This document shows positions 1 through 64,000 of a stretch of 64,000 bases of DNA, in pieces. Positions within the stretch are counted from its first letter, which is position 1; each line of letters starts with the position of its first letter. Position numbers and translations under genes: made by a program. The stretch spans positions 124,001 through 188,000 of the forward strand of contig JAHDGU010000009.1 in assembly GCA_020627535.1 (NCBI GenBank), written 5' to 3'. Origin of the DNA: Saprospiraceae bacterium. GTDB lineage: Bacteria; Bacteroidota; Bacteroidia; Chitinophagales; Saprospiraceae. The notes below the pieces were generated by a model. The model had not been told where the DNA came from, did no database searches, and saw only the letters and a program-made list of their open reading frames with translations.

Positions 1-1262
1 TCAGCTGTCCATATCGTTGCTGACAGCCCATAGCTGACACTATTGGCGTAGAGAAGGAGTTCCTCCTCTGTGTCAAAAGGAGTCAGAGTGACGACTGGTC
101 CGAAGATTTCCTCTTGATTGGTACGGCAATCAAAACTTAGATTCTCAATAGCCGTCGGAGCCACGTAGTAGCCATTGGACATCTGAGAAGGAAGGCTCGG
201 TACTTCACCACCGCAAATCACGTGACCTCCTTCTTGGATGGCAAGCTCTATGTAGGCTAGCACCTTGTCACGATGTGATGCACTAGTGAGTGCGCCGACC
301 TGAGTACTTGCTTTACTGGGGTCGCCGATGCGCAATCTGGAGACCTTCTCTACAAAGTCAGCTTTGAATCGATCATAGAATGATCGCTCTATGAATATCC
401 TAGATCCACAGAGACAGATCTGACCTTGATTGGAGTAAGCGGCCTTGACTGCCGTAGAGAGCGCCTTGTCGTAGTCGCAGTCTGCAAAAATGATATTGGG
501 ATTCTTGCCTCCTAGTTCGAGGCTTATTTTCTTGAGTTGAGGTGCTGCGATTTTGGCGATTCTGCGGCCCGTAGCTGTTCCACCTGTGAATGAGATTGCC
601 TTGATCTTTGGATGCTCGACGAGGGCCTGTCCAGCTCTTGGGCCAGCGCCATGAATGATGTTGAGGACTCCTGGTGGCAAGCCGGCCTCCTTGCAGAGTT
701 TTGATAGCAGGTAGGCAGTCATGGGAGTGACCTCAGATGGCTTGGCGATGACGACATTTCCGGCAGCTAGAGCTGGCGCAATCTTCCAGCTGAGCAGATA
801 GAGTGGGAGATTCCAAGGAGAAATACATGCCACGATACCGAGTGGCTGTCTGAGGGTATAGTTGATAGCTTGCACTCCCGGCATATGGTGAGACTCAGAG
901 GCAAAGTGCATGATGGAGCTGGCAAAAAACTTGAAGTTATCCACTGCTCGTGGTATATCGACTTGCTTGGCAAGTTTGATGGGTTTACCAGTATCACGAC
1001 TTTCTGCTTGTGCAAGCTTGTTGAGATTTTCCTTGATGAGATAGCTCAGATTCATCAGTATGTCGTGCCTCTGTGCTTGACTCATTCCGGACCAGATCAG
1101 AAGTGCTTGCTCAGCTGCCAAGACGGCAAGATCTACATCCTCTGGACCGGAATCTGGAACCTCAGCATACAGGGCTCCAGTGGCTGGCTCGTAGCAAGGA
1201 AGGTAGCTATTAACACGAGGCGGGAGATGCAGTCCATTGATAAAATTTTCGATCCTGATCAT
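1..1262 (-). CDS. Aldehyde dehydrogenase, C-terminus cut off by window edge
   Basis: NAD(P)-dependent oxidation of an aldehyde to its acid in the cytoplasm. About 420 residues are visible, starting MIRIENFINGLHLPP. The whole ALDH core can be read: SPWNLPLYLLSWKIAPALAA, the cofactor motif FTGGTATGRRIA, the general-base Glu in LELGGKN, the catalytic Cys in QGQICLCGSR and EEIFGPVV. The N-terminal FINGxxxPP and the Asp-Ser pair in EVPDS are typical of the 2-aminomuconate / 2-hydroxymuconate semialdehyde dehydrogenase (ALDH8-like) branch, so a role in kynurenine or aromatic breakdown is possible but not shown. The gene runs off the left edge, so neighbours that could confirm the pathway are missing. 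ATG 1260-1262 is the first start giving the full N-terminus. The family call is firm; the substrate is inference. Confidence 0.93.
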   Translation of the reverse strand, partial: MIRIENFINGLHLPPRVNSYLPCYEPATGALYAEVPDSGPEDVDLAVLAAEQALLIWSGMSQAQRHDILMNLSYLIKENLNKLAQAESRDTGKPIKLAKQVDIPRAVDNFKFFASSIMHFASESHHMPGVQAINYTLRQPLGIVACISPWNLPLYLLSWKIAPALAAGNVVIAKPSEVTPMTAYLLSKLCKEAGLPPGVLNIIHGAGPRAGQALVEHPKIKAISFTGGTATGRRIAKIAAPQLKKISLELGGKNPNIIFADCDYDKALSTAVKAAYSNQGQICLCGSRIFIERSFYDRFKADFVEKVSRLRIGDPSKASTQVGALTSASHRDKVLAYIELAIQEGGHVICGGEVPSLPSQMSNGYYVAPTAIENLSFDCRTNQEEIFGPVVTLTPFDTEEELLLYANSVSYGLSATIWTA

Positions 1263-1346
1263 GAGTTGGTGTTTGAGTGGGCAAACTGTCCTGTCCAGAT
1301 AAAGCTATGCCCATTTTGAGACAAGCACATCACGTAATTTCGTGTC

Positions 1347-3545
1347 ATGATTGGCCGAGGTGTTTTCTTGCTTTTGCTCTTGCTCAGCTTTGTGGCTGCG
1401 ATTGATGCACAGAGTAGTGGTCCTATGGTCCACAAGATCGATGGAGAGATCGAGCTAGATGGTCGTCTGGAAGAAGCTTTTTGGCAATCAATGCCCAAAA
1501 ACAAGGCATTTCATCAGTTTTTCCCCTCTGACTCCATATTCGCTGAGTATGGTACAGAGCTCTACTTTGCGAGCGATGGCGACAACTTTATCATCGGTAT
1601 CAGATGTGAGACTCCGGGTGAGGAGTATATCGTGCCTTCGCTACGACGGGACTTCAGAGCAGGAGGAAATGACAATATCACGATCCTCGTAGATACCTAC
1701 AATGATGGGAACAATGCCTTCATGTTTGGCATCAATCCACTTGGCGTCATCCGAGAAGGACTCATCGCAGATGGAGGAAACTCTCTGGGCGGATTTAGCA
1801 CTGCGTGGGACAATAAGTGGCAAGGCGAGAGCTATATCGGCGAGAACTTCTGGAGTTCTGAGCTGGTGATTCCTTATTCGACCCTGCGGTTTAATGATGG
1901 TGTTCCAAGTTGGAAGATCAACTCGTATCGATTTGATATGCAGGCCAACGAGCGTAGTGTCTGGTACAAAATACCAAGGAATCAATGGATATTCAATCTG
2001 GCCTTCAGTGAAGATGTGCGATTTGAAGAGCCGCCGCGCAAAAAAGGGAAGAATATCAGTATCATACCTTATGTCACTGGAGCACTGTCTCAAGAGGATC
2101 TTTCTACAAGTGATCAAATTGATGTCAGTGGCAATGTGGGCTTCGACGCCAAGATAGGGCTCACATCCGGCCTCAATCTAGATCTTTCCTTCAATCCTGA
2201 TTTCAGTCAAGTAGAAGTTGATCAGCAGATTACCAACCTCAGTCGATTTGAAATCTCATTCCCTGAGCGTCGCCAATTTTTCATTGAAAATGCAGACTTA
2301 TTTGGGTCATTTGGCGAATCAAGGATCAACCCATTCTTTTCGCGGCGCATAGGACTTGCCGTGGACACAGTGACTGAGCTGACTGTCCAAAATGCCATCC
2401 TCTACGGTGCTAGACTCAGCGGCAAACTCAATGATAATCTAAGGGTAGGACTGCTCAATACACAAACTGCCAATAGCCCAGATAAGGGCATTGCTGGGAC
2501 CAACTACTCTGTAGCGACTGTCCAACAGAAGGTATTTGCACGATCCAATGTCACAGCCATGGTCGTCAATAAGCTCGTGACAGGAGACTTCGATGACACC
2601 GAGATCAATCAGAGCAATACCGTAGCAGGTCTGCAATTCAATTTTCAATCGGAATCCAATGATTGGGTGGGATCAGCTTTTGTCATGAAGAGTTTTACAG
2701 ACGACCTCGAAGGCGAAGACATAGCGCACACGGCGCGATTGCGATACAATAGTCTTCACTTCACTGCAGAAGTCATTCAGAATCGCGTTGGTGAAAATTT
2801 CAACGCGGAGGTCGGCTTTGTACCAAGAACGGATCTGCAGCGATTTGCTCTGGAACTGGGCGGTAACATCTTTCCCAAAAGTGACGTGATCAATCAGCTA
2901 GAGATCAATGCCGAGGGCAATATCTTCATCCAGCCCGGCGAGAACTTCCGTACCGATAGTCGTGGAGGGCTCAGTATCAATTCCAGATTCAATAATACGG
3001 CCAACGCTGAGCTCGAACTTAGGTCTGAATATGTTTTTTTGAGAAGTGAGTTTTTTCCTATTGGTGATGATTTTCCAGAGCTTCCAGAAGGCACAGACTA
3101 CAACTTCAGTAGTGCTCAGCTGAGCTATCAGTCAGATCGTAGGAAGTTTTTCAACTATCGACTCAATTCTACTTACGGTAGCTTTTACAATGGTAGAAGA
3201 TATGGTTTGGGGGGGAATGTGCAGCTCAGATTTGAGCCTAAGTTGATCATAGGCGTGAGATACAATGTCGATCGCATCGAGCTGGCAGAGGGCTTTGGGG
3301 AGAGGACCCTCGTGTTGGTGGGTCCGCGCGTAGATTACACAGTGAGCAAAGAGCTGTTTCTTACTGGATTTTTCCAGTACAATACGCAGATTGACAACTT
3401 CAATGTCAATGCACGCTTGCAGTGGCGCTTTGCTCCCGTCTCTGACTTATTTATCGTCTACACGGACAACTATGATACCGCGGACAACTGGTCTGGTATC
3501 AATCGGAATCTCACGGTGAAGCTGTCCTATTGGTTTAACATCTGA
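1347..3545 (+). CDS. DUF5916 outer-membrane protein with CBM9-like N-domain
   Basis: A 732-residue secreted protein with a clear signal peptide (residues 1-21, ending AIDA). Residues about 25-240 resemble the carbohydrate-binding family 9-like beta-sandwich that precedes DUF5916. The rest alternates short beta strands and ends in an aromatic residue pattern (WFNI), as in outer-membrane barrels. The family signature FPERRQFFIENADLF followed by FFSRRIG is at about residues 308-335. Its function is unknown; an envelope barrel, possibly glycan-associated, is the usual inference. It is the first gene of a four-gene run; its TGA stop shares one base with the next ATG. Confidence 0.88.
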   Translation: MIGRGVFLLLLLLSFVAAIDAQSSGPMVHKIDGEIELDGRLEEAFWQSMPKNKAFHQFFPSDSIFAEYGTELYFASDGDNFIIGIRCETPGEEYIVPSLRRDFRAGGNDNITILVDTYNDGNNAFMFGINPLGVIREGLIADGGNSLGGFSTAWDNKWQGESYIGENFWSSELVIPYSTLRFNDGVPSWKINSYRFDMQANERSVWYKIPRNQWIFNLAFSEDVRFEEPPRKKGKNISIIPYVTGALSQEDLSTSDQIDVSGNVGFDAKIGLTSGLNLDLSFNPDFSQVEVDQQITNLSRFEISFPERRQFFIENADLFGSFGESRINPFFSRRIGLAVDTVTELTVQNAILYGARLSGKLNDNLRVGLLNTQTANSPDKGIAGTNYSVATVQQKVFARSNVTAMVVNKLVTGDFDDTEINQSNTVAGLQFNFQSESNDWVGSAFVMKSFTDDLEGEDIAHTARLRYNSLHFTAEVIQNRVGENFNAEVGFVPRTDLQRFALELGGNIFPKSDVINQLEINAEGNIFIQPGENFRTDSRGGLSINSRFNNTANAELELRSEYVFLRSEFFPIGDDFPELPEGTDYNFSSAQLSYQSDRRKFFNYRLNSTYGSFYNGRRYGLGGNVQLRFEPKLIIGVRYNVDRIELAEGFGERTLVLVGPRVDYTVSKELFLTGFFQYNTQIDNFNVNARLQWRFAPVSDLFIVYTDNYDTADNWSGINRNLTVKLSYWFNI

Positions 3546-4000
3546 TGGAGCATCTTGCACAGATCAATATTGCTCTCATGAAGCATGATCCTGCGGCTGA
3601 AGAGGTCAAGGACTTTTTTGATCAGATTGATGCGATCAATCGTCTTGCTGAGGAACATCACGGCTATGTCTGGCGCTATCAAGATGGCGAGGACATCGGA
3701 GATGAGATTGCCTACTTTGACTATGCGGATCATGAGCCTAGAGTACATGCTCTTTTGATCAATATGTCTGTATGGACTGATATCGACGCTCTCAAGGCCT
3801 ATGTCTATCAGAGCGGACATATCGAGGTCTTCAGAAGGCGTGCTGAGTGGTTTCACCCGAGTGTCAGACCACATATGGCTATGTGGCATATCGAGCCTGG
3901 ACGGATTCCTACCTTGGCAGAAGCCAGAGAGCGACTTGCTCATCTGGAGAGGCACGGTCCTTCTCCGTATGCCTTTGATTTTCGCAAGCTGAGGACATGA
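3545..4000 (+). CDS. DUF3291 domain protein
   Basis: A 151-residue soluble protein matching the DUF3291 pattern: MEHLAQINIALMKHDPAAEE at the N-terminus, an RLAEEHHGYVWRYQ segment, then WTDIDALKAYVYQSGHIEVF and a Trp/His-rich MAMWHIEPG stretch. The fold is expected to be a dimeric alpha/beta ferredoxin-like (monooxygenase-type) barrel, but the reaction is not known. It overlaps the stop of the upstream gene by one base and its own stop overlaps the next start (ATGA), so it is almost certainly co-translated with both. Confidence 0.85.
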   Translation: MEHLAQINIALMKHDPAAEEVKDFFDQIDAINRLAEEHHGYVWRYQDGEDIGDEIAYFDYADHEPRVHALLINMSVWTDIDALKAYVYQSGHIEVFRRRAEWFHPSVRPHMAMWHIEPGRIPTLAEARERLAHLERHGPSPYAFDFRKLRT

Positions 4001-4482
4001 GAAATGACGTAGCTCATATCATCGCAATGTGGATACTGGCCATTCTGCTATGCTCGTGTGAGGTGAAGTATCCTGAGTATGCAGGACTCAAAAATCTCGA
4101 AGTCCAGCGCTTCAAGCCCCTCACTAGTGAATTGGTGCTCAGCTATGATCTAGGTATCTATCAAGTCAATCCAGTTCCGATAAAACTGGATAAGATCAGA
4201 TCGAGGATCTACTTTGACGATCTATATATGGGCGATGGTATGACGACTCATGGTCTTCGTCTACCACCTCGTGATACGGCCTGGGTGCATATCGAGCAAA
4301 ATCTCAAAGTCAAGAACTTCCTCAGGAATATCAAAGAGCTACCCCGCAATGGGAAGATTAATTTTCGCTTGGATTCGGATATTTTTCTCATCGGAGAGCG
4401 CGAGAATCTCAGCATTCCTTATAGCTATGTGCGGGAAATGAGTGTTGAGGAAGAGCTCCAGAATCTCATCCTGAGACGGTAA
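3997..4482 (+). CDS. LEA type 2-like lipoprotein
   Basis: A 161-residue protein with a lipoprotein signal (MWILAILLCSC, lipid Cys at about 22). The mature part looks like a single LEA14/WHy-type beta domain: a PEYAGLKNLEVQRF start, an IYQVNPVPIKLDKI stretch matching the family's NPxPxxV core, and LPPRDTAWVHI. Such lipoproteins sit in the periplasm or on the inner leaflet of the outer membrane with no known activity. It overlaps the previous gene by four bases and the next by one. The fold assignment is by motif only. Confidence 0.7.
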   Translation: MRNDVAHIIAMWILAILLCSCEVKYPEYAGLKNLEVQRFKPLTSELVLSYDLGIYQVNPVPIKLDKIRSRIYFDDLYMGDGMTTHGLRLPPRDTAWVHIEQNLKVKNFLRNIKELPRNGKINFRLDSDIFLIGERENLSIPYSYVREMSVEEELQNLILRR

Positions 4483-5987
4483 TGAGATTGTCAGAGGCCT
4501 ATACATATATCCGCTCTAAGCCGAGACTCCAGCTGTTTTTGGCCCTGAGTCTCATCCTTCAGCTCATTATTGCATGGAGGCAAGTTGGCTATTGGCATCC
4601 TGATCAACACTTCCAGATCATTGAGTTTGGTATGGAGTGGCTCGGGGAAAGCTCGGCGGTATCCGAGATCTGGGAGCACGAGTCGGAGATCAGGCCAAGT
4701 CTACCAGTGTACTGCTACGCTCTGTGGCACAAGGGCATGAAGCTCTTGGGATTTGAGAGCCACATTGACATCCATACGAGTGTCCGGCTGGTTCACGCTC
4801 TAGTTCAGTGGTTGCTTGCACATCTGCTGATTTTGAGCCTCTGTCGGGATGAATCAGAGTGGGATACAACGATCGCTTTGGTACTGACCAGTTGTCTCTG
4901 GCATATGCCTTATCTCCGCTCTCTGTTCAGCTCCGAGATGCTTGGTGCGCTTTGCTTTTTTACCGGGGTGCTACAGCGGGAACGTCGCATTTGGCTGACT
5001 GGTCTGTTATTCGCTGCGAGCTTTTTTATGCGTTTTCAGATGGCCTTTGCCATATTGGGCTACTTGGTGTATCTCTTGGCTTTCGCCAAAATGTCTCGAG
5101 GAGCATGGTTCACACTCGTATTGAGTGGTGCACTCGGTGGTGCACTCGGTGTGCTATTGGACTGTGCTTACTACGGACATTTTGTACTTACACCATGGGA
5201 ATACTTCTCCTCTAATATCATAGAGGGTGTTGCTGCGAGTTTTGGCACTTCTCCCTGGTACTACTACATTATCGAGATACTACTGAGTTATTCGGTGCCG
5301 ATTTTCGGCTTGGTTTTATTGCCTTGGGCCTTGATGGCTTGGACCAAGGTGTGGCAGCATTGGGTAGTGTGGGTATTGATTTTTTTTGTGATAGGACATT
5401 CGCTAGTTGGGCACAAAGAGGAGCGTTTTTTTTATCCCATGTTTGTGCTACTGCCTTGGCTAGCAATGCTTGCATGGCAGGAATACAGAGCTTATACATC
5501 TAGATATCCGCGAGCACTCTTGGATATTTGTGTCAAGGCCCTCCTCGGACTGGGGCTGCTTATCAATATCGTTACACTCATCTTTTGGGCCACCGTGGCC
5601 TATTGTCAACCAGTGCATTTTGCCGAAAGGCTCCAAAAAGATCTCGTACGGACAAACTACTCGGGTGTGATCCACTACAATCAGCAGTCACCGCTGCAGA
5701 CGCCAAGTCGATTGTCTCTAGTCTATTACGGACTTGACTATCCAGAGGCTGTGCAGCTCGTGAGAGTCGATAAGCTCGATGAACTGGAATCTGGTGAGGA
5801 GACGCTATATCTTGTCAGTAATTCCAAGTACTTGCACCGAAAAGCCAATGGGACACTTGATCCATGTTTTGAACCAATAATGTACTCAAGCAGGTGGCTC
5901 TGGCGCATCAATGAATGGATGATGCAGCAAGGCTATGGGAACATCGATGACATCTGGGTGATGTATCGGTGTAGCGCTGAGGGCTAG
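4482..5987 (+). CDS. GT22/ALG9-like mannosyltransferase, polytopic
   Basis: A 501-residue integral membrane protein with about ten hydrophobic segments. Two landmarks of the GT22 (PIG-B/ALG9/ALG12) mannosyltransferases are present: HPDQHFQ at residues 39-45 in the first lumenal/periplasmic loop, matching HPDExFQ, and GHKEERFFYPM in a later loop, matching the HKExRF motif. This points to an enzyme using a lipid-linked sugar donor at the periplasmic face; acceptor and sugar are unknown. Last gene of the operon starting at 1347; its TAG is shared tail-to-tail (CTAG) with the stop of the gene on the other strand. Bacterial GT22 members are much less studied than the eukaryotic ones. Confidence 0.85.
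   Translation: MRLSEAYTYIRSKPRLQLFLALSLILQLIIAWRQVGYWHPDQHFQIIEFGMEWLGESSAVSEIWEHESEIRPSLPVYCYALWHKGMKLLGFESHIDIHTSVRLVHALVQWLLAHLLILSLCRDESEWDTTIALVLTSCLWHMPYLRSLFSSEMLGALCFFTGVLQRERRIWLTGLLFAASFFMRFQMAFAILGYLVYLLAFAKMSRGAWFTLVLSGALGGALGVLLDCAYYGHFVLTPWEYFSSNIIEGVAASFGTSPWYYYIIEILLSYSVPIFGLVLLPWALMAWTKVWQHWVVWVLIFFVIGHSLVGHKEERFFYPMFVLLPWLAMLAWQEYRAYTSRYPRALLDICVKALLGLGLLINIVTLIFWATVAYCQPVHFAERLQKDLVRTNYSGVIHYNQQSPLQTPSRLSLVYYGLDYPEAVQLVRVDKLDELESGEETLYLVSNSKYLHRKANGTLDPCFEPIMYSSRWLWRINEWMMQQGYGNIDDIWVMYRCSAEG
5078..5091 (-). repeat. TTTTGGCGAAAGCC copy in mannosyltransferase gene
   Basis: Exact copy, read antisense; the gene encodes LAFAKM here. The flanks extend the stem to TTGGC-GAAA-GCCAA. 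Confidence 0.8.
5618..5631 (+). repeat. Variant hairpin TTTTGCCGAAAGGC
   Basis: Stem GCC/GGC instead of GGC/GCC with the same T-run and GAAA loop; encodes HFAER. Confidence 0.6.
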
Positions 5988-6772
5988 GAACGCTTGCCAA
6001 GATGTACACTGAGATACACGTTGACAAAGATGAACCGATTGTTCTCGATGATCATAATCGGTACCCTGCGTGTGAAAGCATCGACAACCACACCGACCTC
6101 TAGCGCACGTACAAATCCTGTGTAGGCTCCAGGAGCTAGATGAACTGCGGCTTTCGCATGGCCACCAATGACGAAGGATGGCTCGTCCAGACCACGAAAA
6201 AAACCAGAATGCCCGAAGATGGCTGATCGATCAAGGAACTCATCTGCATTTGATTCGCTGTAGCGTAATTCTTGGATCGTAGAGCCGATGGAGCCATCTC
6301 TTTGGACACTGACATCAAGGTAATATGGCTTGAGGATGCCGAGTGTAGGTCCAGCTTCATAACTCAATCCTAGTGCGACTCCGCGTCTTTTGGCTTTCTC
6401 CGAGAGATAGTACTTCTGACCGATACCAGCTTTGAGATATAGGAAGCTGTTTTGCTTGCCGTATACGTAGTTGGATCCAGGGACAAAGATGTTGAGTCCA
6501 GATCCACTGTTTTGTACATTTTGCCGAAACTCCTTGGGGTGTCTGATGTAGCCAAACTCTAGTCTCTTGTATGTCGTCCTGTAGTAAGTCTGTATCTCAC
6601 CCTTGTAGTAGCCTATGGCGATGCCAGCGGTATGAGCCTTGAGTTCTACAGCCCACTCCTCTTGATAGATCACCCCTTGTAGGCGCTCTGGGAGCTCTGT
6701 AGGGCTCTGGGACTGGGCAGCGAGCCCGGTGACCAGCAAGAGTATCATAGCTACGAGGTGGAAAGATCTCAC
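5984..6772 (-). CDS. Conserved secreted/outer-membrane hypothetical protein
   Basis: 262 residues with a signal peptide ending GLAAQSQS. The mature chain has Tyr- and Gly-rich alternating strands (EIQTYYRTTYKRLEFGYI, FLYLKAGIGQKYYLSEKAKR) and ends FVNVYLSVHLGKRS, which fits a small outer-membrane barrel. I do not recognise a named family. A GTG at 6770-6772 gives a normal signal peptide; an ATG at 6746-6748 would give a short one (MILLLVTGLAAQ). TATATTCG about 14 bases before the GTG resembles a -7 element. It converges on the mannosyltransferase with a 4-bp overlap. Confidence 0.75.
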   Translation of the reverse strand: MRSFHLVAMILLLVTGLAAQSQSPTELPERLQGVIYQEEWAVELKAHTAGIAIGYYKGEIQTYYRTTYKRLEFGYIRHPKEFRQNVQNSGSGLNIFVPGSNYVYGKQNSFLYLKAGIGQKYYLSEKAKRRGVALGLSYEAGPTLGILKPYYLDVSVQRDGSIGSTIQELRYSESNADEFLDRSAIFGHSGFFRGLDEPSFVIGGHAKAAVHLAPGAYTGFVRALEVGVVVDAFTRRVPIMIIENNRFIFVNVYLSVHLGKRS

Positions 6773-6879
6773 TTAGCGAATATAGTCTTTAATCGTGATG
6801 GCTTATCTGATCAACATGCTGAGCGGCGTGAGGGTTCAAGTGGAGTCTAGTCCTCGGGATTACGCTAACTTCGCCGACC

Positions 6880-8406
6880 ATGGAATCTAGGCTCACTCCT
6901 GCTGTACTACTAGCGATCATCTTGGGGTATTTTCTCATACTCATCTTGATTTCGCAGTTGACGTCCAAGGACCAGAGCAATGAGAGTTTTTTCCTTGGTA
7001 AACGCAAATCACCTTGGTATCTGGTCGCGATTGGAATGATCGGTGCCACGCTATCAGGGGTGACATTCATCTCTATACCGGGCTGGGTAGTCAATGATCA
7101 GTGGTCGTACATGCAGATGGTGCTGGGTTACTTACTGGGCTATCTGGTCATCGCCACCGTACTGATGCCCATGTACTACAAGCTCAATTTGACGACTATC
7201 TATGGTTATCTCAACGAGCGTTTTGGTATGGTATCTTACAAAAGTGGATCAGCATTTTTCCTACTGAGTCGAGTGATCGGAGCCGCCTTCAGGTTGTACT
7301 TGGTGGCGATCACTCTGGATGCCTTTGTCCTCGGGCCGATGGGTGTGAGTTTTCCTCTTACGGTCGGATTGGCCATCTTACTGATTTGGATTTACACCTA
7401 TCGCGGTGGAATCAGGACGATTATCTACACAGATACCTTTCAGACCATATTTATGCTCTTGGCACTAGTCCTGACGATATTAGCCATTGCCAATCACTTT
7501 GACGCTAGCGTGCTCCAGATGGGGCAGCGCGTCTTGTCTGAGTCCAGTACAGAGACCTTCTTTTTTGATGCAGGATGGTCAGAAAAGAAGAATTTCTTCA
7601 AGCGTTTTTTGGCTGGAGCTTTCATCGCACTGGTGATGACTGGGCTGGATCAGGATATGATGCAGAAAAATCTTTCTTGTCGCAATATAGAGGACGCTCA
7701 GAAGAATATGTTCTGGTTTTCCATAGTCCTTGTCATAGCCAAGGTGCTCTTTTTGTTCCTCGGTGCGCTACTCGTACTTTATATGAGTGATGTGGGCATG
7801 GAGCTGCCGACAAGGATGGTCGGTGGAGAGGCACGAGTGGCGACTGATCTGATCTACCCGACCGTGGCCTTGGACTACTTGCCGCTTGGTATATCTATAG
7901 TGTTTATTCTGGGTCTCATGGCTGCAGCCTACTCTAGTGCGGATAGTGCTTTGACAGCACTGACGACAGCATTTTGTGTAGACTTTTTAGGTTTCGAACG
8001 AGGTGGTGTAGCCGCCAAGGACCAGAGACGAACACGACTGTCGGTTCATATCGGATTTTCGGTAGTGCTTTTTCTTGTCATTGTGAGCTTCTGGTGGGTG
8101 AATAATGACGCTGTCATATCAGAGATTTTCAAGGCAGCTGGATATACCTATGGTCCCATACTGGGTCTCTATGCTTATGGCTTCTTGACAAAGAGGCATA
8201 CGTACGACCGGATGGTGTGGCTGGTGTGTATTTTGTCTCCAGTCTTGACCTATTTGGTGGTGAAGAATAGCAAGGTATGGCTCAATGGATATGTATTTGA
8301 TTTTGAGCATCTCATACTCAATGGAGCCTTGACATTTGCCGGGTTATGGATATTGTCTTTGGTCAATGAAGATGCCAACTCACAAGTGAATAAGAAGAGC
8401 AGATGA
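6880..8406 (+). CDS. Sodium:solute symporter (SSS family)
   Basis: 508 residues, about thirteen transmembrane segments. N-terminal features of the SSS family are clear: the SFFLGKRKSPWYLVAIGMIG loop, the LSGVTFISIPGWV helix-1 region with small and Ser/Thr residues that form the sodium site, and the helix-8 region GLMAAAYSSADSALTALTTA, whose Ser residues complete the Na2 site. The substrate (sugar, amino acid, sialic-acid type, etc.) cannot be told from sequence. Its stop overlaps the ATG of the methyltransferase by four bases, so the two are co-expressed. Confidence 0.92.
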   Translation: MESRLTPAVLLAIILGYFLILILISQLTSKDQSNESFFLGKRKSPWYLVAIGMIGATLSGVTFISIPGWVVNDQWSYMQMVLGYLLGYLVIATVLMPMYYKLNLTTIYGYLNERFGMVSYKSGSAFFLLSRVIGAAFRLYLVAITLDAFVLGPMGVSFPLTVGLAILLIWIYTYRGGIRTIIYTDTFQTIFMLLALVLTILAIANHFDASVLQMGQRVLSESSTETFFFDAGWSEKKNFFKRFLAGAFIALVMTGLDQDMMQKNLSCRNIEDAQKNMFWFSIVLVIAKVLFLFLGALLVLYMSDVGMELPTRMVGGEARVATDLIYPTVALDYLPLGISIVFILGLMAAAYSSADSALTALTTAFCVDFLGFERGGVAAKDQRRTRLSVHIGFSVVLFLVIVSFWWVNNDAVISEIFKAAGYTYGPILGLYAYGFLTKRHTYDRMVWLVCILSPVLTYLVVKNSKVWLNGYVFDFEHLILNGALTFAGLWILSLVNEDANSQVNKKSR

Positions 8407-9329
8407 TCCCCAAGTGGAAATTGAAGGCAATCGTGCAAAAAAGTATCAGTGTATTGCCAAATGCGCAATACGTCAATACGCTATTTCAGAAGTATGTCAC
8501 AAAGGGTCTTCGGCTCGATGACGAGCACTTTGGGTATAAGCTTAGGCATGCTAAAGATCATCTGTCATACTTCAATGAGTGGAGCGATGTAGAGATCGGA
8601 TGTGCGAAGGTACTGGAGCTAGGAACCGGATGGTATCCTGTGATTCCGATATATCTATGGTTGCATGGAGCCAATGAGATTCACACCATGGATCTGCGCA
8701 AGTGGACGAGCACCGAGCGACTTCATACGACCATAGATAAAATGAGGGAAAAGCGAGAATCCATCCAGAGTAAGGGCTTTGATCCCAGTAGATGGCAAAT
8801 GCTCGTAGATCTGCGCAACGATGACTCTGACGAAGAAAGAATATTTGAGCAGCTCGGGATATTTCCTTGGATAGGAGACGCACGTCATACTGTCTATGCA
8901 GATGGTGAATTTGATTTCATCTGTAGCAACAATACCTTCGAACATGTCTACGAAGATGTGCTGCGTGGCATCTTGGTGGAGTTTAAGAGAGTTTTACGCA
9001 AGGACTCTGGTGTGATGTCTCATTTTGTAGATATGAGCGACCACTTTGCTCACATGGATTCAAGCATTACGGTCTACAATTTTCTTCAGTATTCTAAGCA
9101 GGAGTGGCAAAGAATTGATAACAATATCCAGCCACAAAATCGCTTGCGCCTTTCTGATTACTTAGCGATGTATGCTGATCTCGAGATTCCTGTCAGCAAA
9201 ACTGAGAAGTGGCCATATGACGCTGATCTTCTTGACAAGATTGAGCTTCATGCCGAGTATGAGTCTTATGAGAGGGACGATCTGGCTCTGGTTCATGCAT
9301 ACCTCATCACCAAGAATCAAGCTTTCTAG
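8403..9329 (+). CDS. Class I SAM-dependent methyltransferase
   Basis: 308 residues with a Rossmann methyltransferase core in the middle. Motif I is VLELGTGWYPVIPIYLW with the acidic strand-2 end at IHTMDLRKW; motif IV is FDFICSNNTFEHV, followed by the EFKRVLRKDSGVMSHFVDM motif V/VI stretch. The N-terminal 60 residues and the C-terminal 90 residues (NFLQYSKQEWQRIDNN onward) resemble those of bacterial methyltransferases found near surface-polysaccharide genes. The substrate is unknown. Translationally coupled to the upstream symporter; it converges on the DtxR-type gene with a 10-bp gap. Confidence 0.85.
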   Translation: MIPKWKLKAIVQKSISVLPNAQYVNTLFQKYVTKGLRLDDEHFGYKLRHAKDHLSYFNEWSDVEIGCAKVLELGTGWYPVIPIYLWLHGANEIHTMDLRKWTSTERLHTTIDKMREKRESIQSKGFDPSRWQMLVDLRNDDSDEERIFEQLGIFPWIGDARHTVYADGEFDFICSNNTFEHVYEDVLRGILVEFKRVLRKDSGVMSHFVDMSDHFAHMDSSITVYNFLQYSKQEWQRIDNNIQPQNRLRLSDYLAMYADLEIPVSKTEKWPYDADLLDKIELHAEYESYERDDLALVHAYLITKNQAF

Positions 9330-9339
9330 CACTGATTGT

Positions 9340-9996
9340 TTATTGGACGAGCAGGTGCTCAGCGACCTCTTTGGTGAAGGTGAATCTTGAGCTATCGTTG
9401 CAGAGAACTAGAAGACTTCCGTCAAATGATTCGACTTGAAGGATTTGGATTTTGGTGCCAAGTTGTATCTCACGTTTGTTGAGATACAATAAGAGTTCGG
9501 CGGTGCTGTTTTTTAAGGCTTTGAGGGTGACGGCTTCACTCTGTGGCACATCAACAAGTCGTCGATACTCTGGCCTTGTGATATGACCGTTTTTATCTGG
9601 AATCGGTGAGCCGTGAGGATCGACAGCGGGGAAGCCAAGGAGCTCATCCATGCGATCGAAAAACTTCTCCACCTTGATATGCTCTAGCTCTACGGCGATG
9701 TCATGTACCTCTTCCCAGCCGAAGTTCATGATTTTGGACAAGAACATTTCTGAGAGACGGTGCTTTCGGATGATGGCGGCTGCCGTTTTGATTCCTAGTT
9801 CGGTGAGCCTTATTGGCTTGTAGCGCTCACTGATTACGATCCCCTCTTCTTTGAGCTTTCTGATCATGTCGTTGGCAGTGGGCTTACTGACCTCAAGATC
9901 TCTTCCTAGGTCAGATAGAGATATCTCTTCGCTCTTGAGATGGAGGTGGTAGAGGGCTTTGATGTAGTTCTCTTTTGTACTAGAATTCTGTGCCAT
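9340..9996 (-). CDS. DtxR/MntR-family metal-dependent repressor
   Basis: 218 residues in the usual three-part DtxR layout: winged helix-turn-helix (about 1-65, with SLSDLGRDLEVSKPTANDMI as the HTH), metal-binding and dimerisation helices (about 66-140, LSEMFLSKIMNFGWEEVHDI and VELEHIKVEKFFDRMDELL, then PHGSPIP), and a C-terminal FeoA/SH3-like domain ending VAEHLLVQ. It would bind Fe(II) or Mn(II) and repress metal uptake. Likely targets are the adjacent iron-type genes, but no operator was identified. The start codon lies two bases from an open frame for a TonB-receptor tail, so its promoter must lie inside that remnant. Confidence 0.93.
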   Translation of the reverse strand: MAQNSSTKENYIKALYHLHLKSEEISLSDLGRDLEVSKPTANDMIRKLKEEGIVISERYKPIRLTELGIKTAAAIIRKHRLSEMFLSKIMNFGWEEVHDIAVELEHIKVEKFFDRMDELLGFPAVDPHGSPIPDKNGHITRPEYRRLVDVPQSEAVTLKALKNSTAELLLYLNKREIQLGTKIQILQVESFDGSLLVLCNDSSRFTFTKEVAEHLLVQ

Positions 9997-9998
9997 GA

Positions 9999-10385
9999 AA
10001 AATAGATGGCATCAGAGAATTTATCCGTACTCCGGATGACTATGGATTCGCTCTATTGAGCCTATACCCGAGTGATCGATGGATTCTCAGCTTGAATTAT
10101 GTATACACAGGCTCTATGAGAGTGCCTCACTTTGCCGGTGCGCCCAATCAACTGACCGACGAGATCGTAGATACGCAGGGTTTTTCGGATGTGAGCATCA
10201 AGATTGACTATTCGCTTCCGCTAAAAGGGCTGAAATCTAAGCTGGCAATTTTTGGAGGCGTGAAGAATGTTTTTAACGCATACCAAAGTGATTTTGACCT
10301 TGGGAAAAATCGGGATAGCAATTATGTCTATGGCCCAGGATTGCCTAGGACATATTTTGTCGGTGTGGCGTGGAGCTCGCAATAA
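9999..10385 (+). pseudogene. C-terminal remnant of a TonB-dependent receptor
   Basis: An open frame with no plausible start, beginning directly after an in-frame stop at 9996-9998. It encodes about 128 residues: DGIREFIRTPDDYGFALL, a PSDRWILSLNYVYTGSM strand pair, a FGGVKNVFNAYQSDFD turn, and the C-terminal end YVYGPGLPRTYFVGVAW. This is the last part of a TonB receptor barrel; the plug and most strands are gone. The best in-frame start, TTG 10056, would give only 109 residues. The truncation point sits against the start codon of the DtxR-type gene, which suggests a deletion fused the two. TonB receptors next to DtxR regulators are usually metal or siderophore receptors. Confidence 0.85.
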
Positions 10386-11331
10386 TGCCTCTCGTCAATC
10401 AAGTTGCTCGAGATCCTCAGACTTGAACCAGTGATATGATTGAATGCGGGCATCTGTATTTCTGTCTATTAGAAGGAATAAGTTCATGTGTGCAAGGAGG
10501 TAGTGCTTCGAACAAGTGAAGGTGGCAGTACTGCAAGCCAAGGAATGGTCTGGCGCGCTAATTTGTCAAGCGATGTAATTGAGATCTTGACAGATGTTCA
10601 AATGGGCAGTAAAAAATTAGCTTATATTCGATACGACGCAGTTTTACACACATCACTAGAAGTGCGCATATTAATTGAAGTTCGTTCTAAGGCTATTGGG
10701 TCGTTCTTGATTAAAACGATCATACAAGATCAATGAACATCTGAGTATGGGAAATCTGAGGGAGGAATAGAGTAGTGAATGGTTAGTTGGGTGTGACAAG
10801 TAGGAGAAAGTGATGTGTAATCTGGGGAATGTGTCCTTATTTACGAGTTAATTGGTTTGCCGATCTGCACATGAGTTTGGCTAGTCATTGAGAGTACCAA
10901 TCTCTTGTTTTAATTTTATTCCACCACTGCAGTTTCAATATATTCCATGTGTAAGGGATCCAGAAAATTACGAATATTCAAACTTTGATTGCTATCGGAT
11001 TCCGGAATACCAAACTTGAATTTATTTCTGGAGATTTGGCAAAATAGATGAAATTAGAAGAGCCCTTGCTGCTGAATTAAAAACGAGGCCCAATGTGGGG
11101 TTGCTGAATATATATGAATTACTTTTAATATATACTGCGTGCATCTAGCATGGATCATGCCTATGCTGTAACAATCGAGGGTTAACTTCACCATCCACGG
11201 TCAAGTGCATAGCTTGGTTGAATAAAAGCCAGGATAATTGAGCTATGCTCTCCATTTTGGCCATTTTTCAGGCAATTTTAAACCTTTGTGAAGAATTTGA
11301 ATCCAACTAGGAGACTTTAGCAATTCTCAGT
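10386..11331. other. AT-rich gap with no confident gene
   Basis: 946 bp between the receptor remnant and the cytochrome c peroxidase gene. Sampled lines are near 35% G+C against roughly 48-58% in flanking regions. One 82-codon frame (10488-10736, +) starts MCKEVVLRTSEGG, but it shows no family resemblance, no signal peptide and no upstream promoter, so I do not call it. No tRNA cloverleaf, terminal inverted repeat or transposase fragment was seen. It reads like decayed or recently acquired DNA. Confidence 0.5.
11256..11288 (+). promoter_or_regulatory. Candidate promoter for the cytochrome c peroxidase gene
   Basis: TTTG at 11256-11259, a 21-base gap, then AACCTTTG at 11281-11288, one mismatch from the Bacteroidota -7 element TAnnTTTG. 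Transcription would start near 11295, leaving a leader of about 37 bases before ATG 11332. Inferred by pattern only. Confidence 0.35.
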
Positions 11332-12504
11332 ATGACTAAATGGAAGATAGGTTTTTTGCTCTTGGTTTTGATACTTGTGCACGTATCTTGTAATGAGGAT
11401 GATAATTATGTGCCTATTGAAAGTGCCGCTGTTGTTCTTCCAGAAGAACCGTTCGACTATGTCAACTTAGATTTACCAAGTCATTTTACCATTGATGTGC
11501 CGGGACAAGCTTTACCAACATCTATCAATGGACTAGACAATACACCAATTGATAACCCAATAACTAATGAAGGAGCTACATTAGGGCGAGTACTCTTTTA
11601 CGATAAGCTTTTAAGTGCAAATGGAACGATTGCATGTGCATCCTGTCACAAACAGGACAAAGGCTTTTCAGATGATGAGGTTTTAAGTGTGGGATTTGAT
11701 GGTGAGCTTACTGGTCGTCATTCAATGACATTAATAAATTCAAGATTTTATCAAAGAGGACGTTTCTTTTGGGATGAAAGAGCAAGGACTCTAGAAGAAC
11801 AGGTCCTTGAACCTTTTCAAGACCCAGTTGAAATGGGAATGACGCTAGAACAGGTTGTAAGTTCAGTACAAGAACGGGATTTTTATGCAGATTTGTTCGA
11901 AGATGCTTTTGGCGCTAGTGAGATAACTAGTGACAAAATCTCAATGGCATTAGCGCAATTTGTACGCAGTATAGTTAGTCATTCTAGTAAATACGATGAG
12001 GGAAGAGATATGTCAAACTCTCCTGGAGCAAGTTTCCCAAACTTTTCAGATGAAGAGAATTTGGGTAAAAATTTGTTCTTTCAGACTATTTCTAATGGTG
12101 GTGGTGCTTGTTTTGGTTGTCATACTACAGAGGCATTTGTCAGCGCAAACCCAGGCCCACAAAATAATGGACTTGATTTAGTGACAACAGATCTAGGTGC
12201 TGGGGCGGTTTTGGGTAATTCTATTTTTGAAGGTCGTTTTAAAACTACGACTCTGCGAAATATAGAACTTACATCACCTTATATGCACGATGGTAGATTT
12301 GCAACATTAGAAGAGGTTGTTGAGCACTATAACAGTGGAATACAAGCTCATCCTACGCTATCGCCGGCATTGATGGACGACAGTGGAAATCCCGTTCGAC
12401 TGAATTTTACAGATTCTGAAAAAGCTGCCTTAGTTGCATTCTTGAAGACATTGACAGACAATAATGTAAGTTCTGAGGAAAAATGGAGCGATCCATTTGA
12501 ATAA
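11332..12504 (+). CDS. Di-haem cytochrome c peroxidase / MauG-like lipoprotein
   Basis: 390 residues with a lipoprotein signal (LVLILVHVSC, lipid Cys 20). Two c-type haem sites are visible: CASCH at 102-106 in the N-terminal domain and CFGCH at 260-264 in the C-terminal domain. Family landmarks include TLGRVLFYDKLLSANGTIAC, GRFFWDERARTLEEQ and YMHDGRFATLEEVVEHYNSG. It acts in the periplasm, reducing hydrogen peroxide or oxidising a partner with electrons from cytochrome c. The gene is AT-rich (sampled lines 33-40% G+C) compared with its upstream neighbours, which suggests transfer. In many Bacteroidota such peroxidases lie beside imelysin and TonB iron genes, as here. Confidence 0.93.
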   Translation: MTKWKIGFLLLVLILVHVSCNEDDNYVPIESAAVVLPEEPFDYVNLDLPSHFTIDVPGQALPTSINGLDNTPIDNPITNEGATLGRVLFYDKLLSANGTIACASCHKQDKGFSDDEVLSVGFDGELTGRHSMTLINSRFYQRGRFFWDERARTLEEQVLEPFQDPVEMGMTLEQVVSSVQERDFYADLFEDAFGASEITSDKISMALAQFVRSIVSHSSKYDEGRDMSNSPGASFPNFSDEENLGKNLFFQTISNGGGACFGCHTTEAFVSANPGPQNNGLDLVTTDLGAGAVLGNSIFEGRFKTTTLRNIELTSPYMHDGRFATLEEVVEHYNSGIQAHPTLSPALMDDSGNPVRLNFTDSEKAALVAFLKTLTDNNVSSEEKWSDPFE

Positions 12505-12735
12505 ACAACTGGCTTCAAAAAGGTGCTATAATGTCGCACGTTCCCGTGCTATGACTGACAGAGTAGCAGGTTTACTAACTCTATCGTAAGTCCTCGATTA
12601 GCGTCTGAATTTTTGTGTTCAAAAGAGCGTAATATTTCAAATGCTCACACTCCTTTATGAATTTGGTCAAGAATGACAAGACTATTTAGATGTGCTGAGT
12701 AATCTAATTATATAGATATACTTAAAAGAGTTTTT
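12505..12735. other. Convergent intergenic region
   Basis: 231 AT-rich bases between two converging genes. I see no strong hairpin followed by a T-run, no repeat and no small gene. Confidence 0.5.
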
Positions 12736-13842
12736 CTATTTATGCTTGAAGATTTCAATCCTCTCACCAGCACATAGATAGTACGGCATTAAGTCAACAA
12801 CCATGCAGGAGTGAACTGGAAGAATATACACCAATTGACCTCGTCGATAATCTGTAGGATTGGGTACATGTATCGTGCCGTGTTCTTGAGAGAGCTTTTT
12901 GACGTACGTCTCTTTCAATAAACTGCCTATGTGGTGACCCTGCATATCTGCGAGTTGGCCATATATATCACCGATGCCAGGTATGCCGAGGCGATCCTTG
13001 GAGAGATGGATACCTCCTGCATTGACGATGATCTCGTGTCGGTCGGGATAAATGGCAATGATGGGACAGGCCACCGCAACTGCGATATCATCTGCTTGAC
13101 ATGATCCGATCGCGAGCTGAGTCAAATCATAGAAGACAAAGTTGCCAGGTCGTAGCTCATCTACTAGTCCGAAGTTGAGAGCTGTGCTGCAGGCAGGCGT
13201 GTCTCCCAAGGAGATATGTGCCTCTGGAAAAGAATGCTTGAGCTCATTGAGTTTATCCATACTGTCGTGGTGAATAGCTCGAATCTCATGAACGGACCGA
13301 GCATCATAGCTATGGCCGTTGTGGATGACGAAGCCTCCAAATCGCAGATTCTTTTTGGCCGAAAGGCCCTCAATCATGCTCCTAATCAGCTCAATCTCCG
13401 TGCTGTCTACACCGGTGCGGCCATATCCTGCATCTATCTCTATGTGGACGGTGATAGAAGTGTGGAGGGCTTTCGCCAAAATGGGTATGAGTTCTGAATG
13501 CTCGATCAGTATGTGCAGGGAGCATTTCTTGGCCAATTGATCGATACGGGCTAACTCCCGCAGATTGGTCGGAATGGCGATCATGATGTCATCCCAGTCC
13601 TCGGCAAAGTACTCTGCCATACTTACGGAGGAGACAGCGATCTTTTCCACGTCGTATGGGCGAAACCAGCGCCCAACCTCGAGGGACTGATGCGTCTTGA
13701 AATGAGGGCGGAATGAGAGCGAATGCTGGCTGCATATCTCTGCCATCCGATGGATATTGGCCAGGCATCGGCCCTTATCAAGGAGTAAGGTAGGCCTATC
13801 GATCATCTCATGCTGAGGGCTCATTGGAGGGTGTTTTTGCAT
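12736..13842 (-). CDS. D-threonine aldolase / D-serine dehydratase-like PLP enzyme
   Basis: 368 residues of the fold-III (alanine-racemase-like) PLP family. The PLP Lys is K49 in RPHFKTHQ; the barrel carries IEIDAGYGRTGV and VIHNGHSY, and the phosphate-binding loop is near SLGDTPACSTAL. The C-terminal domain ends with HSCMVVDLMPYYL, whose His-x-Cys pair is the divalent-metal site of D-threonine aldolase and eukaryotic-type D-serine dehydratase. The expected reaction is retro-aldol cleavage or deamination of a D-3-hydroxy amino acid in the cytoplasm; the substrate is open. ATG 13840-13842 is used; M7 or M13 are possible starts. Carries two copies of the hairpin motif family described under findings. 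Confidence 0.88.
   Translation of the reverse strand: MQKHPPMSPQHEMIDRPTLLLDKGRCLANIHRMAEICSQHSLSFRPHFKTHQSLEVGRWFRPYDVEKIAVSSVSMAEYFAEDWDDIMIAIPTNLRELARIDQLAKKCSLHILIEHSELIPILAKALHTSITVHIEIDAGYGRTGVDSTEIELIRSMIEGLSAKKNLRFGGFVIHNGHSYDARSVHEIRAIHHDSMDKLNELKHSFPEAHISLGDTPACSTALNFGLVDELRPGNFVFYDLTQLAIGSCQADDIAVAVACPIIAIYPDRHEIIVNAGGIHLSKDRLGIPGIGDIYGQLADMQGHHIGSLLKETYVKKLSQEHGTIHVPNPTDYRRGQLVYILPVHSCMVVDLMPYYLCAGERIEIFKHK
13353..13368 (+). repeat. Variant hairpin TTTTGGCCGAAAGGCC
   Basis: 4-bp stem GGCC/GGCC, GAAA loop, antisense in the aldolase-like gene (EGLSAKK). Confidence 0.6.
13468..13481 (-). repeat. TTTTGGCGAAAGCC copy in aldolase-like gene
   Basis: Exact copy, sense to the gene, encoding ILAKA; 99 bases from the previous hairpin. 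Confidence 0.8.
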
Positions 13843-13856
13843 AGATAAGATTCTTC

Positions 13857-13889
13857 TTGAGTCGGAATGAAAACTGTCATGTATATTTG
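13857..13889 (+). promoter_or_regulatory. Promoter of the DUF4856-imelysin operon
   Basis: TTG at 13857-13859, a 22-base gap, then TATATTTG at 13882-13889, a full match to TAnnTTTG. The 8-bp palindrome CTACGTAG at 13890-13897 overlaps the expected transcription start and could be an operator. The gap and -7 sequence are the same as in the promoter at 21187-21219. Confidence 0.6.
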
Positions 13890-13920
13890 CTACGTAGAAT
13901 TGATCTAAATAAAAATAACG

Positions 13921-15141
13921 ATGACGACACGTGGTTTTTCATGCCTTGTAGTTTTCACACTTATGGTCCTTGTGGCTTGCGAATCTGATCCAGATCCAAT
14001 GCCTGTGGTACAAGCTCCAGCTGTCTACAAATTTTCTAGAGACGGTGAAAGCACAGTATCCTTTGATGGCCAGACAACTCGTATCCTTATGGCCACCGAG
14101 CTGATCAATGCCATGGAAGACTTCGAAGTAGCTGAGCTAGCTCTCAATGAGATGTGGGCTAATGAAACGGCTGCGGGTGGCGATGCCGATCCATTTGAAA
14201 ACCCAGCGCTCAATGAGAGTACTAAGAGCGTACGTTCTAAGACAGCGGCCTCACAAGACTATTTTTCTTCCAATGTGACGGAGGCCATCAAAATCAAGTC
14301 TGAATTTGAATCTTGGATCAGTGCTCAGGTCAATGAAGTATTTCCCAATGAGTTGGTCTTGGCTGAGCCAGGGATAGCGGGTCAGATCGCTGATGATGTT
14401 TCGATCAGATACGTCAACGGTGATGGTCTGGAGTACAACCAAGCCGTCAACAAAGGACTCATTGGTGCTTTGATGCTAGATCAAATGGTCAACAACTATC
14501 TAAGCATCTCAGTACTTGATGCTGCCAGCAATAGAGCGGACAATGATGCTGGAACAGTTGCTAGTGGAAAGTCATACACCACCATGGAACACAAATGGGA
14601 TGAAGCGTACGGATACTTATTCGGCACGTCTCAGTCAGAATCTGATCCTCTACCTACACTCGGAGGAGATGATGCATTTTTTAATAAATATCTGCAGCGT
14701 GTCGATGGTGATGAGGACTTCACTGGTATTGCGGAAGAAGTATACGATGCATTCAAGCTCGGAAGAGCAGCTATTGTCGCTAAGAACTACACTGTACGAG
14801 ATCAGCAAGCGGCTAAGTTGCGAGAATTACTGTCCAAAGTAGTTGCTGTCCGTGCTGTCTACTATTTGCAACAAGGCAAGAACGGCATTCCTACATCGGG
14901 CTCGGATTTTGGTGCTGCCTTCCATGATCTTTCAGAAGGTTTCGGCTTTGTCTACAGCCTTAGATTCACAAGACAGCCGGATATAGATGCGCCATACTTC
15001 ACAGCTTCTGAAGTAGATGCTATGATTGCACAGCTTACTGCTGGCAATGGATTTTGGGATATCACTCCAGCTGTGCTCGATGCCATGTCAAAGCAGATCG
15101 CAGATGCCTTTGACTTTACAGTCGCTGAGGCAGGTTCGTAG
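13921..15141 (+). CDS. DUF4856 lipoprotein of imelysin locus
   Basis: 406 residues with a lipoprotein signal (TLMVLVAC, followed by ESDPDPMP). The DUF4856 start is clear: VYKFSRDGESTVSFDGQTTR, then a mostly helical body with a KWDEAYGYLFG segment and a LRFTRQPDI stretch near the C-terminus. DUF4856 proteins belong to the imelysin-associated group of periplasmic or surface lipoproteins; iron handling is inferred from neighbours, not demonstrated. First gene of an operon with imelysin, HTTM and a TonB receptor; the gap to the next gene is 50 bp. Confidence 0.88.
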   Translation: MTTRGFSCLVVFTLMVLVACESDPDPMPVVQAPAVYKFSRDGESTVSFDGQTTRILMATELINAMEDFEVAELALNEMWANETAAGGDADPFENPALNESTKSVRSKTAASQDYFSSNVTEAIKIKSEFESWISAQVNEVFPNELVLAEPGIAGQIADDVSIRYVNGDGLEYNQAVNKGLIGALMLDQMVNNYLSISVLDAASNRADNDAGTVASGKSYTTMEHKWDEAYGYLFGTSQSESDPLPTLGGDDAFFNKYLQRVDGDEDFTGIAEEVYDAFKLGRAAIVAKNYTVRDQQAAKLRELLSKVVAVRAVYYLQQGKNGIPTSGSDFGAAFHDLSEGFGFVYSLRFTRQPDIDAPYFTASEVDAMIAQLTAGNGFWDITPAVLDAMSKQIADAFDFTVAEAGS

Positions 15142-15191
15142 GTGTTGCTAGAGATGATACGTCGGTATAAATAATCATTGAAAAAATTGAA

Positions 15192-16304
15192 ATGAAGAGA
15201 CTTGGTCAGATACTCTTTTTCCTAGGTGTTTTAGTCATATGTCCGCTCGCTTGTGGTCCTGATACTGATCCGTTTGATGATTTGATGTCAGATGGGTTTG
15301 ATCGCAAAGAAATGTTAGTACACTGGGCTGATAATGTAATCATTCCAGCATTTGCCTCTTACGCTCATGCCACGGATGCCCTCAAGACAAGTGCCGTAAA
15401 TTTTGGGCTCGCGCTGGATGAGGATTCCCTTCTGAAACTCAAAGAGCACTGGCTAGACGCAGTAAAGAAATGGCAGGGGGTCTCTATGTTCGATATCGGT
15501 ATGGCCGAGCAGATTTCTTTGCGCGACTTTAGTAACATTTATCCTGTAGATGTAGAGATGATCGAGAATCACATAAGCACCGGACAATATAATCTTGAGC
15601 TTCCTTCGACGAGAGTTGCACAAGGCTTACAGGCATTGGACTATCTGTTGTATGCAAATCAAGATATTGAAAGGGTGCTCGCAGATTTTGACGATCAGAG
15701 ACGTAGACAATATTTGCAGGCAGTGGTCGAAAGATTGGATTCTTTAGCGCAACAAGTATTGGATCATTGGCAATCTGGCTATCGTGAAGCATTTATCTCA
15801 ACGGATGGATCCTCGGCAACGTCATCGGTGGATAAATTGACCAATGACTTTTTATTTTATTTCGAAAAATTTTTGCGGGCAGGTAAGGTAGGGATTCCAG
15901 CTGGTGTTTTTTCTAATACAGTTTTGCCAGATCGTGTAGAGGGTTACTACTCTCAGAGGTATTCAAGATCATTTACAGAGCTTGGGCTGAATGCCACAGT
16001 GGATTTTTTCATTGGAAAGAGTTATGATGGCGATGTCAATGGTCCCAGCCTAGAGGATTATATCAATCACGTTACTGCCCAGAACGGTACCAGGGACCTC
16101 ACCCTAGTCATTCTTGAACAGTGGGACAAGGCTAGGCAGGCCATTGAGTCACTAGATCCCAATCTTACTCGGCAAATAGAAAACAACAATGTCCAAATGT
16201 TAAAGGCGTACGACGAATTACAAAAGGCTGTTGTTTTGCTCAAGGTGGAGATGTTGCAGGCCTTGAATATACAAGTGGATTTTGTTGATGCTGATGGAGA
16301 CTAA
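15192..16304 (+). CDS. Imelysin-family lipoprotein (peptidase M75-like)
   Basis: 370 residues with a lipoprotein signal (LVICPLAC, then GPDTDPFDD). The imelysin helical bundle is seen in the LVHWADNVIIPAFASYAHAT start and in STRVAQGLQALDYLLYANQD. The family's GxHxxE signature aligns with GLQALD here, so the His is Gln and the Glu is Asp; a peptidase role is therefore unlikely, and metal binding in that mode is doubtful. Imelysins of the EfeO/IrpA type handle iron in the periplasm. Twelve bases before the next start. The iron role is inferred from family and context. Confidence 0.9.
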   Translation: MKRLGQILFFLGVLVICPLACGPDTDPFDDLMSDGFDRKEMLVHWADNVIIPAFASYAHATDALKTSAVNFGLALDEDSLLKLKEHWLDAVKKWQGVSMFDIGMAEQISLRDFSNIYPVDVEMIENHISTGQYNLELPSTRVAQGLQALDYLLYANQDIERVLADFDDQRRRQYLQAVVERLDSLAQQVLDHWQSGYREAFISTDGSSATSSVDKLTNDFLFYFEKFLRAGKVGIPAGVFSNTVLPDRVEGYYSQRYSRSFTELGLNATVDFFIGKSYDGDVNGPSLEDYINHVTAQNGTRDLTLVILEQWDKARQAIESLDPNLTRQIENNNVQMLKAYDELQKAVVLLKVEMLQALNIQVDFVDADGD

Positions 16305-16316
16305 TCACCTATACTA

Positions 16317-17648
16317 GTGATAGCTGAGCGATATTGGAATAAGACAGTAGAGGCCGCCCCATTGGCGGTCTTTCGTTTTTTATTTGGTCTATTGATGCTG
16401 TTGAGTATCATTAGGTTTGCTAGTTATGGTTGGATCGATAAGCTGTATTTTGATCCTATATTTCATTTTCATTACTATGGATTTGAGTGGGTCACAGTGC
16501 CTCCGACGTGGCTATGCTATGGTCTATTTGCTTTGTGTGGGATTTCTGCCATAGCGGTGGCATTGGGTTGGCATTATCATCAGTCTATTGTGATCTTTTT
16601 TTTGAGTTTTTCCTACATAGAACTCATGGATAAGAGTACGTATCTGAACCACTACTATTTTATATCCGTCGTCAGTTTTCTATTGATTTTTTTGCCGGCA
16701 AATCGATATTGGTCTTACGATGTCAAGCAAGGTCGTATCTTGGCGAGTAATAGAGTACGTGCATGGCAAGTGGACGCCATCAAGGTCTTGGTCACAATCG
16801 TATATTTTTATGCAGGTCTTGCCAAGATCAATGAAGATTGGCTGTGTCGAGCAATGCCAATGTCTATTTGGATGCCAGGAAAGTTATCCATAACCGGTTT
16901 GGGTGATCTCATGCATCAGCGATGGGTGCATTACTTCTTTAGTTGGTGTGGGATGTTGTATGATATTACCATCGCTTGGCTGCTCTGGTACAGGCCTACT
17001 CGGAAATTTGCCTTCTTTTTAGTTATTATTTTCCATTTGCTTACTGCGCTGATGTTTCCTATAGGCATGTTTCCCTATATCATGATCTTAGCGGCGTCAA
17101 TATTTTTTTCAGCATCTCATCATGAAAGATTCTTAGGTTTTGTTAATAAATGGCTTCCTATGCATGTAAATACAGTAACGGATGCTGTTCTCGCGCCAAT
17201 CTGGACGAAGTGGATTGTGCTCATTGTACTTTTGTTGCAATTGGTTTTCCCTTGGAGATATCTGTGGTCGCACGGAGACCTGCATTGGGAGGAGAGTGCA
17301 TATCGATTTGGGTGGCGAGTGATGCTTCATGAAAAGACAGGTGACGCTCAATTTCGTATCCTCAATAAGTCCACGGGCCAATTTTTTTACGTTCAGAATA
17401 ATGACTTTTTGACACCGCTGCAGCGAAAAGAGATGAGTACTCAGGCTGACTTTATCTGGGAGTACGCCAGAATGTTGGAAAGGCACTTTGTGGGCCAAGG
17501 TCATTCGGATCTGGCTATCTATGTGGATAGCCACGCCTCTTTAAATGGTCGAGCAGTGCAGACTTTTGTAGATGGTACTATTGATTTATTGAGCATTGAG
17601 AAGCCTTGTGAACTTTATCGCTACATCCAGCCCTTGGAAGATGACTAG
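16317..17648 (+). CDS. HTTM protein, vitamin K-dependent gamma-carboxylase homologue
   Basis: 443 residues: about 300 residues of transmembrane helices followed by a soluble tail. The match to the carboxylase membrane domain is residue-level: DKSTYLNH at 105-112 aligns with DKTSWNNH, which holds the catalytic-base Lys (K106 here), followed by LPANRYWSYD against MDANHYWSVD, then YFYAGLAKINEDW and FPIGMFPYIM. The catalytic Lys is therefore kept. In animals this domain carboxylates Glu using reduced vitamin K; Bacteroidota use menaquinone. Bacterial roles are unknown. GTG start at 16317. It overlaps the TonB receptor ATG by eight bases, so it is co-translated with it. The membrane segments rule out a soluble enzyme. 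Confidence 0.85.
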   Translation: MIAERYWNKTVEAAPLAVFRFLFGLLMLLSIIRFASYGWIDKLYFDPIFHFHYYGFEWVTVPPTWLCYGLFALCGISAIAVALGWHYHQSIVIFFLSFSYIELMDKSTYLNHYYFISVVSFLLIFLPANRYWSYDVKQGRILASNRVRAWQVDAIKVLVTIVYFYAGLAKINEDWLCRAMPMSIWMPGKLSITGLGDLMHQRWVHYFFSWCGMLYDITIAWLLWYRPTRKFAFFLVIIFHLLTALMFPIGMFPYIMILAASIFFSASHHERFLGFVNKWLPMHVNTVTDAVLAPIWTKWIVLIVLLLQLVFPWRYLWSHGDLHWEESAYRFGWRVMLHEKTGDAQFRILNKSTGQFFYVQNNDFLTPLQRKEMSTQADFIWEYARMLERHFVGQGHSDLAIYVDSHASLNGRAVQTFVDGTIDLLSIEKPCELYRYIQPLEDD

Positions 17649-20139
17649 ATTTCGGTGTTTCGTCTATATAATTTTACTTCAGTGTTGTGTTTGGTTTATT
17701 CGTGGACAGAGCTGTGAATTTGTCGTGATTGACTCAATTAGCAAGCAGGTCATTCCCTACGCGGATTTCCAAGATCTTAAGAGCTCAAGATATTGGACAG
17801 CAGATGATAGAGGTCATCTCATTATTGAGGAGATGAGGTCAGATTCATTGGAACTTGCAGTATTCGCTTTTGGCTACCAGCTCAAGGAAGTAATCGTTGA
17901 TGTGAGCGATCTTAATGGATTCGCATACATAAAGCTCAATAGATTATCGAGAACTCTGAATACTGTTCAGATCACGGCAACGAGGAAGGATATTTTTCGT
18001 ATTAGAAAACTACGTGATACTGAGGACGCTGCCATTTTTGCTGGCAAGCGCAATGAGGTCGTTTTGATGGATCTTGTACAAGCCAATAAGGCGGGTGCAG
18101 TGGCTAGGCAAATTTTTGGCCAGGTCACTGGCTTGAATATCTATGAAGGGAATGATGGAGGATTACAGCTGAATATCGGAGGGCGTGGATTAGACCCAAA
18201 TCGAAGCTCTAACTTTAACATGCGCCAAAACAGCTACGATATTAGCGCAGATGTTCTTGGGTATCCTGAGAGCTATTACTCACCGCCCCCAGAAGGGGTA
18301 CAAGAGATCCAAATCATCAGAGGTGCTAGCTCTCTGCAGTATGGTTCTCAGTTTGGGGGTTTGGTCAATTTTAAGCTGAGAGAATTGCCTAAGCATTATC
18401 AGTGGGGGCTCAAAGCAAATCAAAGCTTCGGATCCTTTGGCCTGCGTAGTAGTTTTGTCAATCCAGCCTATAATTCTAAGAAACTCTCTGTCAATGCTTA
18501 TATAAATTACAAGAGAGGAGAAGGTTATAGAGAATTTTCAGATTTTGAGTCCATTGCAGCTTGGCTGAAGCTTGAATATCGTATCAGTGAGGTTTCAAGG
18601 ATTGAAGCAGAGTATAGTGTCATGGATTATCTTGCCCAGCAAGCCGGAGGCTTGACAGATTTACAGTTTTCGGACAATCCCAGACAGAGTACGCGTGAGC
18701 GAAATTGGTTTGACATCAACTGGAATTTACTCAACTTGAAATATCAGCGTAAGCTTGCCAACCGATCTACGTTTGTCGTAAGCTTATTTGCCCTCTTGGC
18801 AGATCGTAAGGCTTTAGGATTTCGCGGCAATCCAGTTTTTTTGAATGAGAATCCTATCTTGTCTGAAGACGAGCGGTCTCTGGATGGGGGTTACATCCTG
18901 CCACGAGATGCGCTTTTTAGCAATTTCAAAAATTGGGGATCAGAAGTAAAGTATCTCAAGTACTCTTCACTATGTGGTAAGAAGGTCAGTACGTTGATTG
19001 GTGCCAAGTATTATCATGCTAGTAATCTCACACAACAAGGACAAGGATTAGGCGGAGTGGATCCTGTTTTCGTTTTGTCATTTGGACCAGAGCGGCAATA
19101 CCCCAACAGTTCTTTCTTAACTCAGCCCAATCGCAATCTTGCCGTATTCGCCGAGAGTATTTTTTATTTGGGAGCCAAATGGAAAGTCATCCCCGGTCTG
19201 AGATACGAACACATAGTCACGGCAAATAGAGGTGAATATGTATTTAATACTTATGACAATTCTGGAAATATCATCAACTCGACGTGGCTCGAGGAGAATC
19301 AGCGTTTTCAAAGAAGCTTCTTGTTGCTCGGCTTGGGCATGGAGTATCAACTAAGTAAGGACGTTGATCTGCTGATCAACCTTACTGAGAACTACCGATC
19401 CGTGACCTTCAGTGACTTGCGAGTAGTCAATCCTGGTTTCGTCATTGATCCAGACTTGACAGACGAGACGGGTTTCACTATGGACATAGGCGCAAGAGGC
19501 AAGCTAGGTGATTATATTTCCTTTGATATATCAGCGTACTGGGTCAGATATGCCAATAGGATTGGTCTAGTGCTGGATGATAGAGCCAATCGCAAGAGAA
19601 CCAATGTTGGGTCAGCCAATATTCTGGGACTTGAATCTTTGATTGAGATGAAGCCATTACGACTTTTGAAAGCAGTAGATCAGAAGGAGTGGGATCTATC
19701 GGTATTGGCCAATGTATCTTTTGTTGATGCAAGGTATGTTAGCTCACTACAGGCCAATGTCGCCGATAGAGGGGTGGAATTTGTACCTGCAAGAAATCTC
19801 AAGTTAACCACACAAGCAGCCTATAGGAATTTTGGACTCTCAGTCCAATGGACTAGTCTATCTAGCCAGTGGACTGATGCGCAAAACTCATTGGTCCCTG
19901 ATCCAAGTGATCGAAGATTTGGTCTTATTGGTGCCATACCTGCGTATCAAATTTGGGATGTAGATCTAACATGGGATTTTGGACCTCAATTCAAACTCAG
20001 TACGGGAGTCAATAACGCCCTAGGTGCGAATTATTTCACTAGGAGAGCGACGGGATATCCAGGACCTGGTATCATCCCTTCAGATGGTAGAAACTTTTAT
20101 GTAAGTCTGGAATATACTGTTAATAAGTTGAAGCACTAA
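17641..20139 (+). CDS. FecA-like TonB-dependent receptor
   Basis: 832 residues. ATG 17641 gives a good signal peptide (ending FIRGQS); upstream in-frame TTG codons lie inside the previous gene. An N-terminal carboxypeptidase-like domain (about 20-105) is followed by the plug, with TRQIFGQ-type residues VARQIFGQVTGLNIYEGND, GGRGLDPNRSSNFNMRQ and EIQIIRGASSLQYGSQFGG, then a 22-strand barrel ending FYVSLEYTVNKLKH. The plug resembles FecA-type ferric-citrate receptors. It imports an iron chelate across the outer membrane with TonB-ExbBD energy. Last gene of the operon; imelysin and peroxidase neighbours support iron. Confidence 0.92.
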   Translation: MTRFRCFVYIILLQCCVWFIRGQSCEFVVIDSISKQVIPYADFQDLKSSRYWTADDRGHLIIEEMRSDSLELAVFAFGYQLKEVIVDVSDLNGFAYIKLNRLSRTLNTVQITATRKDIFRIRKLRDTEDAAIFAGKRNEVVLMDLVQANKAGAVARQIFGQVTGLNIYEGNDGGLQLNIGGRGLDPNRSSNFNMRQNSYDISADVLGYPESYYSPPPEGVQEIQIIRGASSLQYGSQFGGLVNFKLRELPKHYQWGLKANQSFGSFGLRSSFVNPAYNSKKLSVNAYINYKRGEGYREFSDFESIAAWLKLEYRISEVSRIEAEYSVMDYLAQQAGGLTDLQFSDNPRQSTRERNWFDINWNLLNLKYQRKLANRSTFVVSLFALLADRKALGFRGNPVFLNENPILSEDERSLDGGYILPRDALFSNFKNWGSEVKYLKYSSLCGKKVSTLIGAKYYHASNLTQQGQGLGGVDPVFVLSFGPERQYPNSSFLTQPNRNLAVFAESIFYLGAKWKVIPGLRYEHIVTANRGEYVFNTYDNSGNIINSTWLEENQRFQRSFLLLGLGMEYQLSKDVDLLINLTENYRSVTFSDLRVVNPGFVIDPDLTDETGFTMDIGARGKLGDYISFDISAYWVRYANRIGLVLDDRANRKRTNVGSANILGLESLIEMKPLRLLKAVDQKEWDLSVLANVSFVDARYVSSLQANVADRGVEFVPARNLKLTTQAAYRNFGLSVQWTSLSSQWTDAQNSLVPDPSDRRFGLIGAIPAYQIWDVDLTWDFGPQFKLSTGVNNALGANYFTRRATGYPGPGIIPSDGRNFYVSLEYTVNKLKH

Positions 20140-20184
20140 AAAACACTTGGGCCTTTGTTGCCATGTCGAAGCTAGCTTCAAAAA

Positions 20185-21057
20185 TTATGACTTCCCGCTG
20201 ATCGTGAACTGACTGTTGGCATATTTTTGAAGTTTTGAAAGTTCCTCTGTGATCCAGAAATTCCAGCGAATTTGTTTGCTTGGATCAGCATACACCTCTG
20301 TGTCATATGCCTCTTGCTTCCGACTCCATTCACGATTAACCTGAGAAAAGATCTTGTCGTGTTTTCGATCAAACTCCTTAAAGGAGCGACACTCCTCCTG
20401 AAGTCTCTTGCGCAACTTGCGTGCATAAAGCTCGGTGATATCAAAGTGTATTTGTTCGTGAGCAAGGACAGAGCTATCGCGATGACTGCGCTTGAAATAT
20501 GACAGATCGCAGTGAAATATAGCTTTCACATCTAGTTCAAGATCTGTGCTAAAGGCATCACTATGAGCAGTGTAGTTTATGCTCGAATGTGTGACTGCTT
20601 GGTAAGGTCTACGATCTGCAGATGCCTTGAAATTGGCAATGGTCAGTCGCCGGTCTTTCGACCAAATGATTTCGTCTTCATAGTGCTCAATATTATCGAG
20701 TAAGAAAGCTTCTGATTCGATCTGATGGCAGGTGGACCAGATGTGAGGACCACGATGTTCCTTGATGACAAGGGCATTGGCTCCAATGTCTTGTGCACTG
20801 GCTTTGGCCATCTCGACGACATCGTGATATGCACATCTCACAGACATACCACCTTCTCGCACTGTGATGGTGCCAAGTGATGTGCCGATTTCTTCCTTGA
20901 TTTCTGCGTCGCTGAGGAGGACTATAGTGCCTTCAACAGATTCATCATCGGCGATCTCATGCCTCTCTACCTCGACCACTGGATCACAAGCAGTTATAAG
21001 CAGGATGGAGAGAAAATAGGGCATGCATCTGATCATAGAGCCATCAAGTTTTGTCAT
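20185..21057 (-). CDS. DUF922-like putative zinc-protease lipoprotein
   Basis: About 290 residues with a lipoprotein signal (PYFLSILLITAC). Residues about 85-110 (EMAKASAQDIGANALVIKEH) resemble a small periplasmic BON/DUF4156-like module. The C-terminal half starts IIWSKDRRLTIANFKA and contains SVLAHEQIHFDITELYARKL, where HEQIH is an HExxH zinc motif, as in DUF922. That suggests a metalloprotease facing the periplasm; activity is not established. Start: ATG 21055-21057 is used; ATG 21034-21036 also leaves an intact lipoprotein signal. Converges on the TonB receptor. Confidence 0.75.
   Translation of the reverse strand: MTKLDGSMIRCMPYFLSILLITACDPVVEVERHEIADDESVEGTIVLLSDAEIKEEIGTSLGTITVREGGMSVRCAYHDVVEMAKASAQDIGANALVIKEHRGPHIWSTCHQIESEAFLLDNIEHYEDEIIWSKDRRLTIANFKASADRRPYQAVTHSSINYTAHSDAFSTDLELDVKAIFHCDLSYFKRSHRDSSVLAHEQIHFDITELYARKLRKRLQEECRSFKEFDRKHDKIFSQVNREWSRKQEAYDTEVYADPSKQIRWNFWITEELSKLQKYANSQFTISGKS
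20652..20666 (-). repeat. Variant hairpin TTTGGTCGAAAGACC
   Basis: Stem GGTC/GACC; sense in the DUF922-like gene, encoding IWSKD. Confidence 0.45.
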
Positions 21058-21186
21058 AAGTAGTAAAGTCAAGGACCGACCACAGGGAGATGCAAGTATA
21101 AAACAATCTGTTTGGTGAGATTATTTCATGTTGCTCTATATTAACAGAAGATGACACTGCATCGCAAAAAAGTATCTGACAGCCCC

Positions 21187-21219
21187 TTGTACTGTCACTG
21201 ATCAAGGGCGCTATATTTG
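21187..21219 (+). promoter_or_regulatory. Promoter of the O-antigen-ligase-like gene
   Basis: TTG at 21187-21189, a 22-base gap, TATATTTG at 21212-21219. Transcription would start near 21226, which supports TTG 21249 as the start codon because no in-frame ATG lies between. An inverted repeat CCCTTG/CAAGGG (21184-21208) fills the space between the two elements. Confidence 0.55.
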
Positions 21220-21248
21220 ATCAGTGAAGCTCTTTTCCACCATATTTC

Positions 21249-22532
21249 TTGAGCAGAGGTCTGATTTCTACACTTCGATTTGTAACTGAAGATAGGCCTG
21301 TGGACTCTTTGAATTCAATAGTTGATAGGTACAAGCTTCATCTCTTGGCGATATTACTCTTTGCCCTGCCATATCAGCGGATTTGGAGTGCAGAGTTTCT
21401 GTATGGACTGCAGCCATTTGACTTGCTAGTCTTGCTGGTCTTAGTTCTTTGGGCAATCGTAAGAGCGCAAAAGTCCATTGATCTATGGGACCACTCTTAC
21501 ATCCGCGTGGGAACACTATTCCTGGTAGTTTGTGGATCTTCTGCTCTATACTCCGGTTCCTTTTTGACCAAGGAGATGTTGTCTTTGCTTTATCTAGGGG
21601 CTGTATTTCTATGTGGCAATGATATCGGGCGGACCTGTTCTGTACGCCAGAGGCAAGGAGCCTATCAAGTCTTGGTGATATCGGCCGTCTTGCCTGCAGT
21701 GCTGTGCCTTGCGCTCTACTTGGCCAATTACTTCGGTCTAGAGCATCCATGGATCAGATCCAAAGATGTGGGATACTTCATCATAGGTCATCATCCGCGT
21801 ATCGTGGGTCCGATGCTGTCGAGCTCCATGTTTGCTGCCTATCTTGCCACTATATTGATAGTGATGTGGCAAATGAAAGTTCCTGAGGAACTCTGGAGTC
21901 GCATTTCTTTTTTTACGATACTCCTAGCACTTTTTCTTTGTTTTTCAAAGCTTATGATCCCATTAGCGATCATCGGTTGCTTCATTTTCCTCAGAGGCTA
22001 TGATCTGATCAAGTGGTTGGTGATTGGAATCCTGATTGCCATTTATTTTCTACTGATGACCTTTTTTCCTAGAGCTTCTGTGGGATCTATTGATCATCAG
22101 TATTTTTATCAAGAGGCCACAGTACTGACAGATAATGTCTCGCTATATGAGACGAATTATCATAGGCTAAAACTTATTGCCGCTAAGGCAGTCACAGAAA
22201 GTCGTGGTCTGGGAATAGGTGCAGGTAGGTTTCCAGAGTATATCCAAAAGCTCAAGTCCAAAGCAATACTACTAGACGAGTTTCCTGATTATGATCCGCA
22301 CTCTAGTCTACTTGGGCTAGCAGCGGAATATGGTCTTCTGGCAACAGTTTGTTTTCTCTTTTTTCTTTACACAGGCTGGACGTCATTGGGTCGCTTTAGA
22401 TGGCTAGTACTATTCTATGCCCTTGTAGCGATCCATACGGATATCCACTACATGAGACATTTTTGGTTTTTGCTAGGATTGTTGATGGGTGGACTGTCGT
22501 CCAAATGTCAGTCGACGAGTTCCATCCACTGA
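21249..22532 (+). CDS. O-antigen ligase/polymerase-like membrane protein
   Basis: 427 residues with about eleven transmembrane segments and a large periplasmic loop (about 275-345). The loop ends with the family landmark DPHSSLLGLAAEYGLLA, where the His and the small residues are typical of Wzy_C/WaaL proteins; GLGIGAGRF precedes it. It would polymerise or ligate a lipid-linked glycan on the periplasmic side. No other O-antigen genes are adjacent. TTG 21249 is used as start. The 3' end overlaps the convergent ABC-F gene by 25 bp. Confidence 0.8.
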   Translation: MSRGLISTLRFVTEDRPVDSLNSIVDRYKLHLLAILLFALPYQRIWSAEFLYGLQPFDLLVLLVLVLWAIVRAQKSIDLWDHSYIRVGTLFLVVCGSSALYSGSFLTKEMLSLLYLGAVFLCGNDIGRTCSVRQRQGAYQVLVISAVLPAVLCLALYLANYFGLEHPWIRSKDVGYFIIGHHPRIVGPMLSSSMFAAYLATILIVMWQMKVPEELWSRISFFTILLALFLCFSKLMIPLAIIGCFIFLRGYDLIKWLVIGILIAIYFLLMTFFPRASVGSIDHQYFYQEATVLTDNVSLYETNYHRLKLIAAKAVTESRGLGIGAGRFPEYIQKLKSKAILLDEFPDYDPHSSLLGLAAEYGLLATVCFLFFLYTGWTSLGRFRWLVLFYALVAIHTDIHYMRHFWFLLGLLMGGLSSKCQSTSSIH

Positions 22533-24304
22533 TCTTCAAGCGCTGCCAGATCATCTTTCATCTGGGAGAAGCTCTTAGACAGATCTGTGATTTCCTCGAG
22601 ACTTAGCTGTGGATCAAGCATTCTTTCTTCAAGAGACATTTTTTGATATTCTAGATCTTCAATTTGTCGTTCGAGTTTACGGATTTTATTCTTTTTTTCC
22701 TTGTCTAGTTTGAAGTCCTGCTTAGCGACACTCGGTGCTTCTTTGGTGTTTTCTTTTGTTTTGATCCTATTTTCTCTGCGGTAATCCGTGTATTTCCCAT
22801 TGTAGTCCTTCACTTTACCATCACCTTCAAGGATAAATAAGTGGTCCACAATTTTGTCCATGAAGTAGCGATCATGAGAGATGATGATTGCGCAGCCCGG
22901 AAAGTGTTCCAAATAGTCTTCGAGTATATTGAGGGTGATGATATCGAGATCATTCGTCGGTTCATCAAGTATGAGAAAATTTGGATTGGCCATCAAGATC
23001 TGAAGCAGGTATAGGCGACGACGCTCTCCACCGGATAGTTGCGATGCATAGACGGATTGTTGAGCTCGTGGAAACAGAAATCTCTCGAGTAAGGCCTCAG
23101 CACTCATTTTTTTTCCATTTTTCAATGGGAGGTACTCAGCCACTGATCGGATGACATCTATGACCCTCAGATCTTGCTCAAGCTTCAGGCCCATCTGGGT
23201 ATAGTACCCAAACACGACAGTATCTCCAATGATGACTTTACCTGCATCAGCTTTGAGTTGTCCGGTCATGACATTGACGAGAGTTGTCTTACCAGCCCCA
23301 TTTGCACCGACAATTCCTACTTTCTCGCCTTTTTTGAATTTGTAGTCAAAGAGTTCAAAGAGAAGTTTGCCTCCAAGAGTCTTAGATATGTTATGACACT
23401 CAAGGATCTTGCTACCGAGCCGATGCATGTCTATATCGATGGTGATTTCTCCAAGTTCTTTGGGACCAGTTATTTTTTCCTTTGTCTTGTAGTAGTTGTC
23501 TACACGAGATTTACTCTTGGTTGTCCTTGCTTGAGGAGATCTTCTTATCCACTCGAGTTCTTTATTGAGAAGTTTTTGAATTTTCGTTTTTTCAGATCGT
23601 TCCGTCTCTATTCGTGTTGCGCGTTTTTCGAGAAAGTCGGTGTAGTTTCCAGTGTAATTGATAAATCTACCACGATCAAGCTCTACAATTCGATTGCAGA
23701 TATTGTCCAGAAAATATCTGTCATGTGTCACAATGAGTAATGTGACGCTGGGACTTTTGAGCTGAGTCTCTAGCCATTCGATCATGTCTAGATCAAGATG
23801 GTTTGTCGGTTCATCAAGTATGACGAGATCTGGCTCTTGTGCAAATAATTTTGCCAGTCCAAGTCGTTTCTTTTCCCCTCCGCTAAGGACACCAGTTTTT
23901 TTGTCAAGCTTTGTCAGATTCAGTTTGAATAGAATTTCTTTGAGCTTGGCTTCGACCCGCCAGATATCTTCTGTTTTGGAGGCATCCGATTTTTCGTCAC
24001 TATTGAGCAGTGCATCATGAGTCTCTATGCCTGGTGTGAGGACCGCTGTCCATATCGTCTCCTCAGGATCAAAGGAAGGCTCTTGTTCCAAGAAGCAGAT
24101 TTTAATATTGGGGTTGTACTGTAGCATGTGAATTCCCTCGGAGCTCTCTTGTCCAGTAAGGATGCGCAAGAATGTACTCTTTCCACTACCATTGCGTGCG
24201 ACCATGGCGATTTTATCTCCTTGAGTGATCGTAAGATCCACACTATCGAGCAAAGTTTTTTCACCGCGGGATAGGCTGATGTTTTCGGCAATGAGATAGC
24301 TCAT
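22508..24304 (-). CDS. ABC-F ATPase, Uup-like
   Basis: 598 residues, two ABC domains in one soluble chain with no membrane segment. Domain 1 has RNGSGKSTFLRIL, the signature LSGGEKKRLGLAKL and VILDEPTNHLD; domain 2 has GANGAGKTTLVNV, LSGGERRRLYLLQ and FLILDEPTNDLD. Between them is the ABC-F linker (about 230-290). The C-terminal 70 residues form a coiled coil (KIRKLERQIEDLEYQKMSLE), as in Uup. ABC-F proteins act on the ribosome; Uup also binds DNA through the coiled coil and affects transposon excision and replication restart. Last gene of the 13-gene minus-strand run, 3 bp after thrC. Confidence 0.93.
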   Translation of the reverse strand: MSYLIAENISLSRGEKTLLDSVDLTITQGDKIAMVARNGSGKSTFLRILTGQESSEGIHMLQYNPNIKICFLEQEPSFDPEETIWTAVLTPGIETHDALLNSDEKSDASKTEDIWRVEAKLKEILFKLNLTKLDKKTGVLSGGEKKRLGLAKLFAQEPDLVILDEPTNHLDLDMIEWLETQLKSPSVTLLIVTHDRYFLDNICNRIVELDRGRFINYTGNYTDFLEKRATRIETERSEKTKIQKLLNKELEWIRRSPQARTTKSKSRVDNYYKTKEKITGPKELGEITIDIDMHRLGSKILECHNISKTLGGKLLFELFDYKFKKGEKVGIVGANGAGKTTLVNVMTGQLKADAGKVIIGDTVVFGYYTQMGLKLEQDLRVIDVIRSVAEYLPLKNGKKMSAEALLERFLFPRAQQSVYASQLSGGERRRLYLLQILMANPNFLILDEPTNDLDIITLNILEDYLEHFPGCAIIISHDRYFMDKIVDHLFILEGDGKVKDYNGKYTDYRRENRIKTKENTKEAPSVAKQDFKLDKEKKNKIRKLERQIEDLEYQKMSLEERMLDPQLSLEEITDLSKSFSQMKDDLAALEDQWMELVD

Positions 24305-24307
24305 GGA

Positions 24308-25582
24308 CTAGGTAAATTTTTGGATAAGGTAGATCTTCAATTCGGCGGATGAATTGCTCATTTGTGGCGCACTCACGCTTACCCTTTCGAAGCGCTCGGC
24401 TTGTGCCAATTGTGGTGGTGAGATCTTGGCTTTCTGATTGGCTAAGGGAAATTTTATGGGATGTGCCGTGGCGAGTACTGTTGACCTCCGATGGGACTGC
24501 ATGGCAGCTCTCACACCGACAGCCGTATGCGGGCATAGCTGATAGTCATAGTCCTTGTTGATGACGGTCATAGTTGATAGGGTCTCATCATCCGAGATGC
24601 TAATGGCTGATATATCGGACTGAAGATCATGGAGATTCGGATACATCCACTTGATGCGATCCAGATTGCTTGGAGCAGCTACGTCCATAGCATTTGAGAG
24701 GGTAGGTACGGTATGCTGCTGGAAGATTCTACCAGTCTTGATATACTTCGACGCGGTATCATTGGCATTGGTAGCCAGGATCATATGGGGTAGAGGAATA
24801 CCCATCTTCTTGGCAATCAACCCGGCCGTGATATTGCCGAGATTTCCACTAGGAACTACGAGGACCTCGTCAAGTGCCTTTTTTTGCCACCAAGCAATAT
24901 AGTAGATCATTTGTGGTAGGAGCCTTGCGATGCTAATGGAGTTGGCAGAGGACAGAGATATCCGAGAATGTAAGTCGTGATCTACAAACGCCGCCTTGAC
25001 CATCGCTTGACAATCGTCAAAGGTGCCAGCTATGCGAATCGGATGGATGTTTTTTCCGAAAGCATTTAATTGTTTTTCTTGAATTTTTGATACGCGGCCA
25101 TCTGGGTACAATATGACCACATCTACAGATGGATTATTGTGAAATCCTGCAGCTACCGCACCACCAGTATCGCCACTTGTTGCCGTTAGTACTACGGCCT
25201 TTTGATTTTTCTTCTGCAAGAAGTAGTTGAAGCAGCGAGACATAAATCTTGCGCCAAAATCTTTGAAAGCAAATGTCTCTCCGTGCCAGAGTTCCAGTAT
25301 ACTGAGCTCTGGGCTCAGAGAGATCAGCGGAATGGGAATGTTAAAAGACTCCTCACATATTTTTTTGAGAATGTCATCTGGTATTTCCTTTTCAATAAAT
25401 TTCGATAGGACTAGTTGTGCTAGGTCGGGCACACCCATTTTTCCAATGGAGCGAAGTTCCGTCGCATTGAGTATCGGAATATGTTCTGGCACATAAAGTC
25501 CACCATTCTGAGGCAGACTCTGTAGTACTGCTTTTTCAAAGCTTACAGCGTCGCTACTTCTCTTGGTGCTGACATACTTCAT
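24308..25582 (-). CDS. thrC: Threonine synthase
   Basis: 424 residues. Converts O-phosphohomoserine to threonine with PLP in the cytoplasm. Landmarks: an N-terminal MKYVSTKR...VSFEKAVLQSLPQNGGLYVP, the PLP Lys in HGETFAFKDFGARFM, TATSGDTGGAVAAGF, and the phosphate-binding VVPSGNLGNITAG. The length matches the short bacterial class. It lies one base after the thrB stop; the two form the thrB-thrC pair, with no thrA in the window. Confidence 0.96.
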   Translation of the reverse strand: MKYVSTKRSSDAVSFEKAVLQSLPQNGGLYVPEHIPILNATELRSIGKMGVPDLAQLVLSKFIEKEIPDDILKKICEESFNIPIPLISLSPELSILELWHGETFAFKDFGARFMSRCFNYFLQKKNQKAVVLTATSGDTGGAVAAGFHNNPSVDVVILYPDGRVSKIQEKQLNAFGKNIHPIRIAGTFDDCQAMVKAAFVDHDLHSRISLSSANSISIARLLPQMIYYIAWWQKKALDEVLVVPSGNLGNITAGLIAKKMGIPLPHMILATNANDTASKYIKTGRIFQQHTVPTLSNAMDVAAPSNLDRIKWMYPNLHDLQSDISAISISDDETLSTMTVINKDYDYQLCPHTAVGVRAAMQSHRRSTVLATAHPIKFPLANQKAKISPPQLAQAERFERVSVSAPQMSNSSAELKIYLIQKFT

Positions 25583-25583
25583 A

Positions 25584-26516
25584 TCAGCATTTTACTGTTC
25601 CTTGGTGATTGATAGGAGAGAGATAAGACTTAAATTCTATTTTTTGGTCCCCGAGGTATTTTTCCCATTGGTCTTTGATGAGCCCTGCGATGTGACTATT
25701 TTGAGAAAGAGCAAATATTGCGGGACCTGCACCGCTGATGCTACAGCCAAGTGCGTTTTCTTTTAGTGCTATTTCTTGCAGCTCAGAGAAGTTGGGTATC
25801 AGGTGCTTGCGCTGTGGTTCGATGACGACATCTCGAAGGGATTTTTTGATCAGAGGGAAATCATGACGCTGAAGCCCGAGTAAGAATCCACCAAGATTCG
25901 CGGTTTGCTGGATGTGTTTTTTGAGCGAAAGCTCAGCAGACAATACAGCCCTGCTCTGACTGGTCAAAATCTCCATAGATTGTGACACGATCGTGAAGTA
26001 TAGTCCGTCAGGAGCGATGACACGATGCGTATCCCCAGCTTGACTATCACTCACTAGTTGTATTCCGCCGAGTAAGCAGGGTGCGACATTATCACCGTGA
26101 ATAGCGCCGTCTGCTGCACTCTCTCCTATGATAGCTGGATGCAAAAGCTCTTTTTTGTCTAGAGGTCTGCCGAGAAGTTCATTGGCAAGGACGACTCCGG
26201 CACAAGCGGATGAAGCACTAGATCCTAGTCCAGTACCGATTCCGATTTTTTTGCGGATTTCAATCTCAATCCCTTGTTTGGGTTTGCCGATTTTTTGTAA
26301 AAATTGATCGATTGCCACACCAGCCGTATTTTTTGACCAGACGAGTGGCAGCTTTTTTTGATCACCTGTAATCTTTGTGATTTTGATGCCTTCTGTGCTG
26401 CTTAGTCGACCGAGGATTTCATCTGACACGATATCCACGGCAACACCGAGTATGTCATATCCCACTGCAAGGTTGGCGATGCTTGCGGGTGCACTGACTT
26501 TGAGCCTTGTCGTCAT
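25584..26516 (-). CDS. thrB: Homoserine kinase
   Basis: 310 residues of the GHMP kinase family. It phosphorylates homoserine with ATP for the next enzyme, ThrC. Motif 1 is KVSAPASIANLAVGYDILG; motif 2, the phosphate loop, is GIGTGLGSSASSACAGVV; motif 3 is LGCSISGAGPAIFAL. Stop and next start are separated by one base. Nine bases after the small upstream gene. Confidence 0.95.
   Translation of the reverse strand: MTTRLKVSAPASIANLAVGYDILGVAVDIVSDEILGRLSSTEGIKITKITGDQKKLPLVWSKNTAGVAIDQFLQKIGKPKQGIEIEIRKKIGIGTGLGSSASSACAGVVLANELLGRPLDKKELLHPAIIGESAADGAIHGDNVAPCLLGGIQLVSDSQAGDTHRVIAPDGLYFTIVSQSMEILTSQSRAVLSAELSLKKHIQQTANLGGFLLGLQRHDFPLIKKSLRDVVIEPQRKHLIPNFSELQEIALKENALGCSISGAGPAIFALSQNSHIAGLIKDQWEKYLGDQKIEFKSYLSPINHQGTVKC
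25919..25934 (+). repeat. Variant hairpin TTTTGAGCGAAAGCTC
   Basis: Stem GAGC/GCTC after a run of six T; antisense in thrB (ELSLKK). Confidence 0.5.
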
Positions 26517-26525
26517 GATGCAAAT

Positions 26526-26837
26526 CTACTCTCGTCCCTGCGAATCTGATCTCTTGCGATACTTCAGTTTGGTCGCGTGACGCTGCTTTTGGCGATCCCA
26601 GATCAATTGCGCTAGGCCGAGCGCTATATCGGAGGAGTTGCTCATAGCTAGCACTGACTTGATTTTACTCTCGTAGACATCGAGCCGGTACATCCAGCTG
26701 AATAATAAGTCTGGCTGCTGATCGAGCAACGAGGCGACTCGCTGACGGATATACTCGACCACCTCTTCTTCATTTCGTGCAGAGCTGATCAGGGCTTCTG
26801 AGGCGTTTTGTTCTATGTCAGTGAGGAAACTCTCCAT
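26526..26837 (-). CDS. Small conserved hypothetical protein
   Basis: 103 residues, predicted largely helical. It starts MESFLTDIEQNASEALISSA, has a VEYIRQRVASLLDQQPDLLF segment and ends with a basic tail (DRQKQRHATKLKYRKR). No family recognised. It overlaps the end of the GH3-like gene by 20 bp and stops nine bases before thrB, so it is embedded in the operon and very likely translated. The unusually long overlap suggests translational coupling. Confidence 0.65.
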   Translation of the reverse strand: MESFLTDIEQNASEALISSARNEEEVVEYIRQRVASLLDQQPDLLFSWMYRLDVYESKIKSVLAMSNSSDIALGLAQLIWDRQKQRHATKLKYRKRSDSQGRE

Positions 26838-28362
26838 GTGACTTGGCCTCTAAGATAGGTATCAGTTGATCGACGAATCGTCGGTCATTGGCTAGTCTTG
26901 GGATCTTGGATTGACTGCCGAGCTTGACCCGTCCTTTGAGCCAACTATCAAATGTGCCAGAGGGCAACGCATAGATCTCAAGACAGTCCAGAGCAAGACC
27001 GCCTGTACGCTTGGCATCGTAGTCTGAGTTGATCTTGCGCAACTGATGATCGAGGCGGCGGGCAAATCTATCAATGTCCTTCGGTGCTTGGGCAAACTCG
27101 ATATACCATTGATGTCTTCCTCTCTGTCCCCCATCAATATATTTTGGAGCTACGGTATAATTGGCAATTTGTACTTTCTGAGAAGGGCAGACTTTCCCCA
27201 GTGCCTCATCGACATTGTGTATCATGAGTTCCTCCCCAAAGGCATTGATGTACTGCTTGGTCCGCCCACTGACCTTGATACGATAGGGGAAGATCGAGCT
27301 GAATCTGATGACATCGCCGGGAATATATCTCCAGAGGCCAGCATTGGTAGAGATGACGATCACATAGTCGCGGTCTTTTTCGACCTCCCAGAGCGGGATG
27401 GCTTGCCGCTCGTCTTCTTCATAATATTCAAGAGGAATAAATTCAAAAAATATAGAACGGTCAAGGAGCAGAAGCAGTCCTAGATCTTGATGCAAAACAT
27501 CTTGAATCGCGAAGAGTCCCTCAGAGGCATTATAGCTCTCTAGAAAGACAAGATCGTCGCGAGGAATCAATTTTTCGAAGCTCGCGCGATAGGGTGCAAA
27601 TCCTACCCCGCCATGAAAATATACTTTGAGATCTGGCCATATTTCGGTCAGATCTTTTTTGCCTGTTTTTTCAAGAATCTTTTGAAATAACACCAAGTTC
27701 CAGGTAGGAACACCTCCAAATAAGACGATATCTGGTGTGGAAATGGCAATCTCCGAGATGGCCTCGATTTTTTCCTCCCAGTCCGGCATGAGTGAGACTT
27801 TTGGTTTCGGCACGAAGAAAGGTCTTGCCACTCCTGGCATGTTGTCTATCATCAGTGCAGAAATATCACCGATGACAGCTTTTGGATAGTCTATTCTTTT
27901 TTCGAGGCTACCTCCGAGGACAAGATTCTTTTTGTGAAATACTTTGACATCAGGATGATGGTGATATAGTATTGTCATCGCGTCCCACGAACCTGCAATA
28001 TGGTTTTTTCTCAGATTTTCAGAAGTTACTGGGATATACTTACTCCGGGCATTGGAAGTGCCAGATGATTTACTGAAGTACTTGGTGCGTCCAGGCCAGA
28101 GGACGTTTTTCTCTCCTCGCATGGCTCTGTCTATCCATGGCCAGAGGGCTTCGTAGGATACAAGAGGGACGCTATCGCGAAACTCTGTGTAGCTCTTGAT
28201 TTTATCAAATTTATATCTCCTTCCATACTGGGTCCTGCTTGCTTTGCGGAGGAGAGAGTTGAAGACCTGTTTTTGATAGTGAATAGGTCTTGCCCGAAAA
28301 CGCATGATTTTTTCCATGCGATACTTCATGTAGGCCTTGACGATATGATCTACGAGCATCAT
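26818..28362 (-). CDS. GH3-like acyl-adenylate-forming protein
   Basis: 514 residues. The GH3 landmarks are the P-loop KSSGTSNARSKYIPVT (about 92-107), SYNASEGLFAIQD, the LWRYIPGDVIRF turn and the YINAFGEELMIHNVDEAL hinge. Plant GH3 enzymes adenylate an acid and join it to an amino acid; in Bacteroidota the substrate is unknown. It sits 3 bp downstream of batD, the usual place neither for Bat nor for threonine genes. Confidence 0.9.
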   Translation of the reverse strand: MMLVDHIVKAYMKYRMEKIMRFRARPIHYQKQVFNSLLRKASRTQYGRRYKFDKIKSYTEFRDSVPLVSYEALWPWIDRAMRGEKNVLWPGRTKYFSKSSGTSNARSKYIPVTSENLRKNHIAGSWDAMTILYHHHPDVKVFHKKNLVLGGSLEKRIDYPKAVIGDISALMIDNMPGVARPFFVPKPKVSLMPDWEEKIEAISEIAISTPDIVLFGGVPTWNLVLFQKILEKTGKKDLTEIWPDLKVYFHGGVGFAPYRASFEKLIPRDDLVFLESYNASEGLFAIQDVLHQDLGLLLLLDRSIFFEFIPLEYYEEDERQAIPLWEVEKDRDYVIVISTNAGLWRYIPGDVIRFSSIFPYRIKVSGRTKQYINAFGEELMIHNVDEALGKVCPSQKVQIANYTVAPKYIDGGQRGRHQWYIEFAQAPKDIDRFARRLDHQLRKINSDYDAKRTGGLALDCLEIYALPSGTFDSWLKGRVKLGSQSKIPRLANDRRFVDQLIPILEAKSHGEFPH

Positions 28363-28365
28363 CTG

Positions 28366-30063
28366 CTAGAGACTAGTGCCTTCGATGTCTAGGACTAGCG
28401 CTTTCAATTGTGCAAACAGTTCCGTGGGGTCCACGGCCTCATCCACAGGAGCAAATCGACTTTGTTGACTGAGAGAGATCAGCTGTGCTGCACGCTCGAG
28501 GATGCCAGCGTCTGCACCGATATCAGCCAAGCTGTGCTTGACAGTATGGATCGAGAAATCGGCGGCATTTATTTTTAGTTTTTGGCTTAGGTATGAGGTA
28601 AATGCATGTCCGGCCTTATCATAGTAATCTCTAACGCTGAGCGCGTTTTTTTGATCCTCGATCTCCTGAAAGTGAGAGGCGACTTTTTTCCAAGCCTTAC
28701 GTTTTCTTCTTTCTTCTGGATCAAGTGCATTCCAGGCTTTGTTTTTTCTTTGATTTTTGATGCTCAGGTAGATGGGAACTACAGAGCCTAGGAGAAGAAG
28801 AATATGACCCCAGCTTCCAAAGACTTTTTGATGTGACGAAAGAGAATTGATTTTCTCATGATTTATATCGAGATCAGCAATTTCGTCTTGAATCGTTGCA
28901 AGAGATTCGCTAAGCCCTGCTTCCCCAGCAGAGACTCTCACTTTGAGTGTGCATGATTTTTCTTTGACTTCCTTGGTCCTGGGATCAAAGTACTGAATGG
29001 ATACCCGGATATTACTCGTCGTTTGTTCTTTGGGAATGAGGGCATATGTACGCAGCTGAGCTCTTCTCGTCTGATTGAGCCGATAGGTCGTGGCGAGCTC
29101 TGTTATCTCAGGATCAAATACTTCAAATTTATCCATGGTCTCTATCGTCGGTTCGCCGAGAAGACTCAGAGAACCAGTACCATTCATTCCGATATTGAGC
29201 TTGATGGCATCTGAGATTTTGATGACATTATTATCGAGGCTGCACTCTAGATTGAAGTCGCCTGTAGCCATTTTGCGATCTACGGTATCAGGAAGAGGTA
29301 CGACAGTGATGCGCAGAGAGTCACTAGAGATGGTCTCTGATTTTGTCTGACGCCAGATGCTCGTTCGGCGACCAAGTGGGATTTCCAGTTTTGCGATGCT
29401 CGGCTCGATCAGATAAACACCAGGTTTTTGGGCGTCCAGGATCACTTGACGGAAGACCAGTGTGTTGTATTGTACTCCATCTATCACTTCGGTCCTCTGA
29501 TTGAATCTCTGTGGACATACTTCAGGACTCAGACCATCATATGTATCTTCTGACAAGACAGAGACTCCGCTTACAGACTTCTTGGCAAGGAGCTTATAGT
29601 TGACTTGAATCATCTCTCCTGCATAGTAATGTGTACTGTCTGTCTCTAGGACAAATTGATAATCTGCAGTTTTGCTACCATTGGGATTTGCTTTGAGGAC
29701 CTCTACAAATAGTTCTTTGGTCCTGTAAGTGGCGTTGCCTACTCGCACGGATGCTTGGTCTATAGTATATCTACCAGGAGTCGTAGCTATCAGCGTGTAG
29801 GTCCAGCTCCTCTCGGAGCTTCGTTGGCCATTGACGAGTCTATCAGTAGAGCTCCTGCTTGGGCCGCCCACCACTTTGAAGCCATCAAATCTTGGTGCCT
29901 TGAAGCTGCGTCCATCACCACCATTGACCAGAGTGAATTCTACTCTGAAAGTAGAGTTGGTGACGACTTCATTGGCTTCGGTGCTTGCATAAAATCTCGT
30001 TGTCTGCGCGGAAAGACCACCAAGCAGGCACACCAAGAAAATATGACAAAGCAGTCTTCTCAA
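28366..30063 (-). CDS. batD: BatD, aerotolerance-operon protein
   Basis: 565 residues with a signal peptide (CLLGGLSAQ). The periplasmic part (about 20-410) consists of several immunoglobulin-like beta domains, beginning RFYASTEANEVVTNSTFRVE and GFKVVGGPSRSSTDRLVNGQ, the BatD hallmark. One membrane helix at about 415-435 (GSWGHILLLLGSVVPIYLSI) is followed by a charged cytoplasmic tail with SLSQQSRFAPVD. Bat proteins form an inner-membrane complex linked to oxygen and stress tolerance in Bacteroides and Francisella; the molecular role is unknown. Four-base overlap with the short paralogue before it. Confidence 0.9.
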   Translation of the reverse strand: MRRLLCHIFLVCLLGGLSAQTTRFYASTEANEVVTNSTFRVEFTLVNGGDGRSFKAPRFDGFKVVGGPSRSSTDRLVNGQRSSERSWTYTLIATTPGRYTIDQASVRVGNATYRTKELFVEVLKANPNGSKTADYQFVLETDSTHYYAGEMIQVNYKLLAKKSVSGVSVLSEDTYDGLSPEVCPQRFNQRTEVIDGVQYNTLVFRQVILDAQKPGVYLIEPSIAKLEIPLGRRTSIWRQTKSETISSDSLRITVVPLPDTVDRKMATGDFNLECSLDNNVIKISDAIKLNIGMNGTGSLSLLGEPTIETMDKFEVFDPEITELATTYRLNQTRRAQLRTYALIPKEQTTSNIRVSIQYFDPRTKEVKEKSCTLKVRVSAGEAGLSESLATIQDEIADLDINHEKINSLSSHQKVFGSWGHILLLLGSVVPIYLSIKNQRKNKAWNALDPEERRKRKAWKKVASHFQEIEDQKNALSVRDYYDKAGHAFTSYLSQKLKINAADFSIHTVKHSLADIGADAGILERAAQLISLSQQSRFAPVDEAVDPTELFAQLKALVLDIEGTSL

Positions 30064-30539
30064 ATCTTGACGAATTTCTTTTTCTTTTTACCAGAAGATT
30101 GCTTTGGCTCATTGTCTGTTTCAGACCAGTGAAAGACTCTGATGTATTGATCTCCGGATTCTTTGGGCTCTGCAACGATACTCAGTGAAAATTCAGGAAT
30201 CGAGATGATATGATCTTTCAGATTTACACTGGCTCGTCCGATGCGATGAGACTCTGCATCGACGACCTTGAGGATATAGTTTAGTGACTGTTCTTGCTTG
30301 ACCACACCATTGATCATAGACATGCTGCTGCTATGATTGGGACCCGATATGAGGACAAGTCCCTCGACTTCTTGAGGAGCTGTGAAGTCCGCTTGCGCTC
30401 CCTTGATCGTATATTGGAGCTCGATGAGTTGTCCGAGCGCGACAGAGTCAGAGCTTAGATCTTGAAATATCTGTGTCTGTGCCATGCACATCAGCTGGCC
30501 TGTGGCCAGCACAAAGAGTAGTAGCTGTTTCATTACCAA
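30060..30539 (-). CDS. Single-domain BatD paralogue
   Basis: 159 residues with a signal peptide (ATGQLMCMAQ). It carries only the first BatD module: FQDLSSDSVALGQLIELQY, then LVLISGPNHSSSMSMINGVV, which parallels GFKVVGGPSRSSTDRLVNGQ in the full-length BatD. There is no membrane helix; it ends in a Lys-rich tail (SSGKKKKKFVKI). Overlaps batC by seven bases and batD by four. It may be a soluble periplasmic partner or a duplicate that lost the rest; the intact frame, overlaps and signal peptide argue for a working gene. Confidence 0.8.
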   Translation of the reverse strand: MVMKQLLLFVLATGQLMCMAQTQIFQDLSSDSVALGQLIELQYTIKGAQADFTAPQEVEGLVLISGPNHSSSMSMINGVVKQEQSLNYILKVVDAESHRIGRASVNLKDHIISIPEFSLSIVAEPKESGDQYIRVFHWSETDNEPKQSSGKKKKKFVKI

Positions 30540-31300
30540 TCTTTTTTGACGACTTTTTTATCTGATTTTCTATTCAATTTTTCATGCACTTTCTTTTCCT
30601 GCTCCTCTACTGATTTGAGAAGCTCTAGAGCTTTTTTTCTATTGACATCTTCTTCTTCCTCTTCTGATGGTTCTGCTGACTCTGTTTCTTGTTCTTCGCC
30701 AGATTGTTGATCTTGTTGTTGTTGCTCCTGCTGCTGCTGTTCCTCCTGCTCTTGTTGCTGCTGATCTGACTGCTTGTCCTGCTCTTGTTGTTGCTGCTCT
30801 TGCTCCTGCTGCTCTTGGTTTTCTTGTTGATCTTGCTCTTGTTGCTGTTGCTGCTGTTGTTGTTGGATCTTCATCTGCTTGAGCGCTTCCAGCAGAAGTT
30901 TCTTCGCCTCCGCATCATCACCATTGAGCTTGATAGACTCTACAAATGATTCTGCGCTTTCCTCAAATTCTTGATTTTGAAATTGGGCCAATCCCAGATT
31001 GAAGTAAGCCTCGGATTGATCAATGGGATTGGAAAGACCGGCTGCGGCATTCTTGTATTTTTCGACGGCTTCCTCGTAGCGCTCTTGCTTAAAGATGGCA
31101 TTGCCGAGATTGAATGATGCTCGAGGATCGTCTTTTTTCTCGAGAGATTTTCGGTAGGCCGTCTCTGCAGAGCTATAGTCTTCGTTGAGATAATCCTTGT
31201 CACCTTGTCTACGTAGACTGTGATCATTCTGTGCCTTGACCACGGAGACACAAGCTACCAGTATGGCACCGAGGATATAACGTATGGCGAATGATCTCAT
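30533..31300 (-). CDS. batC: BatC, TPR protein with Gln-rich segment
   Basis: 255 residues. Signal peptide (VACVSVVKAQ), then two to three TPR repeats (about 30-140: DYLNEDYSSAETAYRKSLEK, ASFNLGNAIFKQERYEEAVE, AYFNLGLAQFQNQEFEESAE). Residues about 145-215 are almost only Gln and Glu with Asp/Ser, followed by a charged coil ending KVVKKDW. The Gln codons mix CAG and CAA, and the run is typical of BatC. The protein is periplasmic and scaffolds the Bat complex. Overlaps the mini-batD by seven bases. Confidence 0.9.
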   Translation of the reverse strand: MRSFAIRYILGAILVACVSVVKAQNDHSLRRQGDKDYLNEDYSSAETAYRKSLEKKDDPRASFNLGNAIFKQERYEEAVEKYKNAAAGLSNPIDQSEAYFNLGLAQFQNQEFEESAESFVESIKLNGDDAEAKKLLLEALKQMKIQQQQQQQQQEQDQQENQEQQEQEQQQQEQDKQSDQQQQEQEEQQQQEQQQQDQQSGEEQETESAEPSEEEEEDVNRKKALELLKSVEEQEKKVHEKLNRKSDKKVVKKDW

Positions 31301-31303
31301 AGC

Positions 31304-32317
31304 TTATGACTTTAGTGGGCGATATATTTTGCCGAAAGGCAGCAAATAGGACAACATCAATAGTAGGATGCAAATTCCCAAAAAGTACTGATAGTAGCTT
31401 ACATACTCTGCAAAGCTGAGCTGCTCCGACTCAGTCTTTTCCATGTTTTCTATATCTGATTCGATGACATCGTAGACACGCTGTCCTTCTCCGATCAAAA
31501 ATGATTTTCCACCACCAGCATCAGCAAGCGCCACCACTGTCTCTTTGCTCAGTCGAGTCATCACGAGCTCCCCGGTTTCATCGCGCTTATACATATTCCG
31601 CCCCTGGAACACTTCTGGAATCCTCGCGCCTTGTTCTGTACCGACACCGACGACATAGACCTTATATCCTTCTGCCTTGGCGGTCCGAGCTGCCTCCAGA
31701 TCACCTTCTTCGTGATTTTCTCCATCTGTGATAAGGATGATGGATCCAGGACGCTTGTCGGTCTTGGGAAATGTATTGACACAGGTCTTGATGGCTTCTG
31801 CCAAATTTGTTCCTTGTGTAGCAGCGAGCTGTGGGTCTGCGGATGTCAAGAATAGCTTGAGTGCGGCGTAGTCTGTGGTCATCGGCACTTGCACATAAGC
31901 ATCATGTGCAAAGAGAACGAGCCCAATGCGCTCACCCTTGAGTCGGTCAATCATCCGATCGGCAAAGAGCTTGGTCCGCTCGAGTCTACTGGGCTTCACA
32001 TCATCTGCAAGCATGCTCGAACTGATATCGATGGCGATGATGACATCTGTGCTGCTCACCTTGACCTTCTCCTTTTTGCGGCCCCACTGCGGATTGACCA
32101 GTGCGATGATGCCGAGGAGGACTGCCACGCTAAGCAGGATGGTCTTCCACAGATCTGCTCTCGGCATCACGGAGTAGCTGATCCGATCCATAGAGTCTAG
32201 ATGCCCGATGCGCTCTGCTCTCCTTCTGCGCAGCCAACCACTGAGCCACCAGATTGCCCAGATGAGGACAATCAGCAAGCAAAGTGCGATATATTCTGGA
32301 TGTTCGCTCTTAAACAT
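31304..32317 (-). CDS. batB: BatB, von Willebrand A domain membrane protein
   Basis: 337 residues. Two N-terminal helices (ALCLLIVLIWAIWWLSGWL and TILLSVAVLLGIIALVNP), a periplasmic/cytosolic VWA domain with the metal-ion site IAIDISSSMLADD, the conserved Thr in PMTTDYAALKLFL and ILITDGENHEEGD, and a C-terminal helix (FLGICILLLMLSYLLPF). Paralogue of BatA directly upstream; no gap to it and 3 bp to batC. Confidence 0.92.
   Translation of the reverse strand: MFKSEHPEYIALCLLIVLIWAIWWLSGWLRRRRAERIGHLDSMDRISYSVMPRADLWKTILLSVAVLLGIIALVNPQWGRKKEKVKVSSTDVIIAIDISSSMLADDVKPSRLERTKLFADRMIDRLKGERIGLVLFAHDAYVQVPMTTDYAALKLFLTSADPQLAATQGTNLAEAIKTCVNTFPKTDKRPGSIILITDGENHEEGDLEAARTAKAEGYKVYVVGVGTEQGARIPEVFQGRNMYKRDETGELVMTRLSKETVVALADAGGGKSFLIGEGQRVYDVIESDIENMEKTESEQLSFAEYVSYYQYFLGICILLLMLSYLLPFGKIYRPLKS
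31327..31340 (+). repeat. Variant hairpin TTTTGCCGAAAGGC in batB
   Basis: Same stem as 5618-5631; antisense at the 3' end of batB (LPFGKIY). Confidence 0.6.
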
Positions 32318-33325
32318 CTAGGGAAATACTTTGAGGATGGTGTGTTGGAGAAGGAATATGAGTAACCATAGGCCGAGTCCGAGCATGACGAATTTGGGGT
32401 ATTCCTCAGAGTAGCGCTTGATGGTGGTGACTTCGATTTCGGTTTTCTCAAGTGCATCAATCTCTTCGTAGACCTCTTTCAGTCCTTGCTCATCAGTAGC
32501 GCGGTAGTACTTGCCACCGGTCATACGGCTGATCCGTCGGAGTAGTGCCTCATCGATCTCTACCTTGGCAAGACCATACACGAAGGATCCATCTGCACGA
32601 CGACTCACTGGTGACATTGCTCGACCTAGCGATCCGATACCGATGGTGTAGACCTTGATCTCAAACTCTTTGGCAATATTGGCTGCCTGTAGAGGCTTGA
32701 CATATCCAGCATTGTTGACACCGTCTGTCAGAAGTATGATAGTACGACTCTTGGCTTCACTGTCTTTGAGTCGATTGACCGCACTGGCAAGACCCATACC
32801 GATGGCGGTGCCATCTTCGAGTTGACCACAGTCAAGTCCGCTGAGAAACTGTCGGATCAGTCCGTGGTCCGTGGTGAGTGGACTCTGTGTATAGCTCTCA
32901 CCAGCAAAGACAGTAAGACCAAATCTGTCATACTTGCGATCCGCCACAAAGTCGCTCGCCACAGTCTTGGCGACAGAGATGCGATTGGGCTCAAAATCTC
33001 TGGAGAGCATACTCGAAGAAAGATCCATGACCATCATGATATCGATTCCCTCGGCTTTGATTTTTTCTTCTTTGAGGAGAGATCTGGGTCTTGCCATCGC
33101 GATGATGAGCATGCCTAGTGCGATGAGTTTGAGGTAGGGTAAGGCTTTTGCTACGATGCTCAGGAGGTCTAGGCTTCCGCCAAAAGGATCGAGACTGGGA
33201 AATCCCATGCGATTGGTCCTCTTGCGTGCGATGAACCATTGGTACAGCACCAGCAGCGGCAGTAGCAATAGTGCCGATAGCCAAAGCGGATTGACAAATT
33301 CGATATTTTGCCAGTAGTTGATCAC
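32318..33325 (-). CDS. batA: BatA, von Willebrand A domain membrane protein
   Basis: 335 residues with the same architecture as BatB: two N-terminal helices, a VWA domain with MVMDLSSSMLSRDF as metal site, SPLTTDHGLIRQFL and TIILLTDGVNNAGY, and one C-terminal helix (MLGLGLWLLIFLLQHTI). It overlaps the upstream gene by four bases. Contains one copy of the hairpin motif, read in the frame giving DPFGGS. Confidence 0.92.
   Translation of the reverse strand: MINYWQNIEFVNPLWLSALLLLPLLVLYQWFIARKRTNRMGFPSLDPFGGSLDLLSIVAKALPYLKLIALGMLIIAMARPRSLLKEEKIKAEGIDIMMVMDLSSSMLSRDFEPNRISVAKTVASDFVADRKYDRFGLTVFAGESYTQSPLTTDHGLIRQFLSGLDCGQLEDGTAIGMGLASAVNRLKDSEAKSRTIILLTDGVNNAGYVKPLQAANIAKEFEIKVYTIGIGSLGRAMSPVSRRADGSFVYGLAKVEIDEALLRRISRMTGGKYYRATDEQGLKEVYEEIDALEKTEIEVTTIKRYSEEYPKFVMLGLGLWLLIFLLQHTILKVFP
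33172..33185 (-). repeat. TTTTGGCGGAAGCC copy in batA
   Basis: GGAA-loop form, sense, in the frame encoding PFGGS. Confidence 0.8.
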
Positions 33326-34236
33326 TCCTCTTCTGTGCTTTTGGATGTTGCTTCCATCTCTCTGATGAAGGTTCTTGCCCCGTTGAGCAGTCTCAGATTG
33401 GACTCCATAGGCGGCTCAGCTTTGGCATATTTCACAAGGTCACTGAGCTCTAGGAGTTCTTTGAGCAAAGAGCTCTGAGAAGAGTTGAGGCGCAGTTTTT
33501 TGACGTAAGTCAAAATCTCTCTTGTCGTCGACTCAGGCGCCGGGATCTGATAACCATCCTCTAGGTACCGACGGGTGATCATAGAGAGCTGCGTCTGATG
33601 CTCTTTGTATCTGCCTGACTCCCAGAGCGCTGCTTGTTCTAGTTCATCCAGCGCTGCATATGCCTTGACGTGGGCTGGTATTGGCGGTGGCGCAGCCTCC
33701 ACTGGGTCAATAGGTTTCTTCCGACGTGTCCACCACATGATGAGCGGTATGAGCAGTACGATACCAAGGACCACGAGCATGGGTAGCAAAAAGTCTCTGA
33801 GGCTCAAGCCCTCTTTGAAGATATCCTTGATGTCAAGATCATCTAGTGAGGTGTCAGCAAAGCTTACGCCAAATGGTAAGGGATTGGAGAGAAGTGTATC
33901 AATCTGATTTCCCTTGGCAGCGATGGCCGTGATGGGATTCATGATGTACTGTCCAGTATCGTATATCGAGAAGGTTACTTCCTTGACCCACTGTCTATTG
34001 TCCTGTAGCTTCCACTCGGTCTCTTCGATTACTCGCCACATCGGAATGTCCTCAGCGATCTGCTCCAGGCCGACAAAGGCGATCTCGTCATAAGGCTTGG
34101 CTACCGTGAGCTTCAGCGTATTTTGCGTGCCAAGCTGCATATTGACACTATCGACTCTGACCTTGAATATCTGTGCGTCTAGATGACTGAGACTGCACCA
34201 AGCGAGCAAGAGATATGTGAAAGTCCGCCTGATCAT
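33322..34236 (-). CDS. Bat-operon protein with one membrane helix
   Basis: 304 residues. Signal peptide (LAWCSLSHLDAQ), a periplasmic beta domain (about 20-140), one helix at about 148-170 (LLPMLVVLGIVLLIPLIMWW), then a cytoplasmic helical part with VKAYAALDELEQAALWESG and ISTRRYLEDGYQIPAPESTT-like features. It occupies the place of the DUF4381/BatE-like protein between DUF58 and BatA in Bacteroidota Bat operons. Function unknown. Four-base overlaps on both sides. Confidence 0.75.
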   Translation of the reverse strand: MIRRTFTYLLLAWCSLSHLDAQIFKVRVDSVNMQLGTQNTLKLTVAKPYDEIAFVGLEQIAEDIPMWRVIEETEWKLQDNRQWVKEVTFSIYDTGQYIMNPITAIAAKGNQIDTLLSNPLPFGVSFADTSLDDLDIKDIFKEGLSLRDFLLPMLVVLGIVLLIPLIMWWTRRKKPIDPVEAAPPPIPAHVKAYAALDELEQAALWESGRYKEHQTQLSMITRRYLEDGYQIPAPESTTREILTYVKKLRLNSSQSSLLKELLELSDLVKYAKAEPPMESNLRLLNGARTFIREMEATSKSTEEE

Positions 34237-35111
34237 TTTGCTCTTTTTTTGAAGAGTTTGACAAGCTCTTGGATGTAAGCGTCTCCGACGGTGAGATCTA
34301 TCCGGTCTGCGCTACAGCGATTGAAGGCATCTTCAAAATAGCTATCCCGAGATGAGATCCAGTCTGCATATTTTTTGCGGAGTTTGCGGCTCCATGTGTT
34401 GACGAGTTTGTACTTGCCAGCTTCTACATCCCACAGCCTCATCAATCCTGCAGATGGCAGCTCCCGCTCACTCGGGTCAAGTATTCTCAGACCAATCACA
34501 TCGTGCCGTCTGCTCACGATACTGAGCGCATCGGCGTATTGCGTGTCAAGGAAGTCCGAGAGCACGAAGATGATCGCTCTCTTTCGGAGTACATTATTGA
34601 TGTATCGTAAGGTCTCGGCGATATCGGTTCCTTGACCTTGCGTCTCTCTTGCGACGAGCTCACGGATGATCTTGAGGATGTGTGTACGCCCTTTGCGCGG
34701 GACGATATAGTCTTCCACTTGATCTGTGAAGAAGACGGCACCAATCTTATCATTGTTTCTTTCGGCGCTGAAAGCCAGCACCGCAGAGATCTCTGTGATC
34801 ATGTCTGATCGTAGCTGAGATTGTAGCCCATAAAATGAGCTTGCACTCATATCCACAAGAAGGACGACCGTGAGCTCGCGCTCCTCTTCGAATACCTTGA
34901 CAAAGGGCTCATTCATCCGAGCTGTGACATTCCAGTCTATGTTTCTCACATCATCACCGTAGTGATAGTCTCTCACTTCGCTGAATGACATACCGCGTCC
35001 CTTGAAGGCGCTTTGATAGCTGCCAGAAAATAGATCCGAGCTGAGATGTCGTGTTTTGATCTCTATTCTTCGGACCTTCTTGATGAGTTCGGCCGTATTG
35101 AGTTCGCTCAT
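34233..35111 (-). CDS. DUF58 domain protein of the Bat operon
   Basis: 292 residues, cytoplasmic. DUF58 core: SFSEVRDYHYGDDVRNIDWN and the VWA-like VVLLVDMSASSFYG metal-site strand, ending with FILSDFLDTQYADALSIVS-type residues. It works with the MoxR ATPase next door, probably as its adaptor to the membrane VWA proteins. Ten bases after the moxR stop and overlapping the next gene by four. Confidence 0.9.
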   Translation of the reverse strand: MSELNTAELIKKVRRIEIKTRHLSSDLFSGSYQSAFKGRGMSFSEVRDYHYGDDVRNIDWNVTARMNEPFVKVFEEERELTVVLLVDMSASSFYGLQSQLRSDMITEISAVLAFSAERNNDKIGAVFFTDQVEDYIVPRKGRTHILKIIRELVARETQGQGTDIAETLRYINNVLRKRAIIFVLSDFLDTQYADALSIVSRRHDVIGLRILDPSERELPSAGLMRLWDVEAGKYKLVNTWSRKLRKKYADWISSRDSYFEDAFNRCSADRIDLTVGDAYIQELVKLFKKRAK

Positions 35112-35121
35112 ACTGATCTAG

Positions 35122-36117
35122 CTAGAGGATATCTACAGCATTGAGGATGCGACGGATGATGTCTTCTGTAGTGATGTTTTCTGCCTCGGCTTCGTAGCTC
35201 AGGCCGATACGATGGCGAAGGACATCATAGCAGACTTCTCGCACGTCTTCAGGGATGACAAATCCGCGTTGATTGATGAATGCCATGGCTTTGCTGGCGC
35301 GGGCAAGATTGATGCTTGCTCTTGGTGATGCACCATAGGACACGAGTGGTTTGAGCTCTGCTAGAGCTGGTTTGTCGGAGCCTCTGGTCGCAAAGACAAT
35401 GTCCAGGATGTACTGTTCTATCTTCTCATCCATATAGACCTCATTGACAGTCTCTCTGGCTCTGACGATGTCCTTGGGTGACACGATCGCTGGCACAGCT
35501 TGGTGTACTTGACCGCTGAGATTACGTCGCACGATCTCGCGCTCATCTTCCATATCTGGATACTCAATCTTCACTTTGAGCATGAATCGATCGACCTGTG
35601 CCTCAGGCAAAGGATAAGTGCCTTCTTGCTCGATAGGATTCTGTGTAGCGAGTACCAGGAATGGTTCATCCATCTTGAAGGTTTCGTTTCCGATAGTGAC
35701 CTGACGCTCTTGCATCGCTTCTAGAAGCGCACTCTGGACCTTGGCTGGTGCACGATTGATCTCATCGGCAAGAATGAAGTTGCTGAATATAGGTCCTTTG
35801 CGGATGCTGAAATCATTCTTACCGGGATTGTAAATCATGGTACCGATGATATCCGCAGGAAGCAAATCAGGTGTGAACTGGATGCGCTGAAAGTCCGCCT
35901 TGACTGATGATGCCAAGGTTTTAATGGCCAATGTCTTTGCGAGACCAGGTAGACCCTCGAGAAGGATGTGCCCGTTGGCAAGTAGGCCAAGCAGCAAGCG
36001 ATTCATCATCTTGTCCTGACCGACGATGATATTGCTCGTGGACTCTAGGATCTTCTCTACAAATTGGCTCTCTATGCGAATCTTTTGCGTGAGTGCTTCT
36101 ATGTCTACAGAATTCAT
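35122..36117 (-). CDS. MoxR-family AAA+ ATPase
   Basis: 331 residues from ATG 36115-36117 (MNSVDIEALTQKI); an upstream in-frame ATG at 36175-36177 would add 20 residues, but that region is the divergent promoter zone. Walker A is HILLEGLPGLAKTLAIK, Walker B FILADEINRAPAKVQSALLE, sensor 1 FLVLATQNPIEQEGTYPLPE, sensor 2 in GASPRASINLARASK. MoxR ATPases act as chaperones that insert metals or assemble complexes with VWA partners. First gene of the 13-gene operon. Confidence 0.93.
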   Translation of the reverse strand: MNSVDIEALTQKIRIESQFVEKILESTSNIIVGQDKMMNRLLLGLLANGHILLEGLPGLAKTLAIKTLASSVKADFQRIQFTPDLLPADIIGTMIYNPGKNDFSIRKGPIFSNFILADEINRAPAKVQSALLEAMQERQVTIGNETFKMDEPFLVLATQNPIEQEGTYPLPEAQVDRFMLKVKIEYPDMEDEREIVRRNLSGQVHQAVPAIVSPKDIVRARETVNEVYMDEKIEQYILDIVFATRGSDKPALAELKPLVSYGASPRASINLARASKAMAFINQRGFVIPEDVREVCYDVLRHRIGLSYEAEAENITTEDIIRRILNAVDIL

Positions 36118-36171
36118 ATACAGTACTTTTACACTTTCTATTTTCTGACGCACAAATTTCTCATTTCTCTG

Positions 36172-36867
36172 ATGCAATTGTCAAGTCGATTTGATTTCTT
36201 CCCAAAGCTTGTAGCCTTGAGTTCTTATCAGATTCGGATTTTGGTTCTTTTGTTCATATTAGCATTTTTTAGCACCGTCTCTCTGGAAGCTCAAGACGCC
36301 AGACGCCAACTTGCCAAGGAGCGCATCGAGAATCTCAGAGACGGGTATCTCATCGTCGTCATGAAGTCTCAGCAAAAGAAGCTTGACATCATAGAGCTGA
36401 GCCTTGAAGCAGGAGATATGGATAAGCGACAAATCAAAGAACTACGACGCGAAAAAAAGCGTGCTCTCAAGGAGCGAGCCAAGTATACCAAGGATCTTAG
36501 GCAAGCGATAGAAGGAGTGTATGATTTTTCAAAATTTGCCTTCATCTATGATCACGATGTCAAAGCACTTTTACAAGATCCTACGGCTCCTCTGGTGTTT
36601 GAGGGTAGCTCGATGACCCTAAGCTCTTTACCCCAAGACACTGATATTTTTTTTCTTCGAGAGGAAAAGCTTGACGTCTCCAATTACAGTGGGATGCGTG
36701 CATTTATGGTCAAGTCCGCAGAGATGAATGACATTTCCAAGCCTTTCCCCAATGGATTCAGGAGATTTGTCGCCCTCAAAGAGCTGAAGATGAAAGTCAT
36801 CGTAGAAGCTATTAATCAGGCGTTCCACGTCTTTTTGGCGAAAGCCGGAGAACCAGACTACCAATGA
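36172..36867 (+). CDS. Secreted or membrane-anchored hypothetical protein
   Basis: 231 residues from ATG 36172. One hydrophobic segment (IRILVLLFILAFFSTVSLEA) serves as a signal peptide ending before QDARRQLAKE. A very charged helical stretch follows (about 45-105, KQIKELRREKKRALKERAKY), then a globular part with a DVSNYSGMRAF segment. I do not recognise the family. Earlier starts would overlap moxR and add an unlikely N-terminus. It contains one TTTTGGCGAAAGCC copy (FLAKAG) close to its end and overlaps the DinB-like gene by four bases. Confidence 0.7.
   Translation: MQLSSRFDFFPKLVALSSYQIRILVLLFILAFFSTVSLEAQDARRQLAKERIENLRDGYLIVVMKSQQKKLDIIELSLEAGDMDKRQIKELRREKKRALKERAKYTKDLRQAIEGVYDFSKFAFIYDHDVKALLQDPTAPLVFEGSSMTLSSLPQDTDIFFLREEKLDVSNYSGMRAFMVKSAEMNDISKPFPNGFRRFVALKELKMKVIVEAINQAFHVFLAKAGEPDYQ
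36833..36846 (+). repeat. TTTTGGCGAAAGCC copy in secreted unknown
   Basis: Exact copy, sense, encoding FLAKA; 332 bases before the next copy. Confidence 0.8.
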
Positions 36868-37349
36868 TCATGCATACGCCGATAGGTCAGCAACTTGCCC
36901 GTCAACTGAGAGAGTATTTCTTTGGCCCTAGCTTTACCGGTACCTACATGCAAGAGCTCCTCGAAGATCTCCGCCTGGAGCAAGCGCAGATGACCATCGG
37001 TGAGCACAATACCATACTTGCGCTCGTCTATCATATCAACTATTATATCGCAGGTGTGCTAGTGGTATTGCGAGGCGGTGAGCTGACCATCAAGGATCGC
37101 TACTCCTATGATCATCCAGCTGTTGAAACTGAGCAGGAGTGGAAGGCGCTGGTGGATCGCTCGTATAGAGATGCTGAGGCTTTCGCCAAAATGCTCGAAC
37201 AAATCAAAGATCAAGATTTCTATGAGCCCTTCGTGGATGAGAAGTATGGTAGCTATCTCAGGAATATGGTGGGACTCCTAGAGCACTCGCACTACCACCT
37301 CGGACAGATCGCACTGCTCAAGAAGCTGATCTTAGCCCAAGACAAGTAG
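36864..37349 (+). CDS. DinB-like four-helix protein
   Basis: 161 residues of the DinB/YfiT superfamily, four helices with a three-His metal site expected: candidates are the His in GEHNTILALVYHINYY and the LLEHSHYHLGQIALLKKLI helix at the C-terminus. Bacterial members include bacillithiol or mycothiol transferases, but the substrate here is unknown. It starts within the stop of the previous gene. The EAFAKM segment near residue 107 is a copy of the motif in reverse orientation. Confidence 0.8.
   Translation: MIMHTPIGQQLARQLREYFFGPSFTGTYMQELLEDLRLEQAQMTIGEHNTILALVYHINYYIAGVLVVLRGGELTIKDRYSYDHPAVETEQEWKALVDRSYRDAEAFAKMLEQIKDQDFYEPFVDEKYGSYLRNMVGLLEHSHYHLGQIALLKKLILAQDK
37178..37191 (-). repeat. 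TTTTGGCGAAAGCC copy in DinB-like gene
   Basis: Exact copy, antisense, encoding EAFAKM; opposite orientation to the copy at 36833. Confidence 0.8.
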
Positions 37350-37368
37350 TCTAGCGTAGCAATCTGTG

Positions 37369-37376
37369 TACTTTTG
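37369..37376 (+). promoter_or_regulatory. -7 element upstream of asnS
   Basis: TACTTTTG, a perfect TAnnTTTG, 24 bases before ATG 37401. It places transcription start near 37383, which excludes the in-frame TTG at 37374 as start codon. No TTG -33 element is seen at the usual distance. Confidence 0.5.
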
Positions 37377-37400
37377 CTGGCTTCAAAAGCACGTGTAGCC

Positions 37401-38918
37401 ATGCATCAATATATCCGCCAATTTGCCGAATATGTAGACAAGACCGTCACTGCCAAGGGATGGGTCGCCAATATGCGCGATAGCAAGACCAATATCTTCA
37501 TTGTACTTCGAGATGGAACTGGATTTGCTCAGGCAGTGGTATCACTCGACGTGGTTGGTGAAGAGCAGTTTGAAATCGCCAAGCGACTGACCCAAGAGAG
37601 TGCTGTGGCCCTGAAGGGGAAAGTGGTCGCGGACGAGCGACAGATCGGAGGCTATGAGCTGCAGGTAGAGAGCCTAGAAGTGTATCACGTCTCCGAGGAG
37701 TATCCGATATCCAACAAGGAGCATGGTGTACGATTTCTTGCCGACAAGCGGCACCTGTGGCTGCGCTCCAAGCGCCAGTGGGCGATCATGCAAGTCCGCA
37801 ATGCGATCATCATTGCGATCCATGACTTTTTCCAGAGCAAGGGCTTCATCCAGATGGATAGCCCGATTTTCACAGGCAATGCCGTAGAAGGTACGACCAC
37901 TCTGTTTGGCACAGACTTCTTCGGCGAGACGGCTTATCTCGCGCAGTCGGGACAGCTCTACGGAGAGGCCATGGCCATGGCTCATGGGGCGATTTACACA
38001 TTCGGACCTACTTTCCGCGCAGAGAAGTCAGATACGCCAAGACACCTCGCGGAGTTTTGGATGATCGAGCCAGAGATGGCTTTCTATGATCTGGACATGA
38101 ATATGGACCTCATCGAAGAGTTCGTCAAGAGTGTAGTGAGACAGGTGGTCGATCGATGTAGACCTCAGCTCGAGATGCTGGATCGCGACGTAGATAAGTT
38201 GATGAAGATCGATCAGGAATTTGTACGTCTCTCGTATGATGATGCGATCGCTATCCTCAAGGGTGAGAAGGAGATCAATGGACGCAATGCCATTACGATA
38301 CAGGAAGAGGATCTGGCTTCCGCCAAAAAGGCTATTGAAGAGAAGACAGCAGAAATTGCAGAGCGAGAAGCTGCCATCAAGGGCGGCGTGAAAAAAGGTG
38401 TGCGCAAGTTTAACGAGACGCGCATCCTACAACTTCGCAAGGAGATTGCTAATCATGAAGAGCAGCTCAGAAACATTCCCAAGTGGATCGAGTCTGCCAG
38501 AAACTTTGTGCACGGTGAGGACTTTGGGAATAGCGATGAGACCGTATTGACCAAGGTCTTTGATGCCCCTGTATTCGTATACAACTGGCCAGCACCGATC
38601 AAGGCCTTTTATATGAAAGAGGTCGAGGGCGATCCCAACTATGTCAAGGGTGTCGATCTTCTTGCGCCAGATGGGCATGGAGAGATCGTGGGTGGCTCAG
38701 AGCGAGAGAACAGTCTTGCGATTCTAGAGCGCAAGATCAAAGAACACGACCTTCCGATGGAAGCTTTTGAGTGGTACCTAGATCTGAGACGCTTTGGTTC
38801 GGTACCTCATGCAGGATTTGGACTTGGGCTTGAGAGACTGGTAAGATGGATTTGTGACATCCACCACTTGAGAGAGACGATTCCATTTCCGAGACGGTAC
38901 GGAAGGTTGTTTCCGTAA
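37401..38918 (+). CDS. asnS: Asparaginyl-tRNA synthetase with coiled-coil insertion
   Basis: 505 residues from ATG 37401. Charges tRNA-Asn with asparagine. The N-terminal OB fold (KGWVANMRDSKTNIFIVLRD) is followed by the class II core: motif 1 FFQSKGFIQMDSPIF, motif 2 GPTFRAEKSDTPRHLAEFWM, motif 3 GFGLGLERLVRWI. Between motif 2 and 3, residues about 285-365 form a highly charged insertion (AKKAIEEKTAEIAEREAAIK, then GVKKGVRKFNETRILQLRKE) predicted as a helical hairpin, absent from the 466-residue E. coli enzyme. I believe it is common in Bacteroidota AsnRS, but cannot check. Ends in a strong bidirectional hairpin at 38940. Confidence 0.96.
   Translation: MHQYIRQFAEYVDKTVTAKGWVANMRDSKTNIFIVLRDGTGFAQAVVSLDVVGEEQFEIAKRLTQESAVALKGKVVADERQIGGYELQVESLEVYHVSEEYPISNKEHGVRFLADKRHLWLRSKRQWAIMQVRNAIIIAIHDFFQSKGFIQMDSPIFTGNAVEGTTTLFGTDFFGETAYLAQSGQLYGEAMAMAHGAIYTFGPTFRAEKSDTPRHLAEFWMIEPEMAFYDLDMNMDLIEEFVKSVVRQVVDRCRPQLEMLDRDVDKLMKIDQEFVRLSYDDAIAILKGEKEINGRNAITIQEEDLASAKKAIEEKTAEIAEREAAIKGGVKKGVRKFNETRILQLRKEIANHEEQLRNIPKWIESARNFVHGEDFGNSDETVLTKVFDAPVFVYNWPAPIKAFYMKEVEGDPNYVKGVDLLAPDGHGEIVGGSERENSLAILERKIKEHDLPMEAFEWYLDLRRFGSVPHAGFGLGLERLVRWICDIHHLRETIPFPRRYGRLFP
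38315..38328 (-). repeat. TTTTGGCGGAAGCC copy in asnS insertion
   Basis: GGAA-loop form, antisense, encoding LASAKK inside the coiled-coil insertion. Confidence 0.8.
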
Positions 38919-38939
38919 AATGGGTGTGGGTGTCTGTTT

Positions 38940-38962
38940 CTCGTGCGCCTTCCGGCGCCGAG
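38940..38962. terminator. Hairpin between convergent asnS and DUF4198 gene
   Basis: CTCG-T-GCGCC-TTCC-GGCGC-CGAG: 5-bp GC stem, one bulged T, 4-bp outer stem. On the minus strand the loop is GGAA closed by C-G. Its position between two converging genes fits a two-way terminator. Related hairpins occur at 60263-60284 and 60506-60527. Confidence 0.6.
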
Positions 38963-38968
38963 TGCCGA

Positions 38969-39895
38969 CTACCTGATCACGAAGTAGAGCACTCCCAAGA
39001 CCAAGGCTCCGATCAGCGCATACTTCAACCATCCTGGTAGATGGCTGTGGCCATGCCCTAGCTCAAAGGTCAAGGTTGCCCAATTGGACTCATGGGTCAG
39101 CTCTGGGTCATCTAGCCGCTGCATGTGAATGGTCCTGAAGTACCAGATTCCTTCTTGATCCAGTGTGGCTTCGATCACTCCATTGGCATCCGTACGGAAG
39201 CTCTGGTCATCGTGACTATGCTCTTGGTCTTCCCCATGATCATGGTTATGCATTGCATCTTCACCATGATAGTGAGCACAGTTGGCGTAGACAAGTTGAT
39301 TTGCCAGTGGCTCACCTGCTCGCAGTAGCTTAAGCTTGATCATGTCTCCTTTTTGCAGCTCGTAGGGATTGCTCATCGGGACAAGTTCGATCGGATAGCC
39401 TAGCACTGTACTCCAATCTCCCGTTTTGTCTTCACCGACCTGTATGATCGTCTTAACATGCTTGGAGTAGCGCTCTGCAGCTGAGTCTTGTGCCGTACCA
39501 TTATTTTCTCTCCAGCTGAGCTCATCGAGGACTCCATCGTGCTTGAGATACTTGTTGAACCCAGCGCCATCAGCTCGATATACTCGTGGGCCGGTAGACA
39601 CACCTAGTACTTGTGTACCTGATCCAGTTACTTCTGGTAGCTCAAGTATACTGGTCGTTCCTTCATCTGTCCAGAGCGCCGTGTCCAGTCTTGTACGACT
39701 GCTTTGCGCGACAAGGCTCACATCGAGCATCCGGTCGCGTGTGATGATATTATCACTCTTGTCAAATGTGCCATTGAAAAGCGCGATTTGCAGCGGGCTA
39801 CCAGGCTTAACATGGTATGAATATGGCTTGAGCACCATGTCGTGGCTGGATAGGATAACAAGGCAAAGTAGGAGGCCAAGGAGCTTTTTCATCAT
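38969..39895 (-). CDS. DUF4198 secreted protein with C-terminal helix
   Basis: 308 residues from ATG 39893-39895 (an adjacent ATG at 39890-39892 is equivalent). Signal peptide, then KPYSYHVKPGSPLQIALFNG, as in DUF4198/CbiK-like nickel- and cobalt-associated proteins. A His/Asp-rich loop (CAHYHGEDAMHNHDHGED then EHSHDD) at about 205-228 may bind metal. A second beta domain follows (RTDANGVIEATLDQEGIWYF) and one C-terminal membrane helix. The metal role is inferred from the His cluster. Divergent from the S74 protein. Confidence 0.8.
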   Translation of the reverse strand: MMKKLLGLLLCLVILSSHDMVLKPYSYHVKPGSPLQIALFNGTFDKSDNIITRDRMLDVSLVAQSSRTRLDTALWTDEGTTSILELPEVTGSGTQVLGVSTGPRVYRADGAGFNKYLKHDGVLDELSWRENNGTAQDSAAERYSKHVKTIIQVGEDKTGDWSTVLGYPIELVPMSNPYELQKGDMIKLKLLRAGEPLANQLVYANCAHYHGEDAMHNHDHGEDQEHSHDDQSFRTDANGVIEATLDQEGIWYFRTIHMQRLDDPELTHESNWATLTFELGHGHSHLPGWLKYALIGALVLGVLYFVIR

Positions 39896-40006
39896 CAGTG
39901 ATTTTGGGTTGACAAATATGGTCACATGTCATCTAAGTATGCTCGATTCTCGCTGGATTCTGCCAAACACTCATTGGGATTTGATGGCAGGACTTCCTAC
40001 GTGACA

Positions 40007-40021
40007 TTTGTGCGAAAGCAC
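40007..40021 (+). repeat. Variant hairpin TTTGTGCGAAAGCAC
   Basis: Stem GTGC/GCAC; the only non-coding member, 17 bases upstream of the S74 gene start. Confidence 0.5.
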
Positions 40022-40037
40022 CAAAAAAATCAAGGGT

Positions 40038-41990
40038 ATGAGACTACTACAACTCACAGCACTTATCATGATCACAAGCCTGTCCTTATCTGCCCAGTGG
40101 ACAGATGCGGGCTCCTATCTTCGACCAACCAACAATGAGACTGCCCTTCGATTTGGCACTGGCGCCAGTGGCTACTTCTCGACGCTGGTAACGGATGGAG
40201 ACTTTCTCTTCAAGGCCAATTCTGCTCTACCTACCTCGGGTGACACGATCCTTCTGCTCGATGATGACGGGGCAAATAGTCTGCTCAAGACAGACCTATT
40301 CATCGATGATAATCATACTGTGAGTTTCCGTGGCGAGGGAACGCAATATCTCAATTGGCAAGATGCCGGACTCAATGTAGCAAGGATAGGCCAAGATCTA
40401 TTTGATCGCTTTACCGTACAGTCAATCACATCCAGCCTCAATCTCAACGCCGAGACATCTATATTTTTCAGAGCAGACGGCACTGTGCGGATGGAGATTC
40501 AAGACGATGGAAGAGTAGGAATCGGCAATACCAATCCTCAAGAGCTACTCGACGTAGATGGCAACATTGGTCTTTCTGGTAGTTCCAGAGCGATCCGATT
40601 CATCGATGCGAGCGACGCGGGGCTGTCGGCAAGTGCACTGGGCTCTACACTTACTTTGAGCCATACAGATGGTTTCGTAGATATCAATGCCGACAAAAAT
40701 GTTGATTTACAGACTCAGGGCATCAGCAGATTGCTAGTCACGGAGCAAGGTGATGTAGCGATAGGTACTGGCCAACCCACAGGTACAAGCAATCTTGATG
40801 TCAATGGTCAAGTCACCACATCAGACAAATTTGTCTTAAGATCTGGGCTGGATGAGATCTTAGAGATCAATCAGATTACAGACAATGTGGAAATCAATGC
40901 CAAAGGACTAGCTACAGGTCTGAGACTTAGATCAGCCAACCGATTTGTAGATATCCATACCTCTCAAGGCTTTGCCGCCAGGTTTACCGAGACAGGTAGA
41001 CTGGGCATAGGCACTGACAACCCTGCAGATGAGCTAGAGATTGTCGGTAACATGAGATTGACAGGGTCAACAAGGCAGATCAATTTTGAGAACAATGGAG
41101 TCGTCAACAGCTTTATCAGAAGCACAGACACAGGGCTCCAATTAAATGCCACGCTTATGCCTGGTGACTTTGGCTCGATCAGCTTGGGAGCAAAGTCACG
41201 AGTATCAGTCAATGTGGCCGGACAGTCAGCCATTTCTATAAGAGACGATGCCAACATAGGCATCGGTGGAGAGACCAATCCGGAGCATCGGCTTGTCATC
41301 ATGGACGAACTCAGCACGACTTTGCAACTCATCAACAATAGTAGCGGCACCGGCATCTCTGACGGCCTGCTGATGATACACTCTGTTGGTGGTTCTTCGA
41401 GCATCATCAATGCTGAGGACGCCAATCTGGGTCTCGGAGCCTTTTGCAACACTTTTTTTCACATAGCAGATGGCAACATCGGGATAGGGAACAACACGCC
41501 TTCTTTCACACTGGATGTGACTGGAGACGTCAATATCACTGGAGAGTTGTCTTCTGCCAGCGACCGGCGCCTCAAGCGCGATTTTCAAGAGCTAGATGGA
41601 GCACTTGAAGTGATCAAGGCGCTTCATCCAGTCAGCTATGAATTCCGTACAGAGCAGTTTCCAGACATGGAACTCAGCACATCCCGACAGATGGGCCTCG
41701 TCGCGCAAGAGCTGGAAGAGATATTGCCTGATTTGGTCGCGGAAGGGTCTGAAGTGAATGATATAGATGGCAATGGCTTTACAGCCAAAAGTGTCAAATA
41801 TCAAGAGCTGATTCCCTTGTTGATCAAAGCTGTGCAAGAGCTGCTGCAAGAGATTGAGATCAAGGATGCCAAATTGGCCAAGCTCCATTTGGCGGAAGCC
41901 CAGAGAACGAATATTCTTGAGGATAGACTGACAGCGCTCGAAGCAGCAATCAAGGCACCGCAATCACAAGCAAGTAGGATCGCTGAGTAA
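40038..41990 (+). CDS. Secreted beta-structured protein with S74 chaperone domain
   Basis: 650 residues from ATG 40038, with a signal peptide (ITSLSLSAQ). The long middle is built from repeated modules of the form VGIG-NP-xELLDVDGNIGLSGS (seen at about 165, 240, 325, 410 and 485), as in trimeric beta-prism fibres. The C-terminus is a peptidase S74/chaperone-of-endosialidase domain: the SDRRLKRDFQELDGALEVIK catalytic Ser-Asp pair, QMGLVAQELEEILPDLVAEG, then a trimeric coiled coil. The S74 domain guides trimerisation and then cuts itself off. In Bacteroidota such proteins are secreted, not phage-derived. Start codon chosen at the signal peptide. Confidence 0.85.
   Translation: MRLLQLTALIMITSLSLSAQWTDAGSYLRPTNNETALRFGTGASGYFSTLVTDGDFLFKANSALPTSGDTILLLDDDGANSLLKTDLFIDDNHTVSFRGEGTQYLNWQDAGLNVARIGQDLFDRFTVQSITSSLNLNAETSIFFRADGTVRMEIQDDGRVGIGNTNPQELLDVDGNIGLSGSSRAIRFIDASDAGLSASALGSTLTLSHTDGFVDINADKNVDLQTQGISRLLVTEQGDVAIGTGQPTGTSNLDVNGQVTTSDKFVLRSGLDEILEINQITDNVEINAKGLATGLRLRSANRFVDIHTSQGFAARFTETGRLGIGTDNPADELEIVGNMRLTGSTRQINFENNGVVNSFIRSTDTGLQLNATLMPGDFGSISLGAKSRVSVNVAGQSAISIRDDANIGIGGETNPEHRLVIMDELSTTLQLINNSSGTGISDGLLMIHSVGGSSSIINAEDANLGLGAFCNTFFHIADGNIGIGNNTPSFTLDVTGDVNITGELSSASDRRLKRDFQELDGALEVIKALHPVSYEFRTEQFPDMELSTSRQMGLVAQELEEILPDLVAEGSEVNDIDGNGFTAKSVKYQELIPLLIKAVQELLQEIEIKDAKLAKLHLAEAQRTNILEDRLTALEAAIKAPQSQASRIAE
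41887..41900 (+). repeat. ATTTGGCGGAAGCC copy in S74 gene
   Basis: GGAA-loop form with three T, sense, encoding HLAEAQ. Confidence 0.75.
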
Positions 41991-42023
41991 GAAAGTCAAG
42001 GAGAATTCAGATCTTGCAGATCG

Positions 42024-44036
42024 ATGAAAACAATCTTGAGAAGCATAGGGGTTCTCATAGCTTGCCTATGGCTGACATGGCTTAGCGCTCAGAAGTCTGA
42101 CGCCATACTTCTTGAGCTAGAGCAAAGTATCTATGCCATCTTGGATACCGAGCCAGTGCGGGCCATTGAGCTCATCGATTCGACACTAGGATCTGGTGCT
42201 CTTGATCGCTATCATCAGTCCAGACTACTATTTTACAAGAGCGATGCCTACTACTTTCTAGATGATTTGCGACGGAGTCATGAAGTGTTGCAGCAATGTC
42301 TTGACATCATGCCAGAGAACTATCCAGATACAGAAAAGGTTGTCATTCTCAATGCTCATGCCCAGAACTTATCGTCACTTGGATACGGTGATGAGGCAAT
42401 CGAGACGATACAATCGGCGATCAGCATCGCAAAGGCCATCGATGACTCTATCGAGCTCTCCAATCTCTATTACAATTTAGGACTCGAGCATAAGTATCGA
42501 TCAGACTACACTAGAGCACTGCAATACATAGATAGCTCGACAGTGATCATAGAAAAATTACAAGATAGTCTCGGCTTGAGTCATACCTATCGCCTGGTGG
42601 GGAGTATGCAAGATCTCTTTTACAATCATGCAGAAGCACGCTCAAACTATCACAGTGGGCTCAAGTATGTAGCCTCAGAAGATCCTAGCCAAGCTTGTGC
42701 CATCTTGACCAGTATCTCGAGCAGCTGGTATGCAGAGGAGATCTATGATAGTGCCTCTGTCTATGCGGATCTCGCCTTGAGATGTAGCAAGCGTCTGGAA
42801 GATCCCTTGACAGCAGCCTATGCCTACAAGGCCAGAGCAGAGGCAAGTATGGTACTCGGTGATACAGCATCTGCCTTGGCTGCAGTTGACTCTGCTATTT
42901 ATCTTACGAATGCCATAGGTGACCACAAGGAATATCTCAGCGCTAGTTGTTTGAGAATGCGCCTACGACCACAGTCAGTATCGGATGAGGAGCTGGAAGA
43001 ACTCATGTCCAAGGCCGACTCATTTGGGCTTACCGAGGCAGTCACTGAAGGATATGAGATCATGGAGGCAAGAGCGATAATCAATCGAGACTATCAAAAG
43101 GCTCATCTAGCAGCTCGCAAACAAAGAGAGCTGAGGCAGCAGTTGGTCGCCGAGCGTAATCAGCGTGTCGCGGAATCTCAGTCCATAAGACTCGGTGTAG
43201 CGGAAAAAGAGCATCAATTGAGACTCAGTGAGGAAAAGCTCAAAACCAAGCAAGCGCGATGGAAATCCGGCATGATCACTATAGCATCGCTGGTCCTAGG
43301 TCTTTTGGGTCTGGCTGCCTACAGGGTCAAGAGGCGCAATCACTTCCGTGAAAAAGAAAAACTTGAAAAAGAGACAGAGCTATTACGCCAGATCGCCGAT
43401 GTGGAGTCACAGGCGTTTCGCGCACAGATGAATCCTCATTTTATCTTCAATGCACTCAATAGTATCAAGGGCTTCATCGTATCTCAAAAGTCCAAGGATG
43501 CAGCCATATACATCTCGCGCTTCTCCAAGCTCGTCAGGTCTGTCTTGGACCAGAGCAAGCAGAAGCATATCAGTCTGCAAGAAGAGTTGGAGTCTCTAGA
43601 GCTCTATATCAAACTGGAGCAGCTTAGGTTTAGAGATGGATTTGATTATCAGATCATACTAGACGACTCACTCGAGAGTCATGAAATACTTATCCCGCCT
43701 ATCGTATTTCAGCCCTTCGTCGAGAATGCCATATGGCATGGCTTCAAAGAGAATCCACGCAGCAATCAGTTGTCGGTCTCTATCAAAAATCAGGATGACC
43801 AGCTATACATCTCCATCCGTGATAATGGTGTAGGGAGGAAAGTCAGTGCGGAGCGCAAAGGGCTATCATCTCACAAGTCTCATGGAATGGAGATTACCCA
43901 ACATAGATTGGAGAGATTCGCATCAGGAATCGCTGAGCCTGTGAAGATTGTTGATCTGATAGATTCATCAGGAGTAGGAACTGGAACAGAAGTGCAGATC
44001 TTGCTTCCGCAAAAAATGTCCTATGACCAAGACTAA
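42024..44036 (+). CDS. LytS/YehU-type sensor histidine kinase with TPR sensor
   Basis: 670 residues. Signal peptide (LIACLWLTWLSAQ), a periplasmic sensor of about six TPR-like repeats (about 25-370, e.g. SNLYYNLGLEHKYRSDYTRA), a membrane helix at about 413-433 (ITIASLVLGLLGLAAYRVK), a short coil, then His_kinase with the phospho-acceptor H472 in AQMNPHFIFNALNSIKGFI and HATPase N-box NAIWHGFKENP with ISIRDNGVGRK. It signals to the response regulator, whose gene overlaps it by 14 bp. The signal sensed is unknown. Confidence 0.93.
   Translation: MKTILRSIGVLIACLWLTWLSAQKSDAILLELEQSIYAILDTEPVRAIELIDSTLGSGALDRYHQSRLLFYKSDAYYFLDDLRRSHEVLQQCLDIMPENYPDTEKVVILNAHAQNLSSLGYGDEAIETIQSAISIAKAIDDSIELSNLYYNLGLEHKYRSDYTRALQYIDSSTVIIEKLQDSLGLSHTYRLVGSMQDLFYNHAEARSNYHSGLKYVASEDPSQACAILTSISSSWYAEEIYDSASVYADLALRCSKRLEDPLTAAYAYKARAEASMVLGDTASALAAVDSAIYLTNAIGDHKEYLSASCLRMRLRPQSVSDEELEELMSKADSFGLTEAVTEGYEIMEARAIINRDYQKAHLAARKQRELRQQLVAERNQRVAESQSIRLGVAEKEHQLRLSEEKLKTKQARWKSGMITIASLVLGLLGLAAYRVKRRNHFREKEKLEKETELLRQIADVESQAFRAQMNPHFIFNALNSIKGFIVSQKSKDAAIYISRFSKLVRSVLDQSKQKHISLQEELESLELYIKLEQLRFRDGFDYQIILDDSLESHEILIPPIVFQPFVENAIWHGFKENPRSNQLSVSIKNQDDQLYISIRDNGVGRKVSAERKGLSSHKSHGMEITQHRLERFASGIAEPVKIVDLIDSSGVGTGTEVQILLPQKMSYDQD
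44001..44016 (-). repeat. Variant hairpin in kinase gene end
   Basis: T-run, then TTGC-GGAA-GCAA on the minus strand; the kinase encodes LLPQK here. Confidence 0.4.
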
Positions 44037-44784
44037 GATCAAAGCAGTGTGTATTGATGATGAGCAACTCGCTCTTGATACACTTTGTTGGCAGCTCAGT
44101 GAGTTTTGTCCTGAGGTCAAAGTCGTGGCACAATTTACACGACCACGAGAAGCACTATCATATCTTAATAGCAATGACGTCGACCTATGCTTTCTGGATA
44201 TTGATATGCCTGAGCTCAATGGTTTTCAGTTACTTGAGGAGTATGGGACGCCAGAGTTTGGTGTCATTTTCACTACAGCCTACAGTGAGTATGCCATCAA
44301 GGCCTTCAAGGTGAGTGCTCTTGACTATCTGCTCAAGCCTATCGACGAAGAAGAACTCGTCAAGACTATAGCGCGTTACAGCGCCCTCCAACAACCTCGT
44401 AGTATCTCAGAGCAACTCAAGTTACTCACAAGTCAACTCCAAGCTCGTGGGGTGGAGTATCCAGATCGAATTGCTCTCTCCACGGCAGAGGGCATACATA
44501 TGGTCGCTGTGGACGAGGTCCTGAGGCTACAGGCTGACAATAACTACACCACGGTGTATCTCAGAGACGGTAGAAAGATTATCGTGAGCAGGACCCTCAA
44601 GGATGTTGAGTCGCTATTGGATCCAAGGAAGTTTTTGCGGATTCACCAGAGCCACTGTATACAGATCAGTGGAATCAGCATGTATCAGCGTGCTGCAGGT
44701 GGAACTCTGGTGATGTCAGATGGTGCAAGACTACCGGTCTCAAGAAGCAAAAAAGAAAGCCTCCTAGCTCATCTTGGAGTCTGA
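44023..44784 (+). CDS. LytTR-family response regulator
   Basis: 253 residues. Receiver domain (about 5-120) with acidic pocket CIDDEQLAL, phospho-acceptor D59 in CFLDIDMPELNG and YLLKPIDEEELV. LytTR DNA-binding domain (about 150-250): VDEVLRLQADNNYTTVYLRD and LRIHQSHCIQI. Partner of the kinase directly upstream, whose gene end it overlaps. The targets are not visible; the ATP synthase cluster follows 125 bp later but nothing links the two. Confidence 0.94.
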   Translation: MTKTKIKAVCIDDEQLALDTLCWQLSEFCPEVKVVAQFTRPREALSYLNSNDVDLCFLDIDMPELNGFQLLEEYGTPEFGVIFTTAYSEYAIKAFKVSALDYLLKPIDEEELVKTIARYSALQQPRSISEQLKLLTSQLQARGVEYPDRIALSTAEGIHMVAVDEVLRLQADNNYTTVYLRDGRKIIVSRTLKDVESLLDPRKFLRIHQSHCIQISGISMYQRAAGGTLVMSDGARLPVSRSKKESLLAHLGV

Positions 44785-44874
44785 TTCTGAGGGCATTTGC
44801 GTGTAGAGTGATGTAGAGTTGAAAAAGCCCGAAATCTAGTTAGAGCGATACCCATCCGAACGGAGATAAAAAGC

Positions 44875-44882
44875 TACCTTTG
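44875..44882 (+). promoter_or_regulatory. -7 element of the ATP synthase operon
   Basis: TACCTTTG, a full TAnnTTTG match, followed by C as is common. A TTG that could be read as a start codon (44880) lies inside this element, so translation must begin downstream, at TTG 44910 or ATG 44943. No clear -33 element was found. Confidence 0.55.
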
Positions 44883-44909
44883 CAGCGAATTTTGAAACGC
44901 CTTGAAGCT

Positions 44910-46193
44910 TTGAAGAATTTCCGCTCAACATTCGCCTTGATCATGTGCCTTTTGGCGCTCAATCTTTCGGCTCAGCACAATCATGATGGACATGACCATG
45001 ACGGTCATGATCACAGTGGTCATTCGCATGACGATCATGGTCACTCGCATGATACACATCACACACTAGGATGTGGTCTTCATAGCGCTCATGGTGGCGA
45101 GTTTGATCCAGGCGCCACGGCGTTTCACCACATCGCAGATGCTAATATTTACAGCATCGGTCCATTCGGTATTCCTCTCCCTTGCATCCCGTTTGTGCCA
45201 GGTGAGGGTTTTGACTTCTTTTTGTCTAGCAAGTTTCACTATGATGGTCATGGCACTGGATCCAATGCCTACAACAGGTTTGTACTGGACGGTGGCACGA
45301 TGAAGCGCATCACGGATGAGTCATTTCCAGATGGCCTTGTAGAAGGTGTGGAGGTCGGACATGATGATGAAGGTCACACAGCTGTTTGTTACAACAACAA
45401 GCTGTATCCAGTAGATAAAAAGAGCACTGCAGATGGTGGCATCTTTGGTGGTGGTATCACATCATGGTACGACTTCTCTATGACCAAGAATGTCATGTCG
45501 ATGATCATCGTCTTCTTGATTTTCTTCTTCATCTTCAGAGCTATTGCAAAAAGATACAAGCAACGTCCAGATAAAGCACCGAGTGGTATACAAGGATTGA
45601 TTGAGCCGATCTTCGTCTTTATCCAAGATGAGGTGGCAAAGCCATTTTTGGGTAAGCACTACCTGAAGTACTTGCCATTCTTAATGTCGCTATTCTTTTT
45701 TATCCTTGGGCTCAACCTATGGGGTCAGATACCTTTCCTCGGTGGATCCAATGTGACAGGTAACCTCGCTTTCACTGCTGTGCTGGCGATCTTCGCCTTC
45801 TTCGTAGTGAATCTATCGGGTAATAAGCACTACTGGGAGCACATTTTCAATATGCCTGGAGTGCCTGGATGGGTGAAGATCATCTTGACTCCGGTAGAAG
45901 CACTTGGCTTGTTTATTAAGCCAATCACCTTGGCACTGCGTCTTTTTGCCAATATCACGGCTGGTCACATGGTGATCATCATCTTCGTGAGTTTCATATT
46001 CATCTTTGGAAACAATGGTGCTTCCAAAGTAGGCGCTTATGGTGCCGCTCTACCTACCGTTCTGTTGACCATGTTTATGATGGCCATCGAGCTCTTGGTA
46101 GCATTCATCCAAGCATTTGTATTTACGATCTTGACCACATCATATCTGAGCGCAGCTATCGATGAGGGTCATGAGCATGAAGGAGCACATTAA
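44910..46193 (+). CDS. atpB: ATP synthase subunit a with His-rich N-terminus
   Basis: About 427 residues if started at TTG 44910 (LKNFRSTFALIMCLLALNLS reads as a signal peptide ending SAQ). Unlike E. coli subunit a (271 residues) it has a long N-terminal extension: a His/Asp cluster (NHDGHDHDGHDHSGHSHDD) and a domain of about 110 residues before the five helices. The half-channel helix is complete: the essential Arg lies in ALRLFANITAGHMV. The last helices are followed by a C-terminal HEHEGAH. Proton translocation with AtpE. Start uncertain; upstream codons overlap the promoter. Confidence 0.9.
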   Translation: MKNFRSTFALIMCLLALNLSAQHNHDGHDHDGHDHSGHSHDDHGHSHDTHHTLGCGLHSAHGGEFDPGATAFHHIADANIYSIGPFGIPLPCIPFVPGEGFDFFLSSKFHYDGHGTGSNAYNRFVLDGGTMKRITDESFPDGLVEGVEVGHDDEGHTAVCYNNKLYPVDKKSTADGGIFGGGITSWYDFSMTKNVMSMIIVFLIFFFIFRAIAKRYKQRPDKAPSGIQGLIEPIFVFIQDEVAKPFLGKHYLKYLPFLMSLFFFILGLNLWGQIPFLGGSNVTGNLAFTAVLAIFAFFVVNLSGNKHYWEHIFNMPGVPGWVKIILTPVEALGLFIKPITLALRLFANITAGHMVIIIFVSFIFIFGNNGASKVGAYGAALPTVLLTMFMMAIELLVAFIQAFVFTILTTSYLSAAIDEGHEHEGAH

Positions 46194-46220
46194 TTCAATC
46201 ATTCTATAAATTTTCAAATT

Positions 46221-46427
46221 ATGACAGGTTCAATTGCAGCTATCGGAATGGGACTAGCAGTAATCGGAGCAGGTATCGGACTAGCAAGCATCGGTGGTAA
46301 AGCCATGGAAGCTATCGCTCGTCAGCCAGAAGCAGTAGGAGATATTCGTAGTAATATGATCCTTGTTGCTGCCCTTATCGAGGGTGCCGCTCTTATCGCT
46401 ATTGTCTTTGCTTTCCTAGTGAAGTAA
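46221..46427 (+). CDS. atpE: ATP synthase subunit c
   Basis: 68 residues, two helices. The polar loop ARQPEAVGDIR and the proton-carrying E54 in ALIEGAALIA are present; GMGLAVIGAGIGLASIGG is the glycine-rich first helix. No sodium-type Gln/Thr ligand set is obvious, so a proton ring is likely. A strong hairpin follows at 46445-46484, before atpF. Confidence 0.95.
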   Translation: MTGSIAAIGMGLAVIGAGIGLASIGGKAMEAIARQPEAVGDIRSNMILVAALIEGAALIAIVFAFLVK

Positions 46428-46444
46428 GAACTATTGGAAATTTT

Positions 46445-46484
46445 AATCCAGGAGCATAAGACGGTTGGTCGGCGCTCCTGGATT
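46445..46484 (+). promoter_or_regulatory. Hairpin between atpE and atpF
   Basis: A perfect 11-bp inverted repeat, AATCCAGGAGC ... GCTCCTGGATT, with an 18-nt loop, in the middle of a single-direction operon. No T-run follows, so a full terminator is unlikely. It could stabilise the 3' end of the atpE message or reduce read-through so that subunit c is made in excess. Confidence 0.6.
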
Positions 46485-46504
46485 CATTTGAAATTAGAAA
46501 CAAC

Positions 46505-47020
46505 ATGATGTTTGCCTTAGCAGATTTTAGTGTCATCACGCCGGACTTTGGACTCTTGTTCTGGTCTGCATTGGTGTTTATACTTTTTTGGTTCCTCATC
46601 GGGAAGTTCGCCTTCAAAGCCATCGGTGAAGCACTCCGAGATCGTGAGCAGAATATCCAAGAGGCTCTGGATGCTGCAGAGAAAGCCAAAGCAGAAATGG
46701 CCAATCTCCAGGCGGAGAACGATCGTCTTTTGGCGGAAGCCAGAGAGGAAAAAGCCAAGATCCTCAAAGAGGCCAAAGAGGCTGGTAACACGATCGTGGC
46801 AGATGCCAAGACAAAGGCAAAGGACGAAGCCAATAAGCTGCTATCCAATGCACGTGTAGAGATCGATAATCAGAAAAAAGCTGCTCTCCAAGAGGTGTCC
46901 AATGAGGTCGGAAACATGGCCCTGGAGATCGCAGAGAAGGTGATCAAGAAAGAGCTTGCATCTAGCAAGGATCACCAGACTCTGGTCAACAAATTGGTAG
47001 AAGAAATCAAGCTAAACTAG
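46505..47020 (+). CDS. atpF: ATP synthase subunit b
   Basis: 171 residues: one N-terminal helix (LLFWSALVFILFWFLIGKFA), then a long charged coiled coil (LRDREQNIQEALDAAEKAKA to the end) that forms the peripheral stalk. ATG 46505 or the adjacent ATG 46508. Contains a GGCGGAAGCC motif copy (LLAEAREEK). Five bases before atpH. Confidence 0.94.
   Translation: MMFALADFSVITPDFGLLFWSALVFILFWFLIGKFAFKAIGEALRDREQNIQEALDAAEKAKAEMANLQAENDRLLAEAREEKAKILKEAKEAGNTIVADAKTKAKDEANKLLSNARVEIDNQKKAALQEVSNEVGNMALEIAEKVIKKELASSKDHQTLVNKLVEEIKLN
46728..46741 (+). repeat. TTTTGGCGGAAGCC copy in atpF
   Basis: Sense, encoding LLAEAR in the stalk coiled coil. Confidence 0.8.
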
Positions 47021-47025
47021 CATAG

Positions 47026-47586
47026 ATGTCAGCATCCAGATTAGCCAGTCGATACGCCAAAGCGCTGATTACAGAATCTCTCCAGCAGGGAAAGGTAGAT
47101 CAGGTGCATGAGGACATCACGAGCTTGATCAAGCTCTTCGATGACCGTGAGTTTGCGCTTATGGTCAAGAGTCCGATTATCAATGCTGGCAAAAAGAAAG
47201 CAATCTTCAAAGCGCTCCTCGAAGGAAAAGTCGATGGCGTGACGGAGAGTTTTATCAATATCCTTATCAGCAAGGGTCGTGAATCTCAGCTCGAGGCTGT
47301 GGTGGATTCCTTTGATGAGCAGTACTGCGAGCTCAAGAAGCGTAGTGACGTAAAGATCACGACTGCTGCTCCTGTAGACCAGGCTCAGCTCGCAGAGCTC
47401 AGAGCTAAGATCATCGAGTCCAAAGTGACTCATCCAGACGTGAGAATCACTAGCATCGTAGACCCTGAAATCGTCGGTGGTTTTGTGATGGATATCGCAG
47501 ATCGCAAGTATGACGCCAGCGTCAAAGGCAAGCTTGATGAGCTCCGTAAGACATTCAGTGACGACTCCTATTCAAAAAAATTCTAA
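47026..47586 (+). CDS. atpH: ATP synthase subunit delta
   Basis: 186 residues. The helical N-domain begins LASRYAKALITESLQQGKVD; the C-domain has LRAKIIESKVTHPDVRITSI and IVGGFVMDIADRKYDASVKG, the family signature. It links the b dimer to alpha at the top of F1. Thirteen bases before atpA. Confidence 0.95.
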   Translation: MSASRLASRYAKALITESLQQGKVDQVHEDITSLIKLFDDREFALMVKSPIINAGKKKAIFKALLEGKVDGVTESFINILISKGRESQLEAVVDSFDEQYCELKKRSDVKITTAAPVDQAQLAELRAKIIESKVTHPDVRITSIVDPEIVGGFVMDIADRKYDASVKGKLDELRKTFSDDSYSKKF

Positions 47587-47598
47587 AGACACGATATA

Positions 47599-49200
47599 AT
47601 GGTCGAAGTAAAACCAGGTGAAATATCCGCCATACTCAGAGAACAACTATCAGGTTTCAAATCAGATGCCGAGCTCGAAGAAGTGGGTTCTGTCCTACAA
47701 GTCGGTGATGGGATTGCTCGTATCTATGGTCTGAGCAAGGCTCAGTCTGGTGAGTTGGTCGAATTTGAAAATGGTGTGCAAGCCATCGTACTCAACCTCG
47801 AGGAAGACAACGTAGGTGTCGTACTTCTAGGACCTAGCGAAGGTATTCATGAAGGCGACTCTGTGAAGCGTACAGGTCGTATCGCATCATTGAATGCTGG
47901 TGATGGCTTTGTAGGTCGTGTGGTCAATCCACTCGGTGAGCCTATCGACGGTAAAGGACCTATCCAAGGCAAGACCTATGAGATGCCACTCGAGCGCAAG
48001 GCTCCTGGTGTGATCTTCCGTCAGCCTGTGGATGAGCCGCTACAGACTGGTATCAAGGCGATCGACGCCATGATTCCGATCGGTAGAGGACAGCGTGAGT
48101 TGATCATCGGTGACCGTCAGACAGGTAAGACTGCGATTGCCGTTGATACCATCATCAACCAAAAGGAGTTTTACGATAGAGGCGAGACTGTATACTGTAT
48201 CTACGTAGCATCAGGTCAGAAAGCTTCTACTGTGGCGCAAGTAGCGAAGACGCTAGAGGAAAATGGCGCTATGGCATACACGACTATCGTGAGTGCATCA
48301 GCATCAGATCCTGCACCACTTCAGTTTTATGCACCATTCGCAGGAGCATCTATCGGTGAGTTTTTCAGAGATACAGGACGTCCTGCATTGATCATTTATG
48401 ATGATCTCTCCAAGCAGGCCGTGGCATATAGAGAGGTGTCACTTCTGCTGAGACGTCCTCCAGGACGTGAGGCATACCCCGGTGATGTATTCTACCTTCA
48501 CTCCAGACTTCTAGAGCGAGCGGCGAAGATCATCGCCAATGATGATATCGCAAGAGGTATGAACGATCTGCCAGATTCACTCAAGAATGCTAAGGATGAC
48601 AATGGGCAGCCACTTGTCAAAGGTGGTGGATCACTGACAGCACTGCCGATCATCGAGACGCAGGCGGGTGACGTATCAGCATATATCCCGACCAATGTGA
48701 TCTCGATCACTGATGGTCAGATCTTCCTAGAGAGTAATCTCTTCAACGCCGGTGTAAGACCAGCGATCAACGTAGGTATCTCGGTATCACGCGTAGGTGG
48801 ATCGGCACAGATCAAGTCGATGAAGAAGGTCGCAGGTACCTTGAAGTTGGATCAGGCGCAGTACAGAGAGCTAGAGGCTTTCGCCAAATTTGGATCAGAC
48901 CTTGATGCCGCTACGATGCTTGTCATCGAGAAAGGAAAGCGTAATGTGGAAGTTCTTAAGCAGCCACAGTACTCGCCGGTATCTGTAGAGAAGCAAGTAG
49001 CTATCATATATCTCGGGACCAAAGGTCTCATGAGAAATGTACCAGTCAACAAGATCAAGGAATTTGAAGAGGCATACTTGACAGAACTAGACTCAAGTCA
49101 CAGAGGTGTGCTGGATACATTGAGAGCCGGTAAGCTCACAGATGAAGTAAAGGCTACGCTAGAGCAAGTAGCGAGCAACATGACTGCCCAATACAAATAA
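47599..49200 (+). CDS. atpA: ATP synthase subunit alpha
   Basis: 533 residues. Walker [14 protein letters not shown], the alpha signature [17 protein letters not shown], and the catalytic-interface Arg in this last motif. C-terminal helical domain complete, ending ASNMTAQYK. Non-catalytic nucleotide-binding subunit of F1. Carries a reverse motif copy encoding EAFAKF, so the motif is tolerated in a highly conserved protein. Confidence 0.98.
48876..48889 (-). repeat. ATTTGGCGAAAGCC copy in atpA
   Basis: Three T instead of four; antisense, encoding EAFAKF in a conserved helix. Confidence 0.75.
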
Positions 49201-49210
49201 GATAGGCTAA

Positions 49211-50107
49211 ATGGCAAATCTCAAAGAGGTACGAGAGCGGATCAAATCTGTGAGTTCGACACAGCAGATCACCAAGGCGATGAAAATGGTCTCGGCTGCG
49301 AAGTTGCGTCAAGCGCAAAATGCGATTGTGCAGATGCGGCCGTATGACAAAAAGCTCAATCAGATCTTGCAAAATGTATTGCAAGCGATCAAGGGTGATG
49401 CCAATATAGCTATGGCGAAAGAGAGACCAGTAGTGACACACCCGATGCTCGTGGTCATCACATCCAATCGTGGTCTCTGTGGAGCCTTCAACACCAATAT
49501 CATCAAAGAGGGTGTTGCGACAATAGAAGAAAAATTTGCTTCACACTACGAGGCAGGCCGATTGCACATCATGTGCATCGGTAAGAAGGGTGCAGACTTC
49601 TTCAAGAAGAGATATCCCAAAGCCCAGATGCATCTCGACCATGTTGATTTGTTCTCTAATCTAGAGTATGAATCAGTCTACGAGATCGCGGACCTCTTAC
49701 TGGAGAAGTATGCTGCCCTTGAACTTGACAGCATACACGTGGCCTACGGTCGCTTTAAGAATGCTGCCATGCAGTTTGCAGAGGTTCATCAGTTTGCCCC
49801 TATTGCGGAGCCAGAAGTGAGCGAATCTGCCGATCAAGGAGCCAGAGCAGACTATGTCTTTGAACCCGACAAGCAAGAGCTCTTGGAAGACCTGATCCCG
49901 ATGATCATGAAGACACAGTTCTATCGCTTCTGTCTTGACACACATGCCTCAGAGCATGGTGCGCGTATGACTGCCATGGACAAGGCCACGGAGAATGCGG
50001 AAGAGCTCAAGAAGGAGCTTCGTATCACATACAACAAGGCACGTCAAGAAGCGATTACCAAGGAGCTGTCTGAGATCGTCGGTGGTGCTGCTGCCTTGGG
50101 TGGATAA
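49211..50107 (+). CDS. atpG: ATP synthase subunit gamma
   Basis: 298 residues. Begins MANLKEVRERIKSVSSTQQI and TKAMKMVSAAKLRQAQ; ends with the rotor helix TENAEELKKELRITYNKARQ and EAITKELSEIVGGAAAL, both family signatures. It forms the central shaft. Ten bases after atpA. The beta and epsilon genes do not follow, as usual in Bacteroidota, where atpDC lie elsewhere. Confidence 0.97.
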   Translation: MANLKEVRERIKSVSSTQQITKAMKMVSAAKLRQAQNAIVQMRPYDKKLNQILQNVLQAIKGDANIAMAKERPVVTHPMLVVITSNRGLCGAFNTNIIKEGVATIEEKFASHYEAGRLHIMCIGKKGADFFKKRYPKAQMHLDHVDLFSNLEYESVYEIADLLLEKYAALELDSIHVAYGRFKNAAMQFAEVHQFAPIAEPEVSESADQGARADYVFEPDKQELLEDLIPMIMKTQFYRFCLDTHASEHGARMTAMDKATENAEELKKELRITYNKARQEAITKELSEIVGGAAALGG

Positions 50108-50268
50108 ACATAGAGTTGAGTCCAGTTTTTTCTTTTCGTCTCCGTCTATTTACAATTGCGCTAGAGCTCTATGGCCGTGAGCTAGATCGACGCCTGGCTT
50201 TATGCAGCTAATATAGCCGCTCTATGGTCTCTGGAAGCAGCGGTGTGATTATAGATCATCCTACAGAC

Positions 50269-50390
50269 TGACTATATTCACGTTAATTTAGTCAATGAGA
50301 TGACTATATTTACGTTAAATTAGTCATTACAATGACTGTAATTATGTAAAACCAGTCAATAGGCTGACTAAATTGATGTAAATTTGGTCA
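50269..50390. repeat. Four tandem 26-bp palindromes at 32-bp period
   Basis: Copies at 50269-50294, 50301-50326, 50333-50358 and 50365-50390, separated by 6-base spacers (ATGAGA, TTACAA, ATAGGC). Each approximates TGACTAAATTTAC followed by its own reverse complement; the outer TGACT/AGTCA arms are nearly fixed and the centre varies. The fourth copy ends on the base before ATG 50391. The 32-bp step is close to three helical turns, so bound proteins would line up on one face. Most likely an array of operators controlling the ATPase gene; not a CRISPR (6-base spacers, variable repeats). Confidence 0.85.
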
Positions 50391-51542
50391 ATGAGCGGCA
50401 CTGGTCTTACAAGATGGGTCAAGAGTAACATTGTCAAAAGTCTTGCACCTGGGAAGGTGATGATCCTCCTAGGTCCTCGACGCGTAGGCAAGACTGTTCT
50501 ACTTCGCGAGATTCGAGAAGAGATAGGCACTAGAGACATGTTGCTCAATGGTGAAGATCAAGATGTCCATTGCCTACTCTCCAACAGGAGTATCGATCAC
50601 TATCGCAGAATCATGTCAGGGATAGACTTGCTCCTGATAGATGAGGCGCAAGCGATTCCAGATATTGGTATGGTCCTCAAGCTCATGGTGGATCATCTGC
50701 CTGATCTGATGATCATGGTCACGGGATCATCCGCATTTGATCTCAATCAGTCACTCGGAGAACCACTCACTGGTCGCAAGAAAACCTATCATCTCTACCC
50801 ACTAGCAGAGAAGGAATATGCCGAGAAGGAGAATGCCATCGAGCGTCAATCGAGGCTCAGCCATCGTCTCGTCATGGGTCACTATCCAGAGCTACTACAC
50901 ATCCCACATAGAGAAGATCAACTCGACTACCTCAAGGAGCTGGTCAACTCGTACTTGCTCAAGGATATCTTGCAATATGCGGACATCAAGCATGTAGATA
51001 AGATCTATGATCTGCTCAGGCTCATCTCCTTTCAGCTGGGTGGAGAAGTATCGTATACCGAGGTAGCAGCTCAGCTCTCTATGAGTAAAAACACCGTGGA
51101 GTCCTATCTAGATCTGCTTGCCAAGACCTTCGTGCTGCACAGTGTACAATCCTACAGCGGCAATCTGCGCAAGGAGATCCGCAAGGGGAAGAAGTGGTAC
51201 TTCCTGGACAATGGTGTGCGGAATATGATCATCGGAGATATGAGGCCGCTGGATATGAGACAAGATGTCGGAGCACTATGGGAAAACTATGTCATTGCAG
51301 AGCGTCTTAAGAAGCAATCTTATGATCGGATGTTGGTCAACAACTACTTCTGGCGTACTTATGATCAGCAAGAGATCGACTGGCTCGAGGAACGAGATGG
51401 GAAGCTCTACGCTTATAAGATGAAATGGTCGGAGCCCAAGAAGGTCCGCATTCCAGCGGCTTGGAGAAAGCACTATGAGGAAGCGAGCTTTGAGATCGTA
51501 CATCAGGATCGCTATGTGCACTGGGTAGATCCCAAGAGATAG
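50391..51542 (+). CDS. AAA ATPase with DUF4143 domain
   Basis: 383 residues. N-terminal ATPase: Walker A MILLGPRRVGKTVLL (about 24-38), Walker B LLIDEAQAIPDIG, TGSSAFDL sensor. DUF4143 follows: NSYLLKDILQYADIKHVDKI, a helix-turn-helix TEVAAQLSMSKNTVESYLDL, and ALWENYVIAERL. The C-terminal PD-(D/E)xK-like end reads QEIDWLEERDGKLYAYKMKW; where relatives usually have E-x-K, a Lys replaces the Glu, so nuclease activity is doubtful. Function of the family is unknown. The HTH might bind the upstream palindromes, as inference. Single-gene unit. Confidence 0.88.
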   Translation: MSGTGLTRWVKSNIVKSLAPGKVMILLGPRRVGKTVLLREIREEIGTRDMLLNGEDQDVHCLLSNRSIDHYRRIMSGIDLLLIDEAQAIPDIGMVLKLMVDHLPDLMIMVTGSSAFDLNQSLGEPLTGRKKTYHLYPLAEKEYAEKENAIERQSRLSHRLVMGHYPELLHIPHREDQLDYLKELVNSYLLKDILQYADIKHVDKIYDLLRLISFQLGGEVSYTEVAAQLSMSKNTVESYLDLLAKTFVLHSVQSYSGNLRKEIRKGKKWYFLDNGVRNMIIGDMRPLDMRQDVGALWENYVIAERLKKQSYDRMLVNNYFWRTYDQQEIDWLEERDGKLYAYKMKWSEPKKVRIPAAWRKHYEEASFEIVHQDRYVHWVDPKR

Positions 51543-51617
51543 ACGAATATGTCCGGGTAAAAGGATCAAATATGATCATGAATTTTCCTCTATTTTCGCC
51601 CAGACCAATCTCAAGAC

Positions 51618-52610
51618 ATGAAAGCCATCATTCCAGTAGCAGGAGCAGGGACCAAACTGAGGCCATTGACCTACACGCAGCCCAAGCCTCTTATTCCCAT
51701 CGCCGGCAAGCCGATTATCTCACATATATTGGACTCACTCATCGCCGAAGGTGTCAATGATTTTGTCTTCATCATCGGTTATATGGGAGACAAGATCAAG
51801 GATTATCTCGATGCGGTTTACCCAAGCATATCAAAGAGCTATGCGCTACAATCCCAAAGACTAGGGCTAGGTCATGCGCTATGGACAGCACGAGAGGCCT
51901 ACGACGATGCAGAAGAGATAGTGATCGTCCTCGGAGATACGATTGTCGATCTGGATCTCAAGAGTTTTTTGGCCTCTAACTGCAGTGTGCTTGGAGTCCG
52001 CAAAGTCGATGATCCTCGACAGTTTGGCGTAGTCGAGCTTGATGAGCAAGGCATGATCAAGCGCCTCGTAGAGAAGCCGAGTATCCCTAAGTCCAATCTC
52101 GCCATTGCAGGTATCTATAAGATCAAAGAGGTCCCACAACTCATACAAGGCCTCCAGTACAATATTGATAAGGAGATCAAGACGCATGATGAGTTTCAGC
52201 TGACTGACGGTCTTATGAGCTTACTCAAATCTGGGGTGTGTATGAATGTGATGGAAGTAGATCAATGGTACGACTGTGGCCAGAAAGATATTCTCCTAGA
52301 GACCAATGCCAAGAAGCTTGAGGGCGTAGAGCAGGCTTTCGCCAAAATGTATCCTGACGCCATTTTGATTCCTCCGGTGAGCATAGGAGAAGGTTGCCAA
52401 ATCGAGCACTCCATCATCGGACCCAATGTCTCCGTCGGTGTCAATACGCACATACACAACAGTATCATCAGTGATAGTATCATCGGTGAGTACTGCCGAC
52501 TGGCAAATGTCTCACTAGACAAGAGCATCATCGGTCAAGATGTAAGCATGAATGGCATGCGACAGAGCCTGAATATCGGTGATAATACAGAGATTGATTT
52601 TTCAAGGTGA
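51618..52610 (+). CDS. Sugar-phosphate nucleotidyltransferase
   Basis: 330 residues. Joins a sugar 1-phosphate to an NTP to give a nucleotide sugar. Nucleotide-binding signature GAGTKLRPLTYTQPKPLIPI with the catalytic-site Arg/Lys, metal-binding Asp in VLGDTIVDLD, EKPSIPKSNLAIAGIY, and a C-terminal left-handed beta helix of hexapeptide repeats (IGEGCQIEHSIIGPNVSVG). The residue after GAGT is Lys, as in some dTDP-glucose-like and glucose-1-phosphate enzymes of this group. Substrates not determinable. One reverse motif copy (QAFAKM). Confidence 0.9.
   Translation: MKAIIPVAGAGTKLRPLTYTQPKPLIPIAGKPIISHILDSLIAEGVNDFVFIIGYMGDKIKDYLDAVYPSISKSYALQSQRLGLGHALWTAREAYDDAEEIVIVLGDTIVDLDLKSFLASNCSVLGVRKVDDPRQFGVVELDEQGMIKRLVEKPSIPKSNLAIAGIYKIKEVPQLIQGLQYNIDKEIKTHDEFQLTDGLMSLLKSGVCMNVMEVDQWYDCGQKDILLETNAKKLEGVEQAFAKMYPDAILIPPVSIGEGCQIEHSIIGPNVSVGVNTHIHNSIISDSIIGEYCRLANVSLDKSIIGQDVSMNGMRQSLNIGDNTEIDFSR
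52334..52347 (-). repeat. TTTTGGCGAAAGCC copy in nucleotidyltransferase gene
   Basis: Exact copy, antisense, encoding QAFAKM. Confidence 0.8.
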
Positions 52611-52639
52611 GAAAAATGATCAAATGATCATCTCGGATC

Positions 52640-52671
52640 TTTGATCTGCTCAATTCTAATTCGTACTTTTC
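52640..52671 (+). promoter_or_regulatory. Candidate promoter of the 52679-54969 pair
   Basis: TTTG at 52640-52643, 20-base gap, TACTTTTC at 52664-52671 (one mismatch to TAnnTTTG). The GTG start at 52679 then lies at or very near the first transcribed bases, so a near-leaderless message is implied, or a later start is used. Confidence 0.35.
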
Positions 52672-52678
52672 TCATCCT

Positions 52679-53893
52679 GTGATAAAGAAAGCTGCAATTC
52701 TACTTTGCTTATTCATGTCGTCTGTCGACTTCATCTCTTGTCAGACGATACGATCGGTCTTGTACAATGACCCAGGCTTTGATGAACATGAGTTTGTAGA
52801 AATCACAGGGGCGGCAAATTTGAGCTTGGAAGACATTTGGATCATCGAGCTCGATGGCGATGGTTCACGACTGGGTTTGATCAATCGAGCCTGGGATTTG
52901 TCTGGTGAGACACTAGGTTCAAATGGGCTTCTGTTGCTCAGACAGGCTGCCATATTACCTGTGCCAGATACAGAGACCACTATTGTGGAGGACCCTACTA
53001 TGGCCATTCAAAATGGCGATATGACTTTGCTAATAGTAGATTCGTTTTATGCTGTTGAAGGATTTGACATTGATACAAATGATGACGGAGTTGTCGACAC
53101 CATCCCATGGTTGAGCACATTGGATGGAATTGGCTTTGATGCAGACAATGCAGATCCTGATTTGGCACTTGAGTTTGGTTTTGTAGTCATCAACGACAAC
53201 GGCGGTCAAAACAATAATCTCAACGCGTGGTATGGCTTCTCTGAAGATAGCTTTTGCTCGGGTAGTTCGAGCCCATGGAGAGGAGCACGAGTCACAACAA
53301 GCTCTGACCCAGATTTTACCTATCAGCTGAGTACATCATCATGGTATCACAATGGCAATGGCGTGGATTGCCCTGCCGATAGTGCGAGGGGGCTAACTCC
53401 TGGTGTGACCGAGAGCCCACTGCCATTCTTGCTAAGGAGCTTTACCTATAAAGTTGAAGCAGGCAGACCTGCTATCTCATGGGAGCTAGCGATTCCTCAG
53501 GGGCTGTATATTAGACTGCAGCGAAGGAGAGCTGAAGATTCATCCTTCAAAGACCTTGTGACTCTGAGTGAAGCGAATGAGTCTGGCCGATTTCTCGATG
53601 ATCCTGGACCAGGAATACACCAATACAGACTTATTGATGAGGAGCTACAGGTGCTGGAGACCCTGAGGATAGAATTGACGCGAACTTCAGCGGTATATCT
53701 TGGTGCCAATCGCTTTCAGATGCCAAACACTAGTTATCAAGGTCCTTTATATCTATTTGATATGTTTGGGAAGATGATTGAGATACTGAATCAAGATTTT
53801 ATTCTTGATCTCAACCATTTGCCTGCAGGACTGTACACAATTGTATACTTTCACGACGGCCAAAAGGTCTACGAGAAAATCCAAGTTTTTTGA
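52679..53893 (+). CDS. Secreted lamin-tail-like protein
   Basis: 404 residues, GTG start, signal peptide ending VDFISCQ. The first part (about 22-240) resembles a bacterial lamin-tail domain: SVLYNDPGFDEHEFVEITGA and GSNGLLLLRQAA; it contains Asp/Asn loops that may bind calcium (FDIDTNDDGVVDTIPW). A beta domain follows, then a C-terminal module LYLFDMFGKMI and LPAGLYTIVYFHDGQKVYEK, resembling T9SS sorting domains but without the usual NP motif. Surface or secreted; role unknown. Confidence 0.7.
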   Translation: MIKKAAILLCLFMSSVDFISCQTIRSVLYNDPGFDEHEFVEITGAANLSLEDIWIIELDGDGSRLGLINRAWDLSGETLGSNGLLLLRQAAILPVPDTETTIVEDPTMAIQNGDMTLLIVDSFYAVEGFDIDTNDDGVVDTIPWLSTLDGIGFDADNADPDLALEFGFVVINDNGGQNNNLNAWYGFSEDSFCSGSSSPWRGARVTTSSDPDFTYQLSTSSWYHNGNGVDCPADSARGLTPGVTESPLPFLLRSFTYKVEAGRPAISWELAIPQGLYIRLQRRRAEDSSFKDLVTLSEANESGRFLDDPGPGIHQYRLIDEELQVLETLRIELTRTSAVYLGANRFQMPNTSYQGPLYLFDMFGKMIEILNQDFILDLNHLPAGLYTIVYFHDGQKVYEKIQVF

Positions 53894-54969
53894 GAGCAAT
53901 CCTCTTCATCCTAGCCATTTCATTTCATGGAGTCTGCTTGTCACAGACCATTTTTGATGAGCAGTTTGATACAGAGGCAGATTGTGCCATCTCTGGAATA
54001 GACGACTCAGGAAATGGCCACGCTTGGTCCGCTACTTGTCCCAGTGATCATTGTGATGATTTTGGCGGATATTGTGGTGTTGACGGAGGCTTCGGTAATT
54101 TTGAATTCCGAGATCTCGATAGTCTCAACAATCCAGATTCTGTTTTTTGGCGCACTGACACCATCGATGTGGATGATCAGACATATGAAGAGTTTGATAT
54201 TGAAGTTGTCGTCAGAGAGTTTTCCTCCTTAAATCCTGACAATTGTTTTTATATCAGGAGAAGTCTTGATGGTGGCGCTAGTTGGCAATTGATGACCGCG
54301 CTCTGTGATGATTTTGGCACATCTCCAGTTTCTATTACTGAAACAGGAATCCCTGTGGATCCTGGTACAAGAGTAATCGTCGAAATAGAGTGTGAGAATG
54401 ATGATGAAGTGATCATGGTACTTGACCGCGTCAGAATCTTCAACGCTGTCCTGCCTGCAGAGCAAATCGATCTCCAAGCTGAGACGAAACCATACCACAA
54501 TCATCTGAGCTGGATTGCAACTTCACTGGTTGAAGTACTCTCCTTCGCGGTACAGCACAGCACGGACGGCCGTGTATGGCAAGATCTATATACGACTCTA
54601 CCTACTCAAAGCCCGACTTACACATTTAATCATTACGGACCGGAGATTGGTCGTCATTACTATCGTATCAAGTCACTCCACCTCGATGGTACAGACAGCT
54701 ACAGTGATGTGGTCCACGTATATAGAGATCAAAAAGACCACTGGGTGAGACATGTATCTGGAAAGACCATATCTGTATTCAATCCATTGATAAAAAATGC
54801 AAGAGTCAAGATCTTTGATGTGCAGGGTAGAGGTCTCGAGCAGCGACAACTTGCACCTGGTGAGTCAATCGACCTCTCGCTGGGTGATTATGCGACGCAA
54901 CAGATGATCATTCAACTGGTCGGAGAAAACTCTACTCCGCTGACCCAAAAGCTAGTTCTGCCTCACTAG
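53890..54969 (+). CDS. Secreted hypothetical protein with T9SS-like tail
   Basis: 359 residues. TTG start at 53890 overlapping the upstream stop, signal peptide ending GVCLSQ. A jelly-roll-like N-domain (FDEQFDTEADCAISGIDDSG, with pairs of Cys at ATCPSDHC and YCG) is followed by a fibronectin-like part (SFAVQHSTDGRVWQDLYTTL) and a C-terminal module SVFNPLIKNARVKIFDVQGR that looks like a T9SS sorting domain. Co-translated with the gene before it; both are likely exported to the surface. Role unknown. Confidence 0.7.
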   Translation: MRAILFILAISFHGVCLSQTIFDEQFDTEADCAISGIDDSGNGHAWSATCPSDHCDDFGGYCGVDGGFGNFEFRDLDSLNNPDSVFWRTDTIDVDDQTYEEFDIEVVVREFSSLNPDNCFYIRRSLDGGASWQLMTALCDDFGTSPVSITETGIPVDPGTRVIVEIECENDDEVIMVLDRVRIFNAVLPAEQIDLQAETKPYHNHLSWIATSLVEVLSFAVQHSTDGRVWQDLYTTLPTQSPTYTFNHYGPEIGRHYYRIKSLHLDGTDSYSDVVHVYRDQKDHWVRHVSGKTISVFNPLIKNARVKIFDVQGRGLEQRQLAPGESIDLSLGDYATQQMIIQLVGENSTPLTQKLVLPH

Positions 54970-54990
54970 GATTTGAATCCTTTGCTCTCC

Positions 54991-55701
54991 TCACTCTTTC
55001 ATCACTGCTACTGATTCCCAGTTACCACCTTCCTTCTGCCAGAAAAGCCGATACTGCCCACTTGCTAAGTCGACAAGATTGATCTCATTCTGTCCTTTGA
55101 GCCCTTGTATTTCCATCACGATTTGTCCACTCAGACTTACCAACTTGAGTGGACAATCCTGCTCAAGTACTACTTGAATCATATCTCTGGCTGGATTGGG
55201 AAAGACTGTTACCAATACTTCTTGCTCGGCGTGTATTGGGAATGAGCTCTCATTTTTCTCGATGATTTTTGAATGTGCGCTGAAGCAATGCTGTGTGTTT
55301 AGCTCACAAACCGTGGCATAACATGATCTTTCAATCAAAGGAATTGTCTCGGCAATTATTACCATTTCTTCTATCTTGATCGGGTCAGCTATGAGGACGA
55401 TGTCTAGTCTTGGCGAATTGAGCTCTTGTTTAGATATCCGTCTTGTCACATATCCCATATAGGAAACTTCGATTTGATTTATCGACTTATCCGAGGAGAC
55501 GGAGAATTTTCCATTGGTATCAGAGCTGGTGCCACGAATCTCACTACCTTGTTCATAACTTATAGTCGCCGCAATGAGAGGTTCTCCTAGCTCAGTCATT
55601 ACCGTGCCAGACACCTGCATTTGGGCGAAAGCCCCCAGATGAATCAAGGATAGAAAAGCGAAAAATCCAAAATCTCTAAGGGTAAATGTCCTGTGTTTCA
55701 T
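54991..55701 (-). CDS. Carboxypeptidase-like domain protein with T9SS tail
   Basis: 236 residues. Signal peptide ending LGAFAQ, one carboxypeptidase-regulatory-like beta domain (VSGTVMTELGEPLIAATISY, about 30-115), a Cys-containing linker and a T9SS type A sorting domain beginning VFPNPARDMIQV and ending with a GQYRLFWQKEGGNWESVAVM strand pair. The cell exports such proteins to the surface by the type IX system. The signal-peptide coding part includes the 12-base hairpin GGGCGAAAGCCC. No enzymatic motif. Confidence 0.8.
   Translation of the reverse strand: MKHRTFTLRDFGFFAFLSLIHLGAFAQMQVSGTVMTELGEPLIAATISYEQGSEIRGTSSDTNGKFSVSSDKSINQIEVSYMGYVTRRISKQELNSPRLDIVLIADPIKIEEMVIIAETIPLIERSCYATVCELNTQHCFSAHSKIIEKNESSFPIHAEQEVLVTVFPNPARDMIQVVLEQDCPLKLVSLSGQIVMEIQGLKGQNEINLVDLASGQYRLFWQKEGGNWESVAVMKE
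55620..55634 (+). repeat. TTTGGGCGAAAGCCC copy in T9SS gene
   Basis: One extra base pair (GGGC/GCCC); antisense, within the signal peptide (GAFAQ). Confidence 0.75.
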
Positions 55702-56099
55702 AAGCCAATCATATTGTCAATGTGAGAGAATATTTCCCTTGAACCCATTTCATGCTTTAGGCTTCGATGGATAGTGGATTTATGCAAAAGCATCAGATAC
55801 TTGGTCGACGAGGCATAGCCAGCTATGGTGAGGAGAGTAAGTGGCTGATTATGAAGCAGAAATACGCTAGGCGCGAAGACCTGACTCAGATAATATCCAA
55901 CAAATTTTTCCTTCTAGAGTTGAGTATTCGATTAGAAGGAAAGATTTAGATAGGAGGCAAATTCAGATTTAACAATCCTCATGAAACTGTTGTCCTATTC
56001 ACAAACACCAAGCTCAAAAAACTCCTAATGCATGAATTGGGTTAATTGGCTGGCTTCTACAAGAATAGACGCCTCAGAGTAGCGATATGGTTGGATTCG
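55702..56099. other. Intergenic region with one hairpin
   Basis: 398 bp without a convincing gene. A 10-bp perfect inverted repeat TTTCCTTCTA/TAGAAGGAAA at 55907-55942 with a 16-base loop lies 160 bp past the end of the polyferredoxin gene and may end its transcript. A 60-codon frame (55767-55949, +) has no features and is not called. Confidence 0.5.
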
Positions 56100-57896
56100 C
56101 TAGCTCAGGAGCTTGACTTCAGATTCGCTGATATGGATGGTTCTAAGCTGATCTGTGCGCGTCCCCACATCGGCACTTGCATTCTCCAATCGTAGGACTC
56201 CACGAGGACATACAGCACTACATACGCCACAACCGACACAGCTAGAGCGTACGATGTCCTGACCTCTCTGTGCATAGTGTCTCACGTCGATACCCATCTC
56301 ACAATAGGTGCTGCAGTTGCCGCAGGATATGCACTGGCCACCATTGACCGTGATACGGAATCTAGACTGAAACCTCTGCATCAGACCAAGGAGTGCTGCC
56401 AGCGGACAGCCAAATCTGCACCACACACGGTTCCCCATCAAGGGATAGAATCCCGTACCCACGACACCCGCAAATGCACTGCCGATGAGAAAGCCATACC
56501 AGGTCCTCACTTGATTGCTATCCAAAAATCCTAGACGAGTAGAGCCGGTGAAGTAGCTGTACAAGACCAGGATCGTCATGATCACAGAAAAGGCCAGCAC
56601 ACCATGGATGATGTATCGCTCATATTGCCATGCACGCAGACTCTTGTCTGATAGCTGTCGGTATGGATCACCCATCGTCTCCGCCAGACCTCCACATCCA
56701 CAGACCCATGAGCAGTACCAGCGCTTGCCGTAGAGATAGGTGATTACTGGAATGGCAATGACGATCAATACGATTCCCCATACGAGCATGAAGATGCCAA
56801 GTCCGCCACTCTCTATGAGTTGCTTGATATTCCAATCGAAAAAGAAGGTATAGTTGAGTGGCCAGATATTCTTAAAATCATACCAAGGCTGATTGAGTCT
56901 GACCAGAATCTCAGGAAGCAAAAAAGCGAATCCCGTCTGGAAAAACATCACGGATCCGGTGCGGATCATCTGGTACCGATTGTGCCGATACTTGGCGATC
57001 ATGCGGATACCCATGACGATCACGATGCAGGTGTACATGAGACCATAGAGAAACCATCGACTCGCTGGATTGCCACTTAGCTTCTCACTCACAGGGTCGA
57101 CCATGAGCACCCAATTGGTGATGTACTCTGGCTTCCAATAAAGCAGAATGTAGAAGCCGATCAGATAGAGACCTGTCACGATGCCAAACCAACCCATGAG
57201 ACCAGGGCCGGCAGACTTGGCAGGACTGCGATCTTTTTCACCTCGGTAGAAGAGCACAAGAGCAATGATGATTCCAGCCACCAGCGCAGTGGCTAGTGAC
57301 CAGATCCATTGGCCACTCATGTAGTAGAGACCGTATACGAGAACTCCGATGATCGTCAAGCTCAGTGCTAGGGTTCTAGCATTCCACTTGAGTCCTCGTG
57401 TGAGCGATCTGTGATAAATATTATTATGCTTGATGCCAGGAAGCTCTCTGAATTTGGGTAAGATATACAGCAAGCCGCCGAGTATGGCGAGGCCAAATGT
57501 CAGGAACAAAAACAAGCCTTTTCTCTCAGGAACCAAGCCTGATGCTGATGACCTCACAGCGGCAGGTACATAGTCCTTGATCTTCCAGTCACCGATCTTG
57601 AAGTCCCATTCTGAGACACCTTCTGGCAGTCCTTCTTTTTCCACCATGAGATTGAGTCCTGTCTGAGCTTCCTTGAGACATGCCTTGACATCTGAGATGA
57701 AGCCGACATTTCCCTTGTACGTTTTGTCAGCGATACCTAGCTTGTCCGCTGCCGCGAAAAAGGCTGCCGCGTGATACTCATTCTCTATCTGTATGTTTTC
57801 AGGAGAGATCTTATGCTCGCTCAGACCTAGGCTGGCAGTAAAAATCAGCAAGGCAGCGAAGAATAGTCCTAGCCCGAGTTTTTGTATTGCATTCAT
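56100..57896 (-). CDS. Membrane-bound polyferredoxin (NosR/NapH-like)
   Basis: 598 residues. N-terminal signal helix, a periplasmic part (about 25-120), then about seven helices. Two Cys-x3-Cys motifs follow NosR/NapH usage: CSWVCGCGG and CRFGCP. The C-terminus is a two-cluster ferredoxin: CISCGNCSTYCEMGI and CVGCGVCSAVCPRGV, the pattern for two [4Fe-4S]. It would move electrons across or along the inner membrane. Electron donor and acceptor unknown; the partner is the FAD enzyme 3 bp upstream. Not CcoG, which has a different C-terminus. Confidence 0.85.
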   Translation of the reverse strand: MNAIQKLGLGLFFAALLIFTASLGLSEHKISPENIQIENEYHAAAFFAAADKLGIADKTYKGNVGFISDVKACLKEAQTGLNLMVEKEGLPEGVSEWDFKIGDWKIKDYVPAAVRSSASGLVPERKGLFLFLTFGLAILGGLLYILPKFRELPGIKHNNIYHRSLTRGLKWNARTLALSLTIIGVLVYGLYYMSGQWIWSLATALVAGIIIALVLFYRGEKDRSPAKSAGPGLMGWFGIVTGLYLIGFYILLYWKPEYITNWVLMVDPVSEKLSGNPASRWFLYGLMYTCIVIVMGIRMIAKYRHNRYQMIRTGSVMFFQTGFAFLLPEILVRLNQPWYDFKNIWPLNYTFFFDWNIKQLIESGGLGIFMLVWGIVLIVIAIPVITYLYGKRWYCSWVCGCGGLAETMGDPYRQLSDKSLRAWQYERYIIHGVLAFSVIMTILVLYSYFTGSTRLGFLDSNQVRTWYGFLIGSAFAGVVGTGFYPLMGNRVWCRFGCPLAALLGLMQRFQSRFRITVNGGQCISCGNCSTYCEMGIDVRHYAQRGQDIVRSSCVGCGVCSAVCPRGVLRLENASADVGTRTDQLRTIHISESEVKLLS

Positions 57897-57899
57897 GTC

Positions 57900-59249
57900 T
57901 TAGGCTTGAGCTTTGGTGAGGAATCGGAGGACCTGATTGAGACTACGTTTTTTCCGCAAGCTCAGAGATGATCCTGTCTGCTGATTGTAGAGCTTGATGA
58001 TGTCTGTCTCATATTCTTTGTAGAATTCTGGATCAAAATTGGCAAGGCTCAGATCTTGCAAGACCTCTTCGATGTGGGCCTTGTCTCGGAGCCATTTTTC
58101 GCAGACCTCATGTCGATAACGCACGCCGAAGAGATTAAAACCAATGATTTGGCCATGATTTCGATGATAGACGATCCTCACGAGTTTATCCTCCGTAGGA
58201 TGCTGCCAGACCAGGCTCACATGTTCTTCTGGAGCTCTGGCGAGTACATCTCCATAGACTTGGTACTCGATGTCGACAAACTTGGCGGAGTTGAACCAGA
58301 TGCCAGGGTCATATGCGACGGGTTTGCCACAGATATTGTAGGCGACAGTCTCTCCCATCATTCGGCCTGTATACCAGATCGCTTCTATGGGTCGGCGACC
58401 GGGTCTTGGCTCGATCTGTTCTGCACAGTCACCGATGGCGTAGACATCTGAGGCAGAGGTTTCCAGGTATTGATTGACCTTGATACCTCGACCAATCTCG
58501 ATGCCACTTTCTCTGACAAAATCCACATTGGGACTCACGCCAGCAGTCAACCCGACGAATCCACAGTCGATCCGCTCACCGGTTTCCTTGATGGTCACAC
58601 CACAGGCATTGCCCTTGCCATCATCGATGATCTCACCGAGATTGACACCGAGTCTCAGATCGATGTGATGGTCTTTGATATGATCTGATATCATCTGCGA
58701 CTCCTCTGCAGGCAGGATATTGTCCCAGTAGGATTGTTCGCGCACGAGCATAGTCACTGGTATGTGTCGAGAGTGAAACATCTCCGCCATCTCGATACCG
58801 ATGAGGCCGCCCCCTACGACTACAGCGCGCTGGAGACCATCGCTGTACTTTTCCATCGCCTCGAGATCTTGCTTGTGGTACAGGCCATGCACCTTCTTGA
58901 GATCCTCACCTGGCCAGCCAAATTTGTTACTCTTGGAGCCGCATGCGATGATGAGCTTATCATAGGATAGTGCTCCGGCTTTCGCCAAAATGAGCTGGTG
59001 ATCCTGAGGAGAGATACTCTCGACGTGGTCTTGTATGATATCGATTCCGTTCTTGTCCCAAAACCAGTCTTCGTAGGGCTTGATATCTTCCCAGCGCATA
59101 TGTCCCATATAGACATACATGAGTGCTGTACGACTGAAAAAATGCTCGCTCTCAGAGGAGATCAAGCTGATTTTATGATTGCTCAGCTTCCGAATCTGCC
59201 TGGCGGCAGTGACACCAGATATTCCGTTGCCGATGATGGCGATGTGCAT
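57900..59249 (-). CDS. FAD/NAD(P)-dependent oxidoreductase
   Basis: 449 residues. Two Rossmann domains: HIAIIGNGISGVTAARQIRK at residues 2-21 for FAD, and RAVVVGGGLIGIEMAEMF for NAD(P); the FAD-binding DVYAIGDCAEQI is at about 270. Matches the pyridine nucleotide-disulfide reductase class II type (nitrite/rubredoxin reductase-like) without redox Cys. It probably feeds electrons from NAD(P)H to the polyferredoxin encoded 3 bp downstream. No signal peptide, so cytoplasmic. Confidence 0.88.
   Translation of the reverse strand: MHIAIIGNGISGVTAARQIRKLSNHKISLISSESEHFFSRTALMYVYMGHMRWEDIKPYEDWFWDKNGIDIIQDHVESISPQDHQLILAKAGALSYDKLIIACGSKSNKFGWPGEDLKKVHGLYHKQDLEAMEKYSDGLQRAVVVGGGLIGIEMAEMFHSRHIPVTMLVREQSYWDNILPAEESQMISDHIKDHHIDLRLGVNLGEIIDDGKGNACGVTIKETGERIDCGFVGLTAGVSPNVDFVRESGIEIGRGIKVNQYLETSASDVYAIGDCAEQIEPRPGRRPIEAIWYTGRMMGETVAYNICGKPVAYDPGIWFNSAKFVDIEYQVYGDVLARAPEEHVSLVWQHPTEDKLVRIVYHRNHGQIIGFNLFGVRYRHEVCEKWLRDKAHIEEVLQDLSLANFDPEFYKEYETDIIKLYNQQTGSSLSLRKKRSLNQVLRFLTKAQA
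58978..58991 (-). repeat. TTTTGGCGAAAGCC copy in FAD enzyme gene
   Basis: Exact copy, sense, encoding ILAKAG. Confidence 0.8.
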
Positions 59250-59279
59250 ACCGATTGGATTTTGATGTGGTGGGTGTAA

Positions 59280-59294
59280 GATAGAAAATCTATC
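59280..59294. promoter_or_regulatory. Palindrome upstream of the oxidoreductase operon
   Basis: GATAGA-AAA-TCTATC, 6-bp arms, 31 bases upstream of the start codon of the FAD enzyme and overlapping a weak -7 like TAGATTTTC on the minus strand. Position and symmetry fit an operator. It is not an FNR/NNR box. Confidence 0.4.
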
Positions 59295-59363
59295 AAGCTA
59301 TCCAATCAGGGATTTCAAATATGACGGTCTGAGCGACAAATCTGTCCGTTATGACAAGGCGCA

Positions 59364-59549
59364 CTTGAAAGTCGAACAAGGATTAACGAATGATGATTTG
59401 AGAAGTTCTTAGGAGTGAGCCGAGACACCGAGCAGATCTGAAATCTTCAATCGGTGTTCCTTGTTCTGAAATCGGTGATAGTCAGAATCATCGCCTGCAT
59501 TGTACTTGAACACTGAACAAGGATTAACGAATGTCGAATGGAGAAGTGA
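59364..59549 (+). repeat. Left long direct repeat flanking parDE
   Basis: 186 bp, matched without gaps at 60574-60759 with nine differences by eye (about 95% identity). Starts CTTGAAAGTCGAAC and ends GGAGAAGTGA. It contains two copies of the 19-mer GAACAAGGATTAACGAATG (59374, 59515) and, in the middle, ACACCG/CGGTGT arms. It has no coding potential. Confidence 0.85.
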
Positions 59550-59599
59550 TAGGCTCTGGGTTCAAGGAGCGAGAAGACCTGCTTGTGGGCCAATTATTG

Positions 59600-59614
59600 T
59601 ACCAAAAATTGGTA
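59600..59614. promoter_or_regulatory. Palindrome upstream of parD
   Basis: TACCAA-AAA-TTGGTA, 19 bases before the parD ATG. ParD antitoxins repress their own promoters by binding short palindromes, so this is a likely autoregulatory operator. Confidence 0.5.
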
Positions 59615-59633
59615 ATTTAGTGATAAAAGTCCC

Positions 59634-59882
59634 ATGAAAAACACATCAATATCTCTCGGAGCGTACTTCGACGAGTTTGTAAAAAACCAAGTTTCACAGG
59701 GGCGATACAAGAATGTGAGTGAAGTCATCAGAGCAGGTCTTAGGCTATTGGAAAATGAAGAGTACAAGGCTCGGGTTTTGAGAAATGCTATTCAAGAAGG
59801 ACTGCAAAGTCCTTTAGTCGAGGACTTTGACTTTGACGAAAACCTTGAAAGAATAAAACGAGAAAGACAAACCAATGGCTGA
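59634..59882 (+). CDS. parD: ParD-family antitoxin
   Basis: 82 residues. N-terminal ribbon-helix-helix: KNTSISLGAYFDEFVKNQVS and KNVSEVIRAGLRLLENEE are the strand and helices that bind DNA. The C-terminal part (SPLVEDFDFDENLERIKRER) would wrap the toxin. It neutralises ParE and represses the pair. Its last eight bases overlap the parE start. Confidence 0.93.
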   Translation: MKNTSISLGAYFDEFVKNQVSQGRYKNVSEVIRAGLRLLENEEYKARVLRNAIQEGLQSPLVEDFDFDENLERIKRERQTNG

Positions 59883-60174
59883 AGTCACACTGAGGCAAAA
59901 AGCCATTGATGATCTCAGCGATATCTGGAATTATACTTGTGATAAGTGGTCTGAAGCACAAGCGGATAGATACTATGACCTGATTCGTGCGGCTTGTAAG
60001 AAGATTGGCAAGCATCCAGAGCTTGGAAAGAACTATACAGGAATCGAGAAAAACTTACTTGGTACGAAAGCAGGTAAACACATCATCTTCTATCAAGCGA
60101 CCTCAAAGAATCGCATCGAGGTAGTGAGGATATTGCATGAGCGCATGGATCTAGAGACGAGAATTGCTGAATAG
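59875..60174 (+). CDS. parE: ParE-family toxin
   Basis: 99 residues of the RelE/ParE superfamily: RQKAIDDLSDIWNYTCDKWS, LIRAACKKIGKHPELGKNY and a final RIEVVRILHERMDLETRIAE, the ParE end. ParE toxins inhibit DNA gyrase. Located between two long direct repeats with its antitoxin, as an isolated module. Confidence 0.93.
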   Translation: MAEVTLRQKAIDDLSDIWNYTCDKWSEAQADRYYDLIRAACKKIGKHPELGKNYTGIEKNLLGTKAGKHIIFYQATSKNRIEVVRILHERMDLETRIAE

Positions 60175-60262
60175 CTAAGTTGCTCAAAGTTTTATTGGTG
60201 AGTAATCCACAAACAGGCATTTGGTCAAGATATGATCCAGTTCGGTTCTCTCCATCGTGTTT

Positions 60263-60284
60263 CTCGAGCGCGTCTCGCGCCGAG
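60263..60284. repeat. GC hairpin inside repeat unit 1
   Basis: CTCG-A-GCGCG-TCT-CGCGC-CGAG with a single unpaired A. Same plan as the asnS terminator at 38940-38962 (4-bp outer stem, one unpaired base, 5-bp inner stem), and the bases just 5' (TGTTT) also match. Confidence 0.55.
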
Positions 60285-60505
60285 CTTTTCGTCGAGCTGC
60301 TGACTTCCTACCAACATGTCGCCAAGGGGCACTTGAATGTCGAACAAGCATTAACGAATGATGATTTGAGAAGTTCTTAGGAGTGAGCCGAGACACCGAG
60401 CAGATCTGAAATCTTCAATCGGTGTTCCTTGTTCTGAAATCGAAGAGAAGAAGGATCGAGCATTTGGTCATGAAATGATCCCGTTTGTTACTCTCATTCG
60501 TGCTT

Positions 60506-60527
60506 CTCGAGCGCGTCTCGCGCCGAG
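60506..60527. repeat. GC hairpin inside repeat unit 2
   Basis: Identical stem and loop to 60263-60284 while the flanks differ (for example CGTGCTT before it versus CGTGTTT), so the hairpin core is more conserved than its surroundings. Confidence 0.55.
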
Positions 60528-60573
60528 CTTTTTGTCGAGCTGCTGACTTCCTACCAATATGTAGGCACTGCTG

Positions 60574-60759
60574 CTTGAATGTCGAACAAGGATTAACGAA
60601 TGGTGATTTGAGAAGTTCTTAGGAGTGAGCCGAGACACCGATCAGATCTGAAATCGTCAATCGGTGTTCCTTGTTCTGAAATCGGTGATAGTCAGAATCA
60701 TCGCCTACATTGTACTTGAACATCGAACAAGGATTAACGAATATCGATTGGAGAAGTGA
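60574..60759 (+). repeat. Right long direct repeat flanking parDE
   Basis: Partner of 59364-59549, 1210 bp away in the same orientation. It contains the 19-mer at 60584-60602 and 60725-60743 and is joined on its left to the tandem units. Confidence 0.85.
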
Positions 60760-60824
60760 GGGGCCCATAGAGATGAAGTGGATCAAAAACCGCTAAACGG
60801 TTTCTCTTATCGAATGTCTCAATC

Positions 60825-61238
60825 TCAAATCGACACCGGATACTCCACAAAATTGCGTGGCGTCTCATAAAGCCGAATCTGGATGTCGTATTTCTCATCT
60901 AGCTCTGCACGCAGCAGGTCGTAGATGACGACGGCGAAGTTCTCTGTACTAGGGATGGTATCCTTGAACTCTTCTGTGTCGAGATTGAGATTCTTGTGGT
61001 CGAAGCGCTCTTCGACTTTGTCCTCGATGATTTTTTTGAGGATGCCAAGATCGATGACATAGCCTGTCTCTGGATCCACTTCACCCACTACCTTGACAAT
61101 GAGCTCGTAGTTGTGACCGTGATAGTGCGGATTGTTGCACTTGCCAAAGGTGTCAGCGTTTTTGTCTGCTGACCAATTAGGATTGTGCACCCTGTGGGCG
61201 GCATTGAAGTGTGCTTTGCGAAATACGGCTACTCTCAT
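60825..61238 (-). CDS. queD: 6-carboxytetrahydropterin synthase / PTPS family
   Basis: 137 residues. T-fold enzyme of queuosine (preQ0) synthesis: converts dihydroneopterin triphosphate to 6-carboxytetrahydropterin. Zinc His in FNAAHRVHN and HYHGHNYEL, catalytic Cys in FGKCNNPHYHG, Asp/His pair in RFDHKNLN and PSTENFAV. PTPS paralogues with other pterin roles cannot be excluded. No other que genes are adjacent. Confidence 0.88.
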   Translation of the reverse strand: MRVAVFRKAHFNAAHRVHNPNWSADKNADTFGKCNNPHYHGHNYELIVKVVGEVDPETGYVIDLGILKKIIEDKVEERFDHKNLNLDTEEFKDTIPSTENFAVVIYDLLRAELDEKYDIQIRLYETPRNFVEYPVSI

Positions 61239-61516
61239 CTTGGTGATTTATGTGATACAAACGGTAAAGTGGCTCGCTTGTTTGCGAGAAAGGATGCTTT
61301 GATCCTTGCTCGGTCTCAATCGGAAAGTATGTAACTTTATCCATAGAGACGAGGTGATACTGCGACGGAGAGATTGGTATACGATACTTCTAGGATTAAG
61401 GCTCCTAGATCTAGATATAACAAGCTGATATTGAGGTACATACCTCGCATGTCAGAATTTACTTGGGTCGACTATGGCCCGTCGGTTGATCTGTCGCGGC
61501 ACCTCGCTGACTGATT
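61239..61516. other. Divergent intergenic region queD/holB
   Basis: 278 bp with CTCGC-TTGTTT-GCGAG (61273-61288) next to queD and GAGGTA-CA-TACCTC (61435-61448) before holB. TAACTTTA near 61335 is a weak -7 candidate. No small gene or RNA recognised. Confidence 0.4.
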
Positions 61517-62674
61517 ATGGCAGAGATCGACATGTACCCGGCACTAGAGCAATTGCAGCGGCAATATGACGAGGGACGTCTAGCCCATACCCTGCTCATC
61601 CATGGCAAACCTGGGTGGGGCACGCTGGATTGTGCGATGCGCTTGTCTAGCTATATTTTGGCGAAAGCCAAGGCCCAAAACTCTCTATTTGGCGGAAGCC
61701 CAGAACCTGCGTCACAAGAGATCATCTGGGAGCATCCTGATTTGCATTTCTCCTTCCCATTCATCAATACGAGCTCACAAGGTGGCTCCATCAGCGACGA
61801 TTTTTTGATGACATGGAAGAGCTACATCAAGGAGCATATCTTCAGTACGGATCTTGACTGGTTGCACCACCTCTCAGGAGAACTAAGTGGAGAGCGAAAA
61901 AATCCCAAGGGAAATATCAACAAGGCCGAGTGCAACAATATCTTGTCGAAATTGAGCCTCAAGGCATTTGGTGAAAACCCCAAGATCCTGATCATCTGGT
62001 ATCCGGAGTATCTCGCCAAAGAAGGGAATCGATTGCTCAAGACGCTGGAAGAGCCTTCGGATGATACTTACATCATCCTTGTGGCCTCGTCGACGCAGCA
62101 GATTCTTGGCACGATCCTTTCGCGATGTCAATCTGTGCAGATGCAGCCATTGACAGATGAAAAGATCTCGGTAAGCTTGGCAGACAAGGTGTCGGGTATG
62201 ACTACTGAGCGCAAGACGGAGATCTTGCGGAGGTCACAAGGTGATCTTGGACGAGCACTCGAGCTAGCACAAGATCCAGAGTCCCAAGGCAGTGCAACAG
62301 TCTTGGCATGGCTGAGGTATTGCTACCAAAATCGGGCAGCAGAGCTTTGGTCCTTTGCAGAGGACTTTGCACGCATGTCCAAGGACGGCCAAGTACAGTG
62401 GCTAGAGTCCGCCCTCTTTTTCTTGCAGCAGATGCACCGCTATCATCTCGATCCATCATACCAGTTGCTGATGGGTGCAGAAGATGCCAGTGCAGCGCAG
62501 AAAATGAGCAAGATCGTGAGTGTCACCATCATCGATGAGATGTCGCGGATCTTGGAAGAGAGTATCCGTCAGATCAGAGGTAATATCAATGCCAAGATCA
62601 TGATGACGGACAATTCACTATTGATTCACGAGGTACTGCGCACTGGTAGCGTGCCTGCATATGCATATACATAA
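61517..62674 (+). CDS. holB: DNA polymerase III delta-prime subunit
   Basis: 385 residues. Clamp-loader subunit: HTLLIHGKPGWGTLDCAMRL at the N-terminus is the P-loop place, but without the GK[ST] lysine, as in delta-prime, which does not bind ATP. The sensor and SRC region is TILSRCQSVQMQPL with NRLLKTLEEPSDDTYIILVA. C-terminal collar domain from about 250. ATG 61517 used; M6 is possible. It carries two motif copies 17 bases apart (61656 and 61687). Followed 6 bp later by ricT, a widely conserved order. Confidence 0.88.
   Translation: MAEIDMYPALEQLQRQYDEGRLAHTLLIHGKPGWGTLDCAMRLSSYILAKAKAQNSLFGGSPEPASQEIIWEHPDLHFSFPFINTSSQGGSISDDFLMTWKSYIKEHIFSTDLDWLHHLSGELSGERKNPKGNINKAECNNILSKLSLKAFGENPKILIIWYPEYLAKEGNRLLKTLEEPSDDTYIILVASSTQQILGTILSRCQSVQMQPLTDEKISVSLADKVSGMTTERKTEILRRSQGDLGRALELAQDPESQGSATVLAWLRYCYQNRAAELWSFAEDFARMSKDGQVQWLESALFFLQQMHRYHLDPSYQLLMGAEDASAAQKMSKIVSVTIIDEMSRILEESIRQIRGNINAKIMMTDNSLLIHEVLRTGSVPAYAYT
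61656..61669 (+). repeat. TTTTGGCGAAAGCC copy 1 in holB
   Basis: Exact copy, sense, encoding ILAKAK. Confidence 0.8.
61687..61700 (+). repeat. ATTTGGCGGAAGCC copy 2 in holB
   Basis: GGAA-loop form 17 bases after copy 1, same strand but read in a different frame (LFGGSP). Confidence 0.75.
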
Positions 62675-62680
62675 AGGACT

Positions 62681-64000
62681 ATGGGATGTGGAACATGTGG
62701 CAGTGGAGGATGCTCCCCAGCGGGATGCGGTGACAATGGTCACTGCGCTACCGGAAGCTGCAATAAAAGAAATACCTACGACTGGCTCTCGAGCCTCGAT
62801 CTAGGAGACTCGGTGTCGTCCAATCTGGTAGAGATCAGCTTCAAGGCTGGAGCTCGCAAAGACTTCTACGAAAATGATACCAATATCAACTTTGACAAAG
62901 GCGATCTGGTCGCTGTAGAGTCCAAGAATGGCTATGATGTAGGACAGATCTCGCTCTCTGGAGAGCTGGTCAAAGCGCAGATGAAGAAGAAGCGCTTTCG
63001 GCAGGGATCGGTCTTGCCAAAAGTGCTGCGCCGAGCGCATACCAAGGATATCGAGCGACTCAAAGAAGCGCGCTCTCGCGAAAAAGAGACACTGATCAGA
63101 GGGCGAGCCATCATCAAGACACTTGATATGGATATGAAGCTTGGTGAAGTGGAGTATCAAGGTGATCAGAGGAAATGTACCTTCTACTACACAGCAGAGG
63201 GGCGCGTAGACTTCCGTGAACTGGTGCGCGTGCTCGCTAAGGAATTTAAAGTGAAAATCGAGATGCGGCAGATCGGGGCGCGACAAGAGTCGGCGATGAT
63301 CGGTGGACTTGGATCTTGTGGGAGAGAGCTTTGCTGCTCGACCTGGCTGAGTGACTTCAAATCGGTCAGTACCGCCGCAGCGAGATTTCAGAATCTTGCC
63401 ATCAATCAGGCAAAGCTCAGTGGACAGTGCGGTCGACTCAAGTGTTGCCTCAACTATGAGCTGGACACCTACCTCGATGCACTCAAAGATTTCCCTAAGA
63501 AAGCTGACTATCTCCACAGTGAAGAAGGGAAGAGCGTACTCATCAAGACAGATATCTTCAAGCGGATCTTGTACTACAGTATCCCTTCAGCGAGAGGTCG
63601 TAATCAGATTGTAGCGGTCCCACTTGAGCGAGTGAAAGAGGTCATCGAGATGAACAAAGCAGGTGAGAAACCAGATAAGATTGTCGATAAGCATCTCCTT
63701 TTGGCGGAAGCCAAGTCAGAAGAAATAGAATTTGCAGATGTCACTGGAGAGATCGATCTACCAGCTGAGAAAAGACGTAAGCGCAACAATCGACGAAGAA
63801 AAGGCAAGCGATCAGGAGGCAAGGGGCAGGGCAATGTCCAGAATAGAGGACAGGGCCAAGGGAGTGGAAAGCAATCTCGTGGACGCAAACCCAAGTCTGG
63901 TCAAGCCAAAAGTGGCGGAGCGCCAAATGACGGTGATAAGAAGACCCAAGAGGGCAATAAGCAATCAAGAGGAAAATCCAACAATCGCCGAAGAAACAAT
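62681..64000 (+). CDS. ricT: PSP1-domain protein RicT, C-terminus cut off
   Basis: 440 residues visible, no stop before the window end. N-terminus is Cys-rich: MGCGTCGSGGCSPAGCG and CATGSCNKRNTYDWL. The PSP1 domain (about 50-260) ends with SGQCGRLKCCLNYELDTYLD, the conserved Cys cluster; CGRELCCSTWL is another. RicT with RicA and RicF forms an iron-sulfur complex acting on RNase Y in Bacillus; in Bacteroidota the role is not known. The C-terminal tail beyond 350 is a basic Lys/Arg/Gly/Gln repeat-rich extension. Gene order holB-ricT is conserved across bacteria. Confidence 0.9.
   Translation, partial: MGCGTCGSGGCSPAGCGDNGHCATGSCNKRNTYDWLSSLDLGDSVSSNLVEISFKAGARKDFYENDTNINFDKGDLVAVESKNGYDVGQISLSGELVKAQMKKKRFRQGSVLPKVLRRAHTKDIERLKEARSREKETLIRGRAIIKTLDMDMKLGEVEYQGDQRKCTFYYTAEGRVDFRELVRVLAKEFKVKIEMRQIGARQESAMIGGLGSCGRELCCSTWLSDFKSVSTAAARFQNLAINQAKLSGQCGRLKCCLNYELDTYLDALKDFPKKADYLHSEEGKSVLIKTDIFKRILYYSIPSARGRNQIVAVPLERVKEVIEMNKAGEKPDKIVDKHLLLAEAKSEEIEFADVTGEIDLPAEKRRKRNNRRRKGKRSGGKGQGNVQNRGQGQGSGKQSRGRKPKSGQAKSGGAPNDGDKKTQEGNKQSRGKSNNRRRNN
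63699..63712 (+). repeat. TTTTGGCGGAAGCC copy in ricT
   Basis: Sense, encoding LLAEAK just before the basic tail. Confidence 0.8.

Follow-up and report, generated by a model that had tools for sequence, protein, structure and literature searches.

The window, the whole 64,000-nucleotide stretch of Saprospiraceae DNA analyzed here, carries on its forward strand four adjoining genes, for a DUF4856 lipoprotein, an imelysin lipoprotein, a member of the vitamin K-dependent gamma-carboxylase (VKGC) family and a TonB-dependent receptor, with a Fur-box-like palindrome in front (Table 1). The VKGC frame runs open from a GTG start at 16317 to a stop at 17648 and encodes 443 amino acids, and the tight packing described in the earlier sequence-only reading is confirmed: 12 bases (16305-16316) lie between the imelysin stop and the VKGC start, and the receptor ATG at 17641 precedes the VKGC stop at 17648, giving an overlap of eight bases. 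A Pfam search between 13921 and 20139 found neither an EfeB di-haem protein nor an EfeU permease; a CCP/MauG-family di-haem gene lies separate from the operon at 11332-12504.

Table 1. Features of the four-gene unit, in window coordinates.
Feature	Position	Strand	Details
Fur-box-like palindrome ACGTAGAATTGATCTAAAT	13892..13910	+	10 bases ahead of the start codon of DUF4856; 4 mismatches to the Riemerella Fur box
DUF4856 lipoprotein	13921..15141	+	lipobox Cys20; PF16148, E 1.8e-140
Imelysin lipoprotein (Peptidase_M75)	15192..16304	+	PF09375, E 2.8e-26, over cut-off
VKGC gene	16317..17648	+	Pfam search: HTTM domain PF05090, residues 8-266, E 4e-77, over cut-off; VKGC_lumenal_dom PF22777, residues 299-442, E 1e-43, over cut-off
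TonB-dependent receptor, weakly FecA-like	17641..20139	+	PF00593, E 1.3e-27

By its domains, modeled fold and predicted catalytic residues, the product of 16317-17648 is a member of the VKGC family, and it is the sole HTTM match in its genome. Searched against the PDB with phmmer, it returned chains of the gamma-glutamyl carboxylase GGCX alone at E <= 0.001 (eight distinct sequences, best E 3e-40), aligned in two stretches, 8-275 and 301-440; the motifs that had been singled out as animal-like, DKSTYLNH, ANRYWSYD, YFYAGLAK and FPIGMFPY, are all present and all fall within the GGCX alignment. An AlphaFold2 model (pLDDT 87.6, built from 38 sequences) gave 16 Foldseek matches at E <= 0.001, every one of them GGCX, with TM scores by query length up to 0.85 (E 7.5e-23 for a match at 0.84), and VIA-align superposed the model on GGCX with Z 32.5 and an rmsd of 3.3 over 435 aligned residues, GGCX 49-508 spanning all 443 residues. 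Since the window protein stops at the equivalent of GGCX residue 508, it has neither the Arch domain nor the remainder of the propeptide-binding domain.

The proposal that this carboxylase belongs to an iron operon was borne out by a neighborhood survey, in which the order DUF4856-imelysin-VKGC-TonB receptor, with a Fur box in front, recurs across Bacteroidota. A similarity-chosen set of 81 loci, made up of the window's own short locus (3.8 kb) and the best 80 of at least 578 relatives in GTDB species genomes, contains DUF4856 at 78, imelysin at 79 and the receptor at 75. Contig ends explain the misses at L030 and L061 (DUF4856) and at L004, L037, L038 and L053 (receptor), and the real absences are those at L042 (DUF4856) and at L069 and L075 (imelysin and receptor). 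Both of the latter are Roseivirga genomes in which DUF4856-VKGC sits at one locus and imelysin-receptor at another; in one of the two genomes the imelysin-receptor locus also has another DUF4856 gene. Gene order is constant in nearly all loci, with short gaps and overlaps. The upstream MauG-like, D-Ser-dehydratase-like and DtxR genes were rejected as part of the unit, being conserved in 0/81 loci (the window's own 3.8-kb locus stops short of them).

Because the 81 loci had been chosen by similarity, we drew 395 Bacteroidota genomes and found the VKGC lumenal domain in 82, at 96 places. These places (our own and 95 fetched) divide into 72 of the operon type, 70 of them with an imelysin gene alongside (own window included), and 24 others, which have a ribF-like gene directly before in 15 cases and a serS-like gene after in nine (both neighbors profile-checked in one locus, L171). 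The operon-type proteins form one clade in a tree of 149 distinct VKGC sequences plus GGCX (support 0.88), with L164 as the sole non-operon member. Imelysin was present in 72/82 VKGC genomes vs 18/313 without VKGC (p 3e-50) and DUF4856 in 53/82 vs 5/313 (p 1e-38), p-values that serve as guides only because the genomes are related. The most constant partner is an imelysin with a C-terminal DGD tail, found in 149/149 VKGC-linked imelysins, and 54 of 60 upstream neighbors matched the DUF4856 profile at E <= 1e-3. Divergent lineages often carry in the DUF4856 slot a lipoprotein with a weak match, or none, to that profile. At the Persicobacter locus L230 a profile-tested di-haem gene directly precedes the imelysin-VKGC pair, with a second imelysin before it, and at L190 a di-haem gene, judged by a look at the sequence, holds the same place directly before the pair. 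VKOR, which appears in the window's genome only as a sub-cut-off partial match, does not co-occur with VKGC in the draw (18/82 vs 74/313, p 0.88), a result that fails to account for epoxide recycling and speaks against a simple carboxylation of protein. Menaquinol, previously suggested as the co-substrate, is plausible since menA is present in that genome. Exact peptide patterns confirmed no relative in viral contigs, and a plasmid collection gave four VKGC matches, one in Paracoccus; the genome draws cover Bacteroidota only.

To place the catalytic residues we combined the phmmer alignment with the roles given in the part of the GGCX structure paper used here (PMC12589487), taking full-length numbering as the printed chain number plus 31, from the ranges 25-291 (short chain) and 56-322 (758-aa chain). 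That part of the paper names K218 as the catalytic base, K154 as a hydrogen-bond partner of D442/Q446, N159, H160 and Y395 as contacts to the substrate Glu side chain, and N158 and R436 as contacts to the Gla-domain backbone. Window K170, in YFYAGLAK, aligns with K218, and K106, in DKSTYLNH, aligns with K154; H112, the His of DKSTYLNH, corresponds to H160, N111 to N159 and Y329 to Y395. The sequence-only reading was thus right that the base Lys is retained but named the wrong one, placing it in DKSTYLNH, whose Lys is the K154 equivalent, when the predicted base is K170.

Conservation was scored in 152 operon-type proteins, those of the 81 loci (the window and the best 80 of at least 578 relatives) and 71 from the similarity-independent draw. 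The equivalents of K218, H160, N159, W223, F286, F294, F299, G259, A214, M402 and D153 are identical in 152/152; the GGCX residue is kept at V210 in 146 and at K154 in 147, and position Y395 has Tyr in 118 and Phe in 34. A second draw added 15 operon proteins, of which all keep K218, H160 and N159, eight have Lys at K154 and 14 have Gly at G259. The loss of the base Lys from most orthologues, named beforehand as an outcome that would refute the sequence-only reading, was not seen, its equivalent being present in all 152 and all 15. Other positions have changed, some of them uniformly: K217 is A in 151 and S in one, N158 is L and the ring residue M401 is V in 152/152, and R436 is Q in 139, M in 11 and E in two, while in the isoprenyl tunnel V255 is F in 146, N290 is T in 151, and V254 and G258 are variable. 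As N159, H160 and Y395 touch the substrate Glu in GGCX, the Glu pocket is retained as well, beyond the quinol site. Read from these alignments, there is strict constraint on the predicted base, on the greater part of the quinol ring site and on the Glu side-chain pocket, from which the Gla-domain backbone contacts are exempt. The equivalents of K218, H160 and N159 are also kept in 24/24 non-operon VKGC proteins.

The accompanying lipoproteins are less readily placed. DUF4856 has conserved motifs EHKWDEAYGY and HDLSEGFGF, and its AlphaFold2 model (pLDDT 93) has no significant PDB match by Foldseek; in a second look with VIA, alpha-catenin-family M domains lead at Z 7.9, within the tool's background for helical bundles, and imelysins are not among the best 50 rows. 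An hhalign comparison of DUF4856 with imelysin aligned the signal peptides alone, and the fold matches are uninformative. The window imelysin ends in the DGD tail and carries a degenerate GxHxxE site, GLQALD (G145-LQAL-D150), in which the His is lost and the Glu is replaced by Asp, as it is in 127/150. The receptor scores 101 bits against the FecA model NF041676, far under its cut-off of 1100. In Bacteroidota, the surface-export signal of lipoproteins consists of acidic residues after the lipobox Cys. A lipobox-like Cys is present in 142/146 imelysins and 132/135 DUF4856 proteins, and at least two acidic residues lie within six positions after it in 85/142 and 115/132, respectively, a pattern that fits surface export.

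Iron control is indicated by a Fur box of 19 bp, published for Riemerella, which was searched for against a null of sequences shuffled in 2-base blocks. A box with at most four mismatches precedes DUF4856 in 70/74 relatives vs about 2.4 expected, and the window's own box, with its four mismatches, compares with six to nine in 50 shuffles of the 330-base stretch. A table of Fur regulation under iron restriction in Riemerella anatipestifer (PMC5609570) lists as a group the TonB-dependent receptor RAYM_09779, the vitamin K-dependent gamma-carboxylase 09784, the imelysin 09789 and the hypothetical protein 09794. A word search of the main text of another Riemerella study on iron limitation (PMC5429918) found no mention of vitamin K, carboxylase or imelysin, and carboxylase and vitamin K are likewise absent from the portion used of the imelysin work of Xu et al. 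2011 (PMC3143127). The outer-membrane-vesicle fraction of Tenacibaculum maritimum is rich in a FecA-like receptor and in four lipoproteins resembling imelysin (PMC10288586), and Leptospira has a VKGC homologue (PMC4555120). Open-licence PMC full text yielded PMC5609570 alone both for imelysin with gamma-carboxylase and for VKGC with bacteria, iron and TonB, and nothing for DUF4856, for HTTM with imelysin or for imelysin with hydroxylase and TonB-dependent; none of the matches listed proposes a role for VKGC in iron uptake. Within that literature, the earlier statement that no such role had been described holds, with the qualification that regulation of a matching gene set by Fur and iron had already been printed, as uninterpreted table rows, in PMC5609570. 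As far as these searches go, the recurrent place of VKGC in a Fur-controlled iron operon is undescribed, as is the neighbor of the VKGC-less operons described below.

The second, class-level draw comprised 325 genomes, 112 of which had homologues of the DGD-tailed imelysin; 90 of the 112 were tested for VKGC, 14 having belonged to the first draw and eight being left out. VKGC was found in 61/80 genomes whose imelysin matches reached the tail and in 2/10 of the others. At 18 loci examined, from 18 genomes without a detected VKGC (four of these under 90% complete), the lipoprotein genes stood together, followed directly by the receptor in 13. Ten of the 18 loci, each in a genome of 97% completeness or more, have 0-305 bp from the operon a gene for a membrane protein of about 310 aa in the FA_hydroxylase family, a membrane enzyme family that uses O2; it lies upstream, in the same or the opposite direction, or downstream. 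The five neighbors tested with Pfam matched FA_hydroxylase PF04116 (E 8e-22 to 3e-26), and for the four compared with NCBIfam the nearest curated model was the ornithine-lipid hydroxylase OlsE, at 46-64 bits with a cut-off of 475. At the remaining eight VKGC-less loci no gene of the FA_hydroxylase family lies close by.

Such a neighbor was absent from 15/15 VKGC operons taken from five of the same families, and a count over 166 distinct loci of VKGC operons, of which 147 include 1 kb of flank at either end, found an FA_hydroxylase gene up to 1.5 kb away in one alone, L073. This gene lies 606 bp from the operon and scores 61 bits with our own model and 67 with OlsE, the ten neighbors, from which our model was built, reaching 474-534 bits with it. 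The contrast has a Fisher p of 1.5e-10 (5e-4 against the 15 matched loci), values to be taken as a guide only because the loci are related. On a tree of 103 receptors the VKGC state changes six times, compared with a mean of 12.5 and a minimum of 10 in 200 shuffles, and the FA_hydroxylase operons fall in four places; several deep nodes are poorly supported, and two of the four places adjoin same-genus VKGC operons with support of 0.999 and 1.0. As reconstructed from the receptor sequences, the switch between VKGC and an FA_hydroxylase neighbor has occurred repeatedly, which suggests that the operon holds a putative slot for an oxygen-using membrane enzyme.

A search for a target Glu on the co-encoded proteins gave little that follows the enzyme. 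Imelysin Glu 101, 225 and 250 and DUF4856 Glu 60, 171, 223, 228 and 339 are each present in 60% or more of the VKGC operons, and none is VKGC-specific; two partly conserved receptor columns (41 and 107) are VKGC-specific, and the window receptor has neither. In a genus with both states, the differing Glu number zero in imelysin, one in DUF4856 and one in the receptor. Imelysin E225 is invariant in 152/152 linked proteins and variable in 14 unlinked ones of mixed subfamilies, and was dismissed as evidence for a target because it is also conserved in 20 imelysins of VKGC-less genomes. The DGD tail fared similarly as a tag for VKGC: in the first draw it was absent from 19 imelysin matches in the 18 imelysin-bearing genomes without VKGC, and in the second 19/80 tail-reaching genomes lacked VKGC and the tail was present in 20 imelysins from VKGC-less genomes. 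DUF4856 was also considered as the cognate partner of the enzyme and set aside, as it groups by enzyme in one genus and not cleanly across 87 loci; in three trees of these loci the FA_hydroxylase state changes three times for DUF4856 and four times each for the receptor and imelysin, and L275 breaks the pattern. The suggestion that the enzyme modifies the co-encoded lipoproteins is weakened by these results, in that no conserved imelysin or DUF4856 Glu tracks VKGC and 18 genomes have the lipoprotein genes without a detected VKGC. Either modification would improve Glu residues that work unmodified, or the targets shift in position, or the target is another molecule.

Together, the comparisons show that a VKGC predicted to keep its main catalytic residues is a recurrent part of a four-gene TonB-receptor and lipoprotein operon, with a Fur box in front, in Bacteroidota. 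We propose, at a probability of only about 0.42 because no conserved lipoprotein Glu is VKGC-specific, that this enzyme carboxylates a Glu-type carboxylate, most likely on an operon product, for Fe(III) capture. Under iron starvation the operon would be induced, and VKGC would lie in the inner membrane; its active site would be turned to the periplasm, by homology the counterpart of the ER lumen. K170 would deprotonate menaquinol, and reaction with O2 would give the epoxide and a strong base. H112 and N111 would hold a Glu-type carboxylate, which this base would deprotonate and which could then be carboxylated. The carrier of the Glu would most likely be an operon product at the periplasmic face, above all imelysin and DUF4856 before their export, and the added carboxylate may help to bind Fe(III) more strongly or to pass it on to the TonB receptor. 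A lipoprotein target is supported by the two Roseivirga genomes, in which VKGC and a DUF4856 gene lie together at a separate locus. Against the proposal count, besides the Glu columns, the missing region beyond GGCX residue 508, the changed backbone-contact, ring and tunnel residues, the lack of VKOR co-occurrence, the 18 genomes with lipoprotein genes and no detected VKGC, and the silence of PMC5429918 on these genes by word search. The VKGC step would be accessory, because some lineages do without the enzyme and many of those have an FA_hydroxylase-family gene beside the operon.

The target could instead be a membrane-associated small molecule, such as the amino-acid head group of an aminolipid or a lipid-like chelator, on which VKGC, by carboxylation, and the FA_hydroxylase-family enzyme, by hydroxylation, would carry out alternative oxygenations for one iron system. 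We consider this unlikely. The exchange of neighbors (10/18 VKGC-less loci, 0/15 same-family VKGC operons), OlsE as the nearest, if far sub-cut-off, curated model for four scanned neighbors, the several switches on the receptor tree, the lack of a target-Glu signature in the lipoproteins and the truncated propeptide-binding region of the window VKGC all point to such a molecule; however, the OlsE match names a superfamily only, and the gene at the VKGC locus L073 scores 67 bits with the same model, the Glu pocket of N159, H160 and Y395 is retained, the Roseivirga VKGC adjoins a protein gene, that for DUF4856, and no chelator biosynthesis gene lies in the operon.

The Glu pocket also bears on a rather improbable reading in which the enzyme is an epoxidase without carboxylation, whose oxidation of menaquinol by O2 would serve a redox purpose or scavenge oxygen. 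N159, which touches the substrate Glu and not the quinol, is invariant in 152/152 and 15/15 and has no obvious use in a pure epoxidase; the equally constant H160 serves both sites. Consistent with an epoxidase are the 152/152 conservation of K218, H160, W223, F286, F294 and F299, with V210 as V in 146, the loss of the Gla-domain backbone contacts and of part of the propeptide-binding region, and the membrane oxygenase-family gene that is the alternative neighbor. Rishavy and colleagues reportedly described a Leptospira homologue with altered activity in 2005. Finally, VKGC might be a passenger, beside the operon by history and with a general function like that of the VKGC type next to ribF and serS, since that second type retains K218, H160 and N159 in a housekeeping neighborhood and some operons lack VKGC. 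The short gaps and overlaps with constant order in nearly all loci, the Fur box before the unit together with the low-iron response printed for a relative (in table rows of PMC5609570), the phyletic linkage with imelysin (p 3e-50 among related genomes) and the FA_hydroxylase neighbor at 10/18 VKGC-less loci make this very improbable.

Carboxylation of an operon product could be part of a broader arrangement, doubtful at present, in which a Fur-controlled iron-capture system has an exchangeable inner-membrane oxygenase slot. The slot would hold either a carboxylase, whose metal ligand would be carboxyglutamate or the carboxylated head group of a lipid, or an FA_hydroxylase-family enzyme, with a hydroxylated ligand. 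If so, a vitamin-K-type carboxylase would fill the slot in most lineages, and Gla chemistry would have what is, to our knowledge, its first role in bacteria, with a hint at what it did beyond blood clotting. With this widespread iron-regulated four-gene setting, the function of a bacterial VKGC can be tested in marine bacteria from the environment: the operon also encodes three candidate substrates, the catalytic residues for mutation are defined, and one genus carries the unit either with VKGC or with the FA_hydroxylase-family neighbor. Were carboxyglutamate to be found, vitamin-K chemistry would be linked to iron capture.

Among known systems, GGCX (PDB 9wfn, 9wfc, 9bvk and others) shares with the window VKGC a two-part architecture, over its residues 49-508, together with the base Lys, His160, Asn159 and most quinol-ring residues; the window protein, by contrast, is 26% identical, has no equivalent of 509-758, is changed at K217, N158, M401, R436, V255 and N290, and sits in a bacterial iron operon. 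The FA_hydroxylase superfamily (PF04116, e.g. OlsE), which supplies the neighbor gene of ten VKGC-less loci, is a family unrelated to VKGC. The PA4370-4373 (PIBO/IPPA) genes of P. aeruginosa resemble the window operon in having imelysin lipoproteins under Fur control, as given in the part of Xu et al. 2011 used here (PMC3143127), and IPPA (3pf0) is the best PDB sequence match of the operon imelysin. The IPPA branch has a GxxxxE motif, having lost the His of GxHxxE and kept the Glu; the window imelysin has lost that His and has Asp in place of the Glu. Unlike imelysin/EfeB operons, the four-gene unit has no EfeB-type di-haem gene and has VKGC and DUF4856. A further parallel, by gene names, is RAYM_09779-09794 of Riemerella, where table rows (PMC5609570) list receptor, VKGC, imelysin and a hypothetical protein together; the passages used propose no role for VKGC.

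In DUF4856, the lipoprotein encoded first in the operon, helices bear the conserved motifs EHxxDEAxGY and HxxSExxGF. Because His and Glu stand four residues apart in both motifs, the sequence suggests a metal site in this protein. Comparison of its confidently predicted structure with the PDB returned no significant match.

Some related loci encode two imelysins (L269, L272, L276, L279, L225, L226, L233 and L234), and one of the two bears a C-terminal DGD tail identical to that of the imelysin linked to the vitamin-K-dependent-carboxylase protein (VKGC). This tail forms an invariant acidic C-terminus. A haem-motif gene adjoins the DGD-tailed imelysin in L269, L272, L276 and L279, the L279 stretch taking in only that imelysin, and the L269 haem-motif gene was assigned to DHOR by a profile test.

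Three of the operons in which no VKGC was found (L271, L281 and L287) also have no FA_hydroxylase-family neighbour, and each carries a gene for a protein of ~300 amino acids 3' of the receptor. The L271 protein gave no match in a Pfam search; those of L281 and L287 share the lipoprotein start GCVSDVK.

Directly preceding the operon in the window are a di-haem protein gene and a D-serine-dehydratase-like gene, neither of which was found among the 81 related loci, a set in which the window's own locus ends short of both. Further 5', a 109-aa frame resembles by eye the C-terminus of TonB-dependent receptors and is possibly a remnant of one; Pfam gave no match for this frame, and the ~950 bases 3' of it hold no long frame listed.

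Features of the window and an example locus of the second VKGC type
Feature	Location	Strand	Remark
DtxR/MntR-type metal repressor gene	window 9340-9996	-	
109-aa frame	window 10056-10385	+	adjoins DtxR/MntR-type gene
CCP/MauG-family di-haem protein gene	window 11332-12504	+	nearest model MbnH-type TIGR04039, below cut-off
D-serine-dehydratase-like gene	window 12736-13842	-	
DUF4856 gene	window 13921-15141		
Second VKGC type, example locus	L171:7261-10916		

A second VKGC type lies outside the operon setting, at 24 places in the draw of Bacteroidota genomes, with a ribF-like gene immediately before it in 15 of the 24 and a serS-like gene after it in nine. Equivalents of the GGCX base Lys K218 and of the Glu-pocket residues H160 and N159 are retained in all 24.
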